From NCBI GenBank assembly GCA_024280155.1, contig JAJRQQ010000010.1:1-45098 (forward strand): a stretch of DNA of 45,098 bases, written 5' to 3'. Source of the stretch: Bacteroidota bacterium (GTDB lineage Bacteria; Bacteroidota; Bacteroidia; Flavobacteriales_D; Crocinitomicaceae). Position 1 is the first letter of the stretch, and every line of letters begins with the position of its first letter. The translations under genes were made by a program, and so were the position numbers. A model generated the notes under the pieces. That model ran no database searches. It saw nothing but the letters and a program-made list of their open reading frames with translations, and had not been told where the DNA came from. Below are positions 1-45,098 of this stretch, one piece after another.

Positions 1-1956
1 GAATTCATCGAAAGTGTGAATTACAGCATTGATGAGTTATTGCAATCAGGGATGATTGTTTTTGGAGATGAGACCTCGAAATATGTGCAAGATGTTGCCA
101 ATAAATTGTTAGCAAATCACCCCGATTTATTGAATGAGTTGCAATTCTTCGTGATGAAATCAAATATTACGAATGCAATGTCAACAGATCAAGGGATTGT
201 CTTTGTAACCCTAGGGCTACTCGCACAAATTGAAAATGAAGCTGAATTGGCGTATGTTTTAGCCCATGAGATTACTCATTATACACAAAAACACATGCAA
301 CGCGGTTTTGAAGAACAAAAACATGCGCATTATCGTTCGTATGATGAAATGGTAATCGATTTAAGTGCTCGTTCTCGTGAAAAAGAAAATGAAGCAGATG
401 TAATTGGAGTTAAACTTTTCCATGAAGCTGGTTATTCTAAAGAAGATATTACAGGCGTGTTTAATGTTCTAATGTATTGCTACCTACCTTTTGATGAAGT
501 TGAAATTCCGAAAGATTATTTCAACAATGAATACTTGTATTTGCCTGAAGAGTTTTTCCCTAAAAACATCAACCCAATCAAAGCTGAAGAAGATTACGAT
601 GATTCTAAAAGTACACATCCTAATATCAAACATCGTAAAGATTCAACGAATAAATTAATTGCTCAATACAATAATTGGGGTACAACTCACTACTATTTTA
701 CAGAAGAACGTTTTAAGCGAATACAAACCATTGCACGATTTGAAGGTGTACGTGTAGATTTAATCAATCGCCAATATGCAAATGTTTTGTACAGCGTTTT
801 TCTATTAGAAAAAGAATACCCAAACAGTCGTTTTTTAAGTAAAGCAAAAGCGAACGCATGGTTAGGATTAAGTCAATCAAAAATATTTGGCAATTTTAAA
901 AAGGCATTGACAGACCCAAATAAAATTGAAGGTGAATCCTATGCAATGTATTACATTCTAAAAGAATTTACGCCAGAACAAATGATTACTGTTTCGCTAA
1001 GAATGATTGAAGACCAAGTTAAACGTTTTCCAGATGATACAGAAATTCTTGCAATTAAAATGCAAATGGTTGATTTAATGGTACAATCAGGTAAGTTTAA
1101 ACCTGAAGAATATAAGACAATCACATACTTAGAAGCTAAAAAAAGACACCATAAAAACAAAAATTCTGTCAAAAAAGAAAATAAAGAAACGCTAACTAAA
1201 TTTGAGAAAATTGAAAAGAAACGAAGTATTTCTTCAGATGGTTTTGATCCAAATAGCTTTTACCTTTATGCGATTAGTGACTTAATGAAAGACGAAGAAT
1301 TTATTCGTTTGTTCAATGACGAAGTTAATCGTCTGAACGCAATGCCACACGATTCAATTTTAAAAATGGAACCGATTGATTTGAGAGACATCATTTTAAT
1401 TGAGCCTCATTTCGCTTCATTTAAAGGTAAACGAATGGATGTAAAAAAATCAAAAGGAATTGAAGGAGAAATTGCAAAAGGTATTTATGAGTACTGTACA
1501 GAAAATGAAATCAATGTGTACGATTATTCAAATAATGCTATTTCTACGATGACAACAGAGCAATTCAATGAAAAAGCATTGTTAATTGATTTTGTCAATC
1601 AACGATTTTCAACTGATTACATGAATATTTTTCCAGTTGATTTTATAGAATTAAATAAATTTACAAAGGCTCATAATAATGCAGAGTTATTGTTTGTTTA
1701 TGGCGTGCACTTGAAAAAGCCAGTTAACACTTCTGCTGTTGCGTTAAGTGTGGTAGTTCCTTTTATTGGATTACCTGTACTGGTCGCCGGTGCAATGAAA
1801 AAAAATGCTATTGATTATAATGCGTTTATTATTGACCCTGAAACAGGCTCGTTTAAGAATAGAGTTGAATATAAAGTCAATGCGAAACCTAAAAAATTCT
1901 TTTTGGGTATTTTAACAAAGTCGGCATTAAATCAAATAAGAGGAAAAAAGAAATAA
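1..1956 (+). CDS. M48 family zinc metalloprotease (5' end outside window)
   Basis: Reading is open from base 1, so the first in-frame start codon (GTG at 16) is probably internal and the true start lies upstream. The M48 zinc site HEITH is at bases 265-279, and the third ligand lies in the ENEAD motif near 385-399, as in HtpX/BepA-like peptidases. The ~430 residues after the catalytic part are Lys-rich and helical and resemble no family I can name; a hydrophobic Val/Pro/Gly-rich segment near 1740-1800 could associate with membrane. M48 enzymes of this type usually act in envelope protein quality control, but the substrate here is unknown. The next + strand gene starts 49 bases downstream. Confidence 0.85.
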   Translation, partial: EFIESVNYSIDELLQSGMIVFGDETSKYVQDVANKLLANHPDLLNELQFFVMKSNITNAMSTDQGIVFVTLGLLAQIENEAELAYVLAHEITHYTQKHMQRGFEEQKHAHYRSYDEMVIDLSARSREKENEADVIGVKLFHEAGYSKEDITGVFNVLMYCYLPFDEVEIPKDYFNNEYLYLPEEFFPKNINPIKAEEDYDDSKSTHPNIKHRKDSTNKLIAQYNNWGTTHYYFTEERFKRIQTIARFEGVRVDLINRQYANVLYSVFLLEKEYPNSRFLSKAKANAWLGLSQSKIFGNFKKALTDPNKIEGESYAMYYILKEFTPEQMITVSLRMIEDQVKRFPDDTEILAIKMQMVDLMVQSGKFKPEEYKTITYLEAKKRHHKNKNSVKKENKETLTKFEKIEKKRSISSDGFDPNSFYLYAISDLMKDEEFIRLFNDEVNRLNAMPHDSILKMEPIDLRDIILIEPHFASFKGKRMDVKKSKGIEGEIAKGIYEYCTENEINVYDYSNNAISTMTTEQFNEKALLIDFVNQRFSTDYMNIFPVDFIELNKFTKAHNNAELLFVYGVHLKKPVNTSAVALSVVVPFIGLPVLVAGAMKKNAIDYNAFIIDPETGSFKNRVEYKVNAKPKKFFLGILTKSALNQIRGKKK

Positions 1957-2005
1957 TGTATTGTTTGTAGTAGTTTTTTTCTTAACTTAAAGAGAAAACA
2001 CCACT

Positions 2006-2359
2006 ATGAATCACATTGAATTAGGGCAAGAAGGCGAAGATATTGCCACAAATCTTTTGGTAGGGAAAGGATATCAAATTTTGACTAGAAATTATCGATT
2101 TAAGAAAAATGAAATTGATATCGTCTGTGAGTTTGACAACCAATTAATTATTGTTGAAGTAAAAACACGTCAGACTGCTATAATTGGAGAACCGTATAAA
2201 GCAGTTACGAGAAGTAAACAGAAACAAATCATCAAGGTAGCCAATAAGTACATCGAAGAAACCAATTGCCAAATGGAAGTTCGATTAGATGTGATTTCTA
2301 TTGTTTTGAATCAATATGGAACCAAAATTGAACACATTGAGGGCGCTTTTCACCCCTGA
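2006..2359 (+). CDS. YraN family (UPF0102) predicted nuclease-fold protein
   Basis: A 117-residue protein with the YraN layout: an N-terminal helix (GQEGEDIATNLL), the Asp of NEIDIV, and the VEVKTR strand that carries the Glu and Lys of a PD-(D/E)XK-type nuclease core. Length matches the family (about 115-125 residues). Members are conserved in most bacteria but their cellular role is not settled; a role in DNA processing is inferred from the fold. It lies between the M48 protease and a pseudouridine synthase on the same strand. The stop is followed by only ~36 bases before the next gene's own promoter box. Confidence 0.88.
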   Translation: MNHIELGQEGEDIATNLLVGKGYQILTRNYRFKKNEIDIVCEFDNQLIIVEVKTRQTAIIGEPYKAVTRSKQKQIIKVANKYIEETNCQMEVRLDVISIVLNQYGTKIEHIEGAFHP

Positions 2360-2394
2360 AATTCTTCTAATTTACAATTCTTCTAAAAAAGTAC

Positions 2395-2402
2395 TACCTT
2401 TG
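2395..2402 (+). promoter_or_regulatory. Bacteroidota -7 promoter box for the pseudouridine synthase gene
   Basis: TACCTTTG matches the Bacteroidota sigma-A -7 consensus TAnnTTTG exactly. It lies 12 bases before the ATG at 2414 and 21 before the ATG at 2423, so the transcript leader is very short and the second ATG is a credible start. The same eight bases recur at 12064. Confidence 0.6.
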
Positions 2403-2413
2403 TACAAATATTT

Positions 2414-3322
2414 ATGCTCGAGATGAACACAAGACAAAAAGGAACTCGCGGAGGCGATTCAAACAAGAAACCATTCAATCGTTCTAAAAAATCAACTAGA
2501 ACAAATAAAAAGAATGAAGATACTGAAAGAAAAACAGTAAAACCTAAAATCAAAAGTAAATACATTGATTACAAAGATAAACTGAAAAAAGGTGATCCTT
2601 TACCAACATTTAGTTTGGATGTACGATTAAACAAATACCTTTCAAATGCAGGAGTTTGCTCTCGAAGAGATGCAGATGTATTAATTTCAACAGGTGTTGT
2701 TTCCGTAAATGGTAAAATAATCACAGAAATGGGGTTTAAAGTCGGTCCAACAGATGTTGTAAAATATGACGGAGAATCAATCAATGCTGAAAAAAAGCGT
2801 TACGTTCTTTTAAACAAACCAAAAGGATTCATCACTACAATGGACGATCCAATGGGGAGGAAAACAGTAATGGGGTTGGTAAAAAAAGCGTGTAAAGAAC
2901 GCATTTACCCAGTAGGTCGTTTAGATAGAGAAACTACAGGATTATTACTCTTTACGAACGACGGAGATTTAGCAAAAAAATTAACTCATCCTAAACACAA
3001 AGCAAGTAAAATCTACCACGTTACTTTGAATAAGAAAGTTGTCAAAGAAGATTTGCAAAAATTGGTAGAAGGAATTAAACTAGAAGATGGAACAACTAAG
3101 TTTGATAAAGCAAGCTACATTTCTGATGCAACTGCAAAAGATGTTGGTGTTGAGTTACATTCGGGTAAAAATAGAATTGTTCGTCGTTCATTTGAAGCAA
3201 TGGGGTATAAAGTGGTTAAATTGGATCGTGTGACATTCGCAGGGTTGTCTAAGAGAGATTTACCACGAGGAATGTATAGAAAATTGTCAGAGAAAGAGGT
3301 TGCATTTTTAAAAATGAGTTAA
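2414..3322 (+). CDS. Pseudouridine synthase, RsuA/RluB family
   Basis: 302 residues. The first ~70 residues are a Lys/Arg/Asn-rich tail typical of Bacteroidota members. An S4 RNA-binding domain follows (VRLNKYLSNAGVCSRRDAD), then the catalytic domain with the signature GRLDRETTGLLLFTNDGDL, whose Asp is the nucleophile. The family isomerises a single uridine in rRNA; by overall form it is closest to RluB (23S rRNA), but target specificity cannot be read from sequence. Two start codons are possible, ATG at 2414 and ATG at 2423; the short distance to the -7 box makes the second credible. A secreted barrel protein follows 15 bases downstream. Confidence 0.9.
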   Translation: MLEMNTRQKGTRGGDSNKKPFNRSKKSTRTNKKNEDTERKTVKPKIKSKYIDYKDKLKKGDPLPTFSLDVRLNKYLSNAGVCSRRDADVLISTGVVSVNGKIITEMGFKVGPTDVVKYDGESINAEKKRYVLLNKPKGFITTMDDPMGRKTVMGLVKKACKERIYPVGRLDRETTGLLLFTNDGDLAKKLTHPKHKASKIYHVTLNKKVVKEDLQKLVEGIKLEDGTTKFDKASYISDATAKDVGVELHSGKNRIVRRSFEAMGYKVVKLDRVTFAGLSKRDLPRGMYRKLSEKEVAFLKMS

Positions 3323-3337
3323 TTAAAAGTTGAAATT

Positions 3338-4201
3338 ATGAAAAAGTCGTTATTTTTAATCGTTTTGTTGGTTATGATGCCAATGATTTCTTCCGCTCAA
3401 ACCAAGAAGAAAGTTTCTTATGCAAAAGGAACTGTTTTCTTTTATTGGGGTTACAATCGTTCTGGCTACACAAAAAGTGACCTTCGATTGGTTGGGCCAG
3501 GTTATGACTTCACACTTTCTGGAGTAACAGCACAAGATAGACCAGAAAAATTTGGTGTAGTCTATATTGACCCAAGTCGAATTTCAATTCCTCAGTTTAA
3601 TGCAAGAATTGGGTATTATTTTAAAGATCATTGGGCTTTGTCTTTTGGCTATGATCACATGAAATATATTTTAAATGACAGGAATGAAGTCACACTCAGT
3701 GGAACAATTGATCCGGGGATTGACTCTACTTGGTCAGGAACTTATAGTGGACAACCCGTAGTTACAGACCAAAATAAATTCCATTACGAAAACTCAGATG
3801 GTCTAAATTATTTACGATTTGAATTAACTCGAACAGACCAGTGGTTGAAAGCGGGTAAGAACGATTGGTTTGGAATTTCTACAAATATTGGCGTAGCTGT
3901 AGGAGGATTGTTATCTTTTAATGATTTAACTTTTGCAGAACAGAAAGATGTCAGAACGATCTCATTGTCGGGTTACGGAATTTCGATTCACCCAAGTGTT
4001 CGTTTCGAATTTTTTAAACACTTTTTTCTGCAGACAGGAATGTCTGGTGGTTTTCATCAACAATTGAAGGTGAGAAACCGACCAAATGACCCAACGGCAT
4101 ATACACGGCAAAAATACGGTTATGCAGCATGGGAAACTGTTGGTGGATTTTTATTCTACCTAAAGCCAAAAAAAAAATGTGACAGCTGCCCAGATTGGTA
4201 G
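3338..4201 (+). CDS. Outer-membrane beta-barrel protein, function unknown
   Basis: 287 residues with a clear signal peptide (a run of Leu/Val/Met ending SSAQ, cleavage near residue 20). The mature part alternates polar and aromatic residues and carries repeated barrel-strand motifs (ARIGYYFKDHWALSFGYDHM; a C-terminal strand rich in Gly and aromatics), as in the OmpA/OmpW-like barrel proteins common in Bacteroidota. The extreme C-terminus, KKKCDSCPDW, has two Cys, unusual for a barrel end. It is the last + strand gene before a strong bidirectional terminator. No substrate or partner can be inferred. Confidence 0.75.
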   Translation: MKKSLFLIVLLVMMPMISSAQTKKKVSYAKGTVFFYWGYNRSGYTKSDLRLVGPGYDFTLSGVTAQDRPEKFGVVYIDPSRISIPQFNARIGYYFKDHWALSFGYDHMKYILNDRNEVTLSGTIDPGIDSTWSGTYSGQPVVTDQNKFHYENSDGLNYLRFELTRTDQWLKAGKNDWFGISTNIGVAVGGLLSFNDLTFAEQKDVRTISLSGYGISIHPSVRFEFFKHFFLQTGMSGGFHQQLKVRNRPNDPTAYTRQKYGYAAWETVGGFLFYLKPKKKCDSCPDW

Positions 4202-4213
4202 AAAATATTTAAA

Positions 4214-4250
4214 AAAAAAGACCGATTATCATTGATAATCGGTCTTTTTT
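4214..4250. terminator. Bidirectional terminator between convergent genes
   Basis: A perfect stem GACCGATTATC/GATAATCGGTC with a 3-base loop, flanked by A-run and T-run so that it can end transcription in both directions. It lies between the barrel gene (+) and sucB (-). Confidence 0.9.
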
Positions 4251-4321
4251 ATTCATCATAATTTAAAGAAAGAACTTAAACTAAACGACTAATCTAATAG
4301 CTGACGGCTGAGGTTCAAGAA

Positions 4322-4348
4322 TGTAGGCTGAGGCTCTCGAAGCCTACA
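4322..4348. repeat. Hairpin repeat with conserved loop, copy 1 (overlaps sucB stop codon)
   Basis: TGTAGGCT and AGCCTACA form a perfect 8-bp stem around the 11-base loop GAGGCTCTCGA. The right arm contains the sucB stop codon (4344-4346). The 15-base core CTGAGGCTCTCGAAG recurs at the exporter gene end (20872-20930) with unrelated outer stem sequence. A half-copy (GGCTGAGGTTCAAG) lies just to the left at 4306-4319. It may help terminate sucB transcription. Confidence 0.7.
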
Positions 4349-5603
4349 GTCCCAACAATACTTCAACAGGATCTTTAGACCCAAAAATCATTCGTTCAGG
4401 ATTTTCTAACATTTCTTTTACTTTCACTAAGAAACTAACTGATTCTTTTCCGTCAATTACTCTGTGATCGTAAGACAATGCAACAAACATAATTGGTCTA
4501 ATTTCAACTTTTCCATTAATTGCAACAGGACGTTGCACAATGTTGTGCATTCCTAAAATAGCAGATTGTGGAGGGTTGATAATTGGAGTAGATAACATTG
4601 AACCAAAAACACCACCATTTGTAATTGTAAATGTTCCACCAGTCATTTCGTCTGGTGTAATTTTTCCATCCCTTGCTTTGATGGCTAGACGTTTAATTTC
4701 ACGTTCAATCTCAGCCAAAGACATTTGTTCAGCATTACGCACAACAGGCACCATTAACCCTTGTGGTGAAGAAACTGCAATTCCTATATCAGCATAATCG
4801 TGCATAATCATTTCTTTTCCTTCAACTTGTGAATTAACAGACGGGTACAAATTCAAAGCTTCTGTCACTGCTTTTGTAAAGAATGACATAAAACCTAAAT
4901 TCACTTCGTGATGTTCTGCAAAAGCTTTTTTGTATTTAGTACGTAAATCCATAATTGGTTTCATATCAACCTCATTGAAGGTCGTCAACATAGCCGTTTC
5001 ATTCTTCACAGCAACCAATCTTTCTGCAATCTTACGACGCATCATTGACATTTTCTTCGGAGTCGTTTCTCTCGAACCGCCCCAACCTTGTGCATCATTT
5101 GCAGAAAATCCTGCAGCCATAGCAGCAACAACATCTTGTTTGGTAATTCTTCCGTCTTTTCCAGTGCCATTTATTTGGTTCGAAGAAATACCATTTTCGT
5201 TCATGATTTTCGCAGCAGCTACAGATGGTACACCTGTAGCATACGATTTCTTAGCGACAGGATCTGGAGAAACAGGTTTAGGTGCTTCAACAGGTGCTGG
5301 CTTTTCAGCTTCAGCAACGGGAGCGTCATCAGCTACACTTGATTCAAAATCGGCAGGTTTTTCTGCAGAAGTATCAATTAAACATACTACTGCACCAACA
5401 GCAACAGCGTCACCTTCTTCTGCTTTTAATGTGATAATTCCACTTTCCTCTGCGGGTAATTCTAAGGTAGCTTTATCAGAGTCAACCTCAGCAATTGCCT
5501 GATCTTTTTCTACATAATCTCCATCTGACACAAGCCATTGTGCAATTTCAACTTCTGAAATTGACTCTCCTGGACTTGGTACTCTCATTTCTAATACTGA
5601 CAT
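4344..5603 (-). CDS. sucB: 2-oxoglutarate dehydrogenase E2, dihydrolipoyl succinyltransferase
   Basis: 419 residues, normal for the family. An N-terminal lipoyl domain carries the lipoylated Lys44 in DSDKATLEL; a linker rich in Ala, Pro and Glu follows, then an E1/E3-binding domain ([13 protein letters not shown]), then the catalytic acyltransferase domain ending with [12 protein letters not shown], which holds the active-site His and Asp. It transfers the succinyl group from the E1-bound intermediate to CoA in the TCA cycle. It starts 3 bases after the sucA stop, so the two are cotranscribed. The stop codon sits inside the conserved-loop hairpin. E3 (lipoamide dehydrogenase) is not in the window. 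Confidence 0.97.
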
Positions 5604-5606
5604 AAT

Positions 5607-8333
5607 TTATGCTTTTACTTTACCGTATTCAAATAATTCATTGACCAAACGTTCTAATCTACGTTTGTGTAGGTCGTGTGACCCTTCTGCAGATGCTGCA
5701 GATGCATATCGAGAAATTCCAATTAAGTTCAATTCTCTCAATGCCATTGCCATATATCTCCACGCACCCATATTCTCAGGTTCTTCTTGAGCCCAAATAA
5801 TATTCTTTGCGTTTTTATATTTTTTGATAATTGCGTCGATTTGGATTTTCGGTAATGGATACAATTGCTCCACACGTACAAATGCCATGTTTTCAACACC
5901 TAACTCTACTGCTTTCTCTGTTGCTTCATAGTAGAATTTACCAGAAACTAAAACAACGGTATCAATATTCTCTACTTTTGCTTTTGGATCATCAATCACT
6001 TCTTGGAATCCTCCTTTTGCCATTTCATCCAATGAAGAGACTGCACTTGGATAACGCAGTAACATTTTAGGAGAAAATACCACCAATGGTTTTCTGAAAT
6101 CACGTTTCATTTGTCTTCTCAACAAGTGAAAATGATTGGCAGGGGTAGAAGTGTTACAAACTTGAATATTTAAATCGGCACACTGTTGTAAGAACCGCTC
6201 CATTCTACCCGAAGAATGTTCGGCACCTTGTCCTTCATATCCATGAGGCAACAACATAACTAATCCACTTTGAGTTGACCATTTGTCTTCACCAGCAGTG
6301 ATGAATTGATCGACCATGATTTGAGCTCCATTGTAGAAGTCACCAAATTGTGCTTCCCAAATTGTTAAGCCATTCGGGCAAGCTAAAGAGTAACCATATT
6401 CATATCCTAAAACACCATACTCAGATAAGAATGAATTGTAAATTGAGAAAGGAGCTTGTTTATCAGATAGAAGATTTAATGTAACGATTTCTTCTTCGGT
6501 ATCTTCTGTTTTTACAACTGCATGACGGTGAGAGAATGTTCCTCTTTCAACATCTTGTCCAGAAATACGAACAGGATGTCCTTCTTCCAATAATGTTGCA
6601 TAAGCTAACATTTCTGCAGAACCCCAATCCAAACGATCTTCTTTGATTGCATTTGCTCTATCTCTAAATATTTTAGCAATTTTTCTGAAATATTTTTTCC
6701 CTTCTGGAAGTGTAGATATTTTCTCGCCTAATTCTAATAATTTTTTCTTTGGAATTCCTGTGTTTGGAGATTTTTCAAAATCTTTATCTGTTCCATGACG
6801 AAAACCTTTCCAAGTATCGCTTAAAAAATCATGAACCATCGCCATTTTTTGTTGATGTGATTCTTCCAACTCAGCTTCTAAATAAGTATTGAATTCATCC
6901 GTCATCTTTTTAGCATCTGCTTTTGTGATGATTCCTTCTTTCTCCAATTGCTTGAAGTAGATATCTCTAGGATTAGGATGTTTTGCAATTAAACTGTACA
7001 AATTAGGTTGAGTGAACTTTGGTTCATCCCCTTCATTGTGGCCGTACTTTCGGTAACCTAAAATATCAATAAATATATCGCTGTTAAAATGCTGACGGTA
7101 TTCCATGGCCATTTCCATGACTTGAACGATTGCTTCAATGTCATCACCATTTACGTGAAATACTGGGCAAAGTGTTGTTTTAGCAACATCTGTACAGTAA
7201 GTAGAAGAACGTCCGTCTAAATAATTCGTAGTGAATCCTACCTGATTATTTGTGACAATGTGAATGGTTCCACCTGTTTTGTACCCATCCAATTGAGCCA
7301 TTTGAATAATCTCATAAACGACACCTTGTCCAGCAATGGCAGCATCCCCATGAATTAATATAGGACAAATTTTATTGTAATCATTATCTAATTTGTGGTC
7401 AACTTTTGCTCTTGAAATACCTTCAACAACTGGATTAACTGCTTCTAAGTGAGAAGGATTTGGAGAAAGTGTTAAAACAACCTCTTTTCCATTCTTTGCT
7501 TTTATGGTAGAGGTGAATCCTTGATGGTATTTCACATCACCATCAAAACGTTCATCTACATCAAATTCTTTTCCTTCAAATTCTGCTAAAATATCTTTAG
7601 GTCTTTTGTCGAAGATGTTTGTTAACGTATTCAATCGGCCACGATGCGCCATTCCTACAACGAAATGATCGACACCATTTTCTGCACCTTTTTGAACGAG
7701 CGTATCTAATGCAGGAATTAATGATTCTAAACCTTCAATAGAAAAACGTTTCTGTCCAACAAATTTACGACCTAAGAAAGATTCAAAACCAGTGGCATGA
7801 TTTAATTTCTCGTAGATTTCTAATTTACGTTTCTTATCGTAAACAGGTCTGTTTTTTAATTCGATGGAATTTTTGAACCAAGCTATGTGATCAGGCTCCC
7901 GCATGTACATGTACTCAATTCCAATTGAACGACAATAAGTTTCTTCGAGGTCAGCTACGATGTTTCGTAAAGTTGATGCTCCAATTCCAATATCTTCTCC
8001 AGCTTGAAAAACGGTATCTAAATCCGCCTCACTTAAACCGAAGTTTTCAATAGCAAGTGTCGGAGAATAAGTTCTTCTATCTCGCACAGGATTGGTGTGT
8101 GTAAAAAGATGTCCTCTATCACGATAGCCGTTGATTAGATTAATGACTTTAAATTCTTTTTGAAAATTCTCTGGGATATCGCCACCTTCATCGAAGTTTG
8201 TTTTTGCAAAATCGAATCCTTCAAAGAATTTTTGCCACCCAATATCTACACTGTTTGGGTCTTTTAAGTACATTTCGTACAGGTTGTCAATAGCATTTAC
8301 ATCTGCATTTCCAACGTATGTTACTTTATCCAT
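5607..8333 (-). CDS. sucA: 2-oxoglutarate dehydrogenase E1 component
   Basis: 908 residues, normal length. Recognised from the thiamine-diphosphate-binding region (GMAHRGRLNTL, then GDAAIAGQGVVYEI) and the C-terminal transketolase-like part (LLPHGYEGQGAEHSS, WAQEEPENMGAWRY). It decarboxylates 2-oxoglutarate and passes the succinyl group to the lipoyl arm of SucB. The N-terminus (VGNADVNAIDNLYEMYLKDP) is the standard E2-binding segment. Transcription likely starts from the TACTTTTG box at 8357-8364, just upstream of the start codon. The gene diverges from a T9SS-secreted protein across a ~214-base spacer. Confidence 0.97.
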   Translation of the reverse strand: MDKVTYVGNADVNAIDNLYEMYLKDPNSVDIGWQKFFEGFDFAKTNFDEGGDIPENFQKEFKVINLINGYRDRGHLFTHTNPVRDRRTYSPTLAIENFGLSEADLDTVFQAGEDIGIGASTLRNIVADLEETYCRSIGIEYMYMREPDHIAWFKNSIELKNRPVYDKKRKLEIYEKLNHATGFESFLGRKFVGQKRFSIEGLESLIPALDTLVQKGAENGVDHFVVGMAHRGRLNTLTNIFDKRPKDILAEFEGKEFDVDERFDGDVKYHQGFTSTIKAKNGKEVVLTLSPNPSHLEAVNPVVEGISRAKVDHKLDNDYNKICPILIHGDAAIAGQGVVYEIIQMAQLDGYKTGGTIHIVTNNQVGFTTNYLDGRSSTYCTDVAKTTLCPVFHVNGDDIEAIVQVMEMAMEYRQHFNSDIFIDILGYRKYGHNEGDEPKFTQPNLYSLIAKHPNPRDIYFKQLEKEGIITKADAKKMTDEFNTYLEAELEESHQQKMAMVHDFLSDTWKGFRHGTDKDFEKSPNTGIPKKKLLELGEKISTLPEGKKYFRKIAKIFRDRANAIKEDRLDWGSAEMLAYATLLEEGHPVRISGQDVERGTFSHRHAVVKTEDTEEEIVTLNLLSDKQAPFSIYNSFLSEYGVLGYEYGYSLACPNGLTIWEAQFGDFYNGAQIMVDQFITAGEDKWSTQSGLVMLLPHGYEGQGAEHSSGRMERFLQQCADLNIQVCNTSTPANHFHLLRRQMKRDFRKPLVVFSPKMLLRYPSAVSSLDEMAKGGFQEVIDDPKAKVENIDTVVLVSGKFYYEATEKAVELGVENMAFVRVEQLYPLPKIQIDAIIKKYKNAKNIIWAQEEPENMGAWRYMAMALRELNLIGISRYASAASAEGSHDLHKRRLERLVNELFEYGKVKA

Positions 8334-8356
8334 TTTTTCGTCACAATTGTGTTAAA

Positions 8357-8364
8357 CAAAAGTA
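8357..8364 (-). promoter_or_regulatory. Bacteroidota -7 promoter box for sucAB
   Basis: On the minus strand the bases read TACTTTTG, an exact TAnnTTTG match, 23 bases before the sucA ATG. The rest of the divergent spacer (8365-8547) holds a GGTTAACC palindrome at 8378-8385 and, on the plus strand, a near-consensus box TAATTTAG at 8504-8511 with TTG 20 bases upstream, which probably serves the 8548 gene. Confidence 0.6.
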
Positions 8365-8547
8365 AAAAAAATTGAATGGTTAACCATCTTTTTTTGACTA
8401 AAAAATCATTGAGATAATAAATACCTAGAGATTTTACTTAAAGTTTAAATGCGTTTGCCCTGTTAATCTAGGTAACTTTTTTGTTCATTTAATTTTTTCT
8501 TTCTAATTTAGTGGCTTAGAACTATACTAATTTATAAAACAAACTGT

Positions 8548-11500
8548 ATGAAACAAACTATTTTAGGGATATGTCTCAGTGTTCCAACCCTTTTCTTTGC
8601 ACAAGAAGTTGACCAGGTAAAACAACCTGTGAATATGCAAAACATTGAGTGGGGAACAGAGTCACACGTTATTCCATGTTCAAATTTTTCCATCTCTCAA
8701 CCACTACGAGACATAATGGAAACAGATCCTTCTAAAGTGATTAGTAAGGATAAAAAGATGAAATCTTTCCCTGATAAAAGGGATATGCCAGTGCAAACTT
8801 TTGTATACAATGTAAAAGATGATGGTCCTCAATATGGAAATGATCCTTCTATTGTTCAACGCGAGTTTGGAAACGTAAATGCGCGACCAACGAATAAAGC
8901 ATTGGAGCAAAATTGGGATGGTCAAGCGCCATCAGTTACTTTTAGACCTTATGATCCTTCTGGAGCTGTAGGACCGAACCATTTTGTACAAGCCATAAAT
9001 GGAGATACATATCGTGTTTGGAATAAAACAGGAGGGGTTTTAGCTTCAGGAAATATTAGTGCTTTATTTCCATCAGGAAATGGTGATGGAGATCCAATTG
9101 TATTGTATGATAAAGCTGCTGACCGTTGGTTTATGAGTCAGTTTGCCGGTGGCGGTGGTGGAAATGGTATTTATATCGCTATTTCTCAAACTGCAGATCC
9201 TTTGGGTTCTTGGTATACTTACGAGTTTACTTCGCCAGATTTCCCAGATTACTTAAAGTTTTCTGCTTGGCAAGATGGTTATTATATGACGGCGAATTAT
9301 GCTCAAAAAATATTTGCTTTTAATAGAACTAAAATGTTAGCTGGTGATGCAACTGCAGAAGCGGTTTTTCAAACTTTTTCTTTACCTACACCTGGAGGGT
9401 TTTTCGTTCCATTACCAGGAGATGCTTCTGACGGAACTATGCCTGGAGCAGGAACACCTTGTCCAATTTTCTCTTACACAGATGATGCTTGGGGTGGTGG
9501 AAATATTGATGGAGTATTGGTCTATAATGCAAGTGTGAATTGGGGGGGGACTCCAAATCTAGCTGTAACTTCTGCTGCAACTCTTCCAACAAGTGCGTTC
9601 GATGCGTCTTATGATGCATCTTGGAATGATATTCCTCAACAAGGAACAACTCAAAAATTAGATGGGATTGGTGGAGCAATGATGTTCAGAGCACAATGGA
9701 AAACTTGGTCAGGGTATAATTCTGTAGTATTAAATTGGGCTGTTAAAGTAAGTGCATCACAGAGAGGTATTTATTGGTGTGAGTTACGCCAAGACCAAAG
9801 TACTGGAACATGGTCAGTTTATCAGAATGGAATTTATGCACCAGGAACCGAGTCTTTCTGGCTTGGAAGTATTGTGATGAATGATGCTGGTGATATTGGA
9901 CTTTCTTATGCTAAATCTGGAGCTTCGACTTTTATGTCTTTAGGTTATGCAGGAAGACATGCTTCGGATCCTTTAGGAACTTTACCAATTGCTGAAGTAA
10001 TTGCAATTGCTGGTAGTGGTTCTCAAACTGGAGTTAATCGTGTTGGAGATTACGCACAGGCAACATTAGACCCTGATGGACAAACATTTTGGTATACAGG
10101 TGAATATATAGGTGCAGGAGGAAGTGCTAAAACGAGAATTTATTCGTACACTTTTGCAAACCCTTGTACATCACCAACAACACAAGCTTCAAGCTACATT
10201 TCTTCTGCTATTACAGATAATCAAATGACAGTGTCATGGACAAATGGAAATGGAGATAGAAGAATTGTTTTAGCGCACGAAGGAGCCGTGGTTGATGCTA
10301 ATCCAGGTTCAGGAAATGCATACAATGCTAATGCAGTTTTTGGTTCTGGTGATCTTATTGGTGGGGCTAATTACGTTGTTTATGATGGTACAGGAACTTC
10401 TGTAACAGTTACAGGTTTAACACCAGGAACAGATTATCATTATTCTGTTTTTGAATATAATTCAATTGATAATTGCTATTTAACTCCTGCTTTAACAGGA
10501 ATGTCTACAACAACGGGAGTTGCTCCATGTACAATTTGTAATGATGTTACTTCAACAACCGACGATGCAACTGGACTTACAGAAGTGATTTTTAATACAA
10601 TATCTAACACTTCAGCTGGAGATCCTGCTTATACAGATTATACAACACAATCTACGGATGTAAACGTAAGTCAAAATTACACATTATCTGTAAAGGTAAA
10701 TACAGCGGGTGCCTATACGACAAGTACTAAAGCGTGGATTGATTGGAATCAAAACTGTGATTTTACTGACCCAGGTGAAGAATATGACTTAGGTACGGTA
10801 ACAGATGTTACAAATAATGCACCTAATTTATCTCCAGTTTCTATTGCGGTTCCAGCGGGAGCAAGTTTAGGAAATACGACTATGAGAATTAGATCAACTT
10901 GGCAGACAACGGGAACACCTGCTGTTCCTGCTTTGCCATGTGGAAATCAGAATTACAGTGAAGCTGAGGATTATACAATTAATGTGATTAATCCTTCAAC
11001 ACCACCTGTTGCTGCATTTACTCCACCTTCAGCTGTTTGTCAAGGTGTTTCAATGACTTTCACAGATGCTTCAACAGGGGCAACTTCTTGGTCTTGGGAT
11101 TTTGGTGATGGTTCTACGCCTTCAACAACTCAAAACCCGACGTATACGTATGCTTCTAATGGTACTTACACGGTTACTTTAACAGTAACAAATGCAAATG
11201 GAAGCGATGTAACAACAGGAACAGTGACAGTTAATTCTTTACCAACTGTTGATGCTGGAGCTGACCAAACTGTTTGTCAAGGTAGTTCTGTGACTTTAAA
11301 TGGTTCTGGTGCCAATTCTTATACTTGGGATAATGGAGTGAATGATGGAGTTCCTTTCACGGTAAATTCTAATACGACATATACCGTAACTGGAACAGAT
11401 GCTAACGGTTGTTCGAATACAGACCAAGTAGTGATAAGTGTAAACCCACTTCCAAATGTTTCTACTACACCAACTTCAATTGGTTTAATATGTTCATACT

Positions 11501-11934
11501 CAGACCCAATTACTTTAGTAGGAAATCCGAGTGGAGGAACTTTCTCAGGAAATGGAGTAACGGGTAATACTTTTGATCCTTCTGCTGCGGGTATAGGAAA
11601 TCAAACGATTACTTATTCTTATACAGATGCGAATGGTTGTACAAATACTTCAATGATTACTGCTCAGGTAGATGCTTGTGCGGGAATTGAAGAACAATCA
11701 TTAGAAGGGGTTAGCTTGTTCCCAAGTCCAAATGATGGGCACTTCGTGATTACTGGTTTAGACGAAGGAACAGAGTACAGTATTTATGACGCTAACGGTC
11801 GTTTGATTGTGAAAGACGTTGTAGATTCTGACCCTACAAATGTTACTCTTCCAATCGTTGAGACAGGTGTTTACTACTTGAAATCAACAAAAAATGGTAA
11901 ACAAGGAAGAATTAAATTCTTAATTGCTAAATAA
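8548..11934 (+). CDS. Large T9SS-secreted multidomain surface protein (GEVED, PKD domains)
   Basis: 1128 residues. A signal peptide (ILGICLSVPTLFFAQ) is followed by a ~500-residue Gly/Trp-rich domain of probable beta-propeller type, shared with the next gene. Then come a fibronectin-III-like segment (from ~540), a GEVED domain (~725, KAWIDWNQNCDF...YSEAEDYTINV), a PKD domain (~822, SWSWDFGDGS), two Ig-like repeats, and a C-terminal type A sorting domain from ~1053 (FPSPNDGHFVITGL...TGVYYLKSTKNGKQG). The sorting domain directs export through the type IX system and surface attachment or release. Adhesion or polymer binding is plausible, but no catalytic motif is visible. Confidence 0.85.
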   Translation: MKQTILGICLSVPTLFFAQEVDQVKQPVNMQNIEWGTESHVIPCSNFSISQPLRDIMETDPSKVISKDKKMKSFPDKRDMPVQTFVYNVKDDGPQYGNDPSIVQREFGNVNARPTNKALEQNWDGQAPSVTFRPYDPSGAVGPNHFVQAINGDTYRVWNKTGGVLASGNISALFPSGNGDGDPIVLYDKAADRWFMSQFAGGGGGNGIYIAISQTADPLGSWYTYEFTSPDFPDYLKFSAWQDGYYMTANYAQKIFAFNRTKMLAGDATAEAVFQTFSLPTPGGFFVPLPGDASDGTMPGAGTPCPIFSYTDDAWGGGNIDGVLVYNASVNWGGTPNLAVTSAATLPTSAFDASYDASWNDIPQQGTTQKLDGIGGAMMFRAQWKTWSGYNSVVLNWAVKVSASQRGIYWCELRQDQSTGTWSVYQNGIYAPGTESFWLGSIVMNDAGDIGLSYAKSGASTFMSLGYAGRHASDPLGTLPIAEVIAIAGSGSQTGVNRVGDYAQATLDPDGQTFWYTGEYIGAGGSAKTRIYSYTFANPCTSPTTQASSYISSAITDNQMTVSWTNGNGDRRIVLAHEGAVVDANPGSGNAYNANAVFGSGDLIGGANYVVYDGTGTSVTVTGLTPGTDYHYSVFEYNSIDNCYLTPALTGMSTTTGVAPCTICNDVTSTTDDATGLTEVIFNTISNTSAGDPAYTDYTTQSTDVNVSQNYTLSVKVNTAGAYTTSTKAWIDWNQNCDFTDPGEEYDLGTVTDVTNNAPNLSPVSIAVPAGASLGNTTMRIRSTWQTTGTPAVPALPCGNQNYSEAEDYTINVINPSTPPVAAFTPPSAVCQGVSMTFTDASTGATSWSWDFGDGSTPSTTQNPTYTYASNGTYTVTLTVTNANGSDVTTGTVTVNSLPTVDAGADQTVCQGSSVTLNGSGANSYTWDNGVNDGVPFTVNSNTTYTVTGTDANGCSNTDQVVISVNPLPNVSTTPTSIGLICSYSDPITLVGNPSGGTFSGNGVTGNTFDPSAAGIGNQTITYSYTDANGCTNTSMITAQVDACAGIEEQSLEGVSLFPSPNDGHFVITGLDEGTEYSIYDANGRLIVKDVVDSDPTNVTLPIVETGVYYLKSTKNGKQGRIKFLIAK

Positions 11935-11956
11935 ATTTAGAGAATAAACTAAGTTG

Positions 11957-11987
11957 AAAGCTGGAATCTAAGGGTTCCAGCTTTTTT
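11957..11987 (+). terminator. Rho-independent terminator of the first T9SS protein gene
   Basis: AAAGCTGGAA and TTCCAGCTTT form a 10-bp stem with an 8-base loop followed by a T-run. The stem is identical to that at 13982-14009 after the paralogous gene; only the loop differs. Confidence 0.88.
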
Positions 11988-12063
11988 TGTGAAATACAAA
12001 AATGTTTCATTTAGAAATTCAATAATAAGGGGATTCATGTATTGAAAGGTTCTTTTGTTTTTA

Positions 12064-12071
12064 TACCTTTG
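12064..12071 (+). promoter_or_regulatory. Bacteroidota -7 promoter box for the second T9SS protein gene
   Basis: TACCTTTG matches TAnnTTTG, with ATTG at 12041-12044 about 19 bases upstream in the -33 position. The box lies inside a longer reading frame that opens at 12055, so translation must begin downstream of it, at the ATG at 12100. Confidence 0.65.
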
Positions 12072-12099
12072 GTTTCAGTTATACATTAAATTAAGGTTT

Positions 12100-13962
12100 A
12101 TGAAAAAAATGATTATAGGAATATGTTTAAGTATTCCAACATTATTCTTTGCACAAGAGGCAGAGAATAATGAAACTTCTAATTCGCAAGAATTAAAATG
12201 GGGAACAGAATCACACGTTATTCAATGTTCTAAATTCACAATAACTCCTCCATTGAGAGATTTAATGGAAAAAGATGCAGAGAATCCAAAAGAAACTCCT
12301 GCCTCACAAGAACATCCAGATAAAAGAGATATGCCTGTTCAAGCATTTGTAAGTGATGTTAATGAAGAGGGTTCTGAATATGATAATGACCCTTCTTTGA
12401 TTCAGTCTGAGTATGGTAAAGAGGCTACTAAGAGCAAAATGATAGTAGAAAACTGGGCAGGGTTAGCATCTACAGGTTTTAGGCCTCTTGATCCTACAGG
12501 AGCAATAGGTCCAGATCATTACGTACAAGCTATCAATGGTGATAGATATAAGATTTGGAGTAAAACAGGACTGTTCATAGGTTCGGGTAATATTAGCTCT
12601 TTATTTCCTTCTGGAAATGGAGATGGAGATCCAATCGTGTTATACGATAAAGATGCTGACCGTTGGGTTATGGCTCAATTTTCCGGGAATAGTTCAACAA
12701 AAATTTTCATTGCTGTTTCTGAAACTGCAGATCCAACAGGAGCTTGGTATTCTTATGAATTTACGTCACCAGACTTTCCAGATTATTTAAAATTCTCTGC
12801 CTGGCAAGACGGTTATTATATGACAGCAAATTTCTCTCAAAAAGTTTTCGCATTCAACAGAACAAAGATGCTAGCAGGTGATGCTTCTGCAGAAGCAGTT
12901 TATCAAAGTTTTAATCCAGCAAGTGGTGGTGGTTTCTTCGTGCCAATGCCAGCAGATGCTTCTGATGGAACAATGCCAGGAGCTGGTACACCTTGTCCAA
13001 TTTTTACATATACCGACAATGGTTGGGGAGGTGGAAATGTTGATGCTGTTAAAATTTACAACGCAAGTGTAACTTGGAACGGTTCTTCTTCAAATTTACA
13101 AGTAGCTTTAGCTGAAACACTACCAACAGATGCTTTCAACTCTTCATATAGTTTTTCTTGGGATGATATTCCACAACAAGGAACTTCACAAAAGTTAGAT
13201 GGTATTGGTGGTATTATTTGGTTTAGAGCGCAATGGAAATCTTTCGCAGGACATAATGCAGCAGTATTAAACTGGGGTGTAAGAATTAGCGCAACTCAAA
13301 GAGGTATTTTTTGGTGTGAATTGAGACAGGATCAAACTACGAATACTTGGTCAATTTACCAACAAGGAATTTATGCACCAGGTACTGATTCATATTGGTT
13401 AAGTGGTATTGCGATGAATGATCTTGGAGATATTGCTTTAGCTTATGCTAAATCAGGTGCTAATACATATATGTCATTAGGTTATACGGGAAGACATTCT
13501 TCTGATCCATTAGGTACTTTACCTTTAGGTGAAGGAATAGCAATGCACGGTTCAAGTTCACAAACAGGGTTTAATCGAGTTGGTGACTATGCACAGTTAA
13601 CGTTAGCTCCAGGAGGTCAAAATTTTTGGTATACTGGTGAGTACATGGGAACAAATGGAAATGCAAAAACAAGAATTTATTCTTTTAATCTCCTAGGACC
13701 TCTTGGTATTGAAGATGGAGATGATGCACTAGAAGGTGTATCACTTTTTCCAAGTCCAAACAATGGTAACTTTACGGTTGAAGGTTTAGACGAAGGATCT
13801 GTCTATAATGTAATCGACGAAAGTGGTCGCACGATATACAGTGATGTTGCTACTTCAAACTCAACAAAAATTAATTTATCAGATGTCAAACCAGGTGTTT
13901 ACTTTTTACAAACAACGAAGAATGGTAAACAAGGACAAATCAAATTTATAGTTACTAAATAA
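12100..13962 (+). CDS. T9SS-secreted protein, short paralogue of the preceding gene
   Basis: 620 residues from the ATG at 12100, chosen because the promoter box at 12064 lies upstream of it and because the protein then begins with a normal signal peptide (MIIGICLSIPTLFFAQ). The ~500-residue N-terminal domain is strongly similar to that of the 8548 gene throughout (RPLDPTGAIGPDHYVQAING; DFPDYLKFSAWQDGYYMTAN; DGTMPGAGTPCPIF). The fibronectin, GEVED, PKD and Ig-like modules are missing, and the shared domain joins directly to the type A sorting domain (FPSPNNGNFTVEGL). Function unknown; the two genes are a tandem duplication differing in modular content. Confidence 0.86.
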   Translation: MKKMIIGICLSIPTLFFAQEAENNETSNSQELKWGTESHVIQCSKFTITPPLRDLMEKDAENPKETPASQEHPDKRDMPVQAFVSDVNEEGSEYDNDPSLIQSEYGKEATKSKMIVENWAGLASTGFRPLDPTGAIGPDHYVQAINGDRYKIWSKTGLFIGSGNISSLFPSGNGDGDPIVLYDKDADRWVMAQFSGNSSTKIFIAVSETADPTGAWYSYEFTSPDFPDYLKFSAWQDGYYMTANFSQKVFAFNRTKMLAGDASAEAVYQSFNPASGGGFFVPMPADASDGTMPGAGTPCPIFTYTDNGWGGGNVDAVKIYNASVTWNGSSSNLQVALAETLPTDAFNSSYSFSWDDIPQQGTSQKLDGIGGIIWFRAQWKSFAGHNAAVLNWGVRISATQRGIFWCELRQDQTTNTWSIYQQGIYAPGTDSYWLSGIAMNDLGDIALAYAKSGANTYMSLGYTGRHSSDPLGTLPLGEGIAMHGSSSQTGFNRVGDYAQLTLAPGGQNFWYTGEYMGTNGNAKTRIYSFNLLGPLGIEDGDDALEGVSLFPSPNNGNFTVEGLDEGSVYNVIDESGRTIYSDVATSNSTKINLSDVKPGVYFLQTTKNGKQGQIKFIVTK

Positions 13963-13981
13963 TATTAGAGTTATATTTCTT

Positions 13982-14010
13982 AAAGCTGGAATCGAGAGGT
14001 TCCAGCTTTT
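13982..14010 (+). terminator. Rho-independent terminator of the second T9SS protein gene
   Basis: AAAGCTGGAA/TTCCAGCTTT stem with an 8-base loop and a T-run, the same stem as at 11957. It supports duplication of gene plus terminator as one unit. Confidence 0.88.
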
Positions 14011-14036
14011 TCTATGGAATAAATCTTAGCATAAAA

Positions 14037-14065
14037 AAGGAGGATTTTATTTCAAAATCCTCCTT
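14037..14065 (-). terminator. Terminator of ileS
   Basis: AAGGAGGATTTT and AAAATCCTCCTT form a perfect 12-bp stem with a 5-base loop; on the minus strand it is followed by six T. It lies 21 bases after the ileS stop. Confidence 0.9.
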
Positions 14066-14085
14066 AATCTATTCGGAAATATTTG

Positions 14086-17000
14086 TTATGCTTTCTTTAA
14101 ACTAATCTTAGCATCTTCACTTTCTACCAAATCTGTAGTTAAAGCTTCAGTTCCTAAAGTCTCAAAAACAACACCGTTTGCTAAAACTTCGTTGCAAACA
14201 TACGCTTTATTAGAAGCAATGGCGTTTTGAATTTCTTCGTTGGTGTCAAGACTTAAGATTATTTTATCCGTAACCTCTAAGCCAGAGTCTTTACGTAAAT
14301 TCTGAACTCTATTCACTAATTCTCTCGCAATACCTTCAGCTTTTAATTCATCGGAAAGCGTAACGTCTAATGCAACTGTAAGGTTTCCTTCAGAACTAAC
14401 CAACCACCCTGGAATATCTTGAGCAACAATTGTAAAGTCAGTAATGTCAAGAGAAATTGATTCTCCGTTTACCTCACCTTTCCATCCTTTGTTTTTTTCG
14501 ATATTAGAGATGTCTTCAGTAGAAAATTGTGCCACCATTCCTGTAATTGACTTCATTTGTTTTCCGTATTTAGGACCAATCGTTTTAAAATTTGGTTTGA
14601 TACTTTTTACGAAAACATTGTTGTCTTCTGCTAATAATTCCAGTTCTTTCACATTTACTTCAGAAAGAATTAAATCTTTTACGTGGGTAATGTTATCTGC
14701 AAATTCTTTGTTTAACACTGGAACCATAATCTTTTGCAATGGCTGACGAACTCTTAAACGCTCTTTCTTTCTCAGCCCTAAAACTAAAGAAGAGGTACGC
14801 TGAGCAATTTCCATTTGTGCTTCTAACTTTTCATCAATAAATGATTCATTGGCTATAGGGAATTCAGCCAAATGAATCGATTCTAAATTACTTTTTCCAC
14901 TTACTTTATTTAAATCTAAGAATAATTGATCCATGTAGAATGGTGCAATTGGTGAACTTAATAAAGCAACAGTTTCCAAACATGTGTATAATGTTTGGTA
15001 TGCAGAGAGTTTATCTAATCGTCCTGCTTCATCTGTAGATTCTTTCCAATAACGTCTTCTACATAAGCGAACAAACCAATTGGATAATTGATCCCCAACA
15101 AATTCTTGTATTAATCGACCAGCTTTTGTTGGTTCATAAGCGTTGAACGCATCATCTACATTTTTTATCAGAGAATTTAACTTAGACAATACCCAACGGT
15201 CAATTTCTGGTCGATCTTCTATAGTTAAATCAGCTTCAGAATAATCGAAATTATCAATGTTTGCATACAAAGCAAAGAATGAATATGTATTGTATAATGT
15301 TCCGAAGAATTTACGCTGTACCTCTTTGATACCATCGATATCGAATTTGAGGTTATCCCATGGTTGTGCATTGGTGATCATATACCAACGTGTAGCATCA
15401 GGACCAAATTTTTCTAATGTTTCAAATGGGTCAACAGTATTTCCTAGACGCTTTGACATCTTCACCCCATTCTTATCCAAAACTAAACCATTTGAGATAA
15501 CGTTTTTGTATGCAACAGAATCAAAAACCATGGTTGAAATTGCATGTAATGTATAGAACCATCCTCTTGTTTGGTCCACACCCTCAGCAATAAAATCTGC
15601 TGGATATGCTTTGTTGTCTTCAATTAATTCTTTGTTTTCAAACGGATAATGCCATTGTGCATAAGGCATTGAACCCGAATCAAACCAAACATCAATAAGG
15701 TCTGATTCTCGTTTCATTGGTTTGCCTGAAGCAGAAACTAAGGTAATGTCATCCATATAGTTTTTATGCAAATCTATTTTTGAATAATTCTCTTTCGACA
15801 TGTTATTGATTTCAAAAGAATTCAATGGATTTTCATTCATTAATCCTGCAGTAACTGCTTTTTCACATTCTTCTTTTAGTTGCGCAACAGATGAGATACA
15901 AATTCGTTCATCTCCATCCTCTGTTGACCAAATAGGAATAGGAATTCCCCAATAACGAGAACGAGAAAGGTTCCAATCATTTAGATTTTCTAGCCATTTT
16001 CCAAAACGGCCCGTTCCTGTTGATTCAGGTTTCCAATTGATTGTTTTGTTCAATTCTGCCATTCTTTCTTTGCCATCAGTTGCTTTGATAAACCAAGAAT
16101 CCAACGGGTAATATAAGATTGGTTTGTCCGTTCTCCAGCAATGTGGGTAACTGTGGACGTATTTCTCTACTTTAAAAGCTTTATTTTCAATTTTTAATTT
16201 GATTGCTAATTCTACATCGGCAGATTTATCCGGAGCGGTTCCATCGTCATAATATTCATTTTTGACATATTTCCCTGCAAATTCTCCCATAGCATCGGAA
16301 AACTTCCCTTGCAAATCGACTAATGGTTTTGGCTCACCGTTTTCATCGAGAACGAGCATACCTGGCACACCTGCGTCTGCAGCAACTTTAGCATCATCTG
16401 CACCAAAAGTAGGTGCAATATGTACGATTCCTGTTCCGTCTTCTGTGGTTACGAAATCTCCTGTAATTACTTGAAACGCTTTATCTGCATTTTCATAAGG
16501 TTGAGCAAAAGGCAACAATTGTTCGTACTGAATTCCTGCTAAATCTTTCCCAATACATTCTCCCGCAACGAAAAATGGAATTTTCTTTCCTCCTTTTTCA
16601 TAGTTTGACAATTCGTCTTCATTCTCTACTTGGAAAAAATTCTTTGAGAATTGATAATTAACCAAATTTTTAGCAACAACTACTTGAATGGGTTCAAAGG
16701 TATATTGGTTGAATGATTTTACGAGAACGTATTCTATTTTTGGTCCAACACAAAGCGCAGTATTTGAGGGCAATGTCCAAGGAGTTGTCGTCCAAGCGAG
16801 GAAATGCATTTCATTTGTTTCTCCAAATGGAGAAGTTTGACCTGCTTTCATTTTAAATTGAGCAACAACGGTAGTATCCGTAACATCTCGGTAACAACCT
16901 GGTTGATTGATTTCATGCGAAGACAATCCTGTTCCTGCTTTCGGAGAATACGGTTGAATTGTATACCCTTTGTAGATTAAATTTTTCTCGTACAATTGTC

Positions 17001-17496
17001 CCAATAACCACCAAACCGATTCCATATATTTAGAATCGTAGGTAACGTATGGATCATCCATATCTACCCAGTACCCCATTTTGTCGGTTAAATCAGACCA
17101 AATATCCGTGTAACGCATAACTGCTTCACGACAAGCTTTGTTATAATCATCTACCGAAATTTTCTTACCGATGTCTTCTTTGGTAATTCCGAGTTCTTTT
17201 TCAACACCTAATTCAACAGGTAAACCATGGGTGTCCCAGCCAGCTTTTCGCTTCACCTGAAAACCTTTAAGTGTTTTATAGCGACAAAAAATATCCTTAA
17301 TCGAACGACCCATCACGTGGTGTATGCCAGGAAGACCATTAGCAGATGGGGGTCCTTCAAAGAAAATAAAAGGTTCTTTTCCTTCTCGTGTTTCAATGGT
17401 TTTATGGAAAATGTTTTCTTTCGCCCATTTCTCCATTATTTTTGTTGAAACTTCTGGAAGATTTAACCCTTTGTATGTAGAATATTTTTGACTCAT
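14086..17496 (-). CDS. ileS: Isoleucyl-tRNA synthetase with GIHH in place of HIGH
   Basis: 1136 residues. It charges tRNA-Ile with isoleucine. The Rossmann core holds a first signature reading GIHH at residues 57-60 (SANGLPGIHHVMGR), where class I enzymes normally have HxGH, and a second signature KMSKR near residue 680. The CP1 editing domain lies between (TTTPWTLPSNTALCVGP), and the C-terminal anticodon-binding part is of the long, type 2 (eukaryote-like) form. The GxHH swap is a known variant of type 2 IleRS linked with very high mupirocin resistance; that consequence is inferred here. Its own promoter box is at 17534-17541. Confidence 0.97.
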   Translation of the reverse strand: MSQKYSTYKGLNLPEVSTKIMEKWAKENIFHKTIETREGKEPFIFFEGPPSANGLPGIHHVMGRSIKDIFCRYKTLKGFQVKRKAGWDTHGLPVELGVEKELGITKEDIGKKISVDDYNKACREAVMRYTDIWSDLTDKMGYWVDMDDPYVTYDSKYMESVWWLLGQLYEKNLIYKGYTIQPYSPKAGTGLSSHEINQPGCYRDVTDTTVVAQFKMKAGQTSPFGETNEMHFLAWTTTPWTLPSNTALCVGPKIEYVLVKSFNQYTFEPIQVVVAKNLVNYQFSKNFFQVENEDELSNYEKGGKKIPFFVAGECIGKDLAGIQYEQLLPFAQPYENADKAFQVITGDFVTTEDGTGIVHIAPTFGADDAKVAADAGVPGMLVLDENGEPKPLVDLQGKFSDAMGEFAGKYVKNEYYDDGTAPDKSADVELAIKLKIENKAFKVEKYVHSYPHCWRTDKPILYYPLDSWFIKATDGKERMAELNKTINWKPESTGTGRFGKWLENLNDWNLSRSRYWGIPIPIWSTEDGDERICISSVAQLKEECEKAVTAGLMNENPLNSFEINNMSKENYSKIDLHKNYMDDITLVSASGKPMKRESDLIDVWFDSGSMPYAQWHYPFENKELIEDNKAYPADFIAEGVDQTRGWFYTLHAISTMVFDSVAYKNVISNGLVLDKNGVKMSKRLGNTVDPFETLEKFGPDATRWYMITNAQPWDNLKFDIDGIKEVQRKFFGTLYNTYSFFALYANIDNFDYSEADLTIEDRPEIDRWVLSKLNSLIKNVDDAFNAYEPTKAGRLIQEFVGDQLSNWFVRLCRRRYWKESTDEAGRLDKLSAYQTLYTCLETVALLSSPIAPFYMDQLFLDLNKVSGKSNLESIHLAEFPIANESFIDEKLEAQMEIAQRTSSLVLGLRKKERLRVRQPLQKIMVPVLNKEFADNITHVKDLILSEVNVKELELLAEDNNVFVKSIKPNFKTIGPKYGKQMKSITGMVAQFSTEDISNIEKNKGWKGEVNGESISLDITDFTIVAQDIPGWLVSSEGNLTVALDVTLSDELKAEGIARELVNRVQNLRKDSGLEVTDKIILSLDTNEEIQNAIASNKAYVCNEVLANGVVFETLGTEALTTDLVESEDAKISLKKA

Positions 17497-17533
17497 GTTT
17501 CTTGCTAATTATCTGCTGATATTTTATGAAAGG

Positions 17534-17541
17534 CAAAGATA
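17534..17541 (-). promoter_or_regulatory. Bacteroidota -7 promoter box for ileS
   Basis: On the minus strand TATCTTTG, an exact TAnnTTTG match, 37 bases before the ileS ATG. The identical box precedes leuS at 31170-31177. Confidence 0.6.
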
Positions 17542-18178
17542 AGGAAAATAGATAGAATATTTTGATTCATTAGTGTCTGATAAAATATTGCATACATTAG
17601 AGTTAAATCTTTCTTTACTTTTTTGCATCTCCAAAAAAAGTAACAAAAAAGTCTAGTGCTGTCATAAATTAAACGACCAAAATCATCCTCTATTCTAATT
17701 GAAACAAAACTCGTCGTGCCTCCTCAAACAGTTGTTTAAATTTACGAATCTTGCGGTGTTTTGGTGCCCGCTAAATTTATCAATGCACTTTCTGGTTCTT
17801 CGTAAATTTTTTTATTTGTTACAATGATTTATAACTCGAAGCGAAATCTAAAAGTGCGTTGGCCGGTCGAAACAGCGGGCCGGTCGAGGTATGAATGATG
17901 AAAATCACAATAATTGCACAAAAGTGCTCCGTCATTGTGTTTGCAAAACACTTCTTTTGTAGGAATTATTGATTTTCAGCAGAGCGGGAGGAAGCATTAT
18001 TTCGACTTGATTTTACATCGACTACGCTCAGCATAAATTTCTTCCTTTTCATCAAGGAAAAAGGAAACAACAAATTGAACCAAAAGACCAATGAGTTGTA
18101 TGATTATGTATGTGGAATTTTATCTATAAAATATTTGAGTTTTTCTGGTGGACAGTTAAAGCATTTATGAAAGGTAAT
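17542..18178. other. Gene-free, repeat-rich intergenic stretch
   Basis: No credible coding frame. Visible structures are an 11-bp inverted repeat AAATTTACGAA (17738-17748) and TTCGTAAATTT (17799-17809) separated by 50 bases; a 10-bp direct repeat GGCCGGTCGA at 17861 and 17878, GC-rich against an AT-rich background; a small hairpin GTGTTT-GCA-AAACAC at 17937-17951; and a degenerate relative of the conserved-loop hairpin (CGACTACGCTCAG, 18019-18031). The pattern resembles the interspersed intergenic repeats of Bacteroidota. It abuts the left direct repeat of the peptide cluster. Confidence 0.5.
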
Positions 18179-18212
18179 AACGTCATTTCTTAAAATGAGA
18201 GATAGCTTGTAT
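18179..18212 (+). repeat. Left copy of direct repeat flanking the peptide cluster
   Basis: The element starts AACGTCATTTCTTAAA and ends AGCTTGTAT. It matches 27313-27345 in the same orientation with two substitutions and one single-base gap. It ends 3 bases before the reconstructed tolC stop codon. The right copy forms part of the ric promoter. The two copies bound the ~9.1-kb cluster and could be insertion-site duplicates or a shared operator. Confidence 0.65.
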
Positions 18213-18215
18213 AAA

Positions 18216-19522
18216 TTAATCGTAGACTTTAAAAAACGTCAATATTAATCTTGAAAACTCCAACTGGTATTTTGCTTGTATCATTTCTGATTCTGCTTTA
18301 AAAAAACATTTTTTGATTCTATAAAAGTAACAAAGTTAATTACTCCGTTATCGTACTTAATTTGGCTGTTCTCAAATTCTAATTTAGAAGAAACTTGAAG
18401 TTGTTTTGCAGATTCATACAAAGAAGTTGCGTTAGCAACATCCATTTTAAATTGCTGAATTCTATTGTCATACTCAAGCAAAGATTGTTCACCCTCAATT
18501 CTAACACGTTCTAATTCCAATTGGTTAATTTTAATTTGACTACTTGTTTTATACCCATTAAAAATTGGAATACTCAACGTTGCTGAAACAGATTGATAAA
18601 AATTCTCGGTTAATTGTGTTCCAAATGGCTTTGGAATAAGTTCCCCGTTAGGGTCAACAAATTTATTATTCTCTGAATAACCACTACCCAAAGAACCATT
18701 CAAAACAAGGCTTGGGGAAAGTTGACTTTTGGTTCGTTTAGATTCTAGTAACTGTTTTTCGATGTTCAGTTGAGATATTTTTACTTCAAGCGGTGCTGCA
18801 CATGTAGAGTTAGAACCATTTTGATTTAAACTAGAAGTTTGCTCGTTTGCTAGAGAAAACGTTGAATCATAGTCAATTCCTATAAGTTGTTGCAATTGAA
18901 GCAAAGAAGAATTTAGCTCATTTTTTGCCTTTGTGAGTGTGTAGACATCATTGGCTAATTGCGCTTCAATTGGAAGCAAGTCACTATGCGTAATTCTTTC
19001 TGCATTCACTAATACCTCTGTTCTCTCTTTTTGTGATTGTGTTAAAGAAAGTTGTTCTTTGGCAACTTCAACGATTTCAAAATTCAATTTCGCTTTTAAA
19101 TAAGCCAATGTTATATCAATGGATTTGTTTCGCCTTTCAATCTCTAAATTGTAGAGTTGAGACTGATAATCGACTTCTGCTATTTTTTTAGCGTGATACT
19201 TCTCCAGCCCACCAAAAAGTGTAACACTACTGTTTAAATAAAAGTTGTTGTATTGCACCCTAGAATTTGCAAATGTGTTTGTAAAAGGGTCAATTGTCTG
19301 CCCAAAATTATAACCGTGAGTTCCTCCAGCGTTTATTGATGGCAAAAAACTAAGATTGGATGTTTTGAGTGTGATTTCAGCTTTATTTACATTAATTTCT
19401 GACATCTGTAACATTTTATTGTTCTGTAATGCTGAATCAATACACTGATTTAATGTCCAGCCATTTTGTGAGAATGAGTTAAATGCAACAAATAGTGATA
19501 TGAAAAATAAATACTTCATCAT
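18216..19522 (-). CDS. TolC-family outer-membrane channel (one frameshift near the 3' end)
   Basis: A signal peptide (FISLFVAFNSFSQ) and two helical-barrel repeats typical of TolC proteins (NGWTLNQCIDSALQNNKMLQ; LNGSLGSGYSENN). As sequenced, the frame stops at 18281 after NVFLKQNQK. Adding one T to the seven-base run at 18300-18306 restores the family C-terminus (NVFFKAESEMIQAKYQL...) and moves the stop to 18216, giving 435 residues, a normal length. The ATG overlaps the stop of the HlyD gene by 4 bases. With HlyD and the peptidase-ABC protein it would form a channel across both membranes for the modified peptide. The frameshift may be a base-calling error. Confidence 0.85.
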
Positions 19523-20856
19523 TCAAAAACAGTCATGAATTTATTGAAAATTCGTTCCATTAAGCGTAAATCTTTTGTAATTATTTCGGCAGAACCTGAC
19601 ATTTCAGGAGTGTATTCAAAAGTTTTACCGTAAGATGATTTCAATCCTTTGCTTAACTTAAATTCTACTCGATATTGTTTTTGATTTGCCGATTCAGAAC
19701 TGGTAGAAGCTACACCGTCAGTTGCTATTAGTGAAATTGAAGTAATAACTCCATCTAATTGTCCAAATTCATGAAAAGGATAATTATCAACCTTGATTCT
19801 AACTTTTTGCCCAATCTTAATTTTGCCATAACCTTGTTGAGGAACGGTTAGATAACCTATAAATTCTTGATTATTTGTAATAATTGCAAACAAAGCTTTG
19901 CCGCTTTCTACAAATTGATTTACTGCAACGTTTTCGAGATATGACAACTCTCCATCAATGGGCGATTTAATCTCAAAATTTCTACCCCAATTATCAATAG
20001 CATTCCTAATTATGCCTATAGAAGCTCTAATTTTTGTCAGAAAGCCATTTTTTTGCTTGTTGTATTCAATAGAAATTTGCGCCAGTTCTTTTTTCAAGTC
20101 AGTGATTCTAATCGAACTTTCAACGGATGCTTTTTTGTAATTACCTACTTCGTTTTCTGCTTGAATGAGTTTCTTTTCTTCCTCGTAGAATTCCATCTTA
20201 GAAATGACATTCTTCTTAAAGAGAATCTTGTCAGATTTGAATTTTTCTTGTGCTCTTGAAAGTTGTTTTTGCGAGGTGTTTAATTGCTGATAAGCAACTG
20301 AACGAAGAATCGTATAGTTCTTAATTTGGTCTCTTAAATTTGCAATCTGAACTCTTTGCGTGCTGTTTGAAGAAAAGAATTTATAATCTAAATAAGCTGT
20401 TTTTAGAGCTTGATAATCTGCTTGAATTGTTCCAAAAACAAGTTCTTCATCTTCAAAATTAACATTGAACCGATAGCTATCGGTTCCATTGTCTTCTAAA
20501 GATGTTTCTATTTCATAGCAAAGAACTTCTAAGTATTCTTTTGAAGGTAAATCTAAAGAGTTCTCTATGAGTGCAATCATGTCTCCTTTTTTTACTTTTT
20601 TGTGGTCTGTGCAGCTTAATGCGTTTATTTCTCCTGAATTTTTAGTGAACAATTTTACCGTTGGAACTTTTGTAGAAAGTGTTGCTGACCCCGTTATAAC
20701 ATCGGGGTATTTGATGAACCAAGTGATGAAAATGCCAAGTGCAATAAGGATAAAAATAAGTGTTATGCCCCAACGTATCATCCAGTTTGGAACGTGCGAC
20801 ATTATTTCTTGCACTTTGTCACTTCGTAAATTAATATGTTCTTTTTTCTCTGGCAT
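19519..20856 (-). CDS. HlyD-family periplasmic adaptor of the peptide exporter
   Basis: 445 residues: a short cytoplasmic N-terminus, one membrane segment at about 29-49 (WGITLIFILIALGIFITWFI), a half-lipoyl strand segment (GEINALSCTDHKKVKKGDMI), a long coiled coil (~130-280), and the second half-motif followed by a beta-barrel domain (FEIKSPIDGELSYLENVAVN; GQKVRIKVDNYP). This is the membrane-fusion architecture used with C39-peptidase exporters of Bacteroidota. It links the ABC protein in the inner membrane to TolC. It follows the ABC gene after a 63-base gap containing a 24-bp hairpin and overlaps tolC by 4 bases. Confidence 0.93.
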   Translation of the reverse strand: MPEKKEHINLRSDKVQEIMSHVPNWMIRWGITLIFILIALGIFITWFIKYPDVITGSATLSTKVPTVKLFTKNSGEINALSCTDHKKVKKGDMIALIENSLDLPSKEYLEVLCYEIETSLEDNGTDSYRFNVNFEDEELVFGTIQADYQALKTAYLDYKFFSSNSTQRVQIANLRDQIKNYTILRSVAYQQLNTSQKQLSRAQEKFKSDKILFKKNVISKMEFYEEEKKLIQAENEVGNYKKASVESSIRITDLKKELAQISIEYNKQKNGFLTKIRASIGIIRNAIDNWGRNFEIKSPIDGELSYLENVAVNQFVESGKALFAIITNNQEFIGYLTVPQQGYGKIKIGQKVRIKVDNYPFHEFGQLDGVITSISLIATDGVASTSSESANQKQYRVEFKLSKGLKSSYGKTFEYTPEMSGSAEIITKDLRLMERIFNKFMTVFE

Positions 20857-20871
20857 TTATTCTTTTTATCG

Positions 20872-20930
20872 TAAACACACAAAATATTGTTGACTTCGAG
20901 AGCCTCAGTCAACAATATTTTATGTGTTTA
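20872..20930. repeat. Hairpin repeat with conserved loop, copy 2 (overlaps exporter gene stop)
   Basis: A 24-bp stem with one mismatch (20872-20895 against 20907-20930) around the loop TCGAGAGCCTC, the reverse complement of the loop at 4330-4340. The right arm contains the stop codon of the ABC gene (20920-20922) and its last codons, so the left arm looks like an inverted copy of the gene end. It lies between the ABC and HlyD genes and could lower readthrough into hlyD-tolC. Confidence 0.75.
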
Positions 20931-23124
20931 ATTTCTCCAAATCTAATTGGTTCTTTACCAACGTAAAGTAGCTTCCTTTTAATTTTACCAATTCTTGATG
21001 TGTTCCTTTTTCTATGATTCTTCCTCTATCGAGAACTACAATCTGGTCAGCATTTTTTACAGTACTCAATCGGTGTGCAATAACAATGGCTGTTCTATCT
21101 TTGAAGAACTCGTGTAGATTCTCCATAATGATACGCTCATTTTTTGCATCAAGAGCAGAAGTTGCTTCATCAAAACAGATAATATCTGGATTTTTATAAA
21201 CGGCTCTAGCGATGAGTAAGCGTTGTTTTTGTCCTGTACTCATACCGACACCTTCCATACCAATTTTAGTATTAAAGCCCAAAGGTAAACCAGAAATAAA
21301 CTCTTGAATATTGGCAATTTTCACAGCTTTCAATAACTTTTCTTGGTCTATTGTTTCTTGACCAATAGCAATGTTATTGGCAATGGTATCGTTAAAAATA
21401 TAGCCTTCTTGCATCACAACCCCACACTTTGCTCGCCATGTTCGTTGCGAAATGGTATTTAGGTTGATGTTTCCAAATTTCATTTCTCCAGTTTCGGTTT
21501 CGTAGAATTTCAGGAGCATTTTCATAAGCGTTGTTTTTCCGCTACCACTTGCGCCAACAATGGCAGTTATTTTATTGGTAGGAATGGTTAAATTCAATTC
21601 TTCTATGACTTTATTTGAAGTACCTTTATAGCGAAAACTAATGTCGTTTAACTCTATATCTGCGTTAACTGGAATTTGATGCGTTTTTTCTTCTCCGATA
21701 ATTTCTTCATCTTCTTTGTTGTGAATTTCAGAAAGACGTTCTATGGCAATTTTTGCATCTTGAACGGTATAAATAAAGCCAATTAATTGTTGAATAGGAG
21801 AATTTAATTGACCAATAATATAGGTTATTGCCATCATCATACCGAGTGTTATTTCTCCGTCAATAACTAACTTTGCAGAAAGAATGGTAATAAAAATATT
21901 CTTAACCTCGTTGATAACGTTAGAACCTGTGGTTTGTGTTTGTTGTAGAGCAAGGTTTTTCGTTTCAATTTTAAAAAGGCGTGCTTGCAGATATTCCCAA
22001 CTCCAACGTTTTTGCTTTTCAGCATTGTGGAGTTTAATCTCTTGCATCCCATTGATGAGTTCCATAACCTTGCTTTGCTCATCACTCATTTGAGCAAAAC
22101 GCTTGTAATCGAGGTCTTTTCGTTTTTTTAAAAACAAGACAACCCAAATAAAATAGAGAACACTACCTGCAAGAAAAACAAGGAAAATAGTAATGTTGTA
22201 CCAAGCCAAAACTCCTCCAAAAATAACGAGGTTGAACATCGAAAAAAGAACATTCAGCGAGGTTGTGGTCAATAAGTTTTCAATACGCTGGTGGTCATTG
22301 ATACGTTGCATAATATCTCCTGTCATTTTGCTGTCAAAATAAGCGATGGGTAGGTTCATTAGTTTGATAAAAAAATCTGAAACGAGCGAAATGTTGATAC
22401 GTGTGCTTAGATGTAATAAAATCCAACCTCTAATGAGTTCTATGGCTGTTCTTCCTGCAAATAAAAAGAGTTGAGCAATGAGAATGAGGTAAATAAAACT
22501 AATGTCTTGGTTTTGAATACCAATATCAACAACACTTTGAGTCAAAAAAGGAAAAACAAGTTGCAATAAACTCCCCGCAAGAAGACCTATGACTAATTGA
22601 AACAGAAACTTTTTGTAGCGAAACAGGTATTGATACAAGAAAGAAAAACCCTGACGGGTTTCTACATCATCGTCTTCTGATTGTTTTAGTTTAGGTGTAG
22701 GTTCTAGTAGTAAAGCAATGCCTTCTTCGGTTGTTTCTGTTGCATTTTCTCCTATCCAATTTTTAAGGAACTCTTTTTTAGTTAGTTTTATAAGACCGTG
22801 ACCAGGGTCAGCAATCCAAACAGTATCTTTCTGAATCTTATAGACAACTACAAAGTGGTTTTGATTCCAATGTACAATACAAGGTAAAGGTGCTTCTGTT
22901 TTTAACTTGTTATAGTCTATTTTAACACCTAAAGTTCTGAAACCAATTTTTTCGGCAGAATTGGCAATATTGCTAAGGCTAGACCCTTCACGGGTGGTTT
23001 CGGAGAGTTTACGGAGTTTTTCTAAGGAAATGGAACGACCGTAGTGTTTTGCAACCATGCGTAGGCAGGTTGGTCCGCAATCCATTTGGTCAGGTTGGAG
23101 GAAGAAAACAAATTTATTCCTCAT
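20920..23124 (-). CDS. Peptidase-containing ABC exporter (C39 peptidase, membrane domain, ATPase)
   Basis: 734 residues, normal for this class. The N-terminal C39 peptidase has Gln10, catalytic Cys16 (QMDCGPTC), His90 (NHFVVVY) and Asp106 (ADPGHG), so cleavage after a double-glycine leader is expected. A six-helix ABC membrane domain covers ~170-450. The ATPase has Walker A GASGSGKTT near 521, a slightly altered signature MSTGQKQR, and Walker B IICFDEATSALD. It would remove the leader of the 60-residue precursor encoded at the cluster head and drive export through HlyD and TolC. Its start overlaps the end of the SPASM gene by 11 bases. Confidence 0.96.
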   Translation of the reverse strand: MRNKFVFFLQPDQMDCGPTCLRMVAKHYGRSISLEKLRKLSETTREGSSLSNIANSAEKIGFRTLGVKIDYNKLKTEAPLPCIVHWNQNHFVVVYKIQKDTVWIADPGHGLIKLTKKEFLKNWIGENATETTEEGIALLLEPTPKLKQSEDDDVETRQGFSFLYQYLFRYKKFLFQLVIGLLAGSLLQLVFPFLTQSVVDIGIQNQDISFIYLILIAQLFLFAGRTAIELIRGWILLHLSTRINISLVSDFFIKLMNLPIAYFDSKMTGDIMQRINDHQRIENLLTTTSLNVLFSMFNLVIFGGVLAWYNITIFLVFLAGSVLYFIWVVLFLKKRKDLDYKRFAQMSDEQSKVMELINGMQEIKLHNAEKQKRWSWEYLQARLFKIETKNLALQQTQTTGSNVINEVKNIFITILSAKLVIDGEITLGMMMAITYIIGQLNSPIQQLIGFIYTVQDAKIAIERLSEIHNKEDEEIIGEEKTHQIPVNADIELNDISFRYKGTSNKVIEELNLTIPTNKITAIVGASGSGKTTLMKMLLKFYETETGEMKFGNINLNTISQRTWRAKCGVVMQEGYIFNDTIANNIAIGQETIDQEKLLKAVKIANIQEFISGLPLGFNTKIGMEGVGMSTGQKQRLLIARAVYKNPDIICFDEATSALDAKNERIIMENLHEFFKDRTAIVIAHRLSTVKNADQIVVLDRGRIIEKGTHQELVKLKGSYFTLVKNQLDLEKLNT

Positions 23125-24219
23125 TAATTTCGTTGTTTACTTGAGTAATTCGCTTATGGTTAATGGAAAATTCTTTTTCATTTGAAATTACACCTGATTC
23201 AGCTAAATTTCGATAACCTTTTTCATGAGACCACTTGGCAATGTATGGATTATAACCACATTTAGAAGGTCTGGCATTAGGTCTTTCCTTAGAGTCTGTA
23301 AATGCTCTGCAGTCAATACACATTCTTCGATACTCACAATCTTTACATACTTCAATCTCATCTTTAACAGTCCTTTTTAATTCATTATAATGATTACTTT
23401 TTATAAAAGACTCAATAGTATTGTATTTGTTGTCAGTAACAATTGAAGGGCAAGAGCAGAGTTTTCCATCAAAGTTAATAGACACCTTCTTGCTTAAACA
23501 TGTGTTTGCACAACTACTAGAAATAAAAACTTCTCTGTTAATACTGAAATTATCAGACTCGATAATGCCACAATCGTTAATAAAGTCAGTGTTCTCTCGT
23601 ATATAAATAGATTTATCGACAGCTGAAGATTGAGGTGAATTATAAATAATATGTTTAGAAATTCGTTGTTCTTTATTAATAATTTTCTCTATAGAAGAAT
23701 TAAATAACTCATTGATATATTTAGAGCGAATTAAAATTGAAACAAAGGTACTATTGATGAAAGCACTCATTAATTTTTCAAAATTACTAATACTCAACTC
23801 TTGGATTCTTAGCTCTAATCTGTTGCATAAAAAAAATTGAATCTCATTTAAGAATCTGATTATAGGTTCAATATTTGAATTACTTATACAAACAATTGAG
23901 TTTTCAACAATTTCAGGTCTATAATCAGTTATTGACATTTCACTTAGATGTTGCTTCAAATATAAATCACCTATTATTGCGTATTCGTTTTCTATTAAGA
24001 ACTCAATATATTCTAATATATTACTTCTGCTTTTTTCGTCAGAATAGTATTTAAGAACTGAATCTATTGATTCTACTTCCAATTTCTTTACAATAATTGA
24101 GAGGGAATGAGGAATCACATTAGAATTAGAAGGACGTGTTAAATCGTAAATAATTGATTGTTTATATCCACTGACTATTTGGCAATCCGCAAAAAAATAA
24201 GATGCTTATTTTTGAACAT
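23114..24219 (-). CDS. SPASM-domain peptide maturase, grasp-with-SPASM type (one frameshift near the start)
   Basis: The SPASM domain near the C-terminus is clear: Cys at CANTC, then KLCSCPS, then CKDCEYRRMCIDC and a last Cys in SKCGYNPY, suited to bind auxiliary iron-sulfur clusters. No CxxxCxxC radical-SAM motif is present, which agrees with what I recall of this family. The sequenced frame opens only at a GTG at 24118, but a family-like N-terminus (FFADCQIVSGYKQSIIYDL) is encoded upstream. It joins an ATG at 24219 if one T is added to the run of seven at 24191-24197, giving 368 residues. The gene sits between the ATP-grasp and exporter genes. Its chemical role is unknown. The frameshift may be an error, a slippage site or a real loss. 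Confidence 0.85.
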
Positions 24220-24367
24220 TTTTATAATTTGAAATTCTTTTATAGTAGGCATCAATTTTTAATTTAGAAGTTTGAAAAACTTCTGACCTTACTAATAAAT
24301 TAGTGTTTGGGTTTTTAGGTTTAAGCTTGGTATATCCTTCAAAAATAAGGGGTAGATTGTTTTTCAT
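24206..24367 (-). CDS. Small ORF (53 residues) linking the grasp and SPASM genes
   Basis: It starts with MKNNLPLIFEGYTKLKPK and ends ISNYKNVQK. The frame is open for 53 codons in an AT-rich stretch that would otherwise be the only long gap in the operon. Its ATG lies inside the 3' end of the ATP-grasp gene (29-base overlap) and its TAA overlaps the first codons of the SPASM gene (14 bases), the arrangement expected for translational coupling. The product is basic, has no signal peptide or membrane segment, and matches nothing I can name with confidence. It could be an accessory factor for precursor recognition, or just a coupling ORF. Confidence 0.55.
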   Translation of the reverse strand: MKNNLPLIFEGYTKLKPKNPNTNLLVRSEVFQTSKLKIDAYYKRISNYKNVQK

Positions 24368-25325
24368 TTGTTAAAAAATTAAATATTAAAGAGTCCAAAT
24401 TGTAATTACAGTAATATTGAACCATACCATACTGTCCAACGGGATTAACTTCAAGAAACACGTACTCGTTATCGTTATTTAAAATAAGATCAATTGAACC
24501 AGTATTCAATCCCATTCTTTTCATAAACTTTATTACTTTGTTATTTATGCTCAAGGGTAAGTTAAACGGGACCATTCTGTTAAGTTTATCAAAATTATAA
24601 TTTCTAAAATCAACTTTAGTTGATTCGTCAAGTTGTGAAAAAATAGCCATAGAATAACATTTTCCATGAATGTAGAAAACTCGAATTTCAATTTTTTTAT
24701 TAACATATTCTTGGATACAAGACGGAAAAATTTTGAGTGTTTTCTTCTCAAATGATTTTTTATTTAACAACTCATACTTGGTGTAAAACCATGAATTGTT
24801 TTTTAAAAGCATAAAACTATCTTCAATAGGTTTAATTATCTTGTCTTCGTAATTGTTTATTAAATAATTTAAACTAGAACTAACATGAGTTTCTGGAATT
24901 ATAAATCCGACTTCTTTTGCAAGCATAAAACTAATCAATTTGTTACCGTCTCCCATATTAATGTTTCCTAGAAACGTTTTCGTCTCTAATAAAAAAATCA
25001 GATACTCCTTTAAAGCTAGAATTTCTGAAGATAATAAATAATCATTTATTTCATTATACTCATTTTTTAAATCAGATTTGAGAGTAAATTTTTTAAATAG
25101 CTCTAAATCATTCTTTCTAAACCAAAAAGATTCAATATCGCTAAATAAATATTTCTTTGAATTAACAATAAATTCAAATTCAAACTGAGTGTTTGATATT
25201 TTAATATTCAAACACTCGATAAAATTACTTTCAGTTAATCTTAAAAAAGGAATTTTATAAAGCCGTAAATATTTGATTACATTATTAGTAGAGACATCTA
25301 CATCATTAGAAACTATAAAGATCAT
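24339..25325 (-). CDS. ATP-grasp peptide maturase, grasp-with-SPASM type
   Basis: 328 residues, typical for the family. N-terminal pre-ATP-grasp part (MIFIVSNDVDVSTNNVIKYL; FWFRKND), then the ATP-grasp fold with the binding Lys in KIIKPIEDSF, the strand IFPSCIQEYVNKKIEIRVF, the family hallmark KVDFRNYN...MVPF, and the metal-binding motif NTGSIDL...FLEVNPVGQ near 270-295. Relatives that make graspetides activate Asp or Glu side chains with ATP and join them to Ser/Thr (ester) or Lys (amide) in a precursor. The likely substrate is the 60-residue peptide at 26514-26696. The start codon overlaps the stop of a small upstream ORF as ATGA. Confidence 0.93.
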   Translation of the reverse strand: MIFIVSNDVDVSTNNVIKYLRLYKIPFLRLTESNFIECLNIKISNTQFEFEFIVNSKKYLFSDIESFWFRKNDLELFKKFTLKSDLKNEYNEINDYLLSSEILALKEYLIFLLETKTFLGNINMGDGNKLISFMLAKEVGFIIPETHVSSSLNYLINNYEDKIIKPIEDSFMLLKNNSWFYTKYELLNKKSFEKKTLKIFPSCIQEYVNKKIEIRVFYIHGKCYSMAIFSQLDESTKVDFRNYNFDKLNRMVPFNLPLSINNKVIKFMKRMGLNTGSIDLILNNDNEYVFLEVNPVGQYGMVQYYCNYNLDSLIFNFLTNEKQSTPYF

Positions 25326-25477
25326 ACCATATAACTTATAAATAAACCTTTTTCTTTTAAAATAGGATCCAAGTCTTTGTTCTTAAAATATTGTGGTAAA
25401 TCTTTCTTAGTTTTAAGTCTGAACAATGCCCGTAATAGCCTTTCCTCTAGGGAAAGTGTGCGGATACCATATTCCAC
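25322..25477 (-). CDS. Small ORF (51 residues) coupled to the ATP-grasp gene
   Basis: From GTG at 25477 the frame reads EYGIRTLSLEERLLRALF and ends GLFISYMV, 51 residues with no stop, and its TGA overlaps the ATG of the ATP-grasp gene (ATGA). That overlap and the 11-base gap to the upstream gene are the main reasons to call it. No ATG is available in this frame, so the GTG is the only usual start. The product is basic and helical (RLLRALFRLKTKKDLPQYF), without signal peptide. I do not recognise it. Alternatives: an untranslated leader, or the displaced 3' end of the upstream gene, although a stop in this frame a few codons upstream argues against the latter. Confidence 0.45.
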   Translation of the reverse strand: MEYGIRTLSLEERLLRALFRLKTKKDLPQYFKNKDLDPILKEKGLFISYMV

Positions 25478-25488
25478 TCTATTTTTAT

Positions 25489-26451
25489 CTATGTTTTTTT
25501 GACTCTCTCTATCAAATTGTATCTTTCATAATAATTCATCCTTGTTTCAAGTAAAGTTCTTGAGTAATACGTTAATCCAAAATCATTTTCGATTAATCTT
25601 GTTGACTCTTTCATGTTTATAAGAAGATAAGGAGGTAATTTAAGGTCGTTAACACCTTTTTCTATCACCTTGAATAACGAAGTGTCGAGTTGAGTTATGT
25701 TGTCCATAGTGATGTAGTGGGTTAAAAACCAGGAGCCAACATCCATAGAAAGCCAGATTGCCTTAGAGTCTTTATGGTTGAACTTTAAGAATGGTACTTC
25801 ATCAAACAAAGTGTCTTTTTTCAGACAAATATAGAATGCTTTAGAATTATCTTTCTTAACCTTTCTAACTTGTTTATAACTTAATCTTCGACCCGTTTCT
25901 TTATCATTTATGTAACCGTATATATTTACTAGCTTTATATATTGATTCCTTAACTGTTTCATTTCTGTAAAGTATTCGAATCTTAATTCATTAGTTTTCA
26001 TTATTTTTGACCGAATTGCTTTTCTTCTTAAATCAAGCTTAGCATATTCTCCCATTTTTAACTTATTTAATTGATTTAAGAAAATGGTTCTTTTTTCAAT
26101 AAATAAATTATTGTCTAGTAAATAATTATTGTTATCATTCCAAACTTTGACAATAAAATTATATTCGTTTTTTGTCATACCTCTCTCAATCGCTTTTGTG
26201 ATAAGAAAGAGCAACTTGGGTTTACTGCCAACATAACAAGAAATGTATGCTGCTTGAATCAATTGTTTAGCATATGGATAATTGTACTTTTTTAATACTA
26301 TCAGGTAGTTATCAAGAGCTGAATCTAATTTGTTTTCAATTATGTATTTCTCACTTATTTGTATTTCTTCTGAATACTTTTTATAGATGTTTTTTGATAA
26401 ACAAACAAATTGAATCAATAATATAAAAGTTAAAAGAAAGAATTTTTTCAT
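25489..26451 (-). CDS. Secreted or periplasmic helical protein of unknown function in the peptide cluster
   Basis: 320 residues with a strong signal peptide (FFLLTFILLIQFVCLSKN, cleavage uncertain; the Cys is not in a clear lipobox). The N-terminal ~120 residues look like TPR-type helical hairpins (IENKLDSALDNYLIVLKKYN); the rest is helical, rich in Lys, Asn, Tyr and Leu, with Arg/Lys-rich stretches (LDLRRKAIRSKIMKTNEL) and no catalytic motif I can identify. It lies just downstream of the precursor and its terminator and upstream of the maturases. Being exported, it is unlikely to modify the peptide in the cytoplasm; immunity, a receptor role or late processing are possibilities without direct support. 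Confidence 0.8.
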   Translation of the reverse strand: MKKFFLLTFILLIQFVCLSKNIYKKYSEEIQISEKYIIENKLDSALDNYLIVLKKYNYPYAKQLIQAAYISCYVGSKPKLLFLITKAIERGMTKNEYNFIVKVWNDNNNYLLDNNLFIEKRTIFLNQLNKLKMGEYAKLDLRRKAIRSKIMKTNELRFEYFTEMKQLRNQYIKLVNIYGYINDKETGRRLSYKQVRKVKKDNSKAFYICLKKDTLFDEVPFLKFNHKDSKAIWLSMDVGSWFLTHYITMDNITQLDTSLFKVIEKGVNDLKLPPYLLINMKESTRLIENDFGLTYYSRTLLETRMNYYERYNLIERVKKT

Positions 26452-26469
26452 TTGATTTAAAAAGTTAAT

Positions 26470-26500
26470 AAAAATAAAAGAGAGGGGTCCCCCCCTTCTC
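26470..26500 (-). terminator. Terminator or attenuator just after the precursor gene
   Basis: On the minus strand GAGAAGGGG and CCCCTCTC form a GC-rich stem with one bulge and a short loop, followed by TTTTATTTTT. It lies 13 bases after the precursor stop and 29 before the next gene, so it would make the short precursor mRNA more abundant than the full operon mRNA. The stem contains a run of seven identical bases (C7 on +). Confidence 0.75.
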
Positions 26501-26513
26501 TGATAGTGAAAAT

Positions 26514-26696
26514 CTAATCAAATTTTATTCTATCCCCATTCCCTATCGTTCCGTCAAGAAGATTGGTGAATACAGTTTTACCTATTCTCACATCGGTAGC
26601 ATCATTTGTTTGTTGGGTTACAATACCTCCTCCTTTAGTTTGAGACTGGAATGTGTTTGAAATTTTTTTGCCTTCAAAATTTTTAATTGATTTCAT
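26514..26696 (-). CDS. Precursor peptide of the grasp-with-SPASM cluster (double-glycine leader)
   Basis: 60 residues. The leader MKSIKNFEGKKISNTFQSQ runs to the Gly-Gly-Gly at 22-24, where a C39 peptidase would cut. The core (about 25-60) is rich in Thr (27, 30, 34, 41, 44, 50) and Asp (32, 35, 48, 55, 60) with Lys at 40 and 58, that is, acceptor and donor side chains of the kind used for grasp-ligase ester or amide crosslinks. The core has no Cys or Ser, so lanthipeptide- or sactipeptide-type thioethers are not expected. It is first in the operon and followed by a terminator. The assignment as substrate is inferred from position, leader and composition. Confidence 0.85.
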   Translation of the reverse strand: MKSIKNFEGKKISNTFQSQTKGGGIVTQQTNDATDVRIGKTVFTNLLDGTIGNGDRIKFD

Positions 26697-26786
26697 ATTT
26701 ATTTTTATTAAAATAATCCCACAGATTGTTTTCTATCTTTACTCACGCATTGTGGGTAACTACGACAGTAAAGATTGCGTAAAGTT

Positions 26787-26808
26787 ATCCGTCTGACATC
26801 AGATAGAT
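26787..26808. promoter_or_regulatory. Interrupted palindrome, candidate operator for the XRE regulator
   Basis: ATC-CG-TCTGA-CA-TCAGA-TA-GAT is symmetric in all eight positions of each arm. It lies in the 242-base spacer between the divergent precursor and XRE genes, about 90 bases from the precursor ATG, a suitable place for a shared operator. The same spacer also has a small hairpin (CTCTTT-TTGT-AAAGAG, 26811-26826) and CCCACA/TGTGGG arms (26718-26756). Confidence 0.35.
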
Positions 26809-26908
26809 TACTCTTTTTGTAAAGAGAAAGTGTCAGCATTTTCTTTTTAATAATGCCAAACATATTTATTTTTTCTCTAAAAAAAGAAAGTCTCACTTAT
26901 AATTTATT

Positions 26909-26916
26909 TATATTTG
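26909..26916 (+). promoter_or_regulatory. Bacteroidota -7 promoter box for the XRE regulator
   Basis: TATATTTG, an exact TAnnTTTG match, 22 bases before the ATG of the regulator. No clear -33 element is visible. Confidence 0.6.
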
Positions 26917-26938
26917 CTTATAATATAAAATTATCAAA

Positions 26939-27292
26939 ATGAATTCAATAGGTTTAAAGATAAAAAAAATAAGAGAATATAACAATCTTACACAAGAATA
27001 CATGGCTAGTCAAATGGATATTTCACAGCCTGCTTATGCTCAATTAGAAAATGGCTCTTCTAAAATTTCAAGTCAGCGTTTAAAACAAATATCTAAAATA
27101 TTAAATGTAGATCCTAAAAATTTGGAAAGTTGTGAAGAGATTACGCTTAATATTCACAACAATACGTTGAATTATAATTCGAGTATAATCAAAGAGTTAA
27201 ACTCAAAACAAAATGAGCTGTATGAGCGTTTACTTGCTGAGAAAAACAAAGTCATTGAGCGTTTGGAAAATGAGTTGAAAAAATTGAAATAG
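26939..27292 (+). CDS. XRE-family transcriptional regulator with C-terminal coiled coil
   Basis: 117 residues. The first ~62 residues form a Cro/C1-type helix-turn-helix domain (IKKIREYNNLTQEYMASQMDIS...QLENGSSKIS). The C-terminal third is a likely coiled coil (ELNSKQNELYERLLAEKNKVIERLENELKK) for dimer or higher assembly. It is divergent from the peptide operon and separated from it by a 242-base spacer with a candidate operator, so it is the probable regulator of precursor expression. It is the only gene of the cluster on the plus strand and ends 20 bases before the right direct repeat. Confidence 0.9.
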   Translation: MNSIGLKIKKIREYNNLTQEYMASQMDISQPAYAQLENGSSKISSQRLKQISKILNVDPKNLESCEEITLNIHNNTLNYNSSIIKELNSKQNELYERLLAEKNKVIERLENELKKLK

Positions 27293-27312
27293 CTTTAAAG
27301 TCAAACATGAGA

Positions 27313-27345
27313 AACGTCATTTCTTAAATCAGAGAGAGCTTGTAT
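27313..27345 (+). repeat. Right copy of direct repeat flanking the peptide cluster; part of the ric promoter
   Basis: AACGTCATTTCTTAAA...AGCTTGTAT, nearly identical to 18179-18212. The last bases overlap the ric -7 box. Recombination between the two copies would excise the whole cluster and leave ric with an intact promoter. It may instead be the binding site of a nitric-oxide-responsive regulator of ric. Confidence 0.65.
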
Positions 27346-27350
27346 TTTTG
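27343..27350 (+). promoter_or_regulatory. Bacteroidota -7 promoter box for ric
   Basis: TATTTTTG, an exact TAnnTTTG match, 19 bases before the ric ATG. At the left repeat copy the matching position reads TATAAATT, so that copy has lost the box. Confidence 0.55.
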
Positions 27351-27369
27351 CAAGAAAAAATAAATAAAG

Positions 27370-28092
27370 ATGAAAAACTATAAAACAATGACCGTTGCTG
27401 AAATTGTAACGGATAAAATAGAAGCTGGAGATGTCTTTAAGAAATACGACATTGATTTTTGTTGTGGTGGAGGTGTAAAATTATCTACAGTTTGCCAAGA
27501 AAACAGTATAAATATCGACGAAATTGTGGCAGAGATTGAGCAGCGTTCTTCAACAGTTTTCTCAACCCATGATTATGCTTCTTGGGACCTTGATTTCTTG
27601 GCCGATTTTGTTGTCAACACACACCATAAATTTGTTGAAAGAGAAAGTCCTGTTTTATTGCAATATTCTGAGAAAGTGGCGCAAGTACATGGTCATTCTC
27701 ACCCAGAAGTTATTCGCATTAATGAATTAGCACACGCACTTGTAGATGAATTATTGGGACACATGCAGAAAGAAGAAATGATTCTTTTTCCAAACATCAA
27801 AGCAATTGCGAATACTCAAAAAAATGGAACTGCATACAATACGCCACCTTTTGGAAGTTTGCAAAATCCAATTAATGTGATGGAAGCAGAACATGATGGT
27901 GCTGGTGATATTATCAAAGAGATTAAGAAATTAACCAATGATTTTACGCCACCAGAAGATGCTTGTAATACTTTTAATGCTCTGTATGCAAAATTAGAAG
28001 CGTATCAAAACGATTTATTTCAGCACATTCATATTGAGAATAACATCTTATTTCCAAAAGCGATAGAGTTGGAGAAAGGAATTATGATGTAA
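27370..28092 (+). CDS. ric: Iron-sulfur cluster repair di-iron protein (RIC/ScdA/YtfE family)
   Basis: 240 residues. The N-terminal ScdA domain has the signature IDFCCGGG near residues 36-43; the C-terminal hemerythrin-like domain supplies the His and Glu ligands of a di-iron site (VVNTHHKFVERES; HGHSHPEV; LLGHMQKEEMILFP; VMEAEHDGAGDI; HIHIENNILFPKA). The family repairs iron-sulfur clusters damaged by nitric oxide or oxidants in the cytoplasm and is usually induced by nitrosative stress. Its promoter overlaps the right direct repeat of the peptide cluster. Convergent with leuS, separated from it by a terminator. Confidence 0.95.
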   Translation: MKNYKTMTVAEIVTDKIEAGDVFKKYDIDFCCGGGVKLSTVCQENSINIDEIVAEIEQRSSTVFSTHDYASWDLDFLADFVVNTHHKFVERESPVLLQYSEKVAQVHGHSHPEVIRINELAHALVDELLGHMQKEEMILFPNIKAIANTQKNGTAYNTPPFGSLQNPINVMEAEHDGAGDIIKEIKKLTNDFTPPEDACNTFNALYAKLEAYQNDLFQHIHIENNILFPKAIELEKGIMM

Positions 28093-28129
28093 AATTTATT
28101 TGAAGGATTTTAAGTAAAAATTTTATCGT

Positions 28130-28160
28130 AAAAAATGGAGGGTATACAATATATCCTCCA
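28130..28160 (-). terminator. Terminator of leuS
   Basis: TGGAGGGTATA and TATATCCTCCA pair over 11 positions (one wobble) with a 3-base loop; on the minus strand a T-run follows. It lies just after the leuS stop, in the spacer to the convergent ric gene. Confidence 0.75.
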
Positions 28161-28169
28161 CCTTGTATT

Positions 28170-31148
28170 TTACAACACAACATTCACAATTCTCCCAGGG
28201 ACAACAATCACTTTTTTAGGTGCTTTTCCGTCCAACCATTTAAGAGCAACTTCATGTGCTAAAACTTCTTTTTCTACCTCTTTTGGATTCATTTCTGTTG
28301 GTAATTCAATCTTAAATCGCATTTTACCATTGATAGAAACAGGGTAAGTTATATTTGCCTCGATTAAATGACTTTCATCAAAAATTGGGAAAGTAGCATA
28401 ACTCAAAGTTCCTGCAACATGACCTAATTTAACCCATAATTCTTCAGAAATATGAGGAGCATAAGGCGAAAGCATAATCACCAATTCTTCTAAAATTGCT
28501 TTATTGTTGCATTTTTGGTCATTTAGTTCGTTCACACAAATCATAAAAGCAGAAACTCCCGTATTGAACGAATAACGTTCTAAATCATCGGTAATTTTCT
28601 TAATGGTTTTATGTAAAGTTTTTAACGCATCTTTTGAAGGTTCTTTTTCATCCAAAGAAACATTTCCTTGGTCATCGTGGAATAAACGCCACAATTTTCG
28701 TAAGAAGTTATGTACACCGTTGATTCCTTTGGTATCCCACGGTTTAGATTGCTCCAAAGGCCCGAGAAACATTTCGTACATTCGCAAAGTATCTGCACCA
28801 AATTGATCAACCAACTCATCAGGAGTTTGCACATTGAATTTTGATTTTGACATTTTCTCTACCTCATGTCCGCAGATGAAGGTTCCGTCGTCTTCGAGAA
28901 TGAATTCAGCATCTTTGTATTCTTCTCTCCAGTTTTTAAAAGCTTCGATGTCGAGAATGTCATTGTCAACCATTGATATGTCAACGTGGATTGGTCTATA
29001 TTCTGTTAAATCAAATTTAGCAATAATATTAAGAGAATTATTTGTAATTACATCTCTGTATTTCTCTTCAATTTCATTTAATTTATTTAATACTCTTTGA
29101 GAAATTTCACCTGTTACCTTAAAATTATCTAATTCTTTTCTAGAACAATAAACTTTTGGTAATTGAGTTAAGTCGTATCTATTATAAAACAAAACAAAAG
29201 TTTCTAACTCACTACTGTCATTATCAAATAATGGATTAATTCTTATAGGAGAGACTTCATAAACAAACCTACTTCTTCCCAATATCATTCCTTGGTTAAT
29301 CATTTTTTGGAAAGGTTCATCAAAAGGAATGAATCCCATATCATTTAAGAATTTTGTCCAAAAACGAGCATACAAAAGATGCCCTGTAGCGTGCTCAGAA
29401 CCACCGATGTATAAATCTACATTTTTCCAATAATCTACCTTTTCTTTACTAACGAATTCGTTTTCATTCTTCGGGTCCATATAGCGTAAGAAGTACCAAG
29501 AACTTCCTGCCCAACCAGGCATTGTATTAAATTCCATTCTATCGCCTTCGAAATGATTCCAAGCATCTTTTGTTGCTCTAGCCAAAGGTGGTTCGCCATC
29601 TTCTGTAGGTAAATATTTATCGACTTCAGGCAATGTAATCGGCAAATCTTTATCGTCCACCAAATAAGGCGTTTCTCCTTTATAATAAACAGGGAAAGGT
29701 TCTCCCCAGTAGCGTTGTCTAGAAAAAACTGCATCTCTTAATCGGTAATTTGTTTCACCTTGTCCAATTCCACGTTGTTGAATTTCGTATATCGCCAATT
29801 TCATGGCTTTTTTGATTTTCAAGTCATTCAAGAAATCAGAATTTGTAATTACACCTTCTTTCTCCGTGTAAGCTTTTTCAGAAATATCAACATCTTTAAA
29901 GATGTTTTTAATTTCGATATTAAAATGTTTAGCAAAATCCCAATCACGTTGGTCACCACAAGGAACTGCCATTACTGCCCCAGTTCCGTAGGAAGCAAGA
30001 ACATAATCACCAATCCATACAGGAATTTTTTCTCCAGAGAATGGGTGAATGGCATAAGCACCAGTAAATTGACCTGTGATATTTTTCACGTCTGCTTGTC
30101 TATCTCGTTCAGATTTTAGTGCAGCTTCTTTTTTGTATCTTTCGACATCTTCTTTGTACTCAGAAGTTGTAATTTTATCGACAAAAGGGTGTTCTGGTGC
30201 TAAAACCATGAATGAAACTCCAAAAATTGTATCTGGGCGAGTGGTAAAGACTTCTATTTTGTTCTCATCGTTTTCTATCTCAAACTTTACAGAAGCACCC
30301 ACTGATTTTCCAATCCAATTTCGTTGTTGGTCCTTGATAGAGTCTGTCCAATCAATGGTTTCTAACCCCGTCAATAAACGTTCAGCATACGCTTTAATTC
30401 TCATTGACCATTGGCGCATTAATTTCTGTTGAACTGGATGTCCACCACGTTCAGAAACACCGTTTACGATTTCATCATTCGCAAGAACAGTTCCCAGTGC
30501 AGGACACCAATTTACCCATGAGTCAGCCAAATAAGCCAAGCGATATTCTTGTAATACTTTTTCTTTTTCTACATCAGAATAATTATTCCATTCTACCGCT
30601 GTAAAAACATCTTCCTTATCTGTACATGCATTCACTGCAATATTTCCATCTTTTTCAAAAACGGAAACTAATTTTTCGATTGACTCGGCTTTATTCGTGT
30701 CATTATCGTAATACGCATTGAAAAGTTGTTTGAAAATCCATTGCGTCCACTTGTAATATTCTGGAGAAGATGTTCTAATTTCTCTATCCCAATCAAAAGA
30801 AAACCCAATTTTATCCATTTGGTCTCTATATCGAGCAATATTTTCTTTTGTTGTAATGCTTGGGTGTTGACCTGTTTGAATGGCATATTGCTCTGCAGGA
30901 AGACCAAAAGAATCATAACCCATTGGGTGTAAAACATTAAAACCTTTCAACCTTTTGTAACGTGCATAAATATCTGAAGCAATATACCCTAGAGGATGAC
31001 CGACGTGTAGTCCAGCTCCAGAAGGATAAGGAAACATATCAAGGGCATAAAATTTTGGTTTGTCAGAAAAGTCTTTTGCAGCAAAAGTTTTATTCTCTGC
31101 CCAAAATTTTCTCCAATTTGATTCGATTTCTCTAAAATTATATTCCAT
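28170..31148 (-). CDS. leuS: Leucyl-tRNA synthetase with a ~85-residue insertion
   Basis: 992 residues from the ATG at 31148 (MEYNFREIESNWRKFW). An ATG further up at 31172 lies inside the promoter box and is rejected. HVGH at 48-51 and KMSKS near 763 are intact; the CP1 editing domain (TTRPDTIFGVSFMVLAPEHP) and C-terminal anticodon part are normal. Between ILGRSRFVYEVSPIR (~620) and IHVDISMV (~720), where Bacteroidota enzymes as I recall them have only a short link, there is a Lys/Asn/Glu-rich segment (SSELETFVLFYNRYDLTQLP...). The gene has its own promoter box and terminator. Confidence 0.97.
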   Translation of the reverse strand: MEYNFREIESNWRKFWAENKTFAAKDFSDKPKFYALDMFPYPSGAGLHVGHPLGYIASDIYARYKRLKGFNVLHPMGYDSFGLPAEQYAIQTGQHPSITTKENIARYRDQMDKIGFSFDWDREIRTSSPEYYKWTQWIFKQLFNAYYDNDTNKAESIEKLVSVFEKDGNIAVNACTDKEDVFTAVEWNNYSDVEKEKVLQEYRLAYLADSWVNWCPALGTVLANDEIVNGVSERGGHPVQQKLMRQWSMRIKAYAERLLTGLETIDWTDSIKDQQRNWIGKSVGASVKFEIENDENKIEVFTTRPDTIFGVSFMVLAPEHPFVDKITTSEYKEDVERYKKEAALKSERDRQADVKNITGQFTGAYAIHPFSGEKIPVWIGDYVLASYGTGAVMAVPCGDQRDWDFAKHFNIEIKNIFKDVDISEKAYTEKEGVITNSDFLNDLKIKKAMKLAIYEIQQRGIGQGETNYRLRDAVFSRQRYWGEPFPVYYKGETPYLVDDKDLPITLPEVDKYLPTEDGEPPLARATKDAWNHFEGDRMEFNTMPGWAGSSWYFLRYMDPKNENEFVSKEKVDYWKNVDLYIGGSEHATGHLLYARFWTKFLNDMGFIPFDEPFQKMINQGMILGRSRFVYEVSPIRINPLFDNDSSELETFVLFYNRYDLTQLPKVYCSRKELDNFKVTGEISQRVLNKLNEIEEKYRDVITNNSLNIIAKFDLTEYRPIHVDISMVDNDILDIEAFKNWREEYKDAEFILEDDGTFICGHEVEKMSKSKFNVQTPDELVDQFGADTLRMYEMFLGPLEQSKPWDTKGINGVHNFLRKLWRLFHDDQGNVSLDEKEPSKDALKTLHKTIKKITDDLERYSFNTGVSAFMICVNELNDQKCNNKAILEELVIMLSPYAPHISEELWVKLGHVAGTLSYATFPIFDESHLIEANITYPVSINGKMRFKIELPTEMNPKEVEKEVLAHEVALKWLDGKAPKKVIVVPGRIVNVVL

Positions 31149-31169
31149 GATTCTGACTTTATGTAGGCG

Positions 31170-31177
31170 CAAAGATA
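31170..31177 (-). promoter_or_regulatory. Bacteroidota -7 promoter box for leuS
   Basis: TATCTTTG on the minus strand, an exact TAnnTTTG match, 21 bases before the ATG at 31148. It decides the start: the frame's earlier ATG at 31172 is within the box and cannot be translated from this transcript. Confidence 0.7.
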
Positions 31178-31310
31178 CATTTTCTAAATGTACTATTCTA
31201 ACTGTTAAAGGGTAGAAATGGAGAATTTAGGTAAAGAATAAAGAATAGAAAAGGATAAATATTGATTTTTCCTTCTGTTTTACAATTTGATTTCGCTATT
31301 TTTACTCAAA

Positions 31311-33535
31311 ATGAATAAAAAAAGGACACATATTCGGTTTGTTATTCTGTTTATCTTCTGCTTTCTTGGGATAAATAGTTGGTCACAGCATTCTAAAGAA
31401 ATTCACCTTATTCAGTCCATTGAAAAAGAAAGCAACCCCAAAAAAAGATTCAATCGAATTATGGTTTTGGGTGAATATTACAAAGAAAACAATATTGAGA
31501 AAGCCGATTCTATCCGGAAAATAATTTTAGAGGAAAGTCGTGTTTTTTATGATATTACTCGATTTAATGCTCTGTTTTATAATGCCGAGATTGCGTTTAT
31601 CAAAGGAGATTTAGATGAATATTATAAAACAATTCTTGCTTGTCAGCCCTTCTTAAATAAGATAGAATCTGAGGATGTACGGTTTAAAATTTATAGACAT
31701 TTAGGGTATTATCACACCAGTATGCAAGAATTTGAAACTGCTGAGTTTTATTTCAGAAACTGCATTCGAATAGCCAAAAGAGAACGAAAAAAAATGACCA
31801 AAGTGAAGCGTATGCCTATTTTGCTTTGAATTTTATGTATGCCAATGAGAAAGATTCTGCGTTGTTTTATGTGGATAAATCTATTCAAACAGCTCGAAAT
31901 TCTAAGGATAAAGTCACTCTCGCAGGAGCATTTAATACTCAAGCAAGAATATATGATTTTTTTGGTCAAATAGAGGTGAGTGTTGCGAAGAACTTGATCT
32001 CCCTTCAATTGATTCAAGAAGTACACAATGTTCTTTTATTGGCTCAATACACTAGAGAATTGGGGCAAGATCAGCAATTGATTCTCAATTTGAACGATGC
32101 AGAATATTATTATAATCAATCCTTAAAATACGCACGAAGTATTCATGACCTAAGACAGGTAGCACTTGCTCAAACACAACTAGCATCTGTACAATTGGAT
32201 AGAAAAGATTATCAAAAGGCAATAAAAAATGCAAACAGCGCTATTGTTCATCTTACAGAATTGAATGACTATAATGGTCTTGGTCGGACGTATAATATAC
32301 TCGGTAAGATTTATAAAGCGCAGAAAAAATACAATAAAGCATCGAGTAATTTTAATCAAGCATTGGTGTATTATGAATCGACGAGTAATAAAGAGGAAAT
32401 TGCAGGTGTTTATCATAATGTTGGGACAATTTTTAAAGAACAAAAAAAGTATAAGAAAGCATTAGAATACTTGAATCGTTCGATTGAAATTAGAAAAGAT
32501 TATGGAGCAAAGAATCAGATTTATCATACTTACCGAGTAATTTCAAACGTTTATAAAGAAATTAATGATAAGAATAAATCGTTGGAATACCTTGAGTTAT
32601 ATTTGAATTATGTTGACAGTAATACTATTCTTCAATCTGCAACAAAAATTGCGGAGTTGAGTGAGTCTTATCGTTCTGAACAAAGAGATCGTTTGATTCA
32701 GGCACAAGCAGATTCGTTGGAAAGACAGCAACAGGAAAAATTAATTACCTCAACAAAATTAGAAAACAGTCAGTTGAGAAATAATTTTCAAATGTACATT
32801 ATCGTTGCTATCTTGATTATTATTGTACTTGGAGGAGTTATTCTTTTTTACCGTTGGAATCAAACAAAAATAAAGCAACAACAGAAAGAAGCTGAAATGT
32901 CCCAAACTCTCTTGAGGACACAGATGAATCCCCATTTTGTGTTTAACGCAATGTCAGTGATTCAGAGTTATATCTATGACAATGATACAGTGAATTCTTC
33001 TAAATTCTTGGTGAATTTCTCCCGACTGATGCGATTAATACTTGAGAACTCGCCTAAAAAAGCCATTCATATTGAAACAGAAATGGAGATTTTAGAAAAA
33101 TACTTAGGCATGCAAAAATTGCGTTTTGAGGATCGATTTGATTTTGAAATTACAGCTGATGAGCAACTTTATAATGAACACGCCGTTATACCACCAATGA
33201 TTACTCAGCCATTTATTGAGAACGCAATTGAACATGGTCAATTACATACAGTGAAGAGTGGTTTTATTCATGTAAACTTTAAAAAGGAAGGCGAAATGTT
33301 GAAAATCTCCATTATCGATAATGGAATTGGAAGAAAAAGCTCAAGTAAAAATAAGAAAAGTTCAGCGCATAAGAGTATGGCTATGGACATTACAAGTCAA
33401 CGAATAGAAAATTTAAACCGAAAATACAATAGCGAAGGGGAGTTAATAGTTGAAGATTACAATAAAGAATTGGAAACAGGAACTATAGTGCTAATTTCAT
33501 TGCCCTACCGTGTAGATAATAACCCAACAGACTAA
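31311..33535 (+). CDS. TPR-containing LytS-type sensor histidine kinase (one frameshift)
   Basis: Reconstructed length 741 residues. Start at 31311 (MNKKRTHIRFVILFIFCFLG, a signal or anchor segment ending NSWSQ). Several TPR repeats lie in the periplasmic half (YNILGKIYKAQKKYNKASSN; YHNVGTIFKEQKKYKKALEY), then one membrane helix (MYIIVAILIIIVLGGVILFY), then a His-kinase domain with QMNPHFVFNAMSVIQ and ATP-binding DNGIGRK. As sequenced, the first frame stops at 31829 and the rest opens at 31826. One extra A in the run of eight at 31787-31794 joins them (ERKKNDQSEAYAYFALNFMY). The partner response regulator follows 11 bases downstream. The stimulus is unknown. Confidence 0.87.
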
Positions 33536-33546
33536 AAATTGAAAAG

Positions 33547-34290
33547 ATGAAGAAAGTTTTAATTATTGATGATGAAAATAGAACGAGAGAATTGATTGCA
33601 AAAATGATTGACTCCTTTGGGATGGATGTTCAAACTTTTCCAGAAGGAGAGAATGTTCAATCAGGTATCGCTGCAATAGAAAAACATCAACCAGACATTG
33701 TTTTTTTAGACATTCAAATGCCTGACGGAACAGGTTTTGACGTTTTGGCGTCTGTTCCTAACAAGAATTTTGAAGTAATATTTATCACTGCCCACGAAGA
33801 ATTTGCAATTAAAGCAATAAAATTTAGTGCATTGGATTATTTGTTAAAACCGGTTGATTTGTCTGAATTGAAATCTTCCCTTGAAAAAGCAATCGCATTG
33901 GTGGATGAAAAAAGTGATCATCAACAATTTGAGGTTTTAGAAAATAATATGAACCCTAAAGAAAAGAAGCGTTTGGTTTTAAAAACACAAGAAAGTGTTC
34001 ATGTTGTGGAATTAGATCAAATTATTCGTTGTGAATCTGACCGAAATTACACATCTTTTTTTCTCTTAGACAATAAAAAGATCCTTGTTTCTAAAACATT
34101 AAAAGAGTATGAAACACTTTTGTCAGGGCATAACTTTTTACGTGTTCAGCAATCTCATTTGATTAACTTAAATTATATCGACCGATATGATAAGAAAGAT
34201 GGAGGGGCTGTTGTGATGAAAGATGGTTCTGAAGTACCTTTATCACCTGCTAAAAGAGAAGTTTTCTTTCAAAGGCTTGAGAACTTATAA
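33547..34290 (+). CDS. LytTR-family response regulator
   Basis: 247 residues. Receiver domain with acidic pocket Asp8/Asp9, phospho-acceptor Asp55 (IVFLDIQMPDG), the Thr switch (FITAHEEF) and Lys of LLKPVD. A LytTR DNA-binding domain follows (VVELDQIIRCESDRNYTSFF; FLRVQQSHLINLNYIDRY; GSEVPLSPAKR). It is the expected target of the adjacent TPR-type kinase and most likely acts as a DNA-binding activator. No target site can be identified. A candidate small RNA follows on the same strand from its own promoter. Confidence 0.96.
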   Translation: MKKVLIIDDENRTRELIAKMIDSFGMDVQTFPEGENVQSGIAAIEKHQPDIVFLDIQMPDGTGFDVLASVPNKNFEVIFITAHEEFAIKAIKFSALDYLLKPVDLSELKSSLEKAIALVDEKSDHQQFEVLENNMNPKEKKRLVLKTQESVHVVELDQIIRCESDRNYTSFFLLDNKKILVSKTLKEYETLLSGHNFLRVQQSHLINLNYIDRYDKKDGGAVVMKDGSEVPLSPAKREVFFQRLENL

Positions 34291-34372
34291 TTCATTATTC
34301 GTTCAAACCCATAAAATATTCATTCATACTACTAGAATATTCATTTGAAAGATTTAAACCGAATATTTGCTC

Positions 34373-34380
34373 TATATTTG
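34373..34380 (+). promoter_or_regulatory. Bacteroidota -7 promoter box for a candidate small RNA
   Basis: TATATTTG, an exact TAnnTTTG match, about 80 bases after the LytTR stop and followed by no protein-coding frame. A TTTG 25 bases upstream is further than the usual -33 spacing. Confidence 0.5.
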
Positions 34381-34386
34381 AAATAG

Positions 34387-34560
34387 AAATAAGGAGAAAT
34401 ATCAGGAATTTTCTTTAAGTTTTTTGAAATATTGGAAGTAAATACACTGCTTGGAGAGGCAGTTTCATTTTCTAGTTTGATTAAAGAGTATAACAGTTCT
34501 TAACTTCCAATTCAAAAATGTGCTTTGCACACCTTTTGGAAATTCCTGATTTTCACTTTG
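34387..34560 (+). ncRNA. Candidate 6S-like RNA
   Basis: A ~170-base non-coding segment downstream of a promoter box. Outer stem: ATCAGGAATTTTC (34401-34413) with GGAAATTCCTGAT (34538-34550). Next inward is a bubble, with a small hairpin TGTGC-TTT-GCACA (34519-34531) on its 3' side. Then an inner stem ATTGGAAGT (34431-34439) with ACTTCCAAT (34503-34511), and an apical hairpin ACTGC...GCAGT (34446-34463). A long rod with a large bubble and a small 3'-side hairpin is the 6S RNA plan; a Bacteroidota form (6S-Flavo) is known. Assignment rests on hand-drawn structure only. Confidence 0.45.
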
Positions 34561-34616
34561 TTTTACTACAAAGAAATTGCATTACTACTGCGATATTGAA
34601 AAATAACTTACTACTG

Positions 34617-34650
34617 CAAAGAGCTGAATTTATTCAGCTCTTTGTTTTTT
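34617..34650 (+). terminator. Terminator after the candidate small RNA, overlapping the cyclase gene end
   Basis: CAAAGAGCTGAA and TTCAGCTCTTTG form a perfect 12-bp stem with a 4-base loop, then six T on the plus strand. It overlaps the stop of the convergent cyclase gene. Between it and the small-RNA stem lie three related short motifs (TTACTAC at 34563, 34582 and 34609). Confidence 0.85.
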
Positions 34651-35385
34651 GTATAAAACTGGACGACTCGGAGCTGCATCATTTTCAAAAGGGGCAACAT
34701 GTAAATTTAAAATATATGCTCCGTCTTCTATTGCGTCGTCGACATAAATAAGCTCTGTAATGGTTCGTTCAAAATTTGGGTTTTCGGGAACCTCCCAGAA
34801 AGCATGATGGAAAGCAAGTTCCCCATTATCATTCTCTCTATCAACAGATGGTAAATCAACGAGTAAGTGTACTACACCTTTTTCAAGAAAAAACTGAACA
34901 CAAGTCTCATCAAAATAAGGGGGGTTGGTGGAAGAATAATCTTTTGATTTTTTAATTGGGTTATTTGGTAAAGTTCTAATAATAATCGCCTCCGTATTTG
35001 GAGGTAAATTCTTAAAATGTTTTGGCAAAAGAACTAAATCCTCCTCACCATCTTCATTCCTCCTCACCTCGGGTTCCACACTGATTAATTGAGCTTTAAA
35101 AAAATAGGTATCCAATGTTTTATTAATAGAATAAATTTCTTCTGTAATATGACCTAGACATTCTGTGTGTGTTCCGTGACCATGTGGATTGAAACTAATA
35201 TCACGAAAGTTTACACTTCCTCCCTCTTTTACTGATCCCACATAGTTTTCCGTACGGACAGTCTCAAATACAGGAGGTTCTACGTACCATGCTCTAGGAT
35301 TATTAGGTGTGTTTTCGAGTGACATTGAAAGATCTAATGGAATATTAGTGTCAATGTATTCTTTTTTGTTGAGGTACAATTTCAT
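34630..35385 (-). CDS. Cyclase-family hydrolase (kynurenine formamidase-like fold)
   Basis: 251 residues from ATG at 35385 (MKLYLNKKEYIDTNIPLDLS); an upstream ATG at 35400 would add five residues but is less likely. The metal-binding signature of the cyclase/KynB family is present as HGHGTHTECLGH, with Glu at the position often held by Asp. Members hydrolyse amide or lactam bonds using Mn or Zn. The substrate here cannot be deduced: no tryptophan-degradation genes are adjacent. The C-terminal segment GAYILNLHVAPFENDAAPSRPVLY is typical of the family. It is divergent from a HAD phosphatase gene. Confidence 0.85.
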   Translation of the reverse strand: MKLYLNKKEYIDTNIPLDLSMSLENTPNNPRAWYVEPPVFETVRTENYVGSVKEGGSVNFRDISFNPHGHGTHTECLGHITEEIYSINKTLDTYFFKAQLISVEPEVRRNEDGEEDLVLLPKHFKNLPPNTEAIIIRTLPNNPIKKSKDYSSTNPPYFDETCVQFFLEKGVVHLLVDLPSVDRENDNGELAFHHAFWEVPENPNFERTITELIYVDDAIEDGAYILNLHVAPFENDAAPSRPVLYKKQRAE

Positions 35386-35450
35386 AGAAGCAATATACAA
35401 ATATGTGTTTGAAATAAGATGGAAACCCTTTTTTTTCTTTTCTTTGAGAT

Positions 35451-36065
35451 ATGAAAAAAGTTGAAGCAGTCATTTTTGATTACGGTGGTGTGATTATTAA
35501 TATTAATTATCAGGCTACACTTGATGCATTTAGAAGTGTAGGTATTATTGATATTGAAGCGATGTACTCTCAGGCTAATCAGTCTAATTTATTTAATGAC
35601 TTTGAGACAGGAAGAGTTTCGCCTCAGTTTTTCATAAATCAATTACTTTCATATGCACCGAAAGGTACTTCACCTAACCAAATTGTTCATGCTTGGAACG
35701 CTATGATTTTAGATGTGCCTAAAGAATCGATTCAACTTTTAGCAAAACTAAATAATCAAGGGGTTCGTATTTTTTTATTGAGCAATACAAACTCATTGCA
35801 TATAGATCTTGCCAATCGACGATGGGATTTAGTTTCAGATAAGTCACCCAAAGAATTGTTTGAAAAAGTATATTATTCTCACGAGGTGAATATGCGAAAA
35901 CCAAATGTTGAAATCTTTAACAAAGTGATTCAAGATAACGAGCTTAATGCTCAGAAAACATTATTTATTGATGACTCTATTCAGCATATAGAAGGAGCAA
36001 AAAAAACCGGATTGAAGACTTTACACTTACCTGTAAGAGAGGAGTTGTTTCATTATTTTTCTTGA
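35451..36065 (+). CDS. HAD-superfamily phosphatase, YihX-like
   Basis: 204 residues. Motif I is AVIFDYGGVI: the nucleophile Asp is present and the usual second Asp is Gly, as in YihX-type sugar-phosphate phosphatases (FDLGNVI). Motif II LLSNTN, Lys of motif III in NMRKPNVEIF and motif IV LFIDDS are intact, and the inserted helical cap (~15-90) is the subclass IA type. A small phosphorylated metabolite is the likely substrate. The 3' end overlaps the convergent methylmalonyl-CoA epimerase gene by 13 bases. Confidence 0.9.
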   Translation: MKKVEAVIFDYGGVIININYQATLDAFRSVGIIDIEAMYSQANQSNLFNDFETGRVSPQFFINQLLSYAPKGTSPNQIVHAWNAMILDVPKESIQLLAKLNNQGVRIFLLSNTNSLHIDLANRRWDLVSDKSPKELFEKVYYSHEVNMRKPNVEIFNKVIQDNELNAQKTLFIDDSIQHIEGAKKTGLKTLHLPVREELFHYFS

Positions 36066-36454
36066 CAAAGTTCTACGAGCAATCCTTCGGTAGATTTAGG
36101 GTGTAGAAAAGCAATTTTTTTATTGTCAGCACCGTCTTTTGGAGTTTGATGAATTAGAATGAAATCGAGTTTTTTTAATCGATCCAATTCAGCGTCAATA
36201 TCATCCACTTCAAAAGCAACATGATGAAACCCTTTTCTCCCTTTTTTTAGAAACTTGGCAATAGCAGAGGTAGAGTTTGTGGCCTGCAAAAGTTCAATTT
36301 TAGATTCGCCAACATGTAAAAATGCAGTTTTAACTCCTTCCGATTCAACAATTTCTTCTTTGTAACATGAAGTTCCTAAAAGGTTTTCGTATACCTTCAA
36401 TGATTCATTGATGTCATCAACAGCAATACCAAGGTGTTCGATTTTTTTTATCAT
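36053..36454 (-). CDS. mce: Methylmalonyl-CoA epimerase
   Basis: 133 residues, normal length. Two glyoxalase-type half-domains with the metal ligands in place: His7 (IEHLGIAV), the Gln of ELLQATN, the His of GFHHVAFEV and the Glu of LLVELC. It interconverts the R and S forms of methylmalonyl-CoA, linking propionyl-CoA and succinyl-CoA. Its mutase partner is not in the window. It lies 24 bases after a secreted-protein gene on the same strand and may share its transcript. Confidence 0.95.
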   Translation of the reverse strand: MIKKIEHLGIAVDDINESLKVYENLLGTSCYKEEIVESEGVKTAFLHVGESKIELLQATNSTSAIAKFLKKGRKGFHHVAFEVDDIDAELDRLKKLDFILIHQTPKDGADNKKIAFLHPKSTEGLLVELCQEK

Positions 36455-36478
36455 CGAATGAGAAAAAGAGTTTTGAAA

Positions 36479-37276
36479 TTAGTTTTTGATAAACTTTTCG
36501 TTCACGTTATCAAAGTTGATGTAATAAACACCACGAAGAAGATTTGAGCAATTTACTGAAGATCCCACACCTTTTTTCACGATGTTACCATAAGCATCGT
36601 AAATTTCATAACGTGTTTCTGTCGGCTGCCCATTTGTGATGAATTTAATCTCTTTCTTAACCTTCACAGGTGTTTTTGTAACGACAGGTGCTGTTGAAAT
36701 AAATTTAACTTCTTTTGAAGGTCTTTTTGTTCCAGAGTGATCAATTTGAGCAACACGAACTGTGTTTTCTCCAGAATGAGGTGTGACCATAAATTCATAA
36801 GAATTGACAGATCCACTTCCTTTTCCTTCTACTTCTCCAATTGTAACCCATTTGTTCCATCTGTATTGTTCAATAATAAAAGGAAGTTTACCTTGTTCAT
36901 CAGTAGTCGTCCATGATAATTTTCCTTCAGTTGTAATGTTCATTTCAGAAACATTATAAGTAGAACGTGGCAATAACACCTCTGGATTTAACACTTTTGG
37001 CTTACAACCATCATGATGTTCAATCATGATAAAAACAGGCTCACCAATGGCTATATTAAATAATGAGAAATCAATTTCGAAAGCTCCCATACTTGTTCCT
37101 CCAGGCATGATGTCTCCGTTTACGGTCACTTTTGTTGCGCAATAACCAAAACCTTCATCGTCCATTGGATTCTGAATGTATAGGTTTTTACCTTGGTAAG
37201 TTCCTTCAACAGACAGTGCTCCAAAAGCAATGATGCTCAAAGAAAAAAACAAAAATGTTAAAATATAATTCTTCAT
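36479..37276 (-). CDS. Secreted protein with a T9SS-like C-terminal domain
   Basis: 265 residues. A signal peptide (ILTFLFFSLSIIAFGALS), a ~100-residue beta domain with a few Cys and His residues (GYCATKVTVNG; EHHDGCKP), a fibronectin-like domain (KLSWTTTDEQGKLPFIIEQY) and a C-terminal domain (YEIYDAYGNIVKKG...LLRGVYYINF) resembling type A sorting domains. The family is common and uncharacterised in Bacteroidota. It has its own -7 box at 37330-37337 and is divergent from the peptide-binding lipoprotein gene. Confidence 0.78.
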   Translation of the reverse strand: MKNYILTFLFFSLSIIAFGALSVEGTYQGKNLYIQNPMDDEGFGYCATKVTVNGDIMPGGTSMGAFEIDFSLFNIAIGEPVFIMIEHHDGCKPKVLNPEVLLPRSTYNVSEMNITTEGKLSWTTTDEQGKLPFIIEQYRWNKWVTIGEVEGKGSGSVNSYEFMVTPHSGENTVRVAQIDHSGTKRPSKEVKFISTAPVVTKTPVKVKKEIKFITNGQPTETRYEIYDAYGNIVKKGVGSSVNCSNLLRGVYYINFDNVNEKFIKN

Positions 37277-37329
37277 TAGTTAGAATATAATTGTGCATTA
37301 ATGAGCATAAAAACAAACTCAATAACTCA

Positions 37330-37337
37330 CAAATATA
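37330..37337 (-). promoter_or_regulatory. Bacteroidota -7 promoter box for the 36479-37276 gene
   Basis: TATATTTG on the minus strand, 53 bases before the ATG. The divergent spacer also has inverted copies of AATAACTCA (37321-37329) and TGAGTTATT (37409-37417) and, toward the 37523 gene, a near-consensus TATGTTTT at 37473-37480. Confidence 0.55.
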
Positions 37338-37522
37338 GTATGTTTTTTATTTATTTAGTAGTTTTAACGAAAAAATAATAATTTATTCACAAATTCCACA
37401 CAAACTTATGAGTTATTCATTGAATTACTGTATATTAGATTTTTACTAAGTGCTATAATTACACAGATTAGATATGTTTTCTTGTTTATTTAACACTTTA
37501 TTTATTAACCGAATTTAATTTA

Positions 37523-39277
37523 ATGACGAGATTTTTATTATTACTAATCAGTTTCTTTTTCTTTATCTCTTGCAGTCAAGATAATAGGCAGCGGTATGAG
37601 TTTAGTGGAGGTTCTTTAACAATGGCTTTAGAAAACCAACCATCTACATTCATCCCACGACAGGTGATGGACTATTATTCCGCTGCTATTATTAATCAAA
37701 TTTCAGAAGGATTGGTTGCTTTTGACCCTCAAACTCTACGTGTTGGTCCTATGATAGCTGATTCATGGAGGGTAAGTGACGATAAAAAATCGTATCAATT
37801 TAAAATAAGGGAGGATGTGATGTTTCATCCACATAAAGTTTTCAAAAACAAAAAAGAACGGTTACTCACGGTAGAAGACATTATATATTCTTTTGAAATA
37901 GCATGCACTCCCAACGAGGATGGGTCTGCACCTGCGGCATATGAAATGATTTTCAAAGGTTTATTAACCGGAGCGGAAGAGTTTTTTATGAAAAAAGCAG
38001 AATCAATTTCAGGACTTTCGGTTCAAGAAAATATTTTAACAGTTGATCTTTTATATGAGGACAAAAACTTTTTAAATAAAATGGCAAATACCGCGACTTT
38101 TATCAGTTCAAAAAAGGTAATTGAAGCCGGATTTGAAACGGATAAAATTGGTACGGGGCCTTTCCTCTTTTCCAACTTTATTGATGATGAAGTTCCTAAA
38201 TTAATTTTAACTCGCAACGTCGATTATTATCAAAATGATGAAAACGGCAATGCTTTACCGTATTTAGATAGTCTTATTTTTGATTTTCAAAGTAGAAAGT
38301 TAGAACAATTAAGAATGTTTGAGAATGGTGAGTTGGATTTAATTATTGGTTTACCCACAAGTAGAATTACGCGTATGTTAGAGGGTAGAATTAAAGATTT
38401 TAATGTGAACGGTGATGAACCTCCGCTTCTTGTTCTTGAAAATAATCCACTTTTAGAATCACAATTCTATTATTTCAATATGGAGGATGAGCGTTTTAAA
38501 AGTACTTTGGTTCGAAAAGCATTTAACTATGCTATAAATAAAGAAGTTATCGGTCGTGAGATTTTAAGAAATCAGTATTATGAAATTGGTAAATATGGTA
38601 TCATTCCTCCTGTGAGAAATGCTTTAAGAGGGTACGATTTTAAAGGTGTAGAAAAAGTAGGGTACACGTATAATCCTGAGTTGGCCCAAAAACTGTTGGC
38701 TGAAGCAGGGTATCCTGGTGGTGAAGGGTTTGGTTCAGTTAATCTAAGATACAGTATCAATGATGTACATTCTGCTGTTGCGGATGAGTTCTCGAAACAA
38801 ATTTTTCGCGTTCTCGGAATCAATGTAAACATTGATGGGTCAAATTTTGAGCAATTAAATGAGGATGGAGCGAATGGGGACGGTGATATTTTTAGATTGG
38901 GTTGGGCGGCGGATTATCCATCGCCAGAAAGTTTTTTAATGAATTTTTATGGTGATTTTGTACCTGAATCATCTGATATGTCATCTCACCTTAATAAAAG
39001 TCGGTACAATAACTTCTTGTTTGATGAATTTATTGATCGGGCAAAAAGTTCAGAAAAAAAATCTGAACAAATGGCAAATTTTTCAAAAGCTGAAATTGAA
39101 TTATTAAAAGACCCCCCAATTATTCCTCTTTGGTACTCCGGTGATATCCAAATAACTGAGTCGTATATAAGAAATTTACATTTTAACGCACTTAATTATT
39201 TTGATTTCAGAACAGTGTATATGAAGAAATGGACAATTGAAGAATACAAAGAAAATTATAACTTAGCAAAAAAATAA
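37523..39277 (+). CDS. Peptide-type ABC transporter substrate-binding lipoprotein (SBP family 5)
   Basis: 584 residues. A lipoprotein signal (LLLLISFFFFISC, Cys followed by SQDN) is followed by the SBP_bac_5 fold: LVAFDPQTLRVGPMIADSWRVSDDKKSYQFKIREDVMFH near the N-terminus (read here in pieces), ALNYAINKEVIGREIL-type region (KAFNYAINKEV) and a C-terminal closing lobe (PPIIPLWYSGDIQI). Relatives bind oligopeptides or other small solutes for import. No permease or ATPase genes lie nearby. It is followed after 10 bases by a TonB-dependent receptor, so the pair may be cotranscribed and act on one nutrient. Confidence 0.9.
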   Translation: MTRFLLLLISFFFFISCSQDNRQRYEFSGGSLTMALENQPSTFIPRQVMDYYSAAIINQISEGLVAFDPQTLRVGPMIADSWRVSDDKKSYQFKIREDVMFHPHKVFKNKKERLLTVEDIIYSFEIACTPNEDGSAPAAYEMIFKGLLTGAEEFFMKKAESISGLSVQENILTVDLLYEDKNFLNKMANTATFISSKKVIEAGFETDKIGTGPFLFSNFIDDEVPKLILTRNVDYYQNDENGNALPYLDSLIFDFQSRKLEQLRMFENGELDLIIGLPTSRITRMLEGRIKDFNVNGDEPPLLVLENNPLLESQFYYFNMEDERFKSTLVRKAFNYAINKEVIGREILRNQYYEIGKYGIIPPVRNALRGYDFKGVEKVGYTYNPELAQKLLAEAGYPGGEGFGSVNLRYSINDVHSAVADEFSKQIFRVLGINVNIDGSNFEQLNEDGANGDGDIFRLGWAADYPSPESFLMNFYGDFVPESSDMSSHLNKSRYNNFLFDEFIDRAKSSEKKSEQMANFSKAEIELLKDPPIIPLWYSGDIQITESYIRNLHFNALNYFDFRTVYMKKWTIEEYKENYNLAKK

Positions 39278-39287
39278 GTTTAGAACC

Positions 39288-41735
39288 ATGTCAAAAAAGT
39301 TCGTTTTTTCCCTTTTACTTTTTTTAAATTTCACCGCTTTTGCACAACCAAAACAAGATGTTCGTGGTAATGTGTTTGATTCTGAAACTCACTATCCAAT
39401 TTTCGGTGCTAAAGTTCAGTTATTCTCCGTTTCTGATTCAACTCAAAAATTTGGAGCAATCACCAACGGAGATGGTGCATTTACTATTAAAAATGTTCCA
39501 GTTGGTAAATATGAAATGTTGATTCAGTTCTTAACCTACGATTCTAAAAGTACTACCCTAGATGTAAATTCAGGGAAACAATCTATCCTTGAAATTCCGT
39601 TGCAGGAAAGTTTTCAAGAACATGAAGAGGTTACGGTAACCGCAAGAAAGAAAGGAGATGTTATCAATGAGTTAGCTTTAGTCTCTGCTCAACAATTTTC
39701 TGTCGCTGAAACCGACAGATATCCAGGTTCTCGTTCAGATCCTGCTCGAATGGCATCTAATTTTGCAGGAGTCGGTGGAGCAGACGATTCAAGAAATGAT
39801 ATTGTGATACGTGGAAATTCACCTTTAGGTGTTGTTTGGAGAATTGAGGGGATTGACATTCCAAATCCTTCTCACTTTGCAATTGCGGGGAGTACAGGAG
39901 GACCAGTTTCGATCTTAAACAACAAGATATTGGGAAATTCTGACTTTTTTATGAGTGCTTTCCCTGCAGAATACGGAAACTCTACTTCAGGTATTTTCGA
40001 TTTAAAATTAAGGAACGGGAACAATGAACGTCATGAATTTACAGGTCAGTTTGGTTTTCTTGGGACAGAAATAATGGCCGAGGGTCCAATGAGTAAGTCT
40101 GGAAATGCAAGTTATCTCGTGATGGGAAGATATTCAACATTGAGTATTTTCCAAAAAATTGGGATTAACCTTGGAACAGATGCAATACCCGTTTATGGTG
40201 ATGGCGCTTTTAAATTGAATTGGAAACTTAAAAATGGTGCGCAACTTTCATTATTTGCTATTGGTGGTGCAAGTACAATTGATATTGTTATTTCTGACCA
40301 AACGAAATATTCGGAAGAACTGTACGGTGAAGGAGATCGAGATCAATATTTTAGTACAGCAATGGGTGTAGCTGGTCTTTCTTTAAAAAAATCGTTGAAT
40401 GAGAAAACATACATTACGTCAACGGTTGCGTATTCATACGAAAAACAAAGTGCTCAACATGACTTTCTCGTGAGAAGTATTGATTCAAATAATAACATTA
40501 CACTGCTTGATAAATATAAATTATTGGATTACACTTTTGCAATGTCTAAAGCATCGGCATATTTTTCTCTGAATCATAAGATCAATAAAAAGCATTTGAT
40601 TAAAACAGGATTTAACGCAGATATGTATATCTACAATATGATTGATTCTGTGTTGAAACCAGGACATTCTTCTGCCAATCATTCTGACTTTAGTCGACGA
40701 TGGGATTATAAAGGAACTTCTGCTTTAATTCAAGCTTTTGTGCAATGGAAGTGGAGAATCACAGAGAAAATGTCATTTACAGCAGGTTTGCACAATCAAT
40801 ATTTTAGTTTGAGCAATAGTTACAGTATTGCTGAGCCTCGTCTAGGTTGGCGTTGGAATTTAAAAAATGGACAAGCATTAAGTGCTGGTGCGGGAATGCA
40901 CAGTCAAACGCAACCTCAATATACTTATTTATATCATCAAACGGATTCAATTACGGGAACAAGAACCTATCAGAATAAAGACATGGACTTTACAAAAAGT
41001 TTACATTCTGTTGTAGGTTACGAAAAAGCCTTCAAGAAAAGTTTAACTTTTAAGACAGAAGCATATTATCAATATTTGTATAACATTCCAGTAACCGTAG
41101 CACCTTCTTCTTTCTCTTTGATAAATATGGGGAGTGGTTTTTCTCGTTTTTTCCCAGAAGATTTAAAAAATACAGGAACAGGATACAACTATGGTTTAGA
41201 AGTGACGCTTCAAAAATTCTTTGATAAATCATTTTTCTTCTTGATTTCTGCTACAATTTACGATTCTAAGTATTATGGAAGTGATGGTGTTTTAAGAAAT
41301 ACTTCTTACAATGGAGCTTACATCGTCAATTTCTTGGCAGGGAAAGAATTTAAAATTAATGCAAAGCAATCAATTTCACTTGGTGTAAAAATAACAACTG
41401 CTGGAGGTCAGCGATATGGGTATGTTGATGTTGCTGCTTCTCAGGCGGTGAGCGATCTTGTATATCTTGACCAAGGTTTTAATGAAAGACAATTCTATGA
41501 TTATTTTAGAACTGACCTTAAAATCAATTGGAAATTTAACGCAAGAAGAACGACACATGAAATAGGGTTAGATTTAGTAAACATCTTTAATTCGAGAAAC
41601 TTATTGAGTTTGGCTTATGCACCGAATCTTGCTGACCCTTCTGCAGAACCGATTTCTGAAAAAACACAGTTAGGATTCTTACCTATTTTCTATTATAAAA
41701 TTGATTTGAGAATTGGTGGAAAAAATAAGAAATAA
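39288..41735 (+). CDS. TonB-dependent outer-membrane receptor with carboxypeptidase-regulatory domain
   Basis: 815 residues. Signal peptide (FSLLLFLNFTAFAQ), a carboxypeptidase-regulatory-like domain (~25-105, VRGNVFDSETHYPIFGAKVQ; GKYEMLIQFLTY), a plug domain (~130-230, NDIVIRGNSPLGVVWRIEGI; FPAEYGNSTSGIF) and a ~570-residue barrel ending YYKIDLRIGGKNKK. It imports a ligand by TonB-dependent transport. It lies downstream of a peptide-type binding lipoprotein and upstream of cysD; a sulfur- or peptide-linked ligand is a guess. No SusD partner is present. Confidence 0.93.
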   Translation: MSKKFVFSLLLFLNFTAFAQPKQDVRGNVFDSETHYPIFGAKVQLFSVSDSTQKFGAITNGDGAFTIKNVPVGKYEMLIQFLTYDSKSTTLDVNSGKQSILEIPLQESFQEHEEVTVTARKKGDVINELALVSAQQFSVAETDRYPGSRSDPARMASNFAGVGGADDSRNDIVIRGNSPLGVVWRIEGIDIPNPSHFAIAGSTGGPVSILNNKILGNSDFFMSAFPAEYGNSTSGIFDLKLRNGNNERHEFTGQFGFLGTEIMAEGPMSKSGNASYLVMGRYSTLSIFQKIGINLGTDAIPVYGDGAFKLNWKLKNGAQLSLFAIGGASTIDIVISDQTKYSEELYGEGDRDQYFSTAMGVAGLSLKKSLNEKTYITSTVAYSYEKQSAQHDFLVRSIDSNNNITLLDKYKLLDYTFAMSKASAYFSLNHKINKKHLIKTGFNADMYIYNMIDSVLKPGHSSANHSDFSRRWDYKGTSALIQAFVQWKWRITEKMSFTAGLHNQYFSLSNSYSIAEPRLGWRWNLKNGQALSAGAGMHSQTQPQYTYLYHQTDSITGTRTYQNKDMDFTKSLHSVVGYEKAFKKSLTFKTEAYYQYLYNIPVTVAPSSFSLINMGSGFSRFFPEDLKNTGTGYNYGLEVTLQKFFDKSFFFLISATIYDSKYYGSDGVLRNTSYNGAYIVNFLAGKEFKINAKQSISLGVKITTAGGQRYGYVDVAASQAVSDLVYLDQGFNERQFYDYFRTDLKINWKFNARRTTHEIGLDLVNIFNSRNLLSLAYAPNLADPSAEPISEKTQLGFLPIFYYKIDLRIGGKNKK

Positions 41736-41746
41736 TTCACTGATGC

Positions 41747-42651
41747 ATGAATAATTATACAATAAATCATCTTCAAGAATTAGAAGCTGAAGCCGTTTTT
41801 ATTCTACGAGAGATTGCTGCTCAATTCGAACGACCTGTTTTGTTATTCTCTGGAGGAAAAGATTCTTTGGTTTGTTTTCATTTAGCAAGAAAGGCATTTT
41901 ATCCAGCTCCAATCCCTTTCCATTGATGCATGTGGACACAGGGCATAATTTTTCTGAAACAATTGCTTTTAGAGATGAGTTAATCAAGAAAAGGGGCGTA
42001 AAGTTGATTGTTGCTTCTGTACAAGAATCTATCGATAAAGGTCGTGTGGAAGAAGAAAGCGGTATTGGTTCAAGTCGGAATGCTTTGCAAACCACCAGTT
42101 TATTGGATGCGATTGAACAATATCAATTTGATTGTGCCATTGGTGGAGCAAGAAGAGATGAAGAAAAGGCAAGAGCAAAAGAACGCTTCTTCTCTCATCG
42201 AGATGAAAAAGGACAGTGGGACCCCAAAAACCAACGTCCAGAATTGTGGAATTTATTCAATGGCAAAAAGAAAGATGGAGAACATTTTCGTGTTTTCCCA
42301 ATTTCTAACTGGACAGAAATGGATGTGTGGCAATACATTCTTCAAGAAAATTTAGAAATACCCAAATTGTATTTTTCTCACCAAAGAGAATGCTTTGTCC
42401 GAGATGGAATTTTGATGGCAAAGACACATTTTGTTCAATTAGCAGAGAATGAAAAAGTAACATTGAAAAAAGTTCGCTTTAGAACGATTGGTGATGCTAC
42501 TTGTACTGGAGCATTTGAAAGTGATGCAACAACATTGGAAGAAATTATTGATGAGGTGGCATCTTCTCGAATAACCGAAAGAGGTGGTCGTTCGGATGAT
42601 AAAAGAAGTGATTCTGCCATGGAAGATCGTAAAAAACAGGGTTATTTTTAA
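41747..42651 (+). CDS. cysD: Sulfate adenylyltransferase small subunit (one frameshift near residue 57)
   Basis: From ATG at 41747 ([20 protein letters not shown]) the frame has the PP-loop ATP-binding motif [20 protein letters not shown], then stops at 41926 after PIPFH. One base missing near 41913-41921 explains it: with an added T or C the frame continues [17 protein letters not shown], and the rest ([40 protein letters not shown]) is a normal CysD C-terminus, 301 residues in all against about 302 in E. coli. It forms adenylyl sulfate from sulfate and ATP with CysN, encoded 9 bases downstream. The lesion may be a sequencing error. Confidence 0.9.
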
Positions 42652-42660
42652 TCGAATACA

Positions 42661-43920
42661 ATGAAGAATTCACAAGCGTCTTATCTCGATATGGATTTAC
42701 TTCGGTTTACAACAGCTGGAAGTGTGGACGATGGAAAAAGTACTCTCATAGGAAGGTTATTGTACGATACAAAATCAATTTTTGAGGATCAATTGGCTTC
42801 TATTAAGAAAGTCAGCGAGAAGAAAGGAAAAGAGGGGATTAATTTAGCCTTGCTCACTGATGGACTTCGAGAAGAACGAGAGCAGGGGATTACAATTGAT
42901 GTTGCGTATCGCTATTTTGCTACACCGAATCGAAAATTCATCATTGCAGACACGCCAGGGCATTTTGAGTTCACTCGAAATATGATTACCGGAGCTTCTA
43001 CAGCAAATCTGGCCCTCATTCTCGTGGATGTAACGCAAGGAATTGTAGAACAAACCAAAAGGCATTCTTTTATCGCTTCAATGTTGGGAATTTCTCACAT
43101 TGTTTACTGCATAAATAAAATGGATTTGGTCAATTATTCAAAAGAGAAATTTTTGCAGTTAAAAGCGGAATTGGAGCAATTTAGTGCCAAATTAAACACA
43201 AAAGATGTTCGATTTATTCCCATGAGTGCTTTACATGGTGATAATGTTGTGAAACGCTCTGACAAAATGAATTGGTACGAAGGTGGAACGTTATTGCATA
43301 CTCTGGAGAATATCCACATTGCTTCTGATTACAATCATATCGATTGCCGTTTTCCTGTACAATACGTGATTGATTCAGGTGAAAACAGAAATGCTTTTGC
43401 CGGTCGAGTTGCTGGTGGTGTTTTTAAAAAAGGAGATGAGGTAATGTTATTGCCTTCGCGTTCAGTTACAAGAATTAAAAAGATTGAAACTATGGATAGA
43501 GAAATTCAGGAAGCATTCTCTCCAATGTCTGTGAGTATTTATTTAGAAGATGACATTGAAATTAAGCGAGGAGACATGATTGTTCGACCGAATAATTCAC
43601 CGAAAATTACTCAAGATTTCAACGCAATGATTTGCTGGCTTTCTGATTCTCCAATGCAAATGAATCAAAAGTACCTTATTCAACACACTACCAATCAGGG
43701 CGAATGTTTCGTTGAAGAATTGAAATATAAAATAGATATTAATACTTTACATCGAATCGAGAAAGATACATTGATTGGTGCAAATGACATCGTAAGAATA
43801 AGCATTCATTCATCAGTTCCATTTTTTGTAGACCGTTACGACAGAAACCGAAATACGGGAAGCATTATTTTAATTGATGCAGAAACAAATATTACAGTTG
43901 CTGCAGGAATGATTTTGTGA
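42661..43920 (+). CDS. cysN: Sulfate adenylyltransferase large subunit (GTPase)
   Basis: 419 residues, an elongation-factor-like GTPase: P-loop GSVDDGKST at 20-28, switch region EREQGITIDVAYRYF, DTPGH and NKMD guanine-specificity motif, then two beta-barrel domains. GTP hydrolysis drives adenylyl sulfate formation by CysD. There is no fused CysC (adenylyl-sulfate kinase) domain, and neither cysC nor cysH follows within the window, so the later steps of assimilation are encoded elsewhere. Confidence 0.96.
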   Translation: MKNSQASYLDMDLLRFTTAGSVDDGKSTLIGRLLYDTKSIFEDQLASIKKVSEKKGKEGINLALLTDGLREEREQGITIDVAYRYFATPNRKFIIADTPGHFEFTRNMITGASTANLALILVDVTQGIVEQTKRHSFIASMLGISHIVYCINKMDLVNYSKEKFLQLKAELEQFSAKLNTKDVRFIPMSALHGDNVVKRSDKMNWYEGGTLLHTLENIHIASDYNHIDCRFPVQYVIDSGENRNAFAGRVAGGVFKKGDEVMLLPSRSVTRIKKIETMDREIQEAFSPMSVSIYLEDDIEIKRGDMIVRPNNSPKITQDFNAMICWLSDSPMQMNQKYLIQHTTNQGECFVEELKYKIDINTLHRIEKDTLIGANDIVRISIHSSVPFFVDRYDRNRNTGSIILIDAETNITVAAGMIL

Positions 43921-44251
43921 TGGGGTTTTTAAGACAGTATCTCTTAAAGTGTGTAAGTTCTTTTTTTGGACTTGCAATATAATTCTGGACACTGAGTTAA
44001 GTCACGCTGCATATTTGTGATTGGTAGATTCAACTAGCAAATGCAAGTTTTTTTATTTTCTAGGTTAAATTTATCAAAAAATACTTTTTCAGGTGTGTTA
44101 TAATTCGGCGTAATAGACAAAAAGGAGTCCGATTATGATTGAATATTTTCAATTCTCTTTACAACTCCAAACAATTTATTCGTGGCAATAAAAAGGTACT
44201 TTGCAACTGAATTCGTTTTTCAATTCGTGTATTCGTGGCAAAAACTCTCAT
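43921..44251. other. Gene-free intergenic stretch with possible mobile-element remnants
   Basis: No coding frame is supported. GACAGTATCTCTTAAAG followed by TGTGTAAGTTC (43932-43959) resembles IS256-family terminal repeats, which share an AGTGTGTAA core. A hairpin around TTTTTTT with arms GTAAGTTC and GGACTTGC follows. ATTCGTGGCAA occurs twice (44178 and 44230), a motif I recall as a common Bacteroidota intergenic repeat. A single possible ribosome-binding AGGAG precedes an 18-codon frame at 44134. Confidence 0.35.
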
Positions 44252-44605
44252 TCAAGAGTATTTCTTTCGCAAATAAATTTTATATGCTTCTCGTTGAACA
44301 ATTAAAAGTGCCATTTTCGAGATAAATTTTTCATCGCTTGTTAGTTCTAAAAAATCTTTCTCTGGAATATCTACTAAATATAAAAATTGTAAAAAACGTT
44401 GTTCGCCTTCTTTCATTAATTCTGCAACCTTTTCTTCGGTTTCCATGAGAATATCCGACATTGAGAGAGGTGTTTGCAAGAAATCTGAACTGAAATCTAT
44501 AGTGAACTGTCCGAAGTCTTTGGCAATTTGCAGCTGTGTTTTTAAAATAAAATCAGCGGATTCAAATTCTTTTACTAATTGAGAATGGGAGAGAGCAGTC
44601 TTCAT
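44252..44605 (-). CDS. Small helical protein of unknown function downstream of metG
   Basis: 117 residues, predicted to be nearly all helix (MKTALSHSQLVKEFESADFI; VAELMKEGEQRFLQFLYLVD; FISKMALLIVQREAYKIYLR). No signal peptide, membrane segment or recognisable motif. It starts 10 bases after the metG stop and is very likely cotranscribed with it. The well-formed C-terminal helix and the absence of frame errors support a real gene. No function is proposed. Confidence 0.75.
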   Translation of the reverse strand: MKTALSHSQLVKEFESADFILKTQLQIAKDFGQFTIDFSSDFLQTPLSMSDILMETEEKVAELMKEGEQRFLQFLYLVDIPEKDFLELTSDEKFISKMALLIVQREAYKIYLRKKYS

Positions 44606-44615
44606 AAAGTTGAAT

Positions 44616-45098
44616 TTACCTCACTTCGCAACCCGCTTCAAAATCTTTCTCAGGGACAACAAAACTCAATTCACCTTTAGCGTTTTCGGCCATTAAAATC
44701 ATCCCTTGCGATTCTACACCTCTGATTTTACGTGGAGCAAGATTCATTAAAACACTTACTTTCTTACCAATAATTTCCTCGGGAGAATAATGTTCAGCAA
44801 TACCAGAAACGATGGTTCTTTTATCCAACCCCGTATCTACAACTAATTGCAATAATTTTTTTGCTTTTTTTACTTTCTCCGCTTCTAGAATAATTCCTGT
44901 TCGAATATCCATTTTCATGAAATCATCAAATTCAACGGTTTCTTTTTGCGCTTCGTAAATTGCTTCAATAACTCTTGAATTTTCAAGTTTAGCAACTTCT
45001 TTTTCCACCAATTTATCTTCAATTTTTTGGAATAAAATAGACGGTTTATTGGTTTTGTGTCCTGCCGGAATTAATTGAGTATGTCCAGCATCTTCCCA
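44616..45098 (-). CDS. metG: Methionyl-tRNA synthetase, C-terminal part (5' part outside window)
   Basis: The frame is open to the window edge (WEDAGHTQLIPAGHKTNKPS), so only the last 160 residues are seen. They include the end of the anticodon-binding part (ILFQKIEDKLVEKEVAKLE) and the C-terminal OB-fold tRNA-binding domain (DDFMKMDIRTGIILEAEKV; TIVSGIAEHYSPEEIIGKKV; GVESQGMILMAE). This domain helps tRNA binding and dimerisation. The GTG at 45011 is an internal codon, not the start. Confidence 0.95.
   Translation of the reverse strand, partial: WEDAGHTQLIPAGHKTNKPSILFQKIEDKLVEKEVAKLENSRVIEAIYEAQKETVEFDDFMKMDIRTGIILEAEKVKKAKKLLQLVVDTGLDKRTIVSGIAEHYSPEEIIGKKVSVLMNLAPRKIRGVESQGMILMAENAKGELSFVVPEKDFEAGCEVR

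Follow-up and report, generated by a model that had tools for sequence, protein, structure and literature searches.

What does a SPASM-domain protein do beside an ATP-grasp ligase when it lacks the motif of a radical SAM enzyme? The question is raised by a gene cluster of a Bacteroidota bacterium (assembly GCA_024280155.1, contig JAJRQQ010000010.1), of which we analysed a stretch of 45,098 nucleotides, hereafter called the window. The cluster and its flanks comprise the following features.

18179-18212, plus strand: left copy of a 33/34-bp imperfect direct repeat, from a pattern search of the own genome
18281-19522, minus strand: TolC/OEP outer-membrane channel (PF02321, 139.6 bits)
19519-20856, minus strand: HlyD-type periplasmic adaptor (PF13437, 46.5 bits; TIGR01843, 106.5 bits, under its cut-off)
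20920-23124, minus strand: C39 peptidase-ABC exporter for leader removal and export (PF03412, PF00664 and PF00005 above cut-offs)
23114-24205, minus strand: SPASM protein (TIGR04193, 191.6-191.9 bits over the full open frame, cut-off 175)
24206-24367, minus strand: LPL-type small protein of 53 residues, with an N-terminal LPL motif and a C-terminal K-x-I-S motif
24339-25325, minus strand: ATP-grasp ligase, a graspetide synthetase (TIGR04192, 283.2 bits, cut-off 230)
25322-25525, minus strand: out-of-frame C-terminal piece of the secreted protein, stop codon included, continuous with the rest in locus L078
25489-26451, minus strand: secreted protein in the position of Makarova's 'cluster 23', from a family with mostly DUF6624-type members
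26476-26499, minus strand: terminator-like hairpin between the precursor and the downstream genes
26514-26696, minus strand: double-glycine precursor of 60 residues, with a leader ending in TKGG and, after GGG, a 36-residue core free of cysteine
26939-27292, plus strand: divergent XRE/HTH_3 regulator (PF01381, 48.6 bits)
27313-27345, plus strand: right copy of the direct repeat, from the same pattern search

This is a genuine graspetide-type gene set of the grasp-with-SPASM kind (TIGR04192/TIGR04193). The first-pass annotation had made that family call and proposed a search with the NCBI profiles, in which both families were matched above their curated cut-offs; its order of genes on the minus strand, from precursor, hairpin and secreted protein through ATP-grasp, the small ORF at 24206-24367 and SPASM to the C39 exporter, HlyD and TolC, was likewise recovered, as were its dedicated export system, all components of which have family matches, and its divergent XRE regulator. 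It had also called the cluster complete, which is not quite right, since the reading frame of two genes is broken in the window sequence. Besides the ATP-grasp and SPASM proteins above cut-offs and the LPL-type protein between them, the cluster shares with known grasp-with-SPASM systems the double-glycine precursor, C39/ABC-HlyD export and the secreted protein, and it differs from them in a precursor without family match, in the two frame breaks and in a TolC gene in the same directon; the window TolC protein found a match in only 2 of the 80 named loci in a single-sequence search. The ATP-grasp protein belongs to the same ligase superfamily as the microviridin-type synthetases MvdC and MvdD, but it scores 126.8 bits against the MvdC model, below the cut-off of 425, and the precursor lacks the PFFARFL motif. 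Assignment to branch 5 of Makarova 2022 (PMC8939145) or group 14 of Carter 2026 (PMC13097080), as outlined in the portions of those papers drawn on here, fits on the sole basis of gene content. The kind is thus already in print with its chemistry little explored, the window adds another member, and the same portions describe no product for branch 5 or group 14. The product of the cluster is probably a side-chain-tied peptide that is made and then exported.

The precursor combines its double-glycine leader with a core containing Ser/Thr/Lys and Asp/Glu, inside the operon; searched against NCBIfam and Pfam at E up to 1, it had no family match. Single-sequence search found related ORFs in relatives' loci (numbered with the prefix L), namely in L078 (1.4e-18 and 2.1e-17), L086 (2e-6) and L085 (9.1e-6), while a precursor-like ORF in L062 was reached only after iteration. 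Among candidate precursors of relatives, 72 of 92 first-pass ORFs passed the filter, both lists containing some chance ORFs; 47 of the 72 have core cysteines and 25 have Cys-free cores. Terminator-like sites in the region numbered 8, against 3.7 (sd 2.0) in shuffles. The direct repeat occurs in just two copies in its own genome, which bracket the cluster; it had no exact match in 33 other congeners, and an exact 16-mer of it was seen, among 189 loci, only in those derived from the window. We considered whether it serves as a promoter of the neighbouring hemerythrin/ScdA gene (27370-28092): neither the 33 congeners nor the 189 loci gave support, and it was not seen in the upstream regions inspected, those of 4 of 5 relatives' genes.

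By tblastn, relatives of the SPASM protein are encoded in at least 530 stretches of species genomes; judged by record titles, the best 80 comprise six from Acidobacteriota or Gemmatimonadota, the rest being from Bacteroidota. For 81 of 86 SPASM frames in 80 named loci, the same strand carries an ATP-grasp gene no more than 1 kb upstream. The five others are L100, where the ATP-grasp gene overlaps a long frame, L108 and L157, where it lies 1.0-1.2 kb upstream, L137, at the locus edge, and L110, which has none on the locus. Of 26 places found with the ATP-grasp model, a count that takes in the window as well as L015 and L025, which are pieces of a single gene, 21 have a SPASM gene no more than 1.5 kb away; the five without one are L006, cut by a contig end, L017 and L018, which match at E of about 7e-4 to far longer frames, L016, a weak match of 87 bits, and L028, with an internal stop. 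The association of the two genes therefore exceeds chance. A search for relatives with the single ATP-grasp protein of the window gave 36 candidate stretches, none of which was confirmed. Distances among the ATP-grasp proteins co-vary with those among the SPASM proteins (r 0.40, p 0.001, n 40); no significant covariation was found for SPASM with C39 (r 0.14, p 0.109) or ATP-grasp with C39 (r 0.04, p 0.285); 74 of the 80 loci had a usable pair and 40 of these a C39 gene, the nearest one being taken, which may not be the cluster's own. The genome that contains the window has a second SPASM-family fragment, at the edge of a contig.

The two frame breaks bear on whether the window copy works. The SPASM frame is open from 24205 and has no ATG, GTG or TTG until a GTG at 24118, from which the ORF scores 165.9 bits against TIGR04193, under the cut-off of 175; an ATG at 24219 reads merely 14 codons, and the break was located at a 7-nt run starting at 24191. 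The SPASM maturase annotated at 23114-24219 thus stands as a family member but not as a single open frame, being broken near its start. In the secreted-protein gene the break sits at a 7-nt homopolymer starting at 25494. In L078 both parts of the secreted protein form one open frame, with 26 of 49 residues identical by eye in the C-terminal piece, and the 51-residue ORF at 25322-25477, which had been annotated as the first of two small genes, is really the C-terminal end of that protein, read in a different frame; against the secreted family built without L078, the piece at 25322-25525 went unrecognised (E 5.3).

The secreted protein itself, which had been called a secreted unknown, belongs to a secreted family that is mostly DUF6624-type. 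A family profile built without the window and L078 found the window protein at E 1.1e-12; the DUF6624 profile (PF20329) matches 29 of 38 family members at E below 1e-5, and profile-profile comparison of the family with DUF6624 gave a probability of 100 and an E of 7e-43 over 275 columns. Direct tests of the window protein as a DUF6624 member failed: it had no Pfam match at E up to 1, DUF6624 included, the DUF6624 profile search did not find it and reached the L078 copy only at E 0.8, and a profile of the window and L078 proteins alone gave P 0.02 against DUF6624. By sequence comparison, then, only the wider family qualifies; its homology to DUF6624 is supported, and the window copy is too divergent for a direct match.

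With two breaks in one operon, and a further SPASM-family fragment elsewhere in the genome, the window cluster could be decaying, both breaks being real mutations and no peptide being made. We regard this as unlikely, although it is the alternative we would drop last, and it is compatible with our reading of the family as a whole. The pieces beyond both breaks still resemble relatives, so the breaks would have to be recent, and both fall at 7-nt homopolymers, a usual spot for assembly or sequencing error. Runs of at least 7 were counted 45 times in the genes of the window, and the other 43 lie in ORFs that appear open, not each compared with relatives. The window copy may nevertheless be non-functional.

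At the level of the family, the SPASM protein has eight conserved cluster-binding cysteines, seven of them (window residues 212, 252, 287, 290, 296, 299 and 316) in 79 of 79 proteins and residue 236 in 78; outside this set, Cys 8 is found in 78 and Cys 127 in 76. TIGR04085 is matched by all 79 at E up to 1 (the window protein with 20.7 bits, under the cut-off of 27), and PF13186 by 54 of 79 at E up to 10. The radical SAM motif CxxxCxxC is missing from all 46 SPASM open frames of one set (window and one fragment included) and from all 86 of the set from 80 named loci, the two sets overlapping by at least two contigs. The looser pattern C-x(2-5)-C-x(2-3)-C is also absent from the 86 frames outside their last 150 residues. 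The first-pass annotation had noticed that the window protein lacks the motif; with no relative examined carrying it, this absence is a trait of the family. The NCBIfam pseudo-rSAM protein family TIGR04150 is matched by 29 of 79 SPASM proteins at E up to 1, the matches of L118 and L163 covering the SPASM domain only and lying far below the cut-off of 250.

An AlphaFold model of the SPASM protein (pLDDT 86.1, pTM 0.80) predicts a leader-binding-type (RRE) domain at about residues 1-85, a shortened barrel at about 95-205 and a SPASM domain at about 205-330. The SPASM model alignment (A2) covered 78 of the 80 named loci, leaving out L100, whose frame runs far upstream, and L159, and alignment A3 covered 63 of the 80. 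The modelled stretch that joins the RRE-like part to the SPASM part contains four strands and three helices, fewer than a radical SAM barrel has. Foldseek with the whole protein gave SuiB as best match (E 5.5e-4, probability 0.99) at a TM-score of only 0.32, ranks 3-4 being unrelated ion channels of low probability. SuiB and other RRE-radical SAM-SPASM maturases have the same domain order of leader-binding domain, barrel and SPASM. The window protein differs from SuiB in lacking CxxxCxxC and in its shortened barrel, and radical SAM catalysis is therefore not expected. A PDB sequence search with the SPASM profile gave nothing beyond one match at E 1.6.

Modelled alone, the N-terminal domain (pLDDT 83.5) shows the sheet plus winged helix of the RRE fold. 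Of the 50 PDB matches listed by Foldseek, the first 35 all have a part in RiPP or microcin biosynthesis (probability 0.77-1.00), headed by leader-bound RRE domains (B1 proteins) with TMq up to 0.70; none of the 50 listed has an E at or below 0.001, and rank 36 and ranks 38-50 look unrelated. Against the PqqD profile, hhalign gave P 0.02 with controls at 0.045-0.54, and no PqqD match was present among the 25 of 56 families listed in the Pfam search.

These results suggest that the SPASM protein probably serves the ATP-grasp enzyme as a pseudo-radical-SAM partner, by binding the leader. The joint divergence of the ATP-grasp and SPASM proteins speaks for this reading as well. The leader, ending in GG, would be held by the N-terminal RRE domain of a decayed radical SAM maturase that has lost CxxxCxxC and part of its barrel but keeps cysteines that would serve two auxiliary iron-sulfur clusters. 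This partner would present the core to the ATP-grasp ligase, which would tie Thr/Ser/Lys side chains to Asp/Glu side chains, possibly with the LPL protein assisting or activating ligation. The C39 domain of the exporter would cleave after GG, ABC-HlyD-TolC would secrete the cyclic peptide, and the secreted protein may act in the envelope, where immunity or trimming can be guessed. Where the first-pass annotation had seen chemistry not fully explained, the family-wide absence of the motif, the model and the Foldseek matches point instead to a putatively inert leader-binding partner. Taken as a whole, the proposal of a graspetide cluster in which a decayed SPASM partner holds the leader for the ligase seems to us to have somewhat the better of the argument. 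Against it stand eight conserved SPASM cysteines that would be costly to keep if purely structural, the lack of significant PqqD profile likeness in the N-terminal domain, and the low TM-score to SuiB.

The same conserved cysteines, together with Cys 8 and Cys 127, favour an active radical SAM enzyme, as do the core cysteines of many candidate precursors and the published interpretation: Makarova 2022 (PMC8939145) describes the SPASM protein as a radical SAM enzyme, possibly one that makes C-C, C-O or C-S bonds. We consider this improbable, given that no member examined carries CxxxCxxC or, upstream of the last 150 residues, a looser cysteine triple, that the modelled barrel region falls short of a radical SAM barrel, and that 25 of 72 candidate cores, like the window's own, are Cys-free. 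Thioether formation in particular was rejected as a general role of the SPASM protein; it is unlikely because the frames examined lack the motif and because the window core and those 25 candidate cores of relatives offer no cysteine.

The LPL position is itself well kept. The window protein lies directly upstream of SPASM, as in the description of LPL proteins in Makarova 2022, and has both motifs and a same-position relative in L078 (single-sequence E 4.1e-7), so the second small ORF of the first-pass annotation was a sound call. An ORF of 40-95 residues occupies the grasp-SPASM gap in 77 of 80 pairs, with Pro conserved in 73 of 77 and the K-x-I-S Ser in 69 of 77, counts favoured by choosing, in gaps with several small ORFs, the one with more motifs. 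Makarova 2022 (PMC8939145) likens the LPL motif to the Phh[x1-2]h leader motif, which branch 5 precursors lack. This resemblance and the conservation of the LPL residues would suit an ATP-grasp enzyme that recognises the leader itself, with LPL as a detached activating leader and the SPASM protein as an assembly scaffold or chaperone only, yet we hold this the least probable alternative, as a mere scaffold would not need the leader-binding fold predicted for the SPASM N-terminal domain. The printed proposal of LPL as a PqqD-like leader binder is doubted because the RRE-type predicted fold lies in the SPASM protein; LPL could be a second binder.

A leader-binding SPASM partner would have a parallel in MirB-MirC (rosaritide), where, according to Carter et al. 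2026 (PMC13097080), graspetide synthesis depends on a partner with weak RRE likeness in its N-terminal domain. MirC differs in being chaperone/PPIase-like rather than SPASM, and partner dependence is shown there and inferred here. For the whole group we offer, tentatively and with somewhat less than even confidence, that the synthetases act in a complex, formed by ATP-grasp and LPL with a fossil radical SAM protein, in which the RRE of the dead enzyme would have taken over leader recognition, the iron-sulfur clusters would only hold the peptide-binding scaffold together, and LPL would provide, in trans, the activating segment missing from the leaders of the precursors. The link between the secreted family and DUF6624 probably joins observations made separately in Makarova 2022 (PMC8939145) and Carter 2026 (PMC13097080). 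If the SPASM protein indeed binds the leader as a partner rather than acting as a radical enzyme, its role would be directly testable, its absence would explain why the ATP-grasp enzyme might fail alone in heterologous expression, and the printed description of the SPASM protein as a radical SAM enzyme would be corrected.

The cluster belongs to a published graspetide group, of which it is an ordinary if slightly damaged representative. Against NCBIfam TIGR04192 (GRASP_w_spasm) the ATP-grasp protein scores 283.2 bits (cut-off 230), and the SPASM protein, taken with its whole open frame, scores 191.6-191.9 bits against TIGR04193 (SPASM_w_grasp; cut-off 175), so both products belong to the families proposed for them in the first-pass annotation. 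The gene order given there was also borne out, subject to two corrections concerning a split secreted protein and the start of the SPASM gene. The features are as follows.

26696 to 18281, minus strand: the cluster, in transcription order from precursor to TolC
Minus strand, first in transcription order: double-glycine precursor, 60 aa
Minus strand, after the precursor and before the secreted-protein gene: terminator-like hairpin
Minus strand, remaining order: secreted protein, ATP-grasp, 53-aa protein, SPASM protein, C39-ABC exporter, HlyD, TolC
26939-27292, divergent from the cluster: XRE-type regulator
18179-18212 and 27313-27345: imperfect direct repeat (33/34 bp), just beyond TolC and the XRE gene
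27370-28092, next to the right-hand repeat copy: Hemerythrin/ScdA_N protein, of the Fe-S cluster repair type

A 24-nt inverted repeat (20872-20930, 96% complementary, 11-nt spacer) also bridges the short intergenic stretch that separates the C39 exporter gene from HlyD; it may serve as an attenuator or as a hairpin for processing.

Both corrections concern frame breaks. The small ORF at 25322-25477, previously read as a separate gene, is the secreted protein's own C-terminus in a shifted frame: L078, the locus of the closest relative, encodes this protein as a single open frame whose end shares 26 of 49 identical residues (counted by eye) with the window piece, and on that ground the 51-aa ORF is rejected as a gene of its own. 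The reassignment rests on L078, the more distant rest of the secreted-protein family not recognising the piece (E 5.3). The SPASM gene is present, as its TIGR04193 match shows, but the start assigned to it at 24219 fell, since that ATG is followed by a stop after 14 codons; the conserved frame reads through from 24205 onward, lines up with the family beginning at its position 3 and has no canonical in-frame start codon. Both breaks sit at 7-nt homopolymers (runs starting at 24191 and 25494), and among 45 runs of at least 7 nt counted inside window genes, not each compared with relatives, breaks were seen at just these two. Assembly error, recent mutation or slippage may be their source.

A survey of relatives found a SPASM_w_grasp match in 32 of 399 genomes of the order (19 above cut-off, the window's own counted) and an ATP-grasp match in 16 of 149 genomes (11 above cut-off), with a SPASM gene within 1.5 kb of the ATP-grasp match at 21 of 26 places. 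With tblastn, the SPASM protein hit at least 530 stretches in named species genomes, the best 80 of which were kept as named-species loci; judged by their record titles, five of these best 80 are from Acidobacteriota, one is from Gemmatimonadota and the others are from Bacteroidota. An ATP-grasp gene lies within 1 kb upstream of 81 of the 86 SPASM open frames at the 80 loci. The window's own genome holds a second SPASM_w_grasp fragment (57.7 bits, G000:C55:130-258, locus L002) near the start of another contig.

According to Makarova et al. 2022 (PMC8939145), branch 5 of the graspetide ATP-grasps is 'highly specific' for Bacteroides and its loci contain a SPASM gene; in almost all of them an 'LPL' small protein immediately precedes that gene and a secreted 'cluster 23' protein is also encoded. 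By gene content the window fits this branch and graspetide group 14 of Carter et al. 2026 (PMC13097080). In its 53-aa ORF the LPL motif is accompanied by K-x-I-S at the C-terminal end. Among the named-species loci, 77 of 80 grasp-SPASM pairs have an ORF of 40-95 aa in the gap (where several were found, the ORF with more motifs was chosen); 71 of the 77 carry a loose form of the C-terminal motif, and their alignment keeps Pro in 73 and Ser in 69. This motif, searched as 'KPIS', was not found in the main text of PMC8939145.

In Pfam the window secreted protein has no match at E <=1; a wider-family profile built without it and its L078 relative recovers it at E 1.1e-12. The DUF6624 profile is matched by 29 of 38 members of this secreted family (37 loci; E <1e-5), and the family aligns with DUF6624 over 275 columns (probability 100, E 7e-43). 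Because direct comparisons fail (the DUF6624 profile does not find the window protein, its match to L078 has an E of just 0.8, and P is 0.02 when these two proteins alone make up the profile), the DUF6624 part is unrecognisable in the window copy. DUF6624 genes above cut-off adjoin such clusters in two further genomes, and a DUF6624 or secreted-family protein occurs in 47 of the 80 named-species loci; out of 50 matches, 48 share the strand of the SPASM gene and 49 lie no more than 3.5 kb away. Makarova's 'cluster 23' is probably DUF6624; among the papers searched, only Carter et al. 2026 (PMC13097080) names DUF6624.

The imperfect direct repeat has exactly two copies in the 2.86-Mb assembly and is absent from the 33 other congeners searched. 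The maturation genes are GC-poor (0.26-0.31 at 23-27 kb, vs 0.30-0.40 elsewhere in the window), and among same-genus genomes the ATP-grasp and SPASM models match only the window's own and one other (G016). Together, the two-copy repeat, the low GC and the few genomes with matches suggest that the cluster is an inserted block. At E 1e-3, the neighbouring Hemerythrin/ScdA_N protein has matches in 9 of the 34 genomes from the genus, own genome counted.

We modelled the window's SPASM protein with AlphaFold (mean pLDDT 86.1, pTM 0.80), using as input its alignment to the SPASM proteins of 78 of the 80 named-species loci. The model has four strands and three helices in residues 2-72, three helices alternating with four strands in residues 102-188, and a C-terminal SPASM part. 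SuiB, a radical SAM-SPASM RiPP maturase, is the top whole-protein PDB match in Foldseek and the sole one at E <=0.001 (E 5.5e-4, probability 0.99, TM only 0.32); SkfB ranks fifth, behind unrelated ion channels at ranks 3-4. When the N-terminal 90 residues were modelled separately (pLDDT 83.5), the first 35 of the 50 PDB matches listed were all RiPP or microcin biosynthesis proteins, including leader-bound lasso-peptide B1 proteins, ThcOx, TigE, MccB, McbBCD, the sactipeptide enzyme 5wgg, the PbtF RRE (RiPP recognition element), TruD and the heterocyclase 4v1u/4v1v, all of which we take to hold an RRE or RRE-like domain. SuiB ranks 37th, and the other rows after 35 look unrelated. Their E-values, for these first 35, lie between 0.009 and 0.44, so the fold claim is carried by how consistent the matches are with one another and not by one match. 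By sequence, likeness of this domain to PqqD was not significant (P 0.02; controls 0.045-0.54).

The SPASM protein had been described as lacking a radical-SAM motif, and this holds well beyond the window. CxxxCxxC occurs nowhere in 46 SPASM open frames of the window and its relatives, nor in the 86 frames from the named-species loci (the sets overlap by at least two contigs), so its absence is a family trait; the looser C-x(2-5)-C-x(2-3)-C is likewise missing from all 86 once the last 150 residues are excluded. In SPASM enzymes, eight cysteines bind two auxiliary [4Fe-4S] clusters. Here C212, C252, C287, C290, C296, C299 and C316 (window numbering) are Cys in 79/79 sequences and C236 in 78/79. 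Outside the SPASM motif, Cys is found at residue 8 in 78/79, at 127 in 76/79 and at 20 in 69/79 (tyrosine in the window), a possible further metal site.

Sequence distances of the ATP-grasp and SPASM proteins co-vary (r 0.40, p 0.001, n 40 loci; r 0.36, p 0.001, n 74 in a larger set), and those of the exporter co-vary significantly neither with SPASM (r 0.14, p 0.109) nor with ATP-grasp (r 0.04, p 0.285). This co-variation and the near-constant adjacency of the gene pair speak for the two proteins forming a unit, as judged from sequence. Cysteine-free cores, in the window precursor and in 25 of 72 candidate precursors of relatives, count against a thioether role for the SPASM protein. Several candidate precursors of relatives (in L138, L145, L150, L156 and L159) have core stretches like D-x-N-x-(D/N)-G-x-x-(D/N)-x-G-E, which resemble a calcium-binding loop. 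Carter et al. 2026 (PMC13097080) describe MirB-MirC, in which a graspetide synthetase was shown by experiment to need a partner, one of whose domains weakly resembles an RRE; partner dependence is experimental there, whereas for the window cluster it is inferred from sequence and models. In the mechanism we propose, the N-terminal domain of the SPASM protein would bind the precursor leader, the ATP-grasp ligase would make side-chain bonds in the core, and the C39 exporter would cleave past the glycines and then export the product. The specialist interest lies in the SPASM protein, read as a putative leader-binding pseudo-radical-SAM partner.
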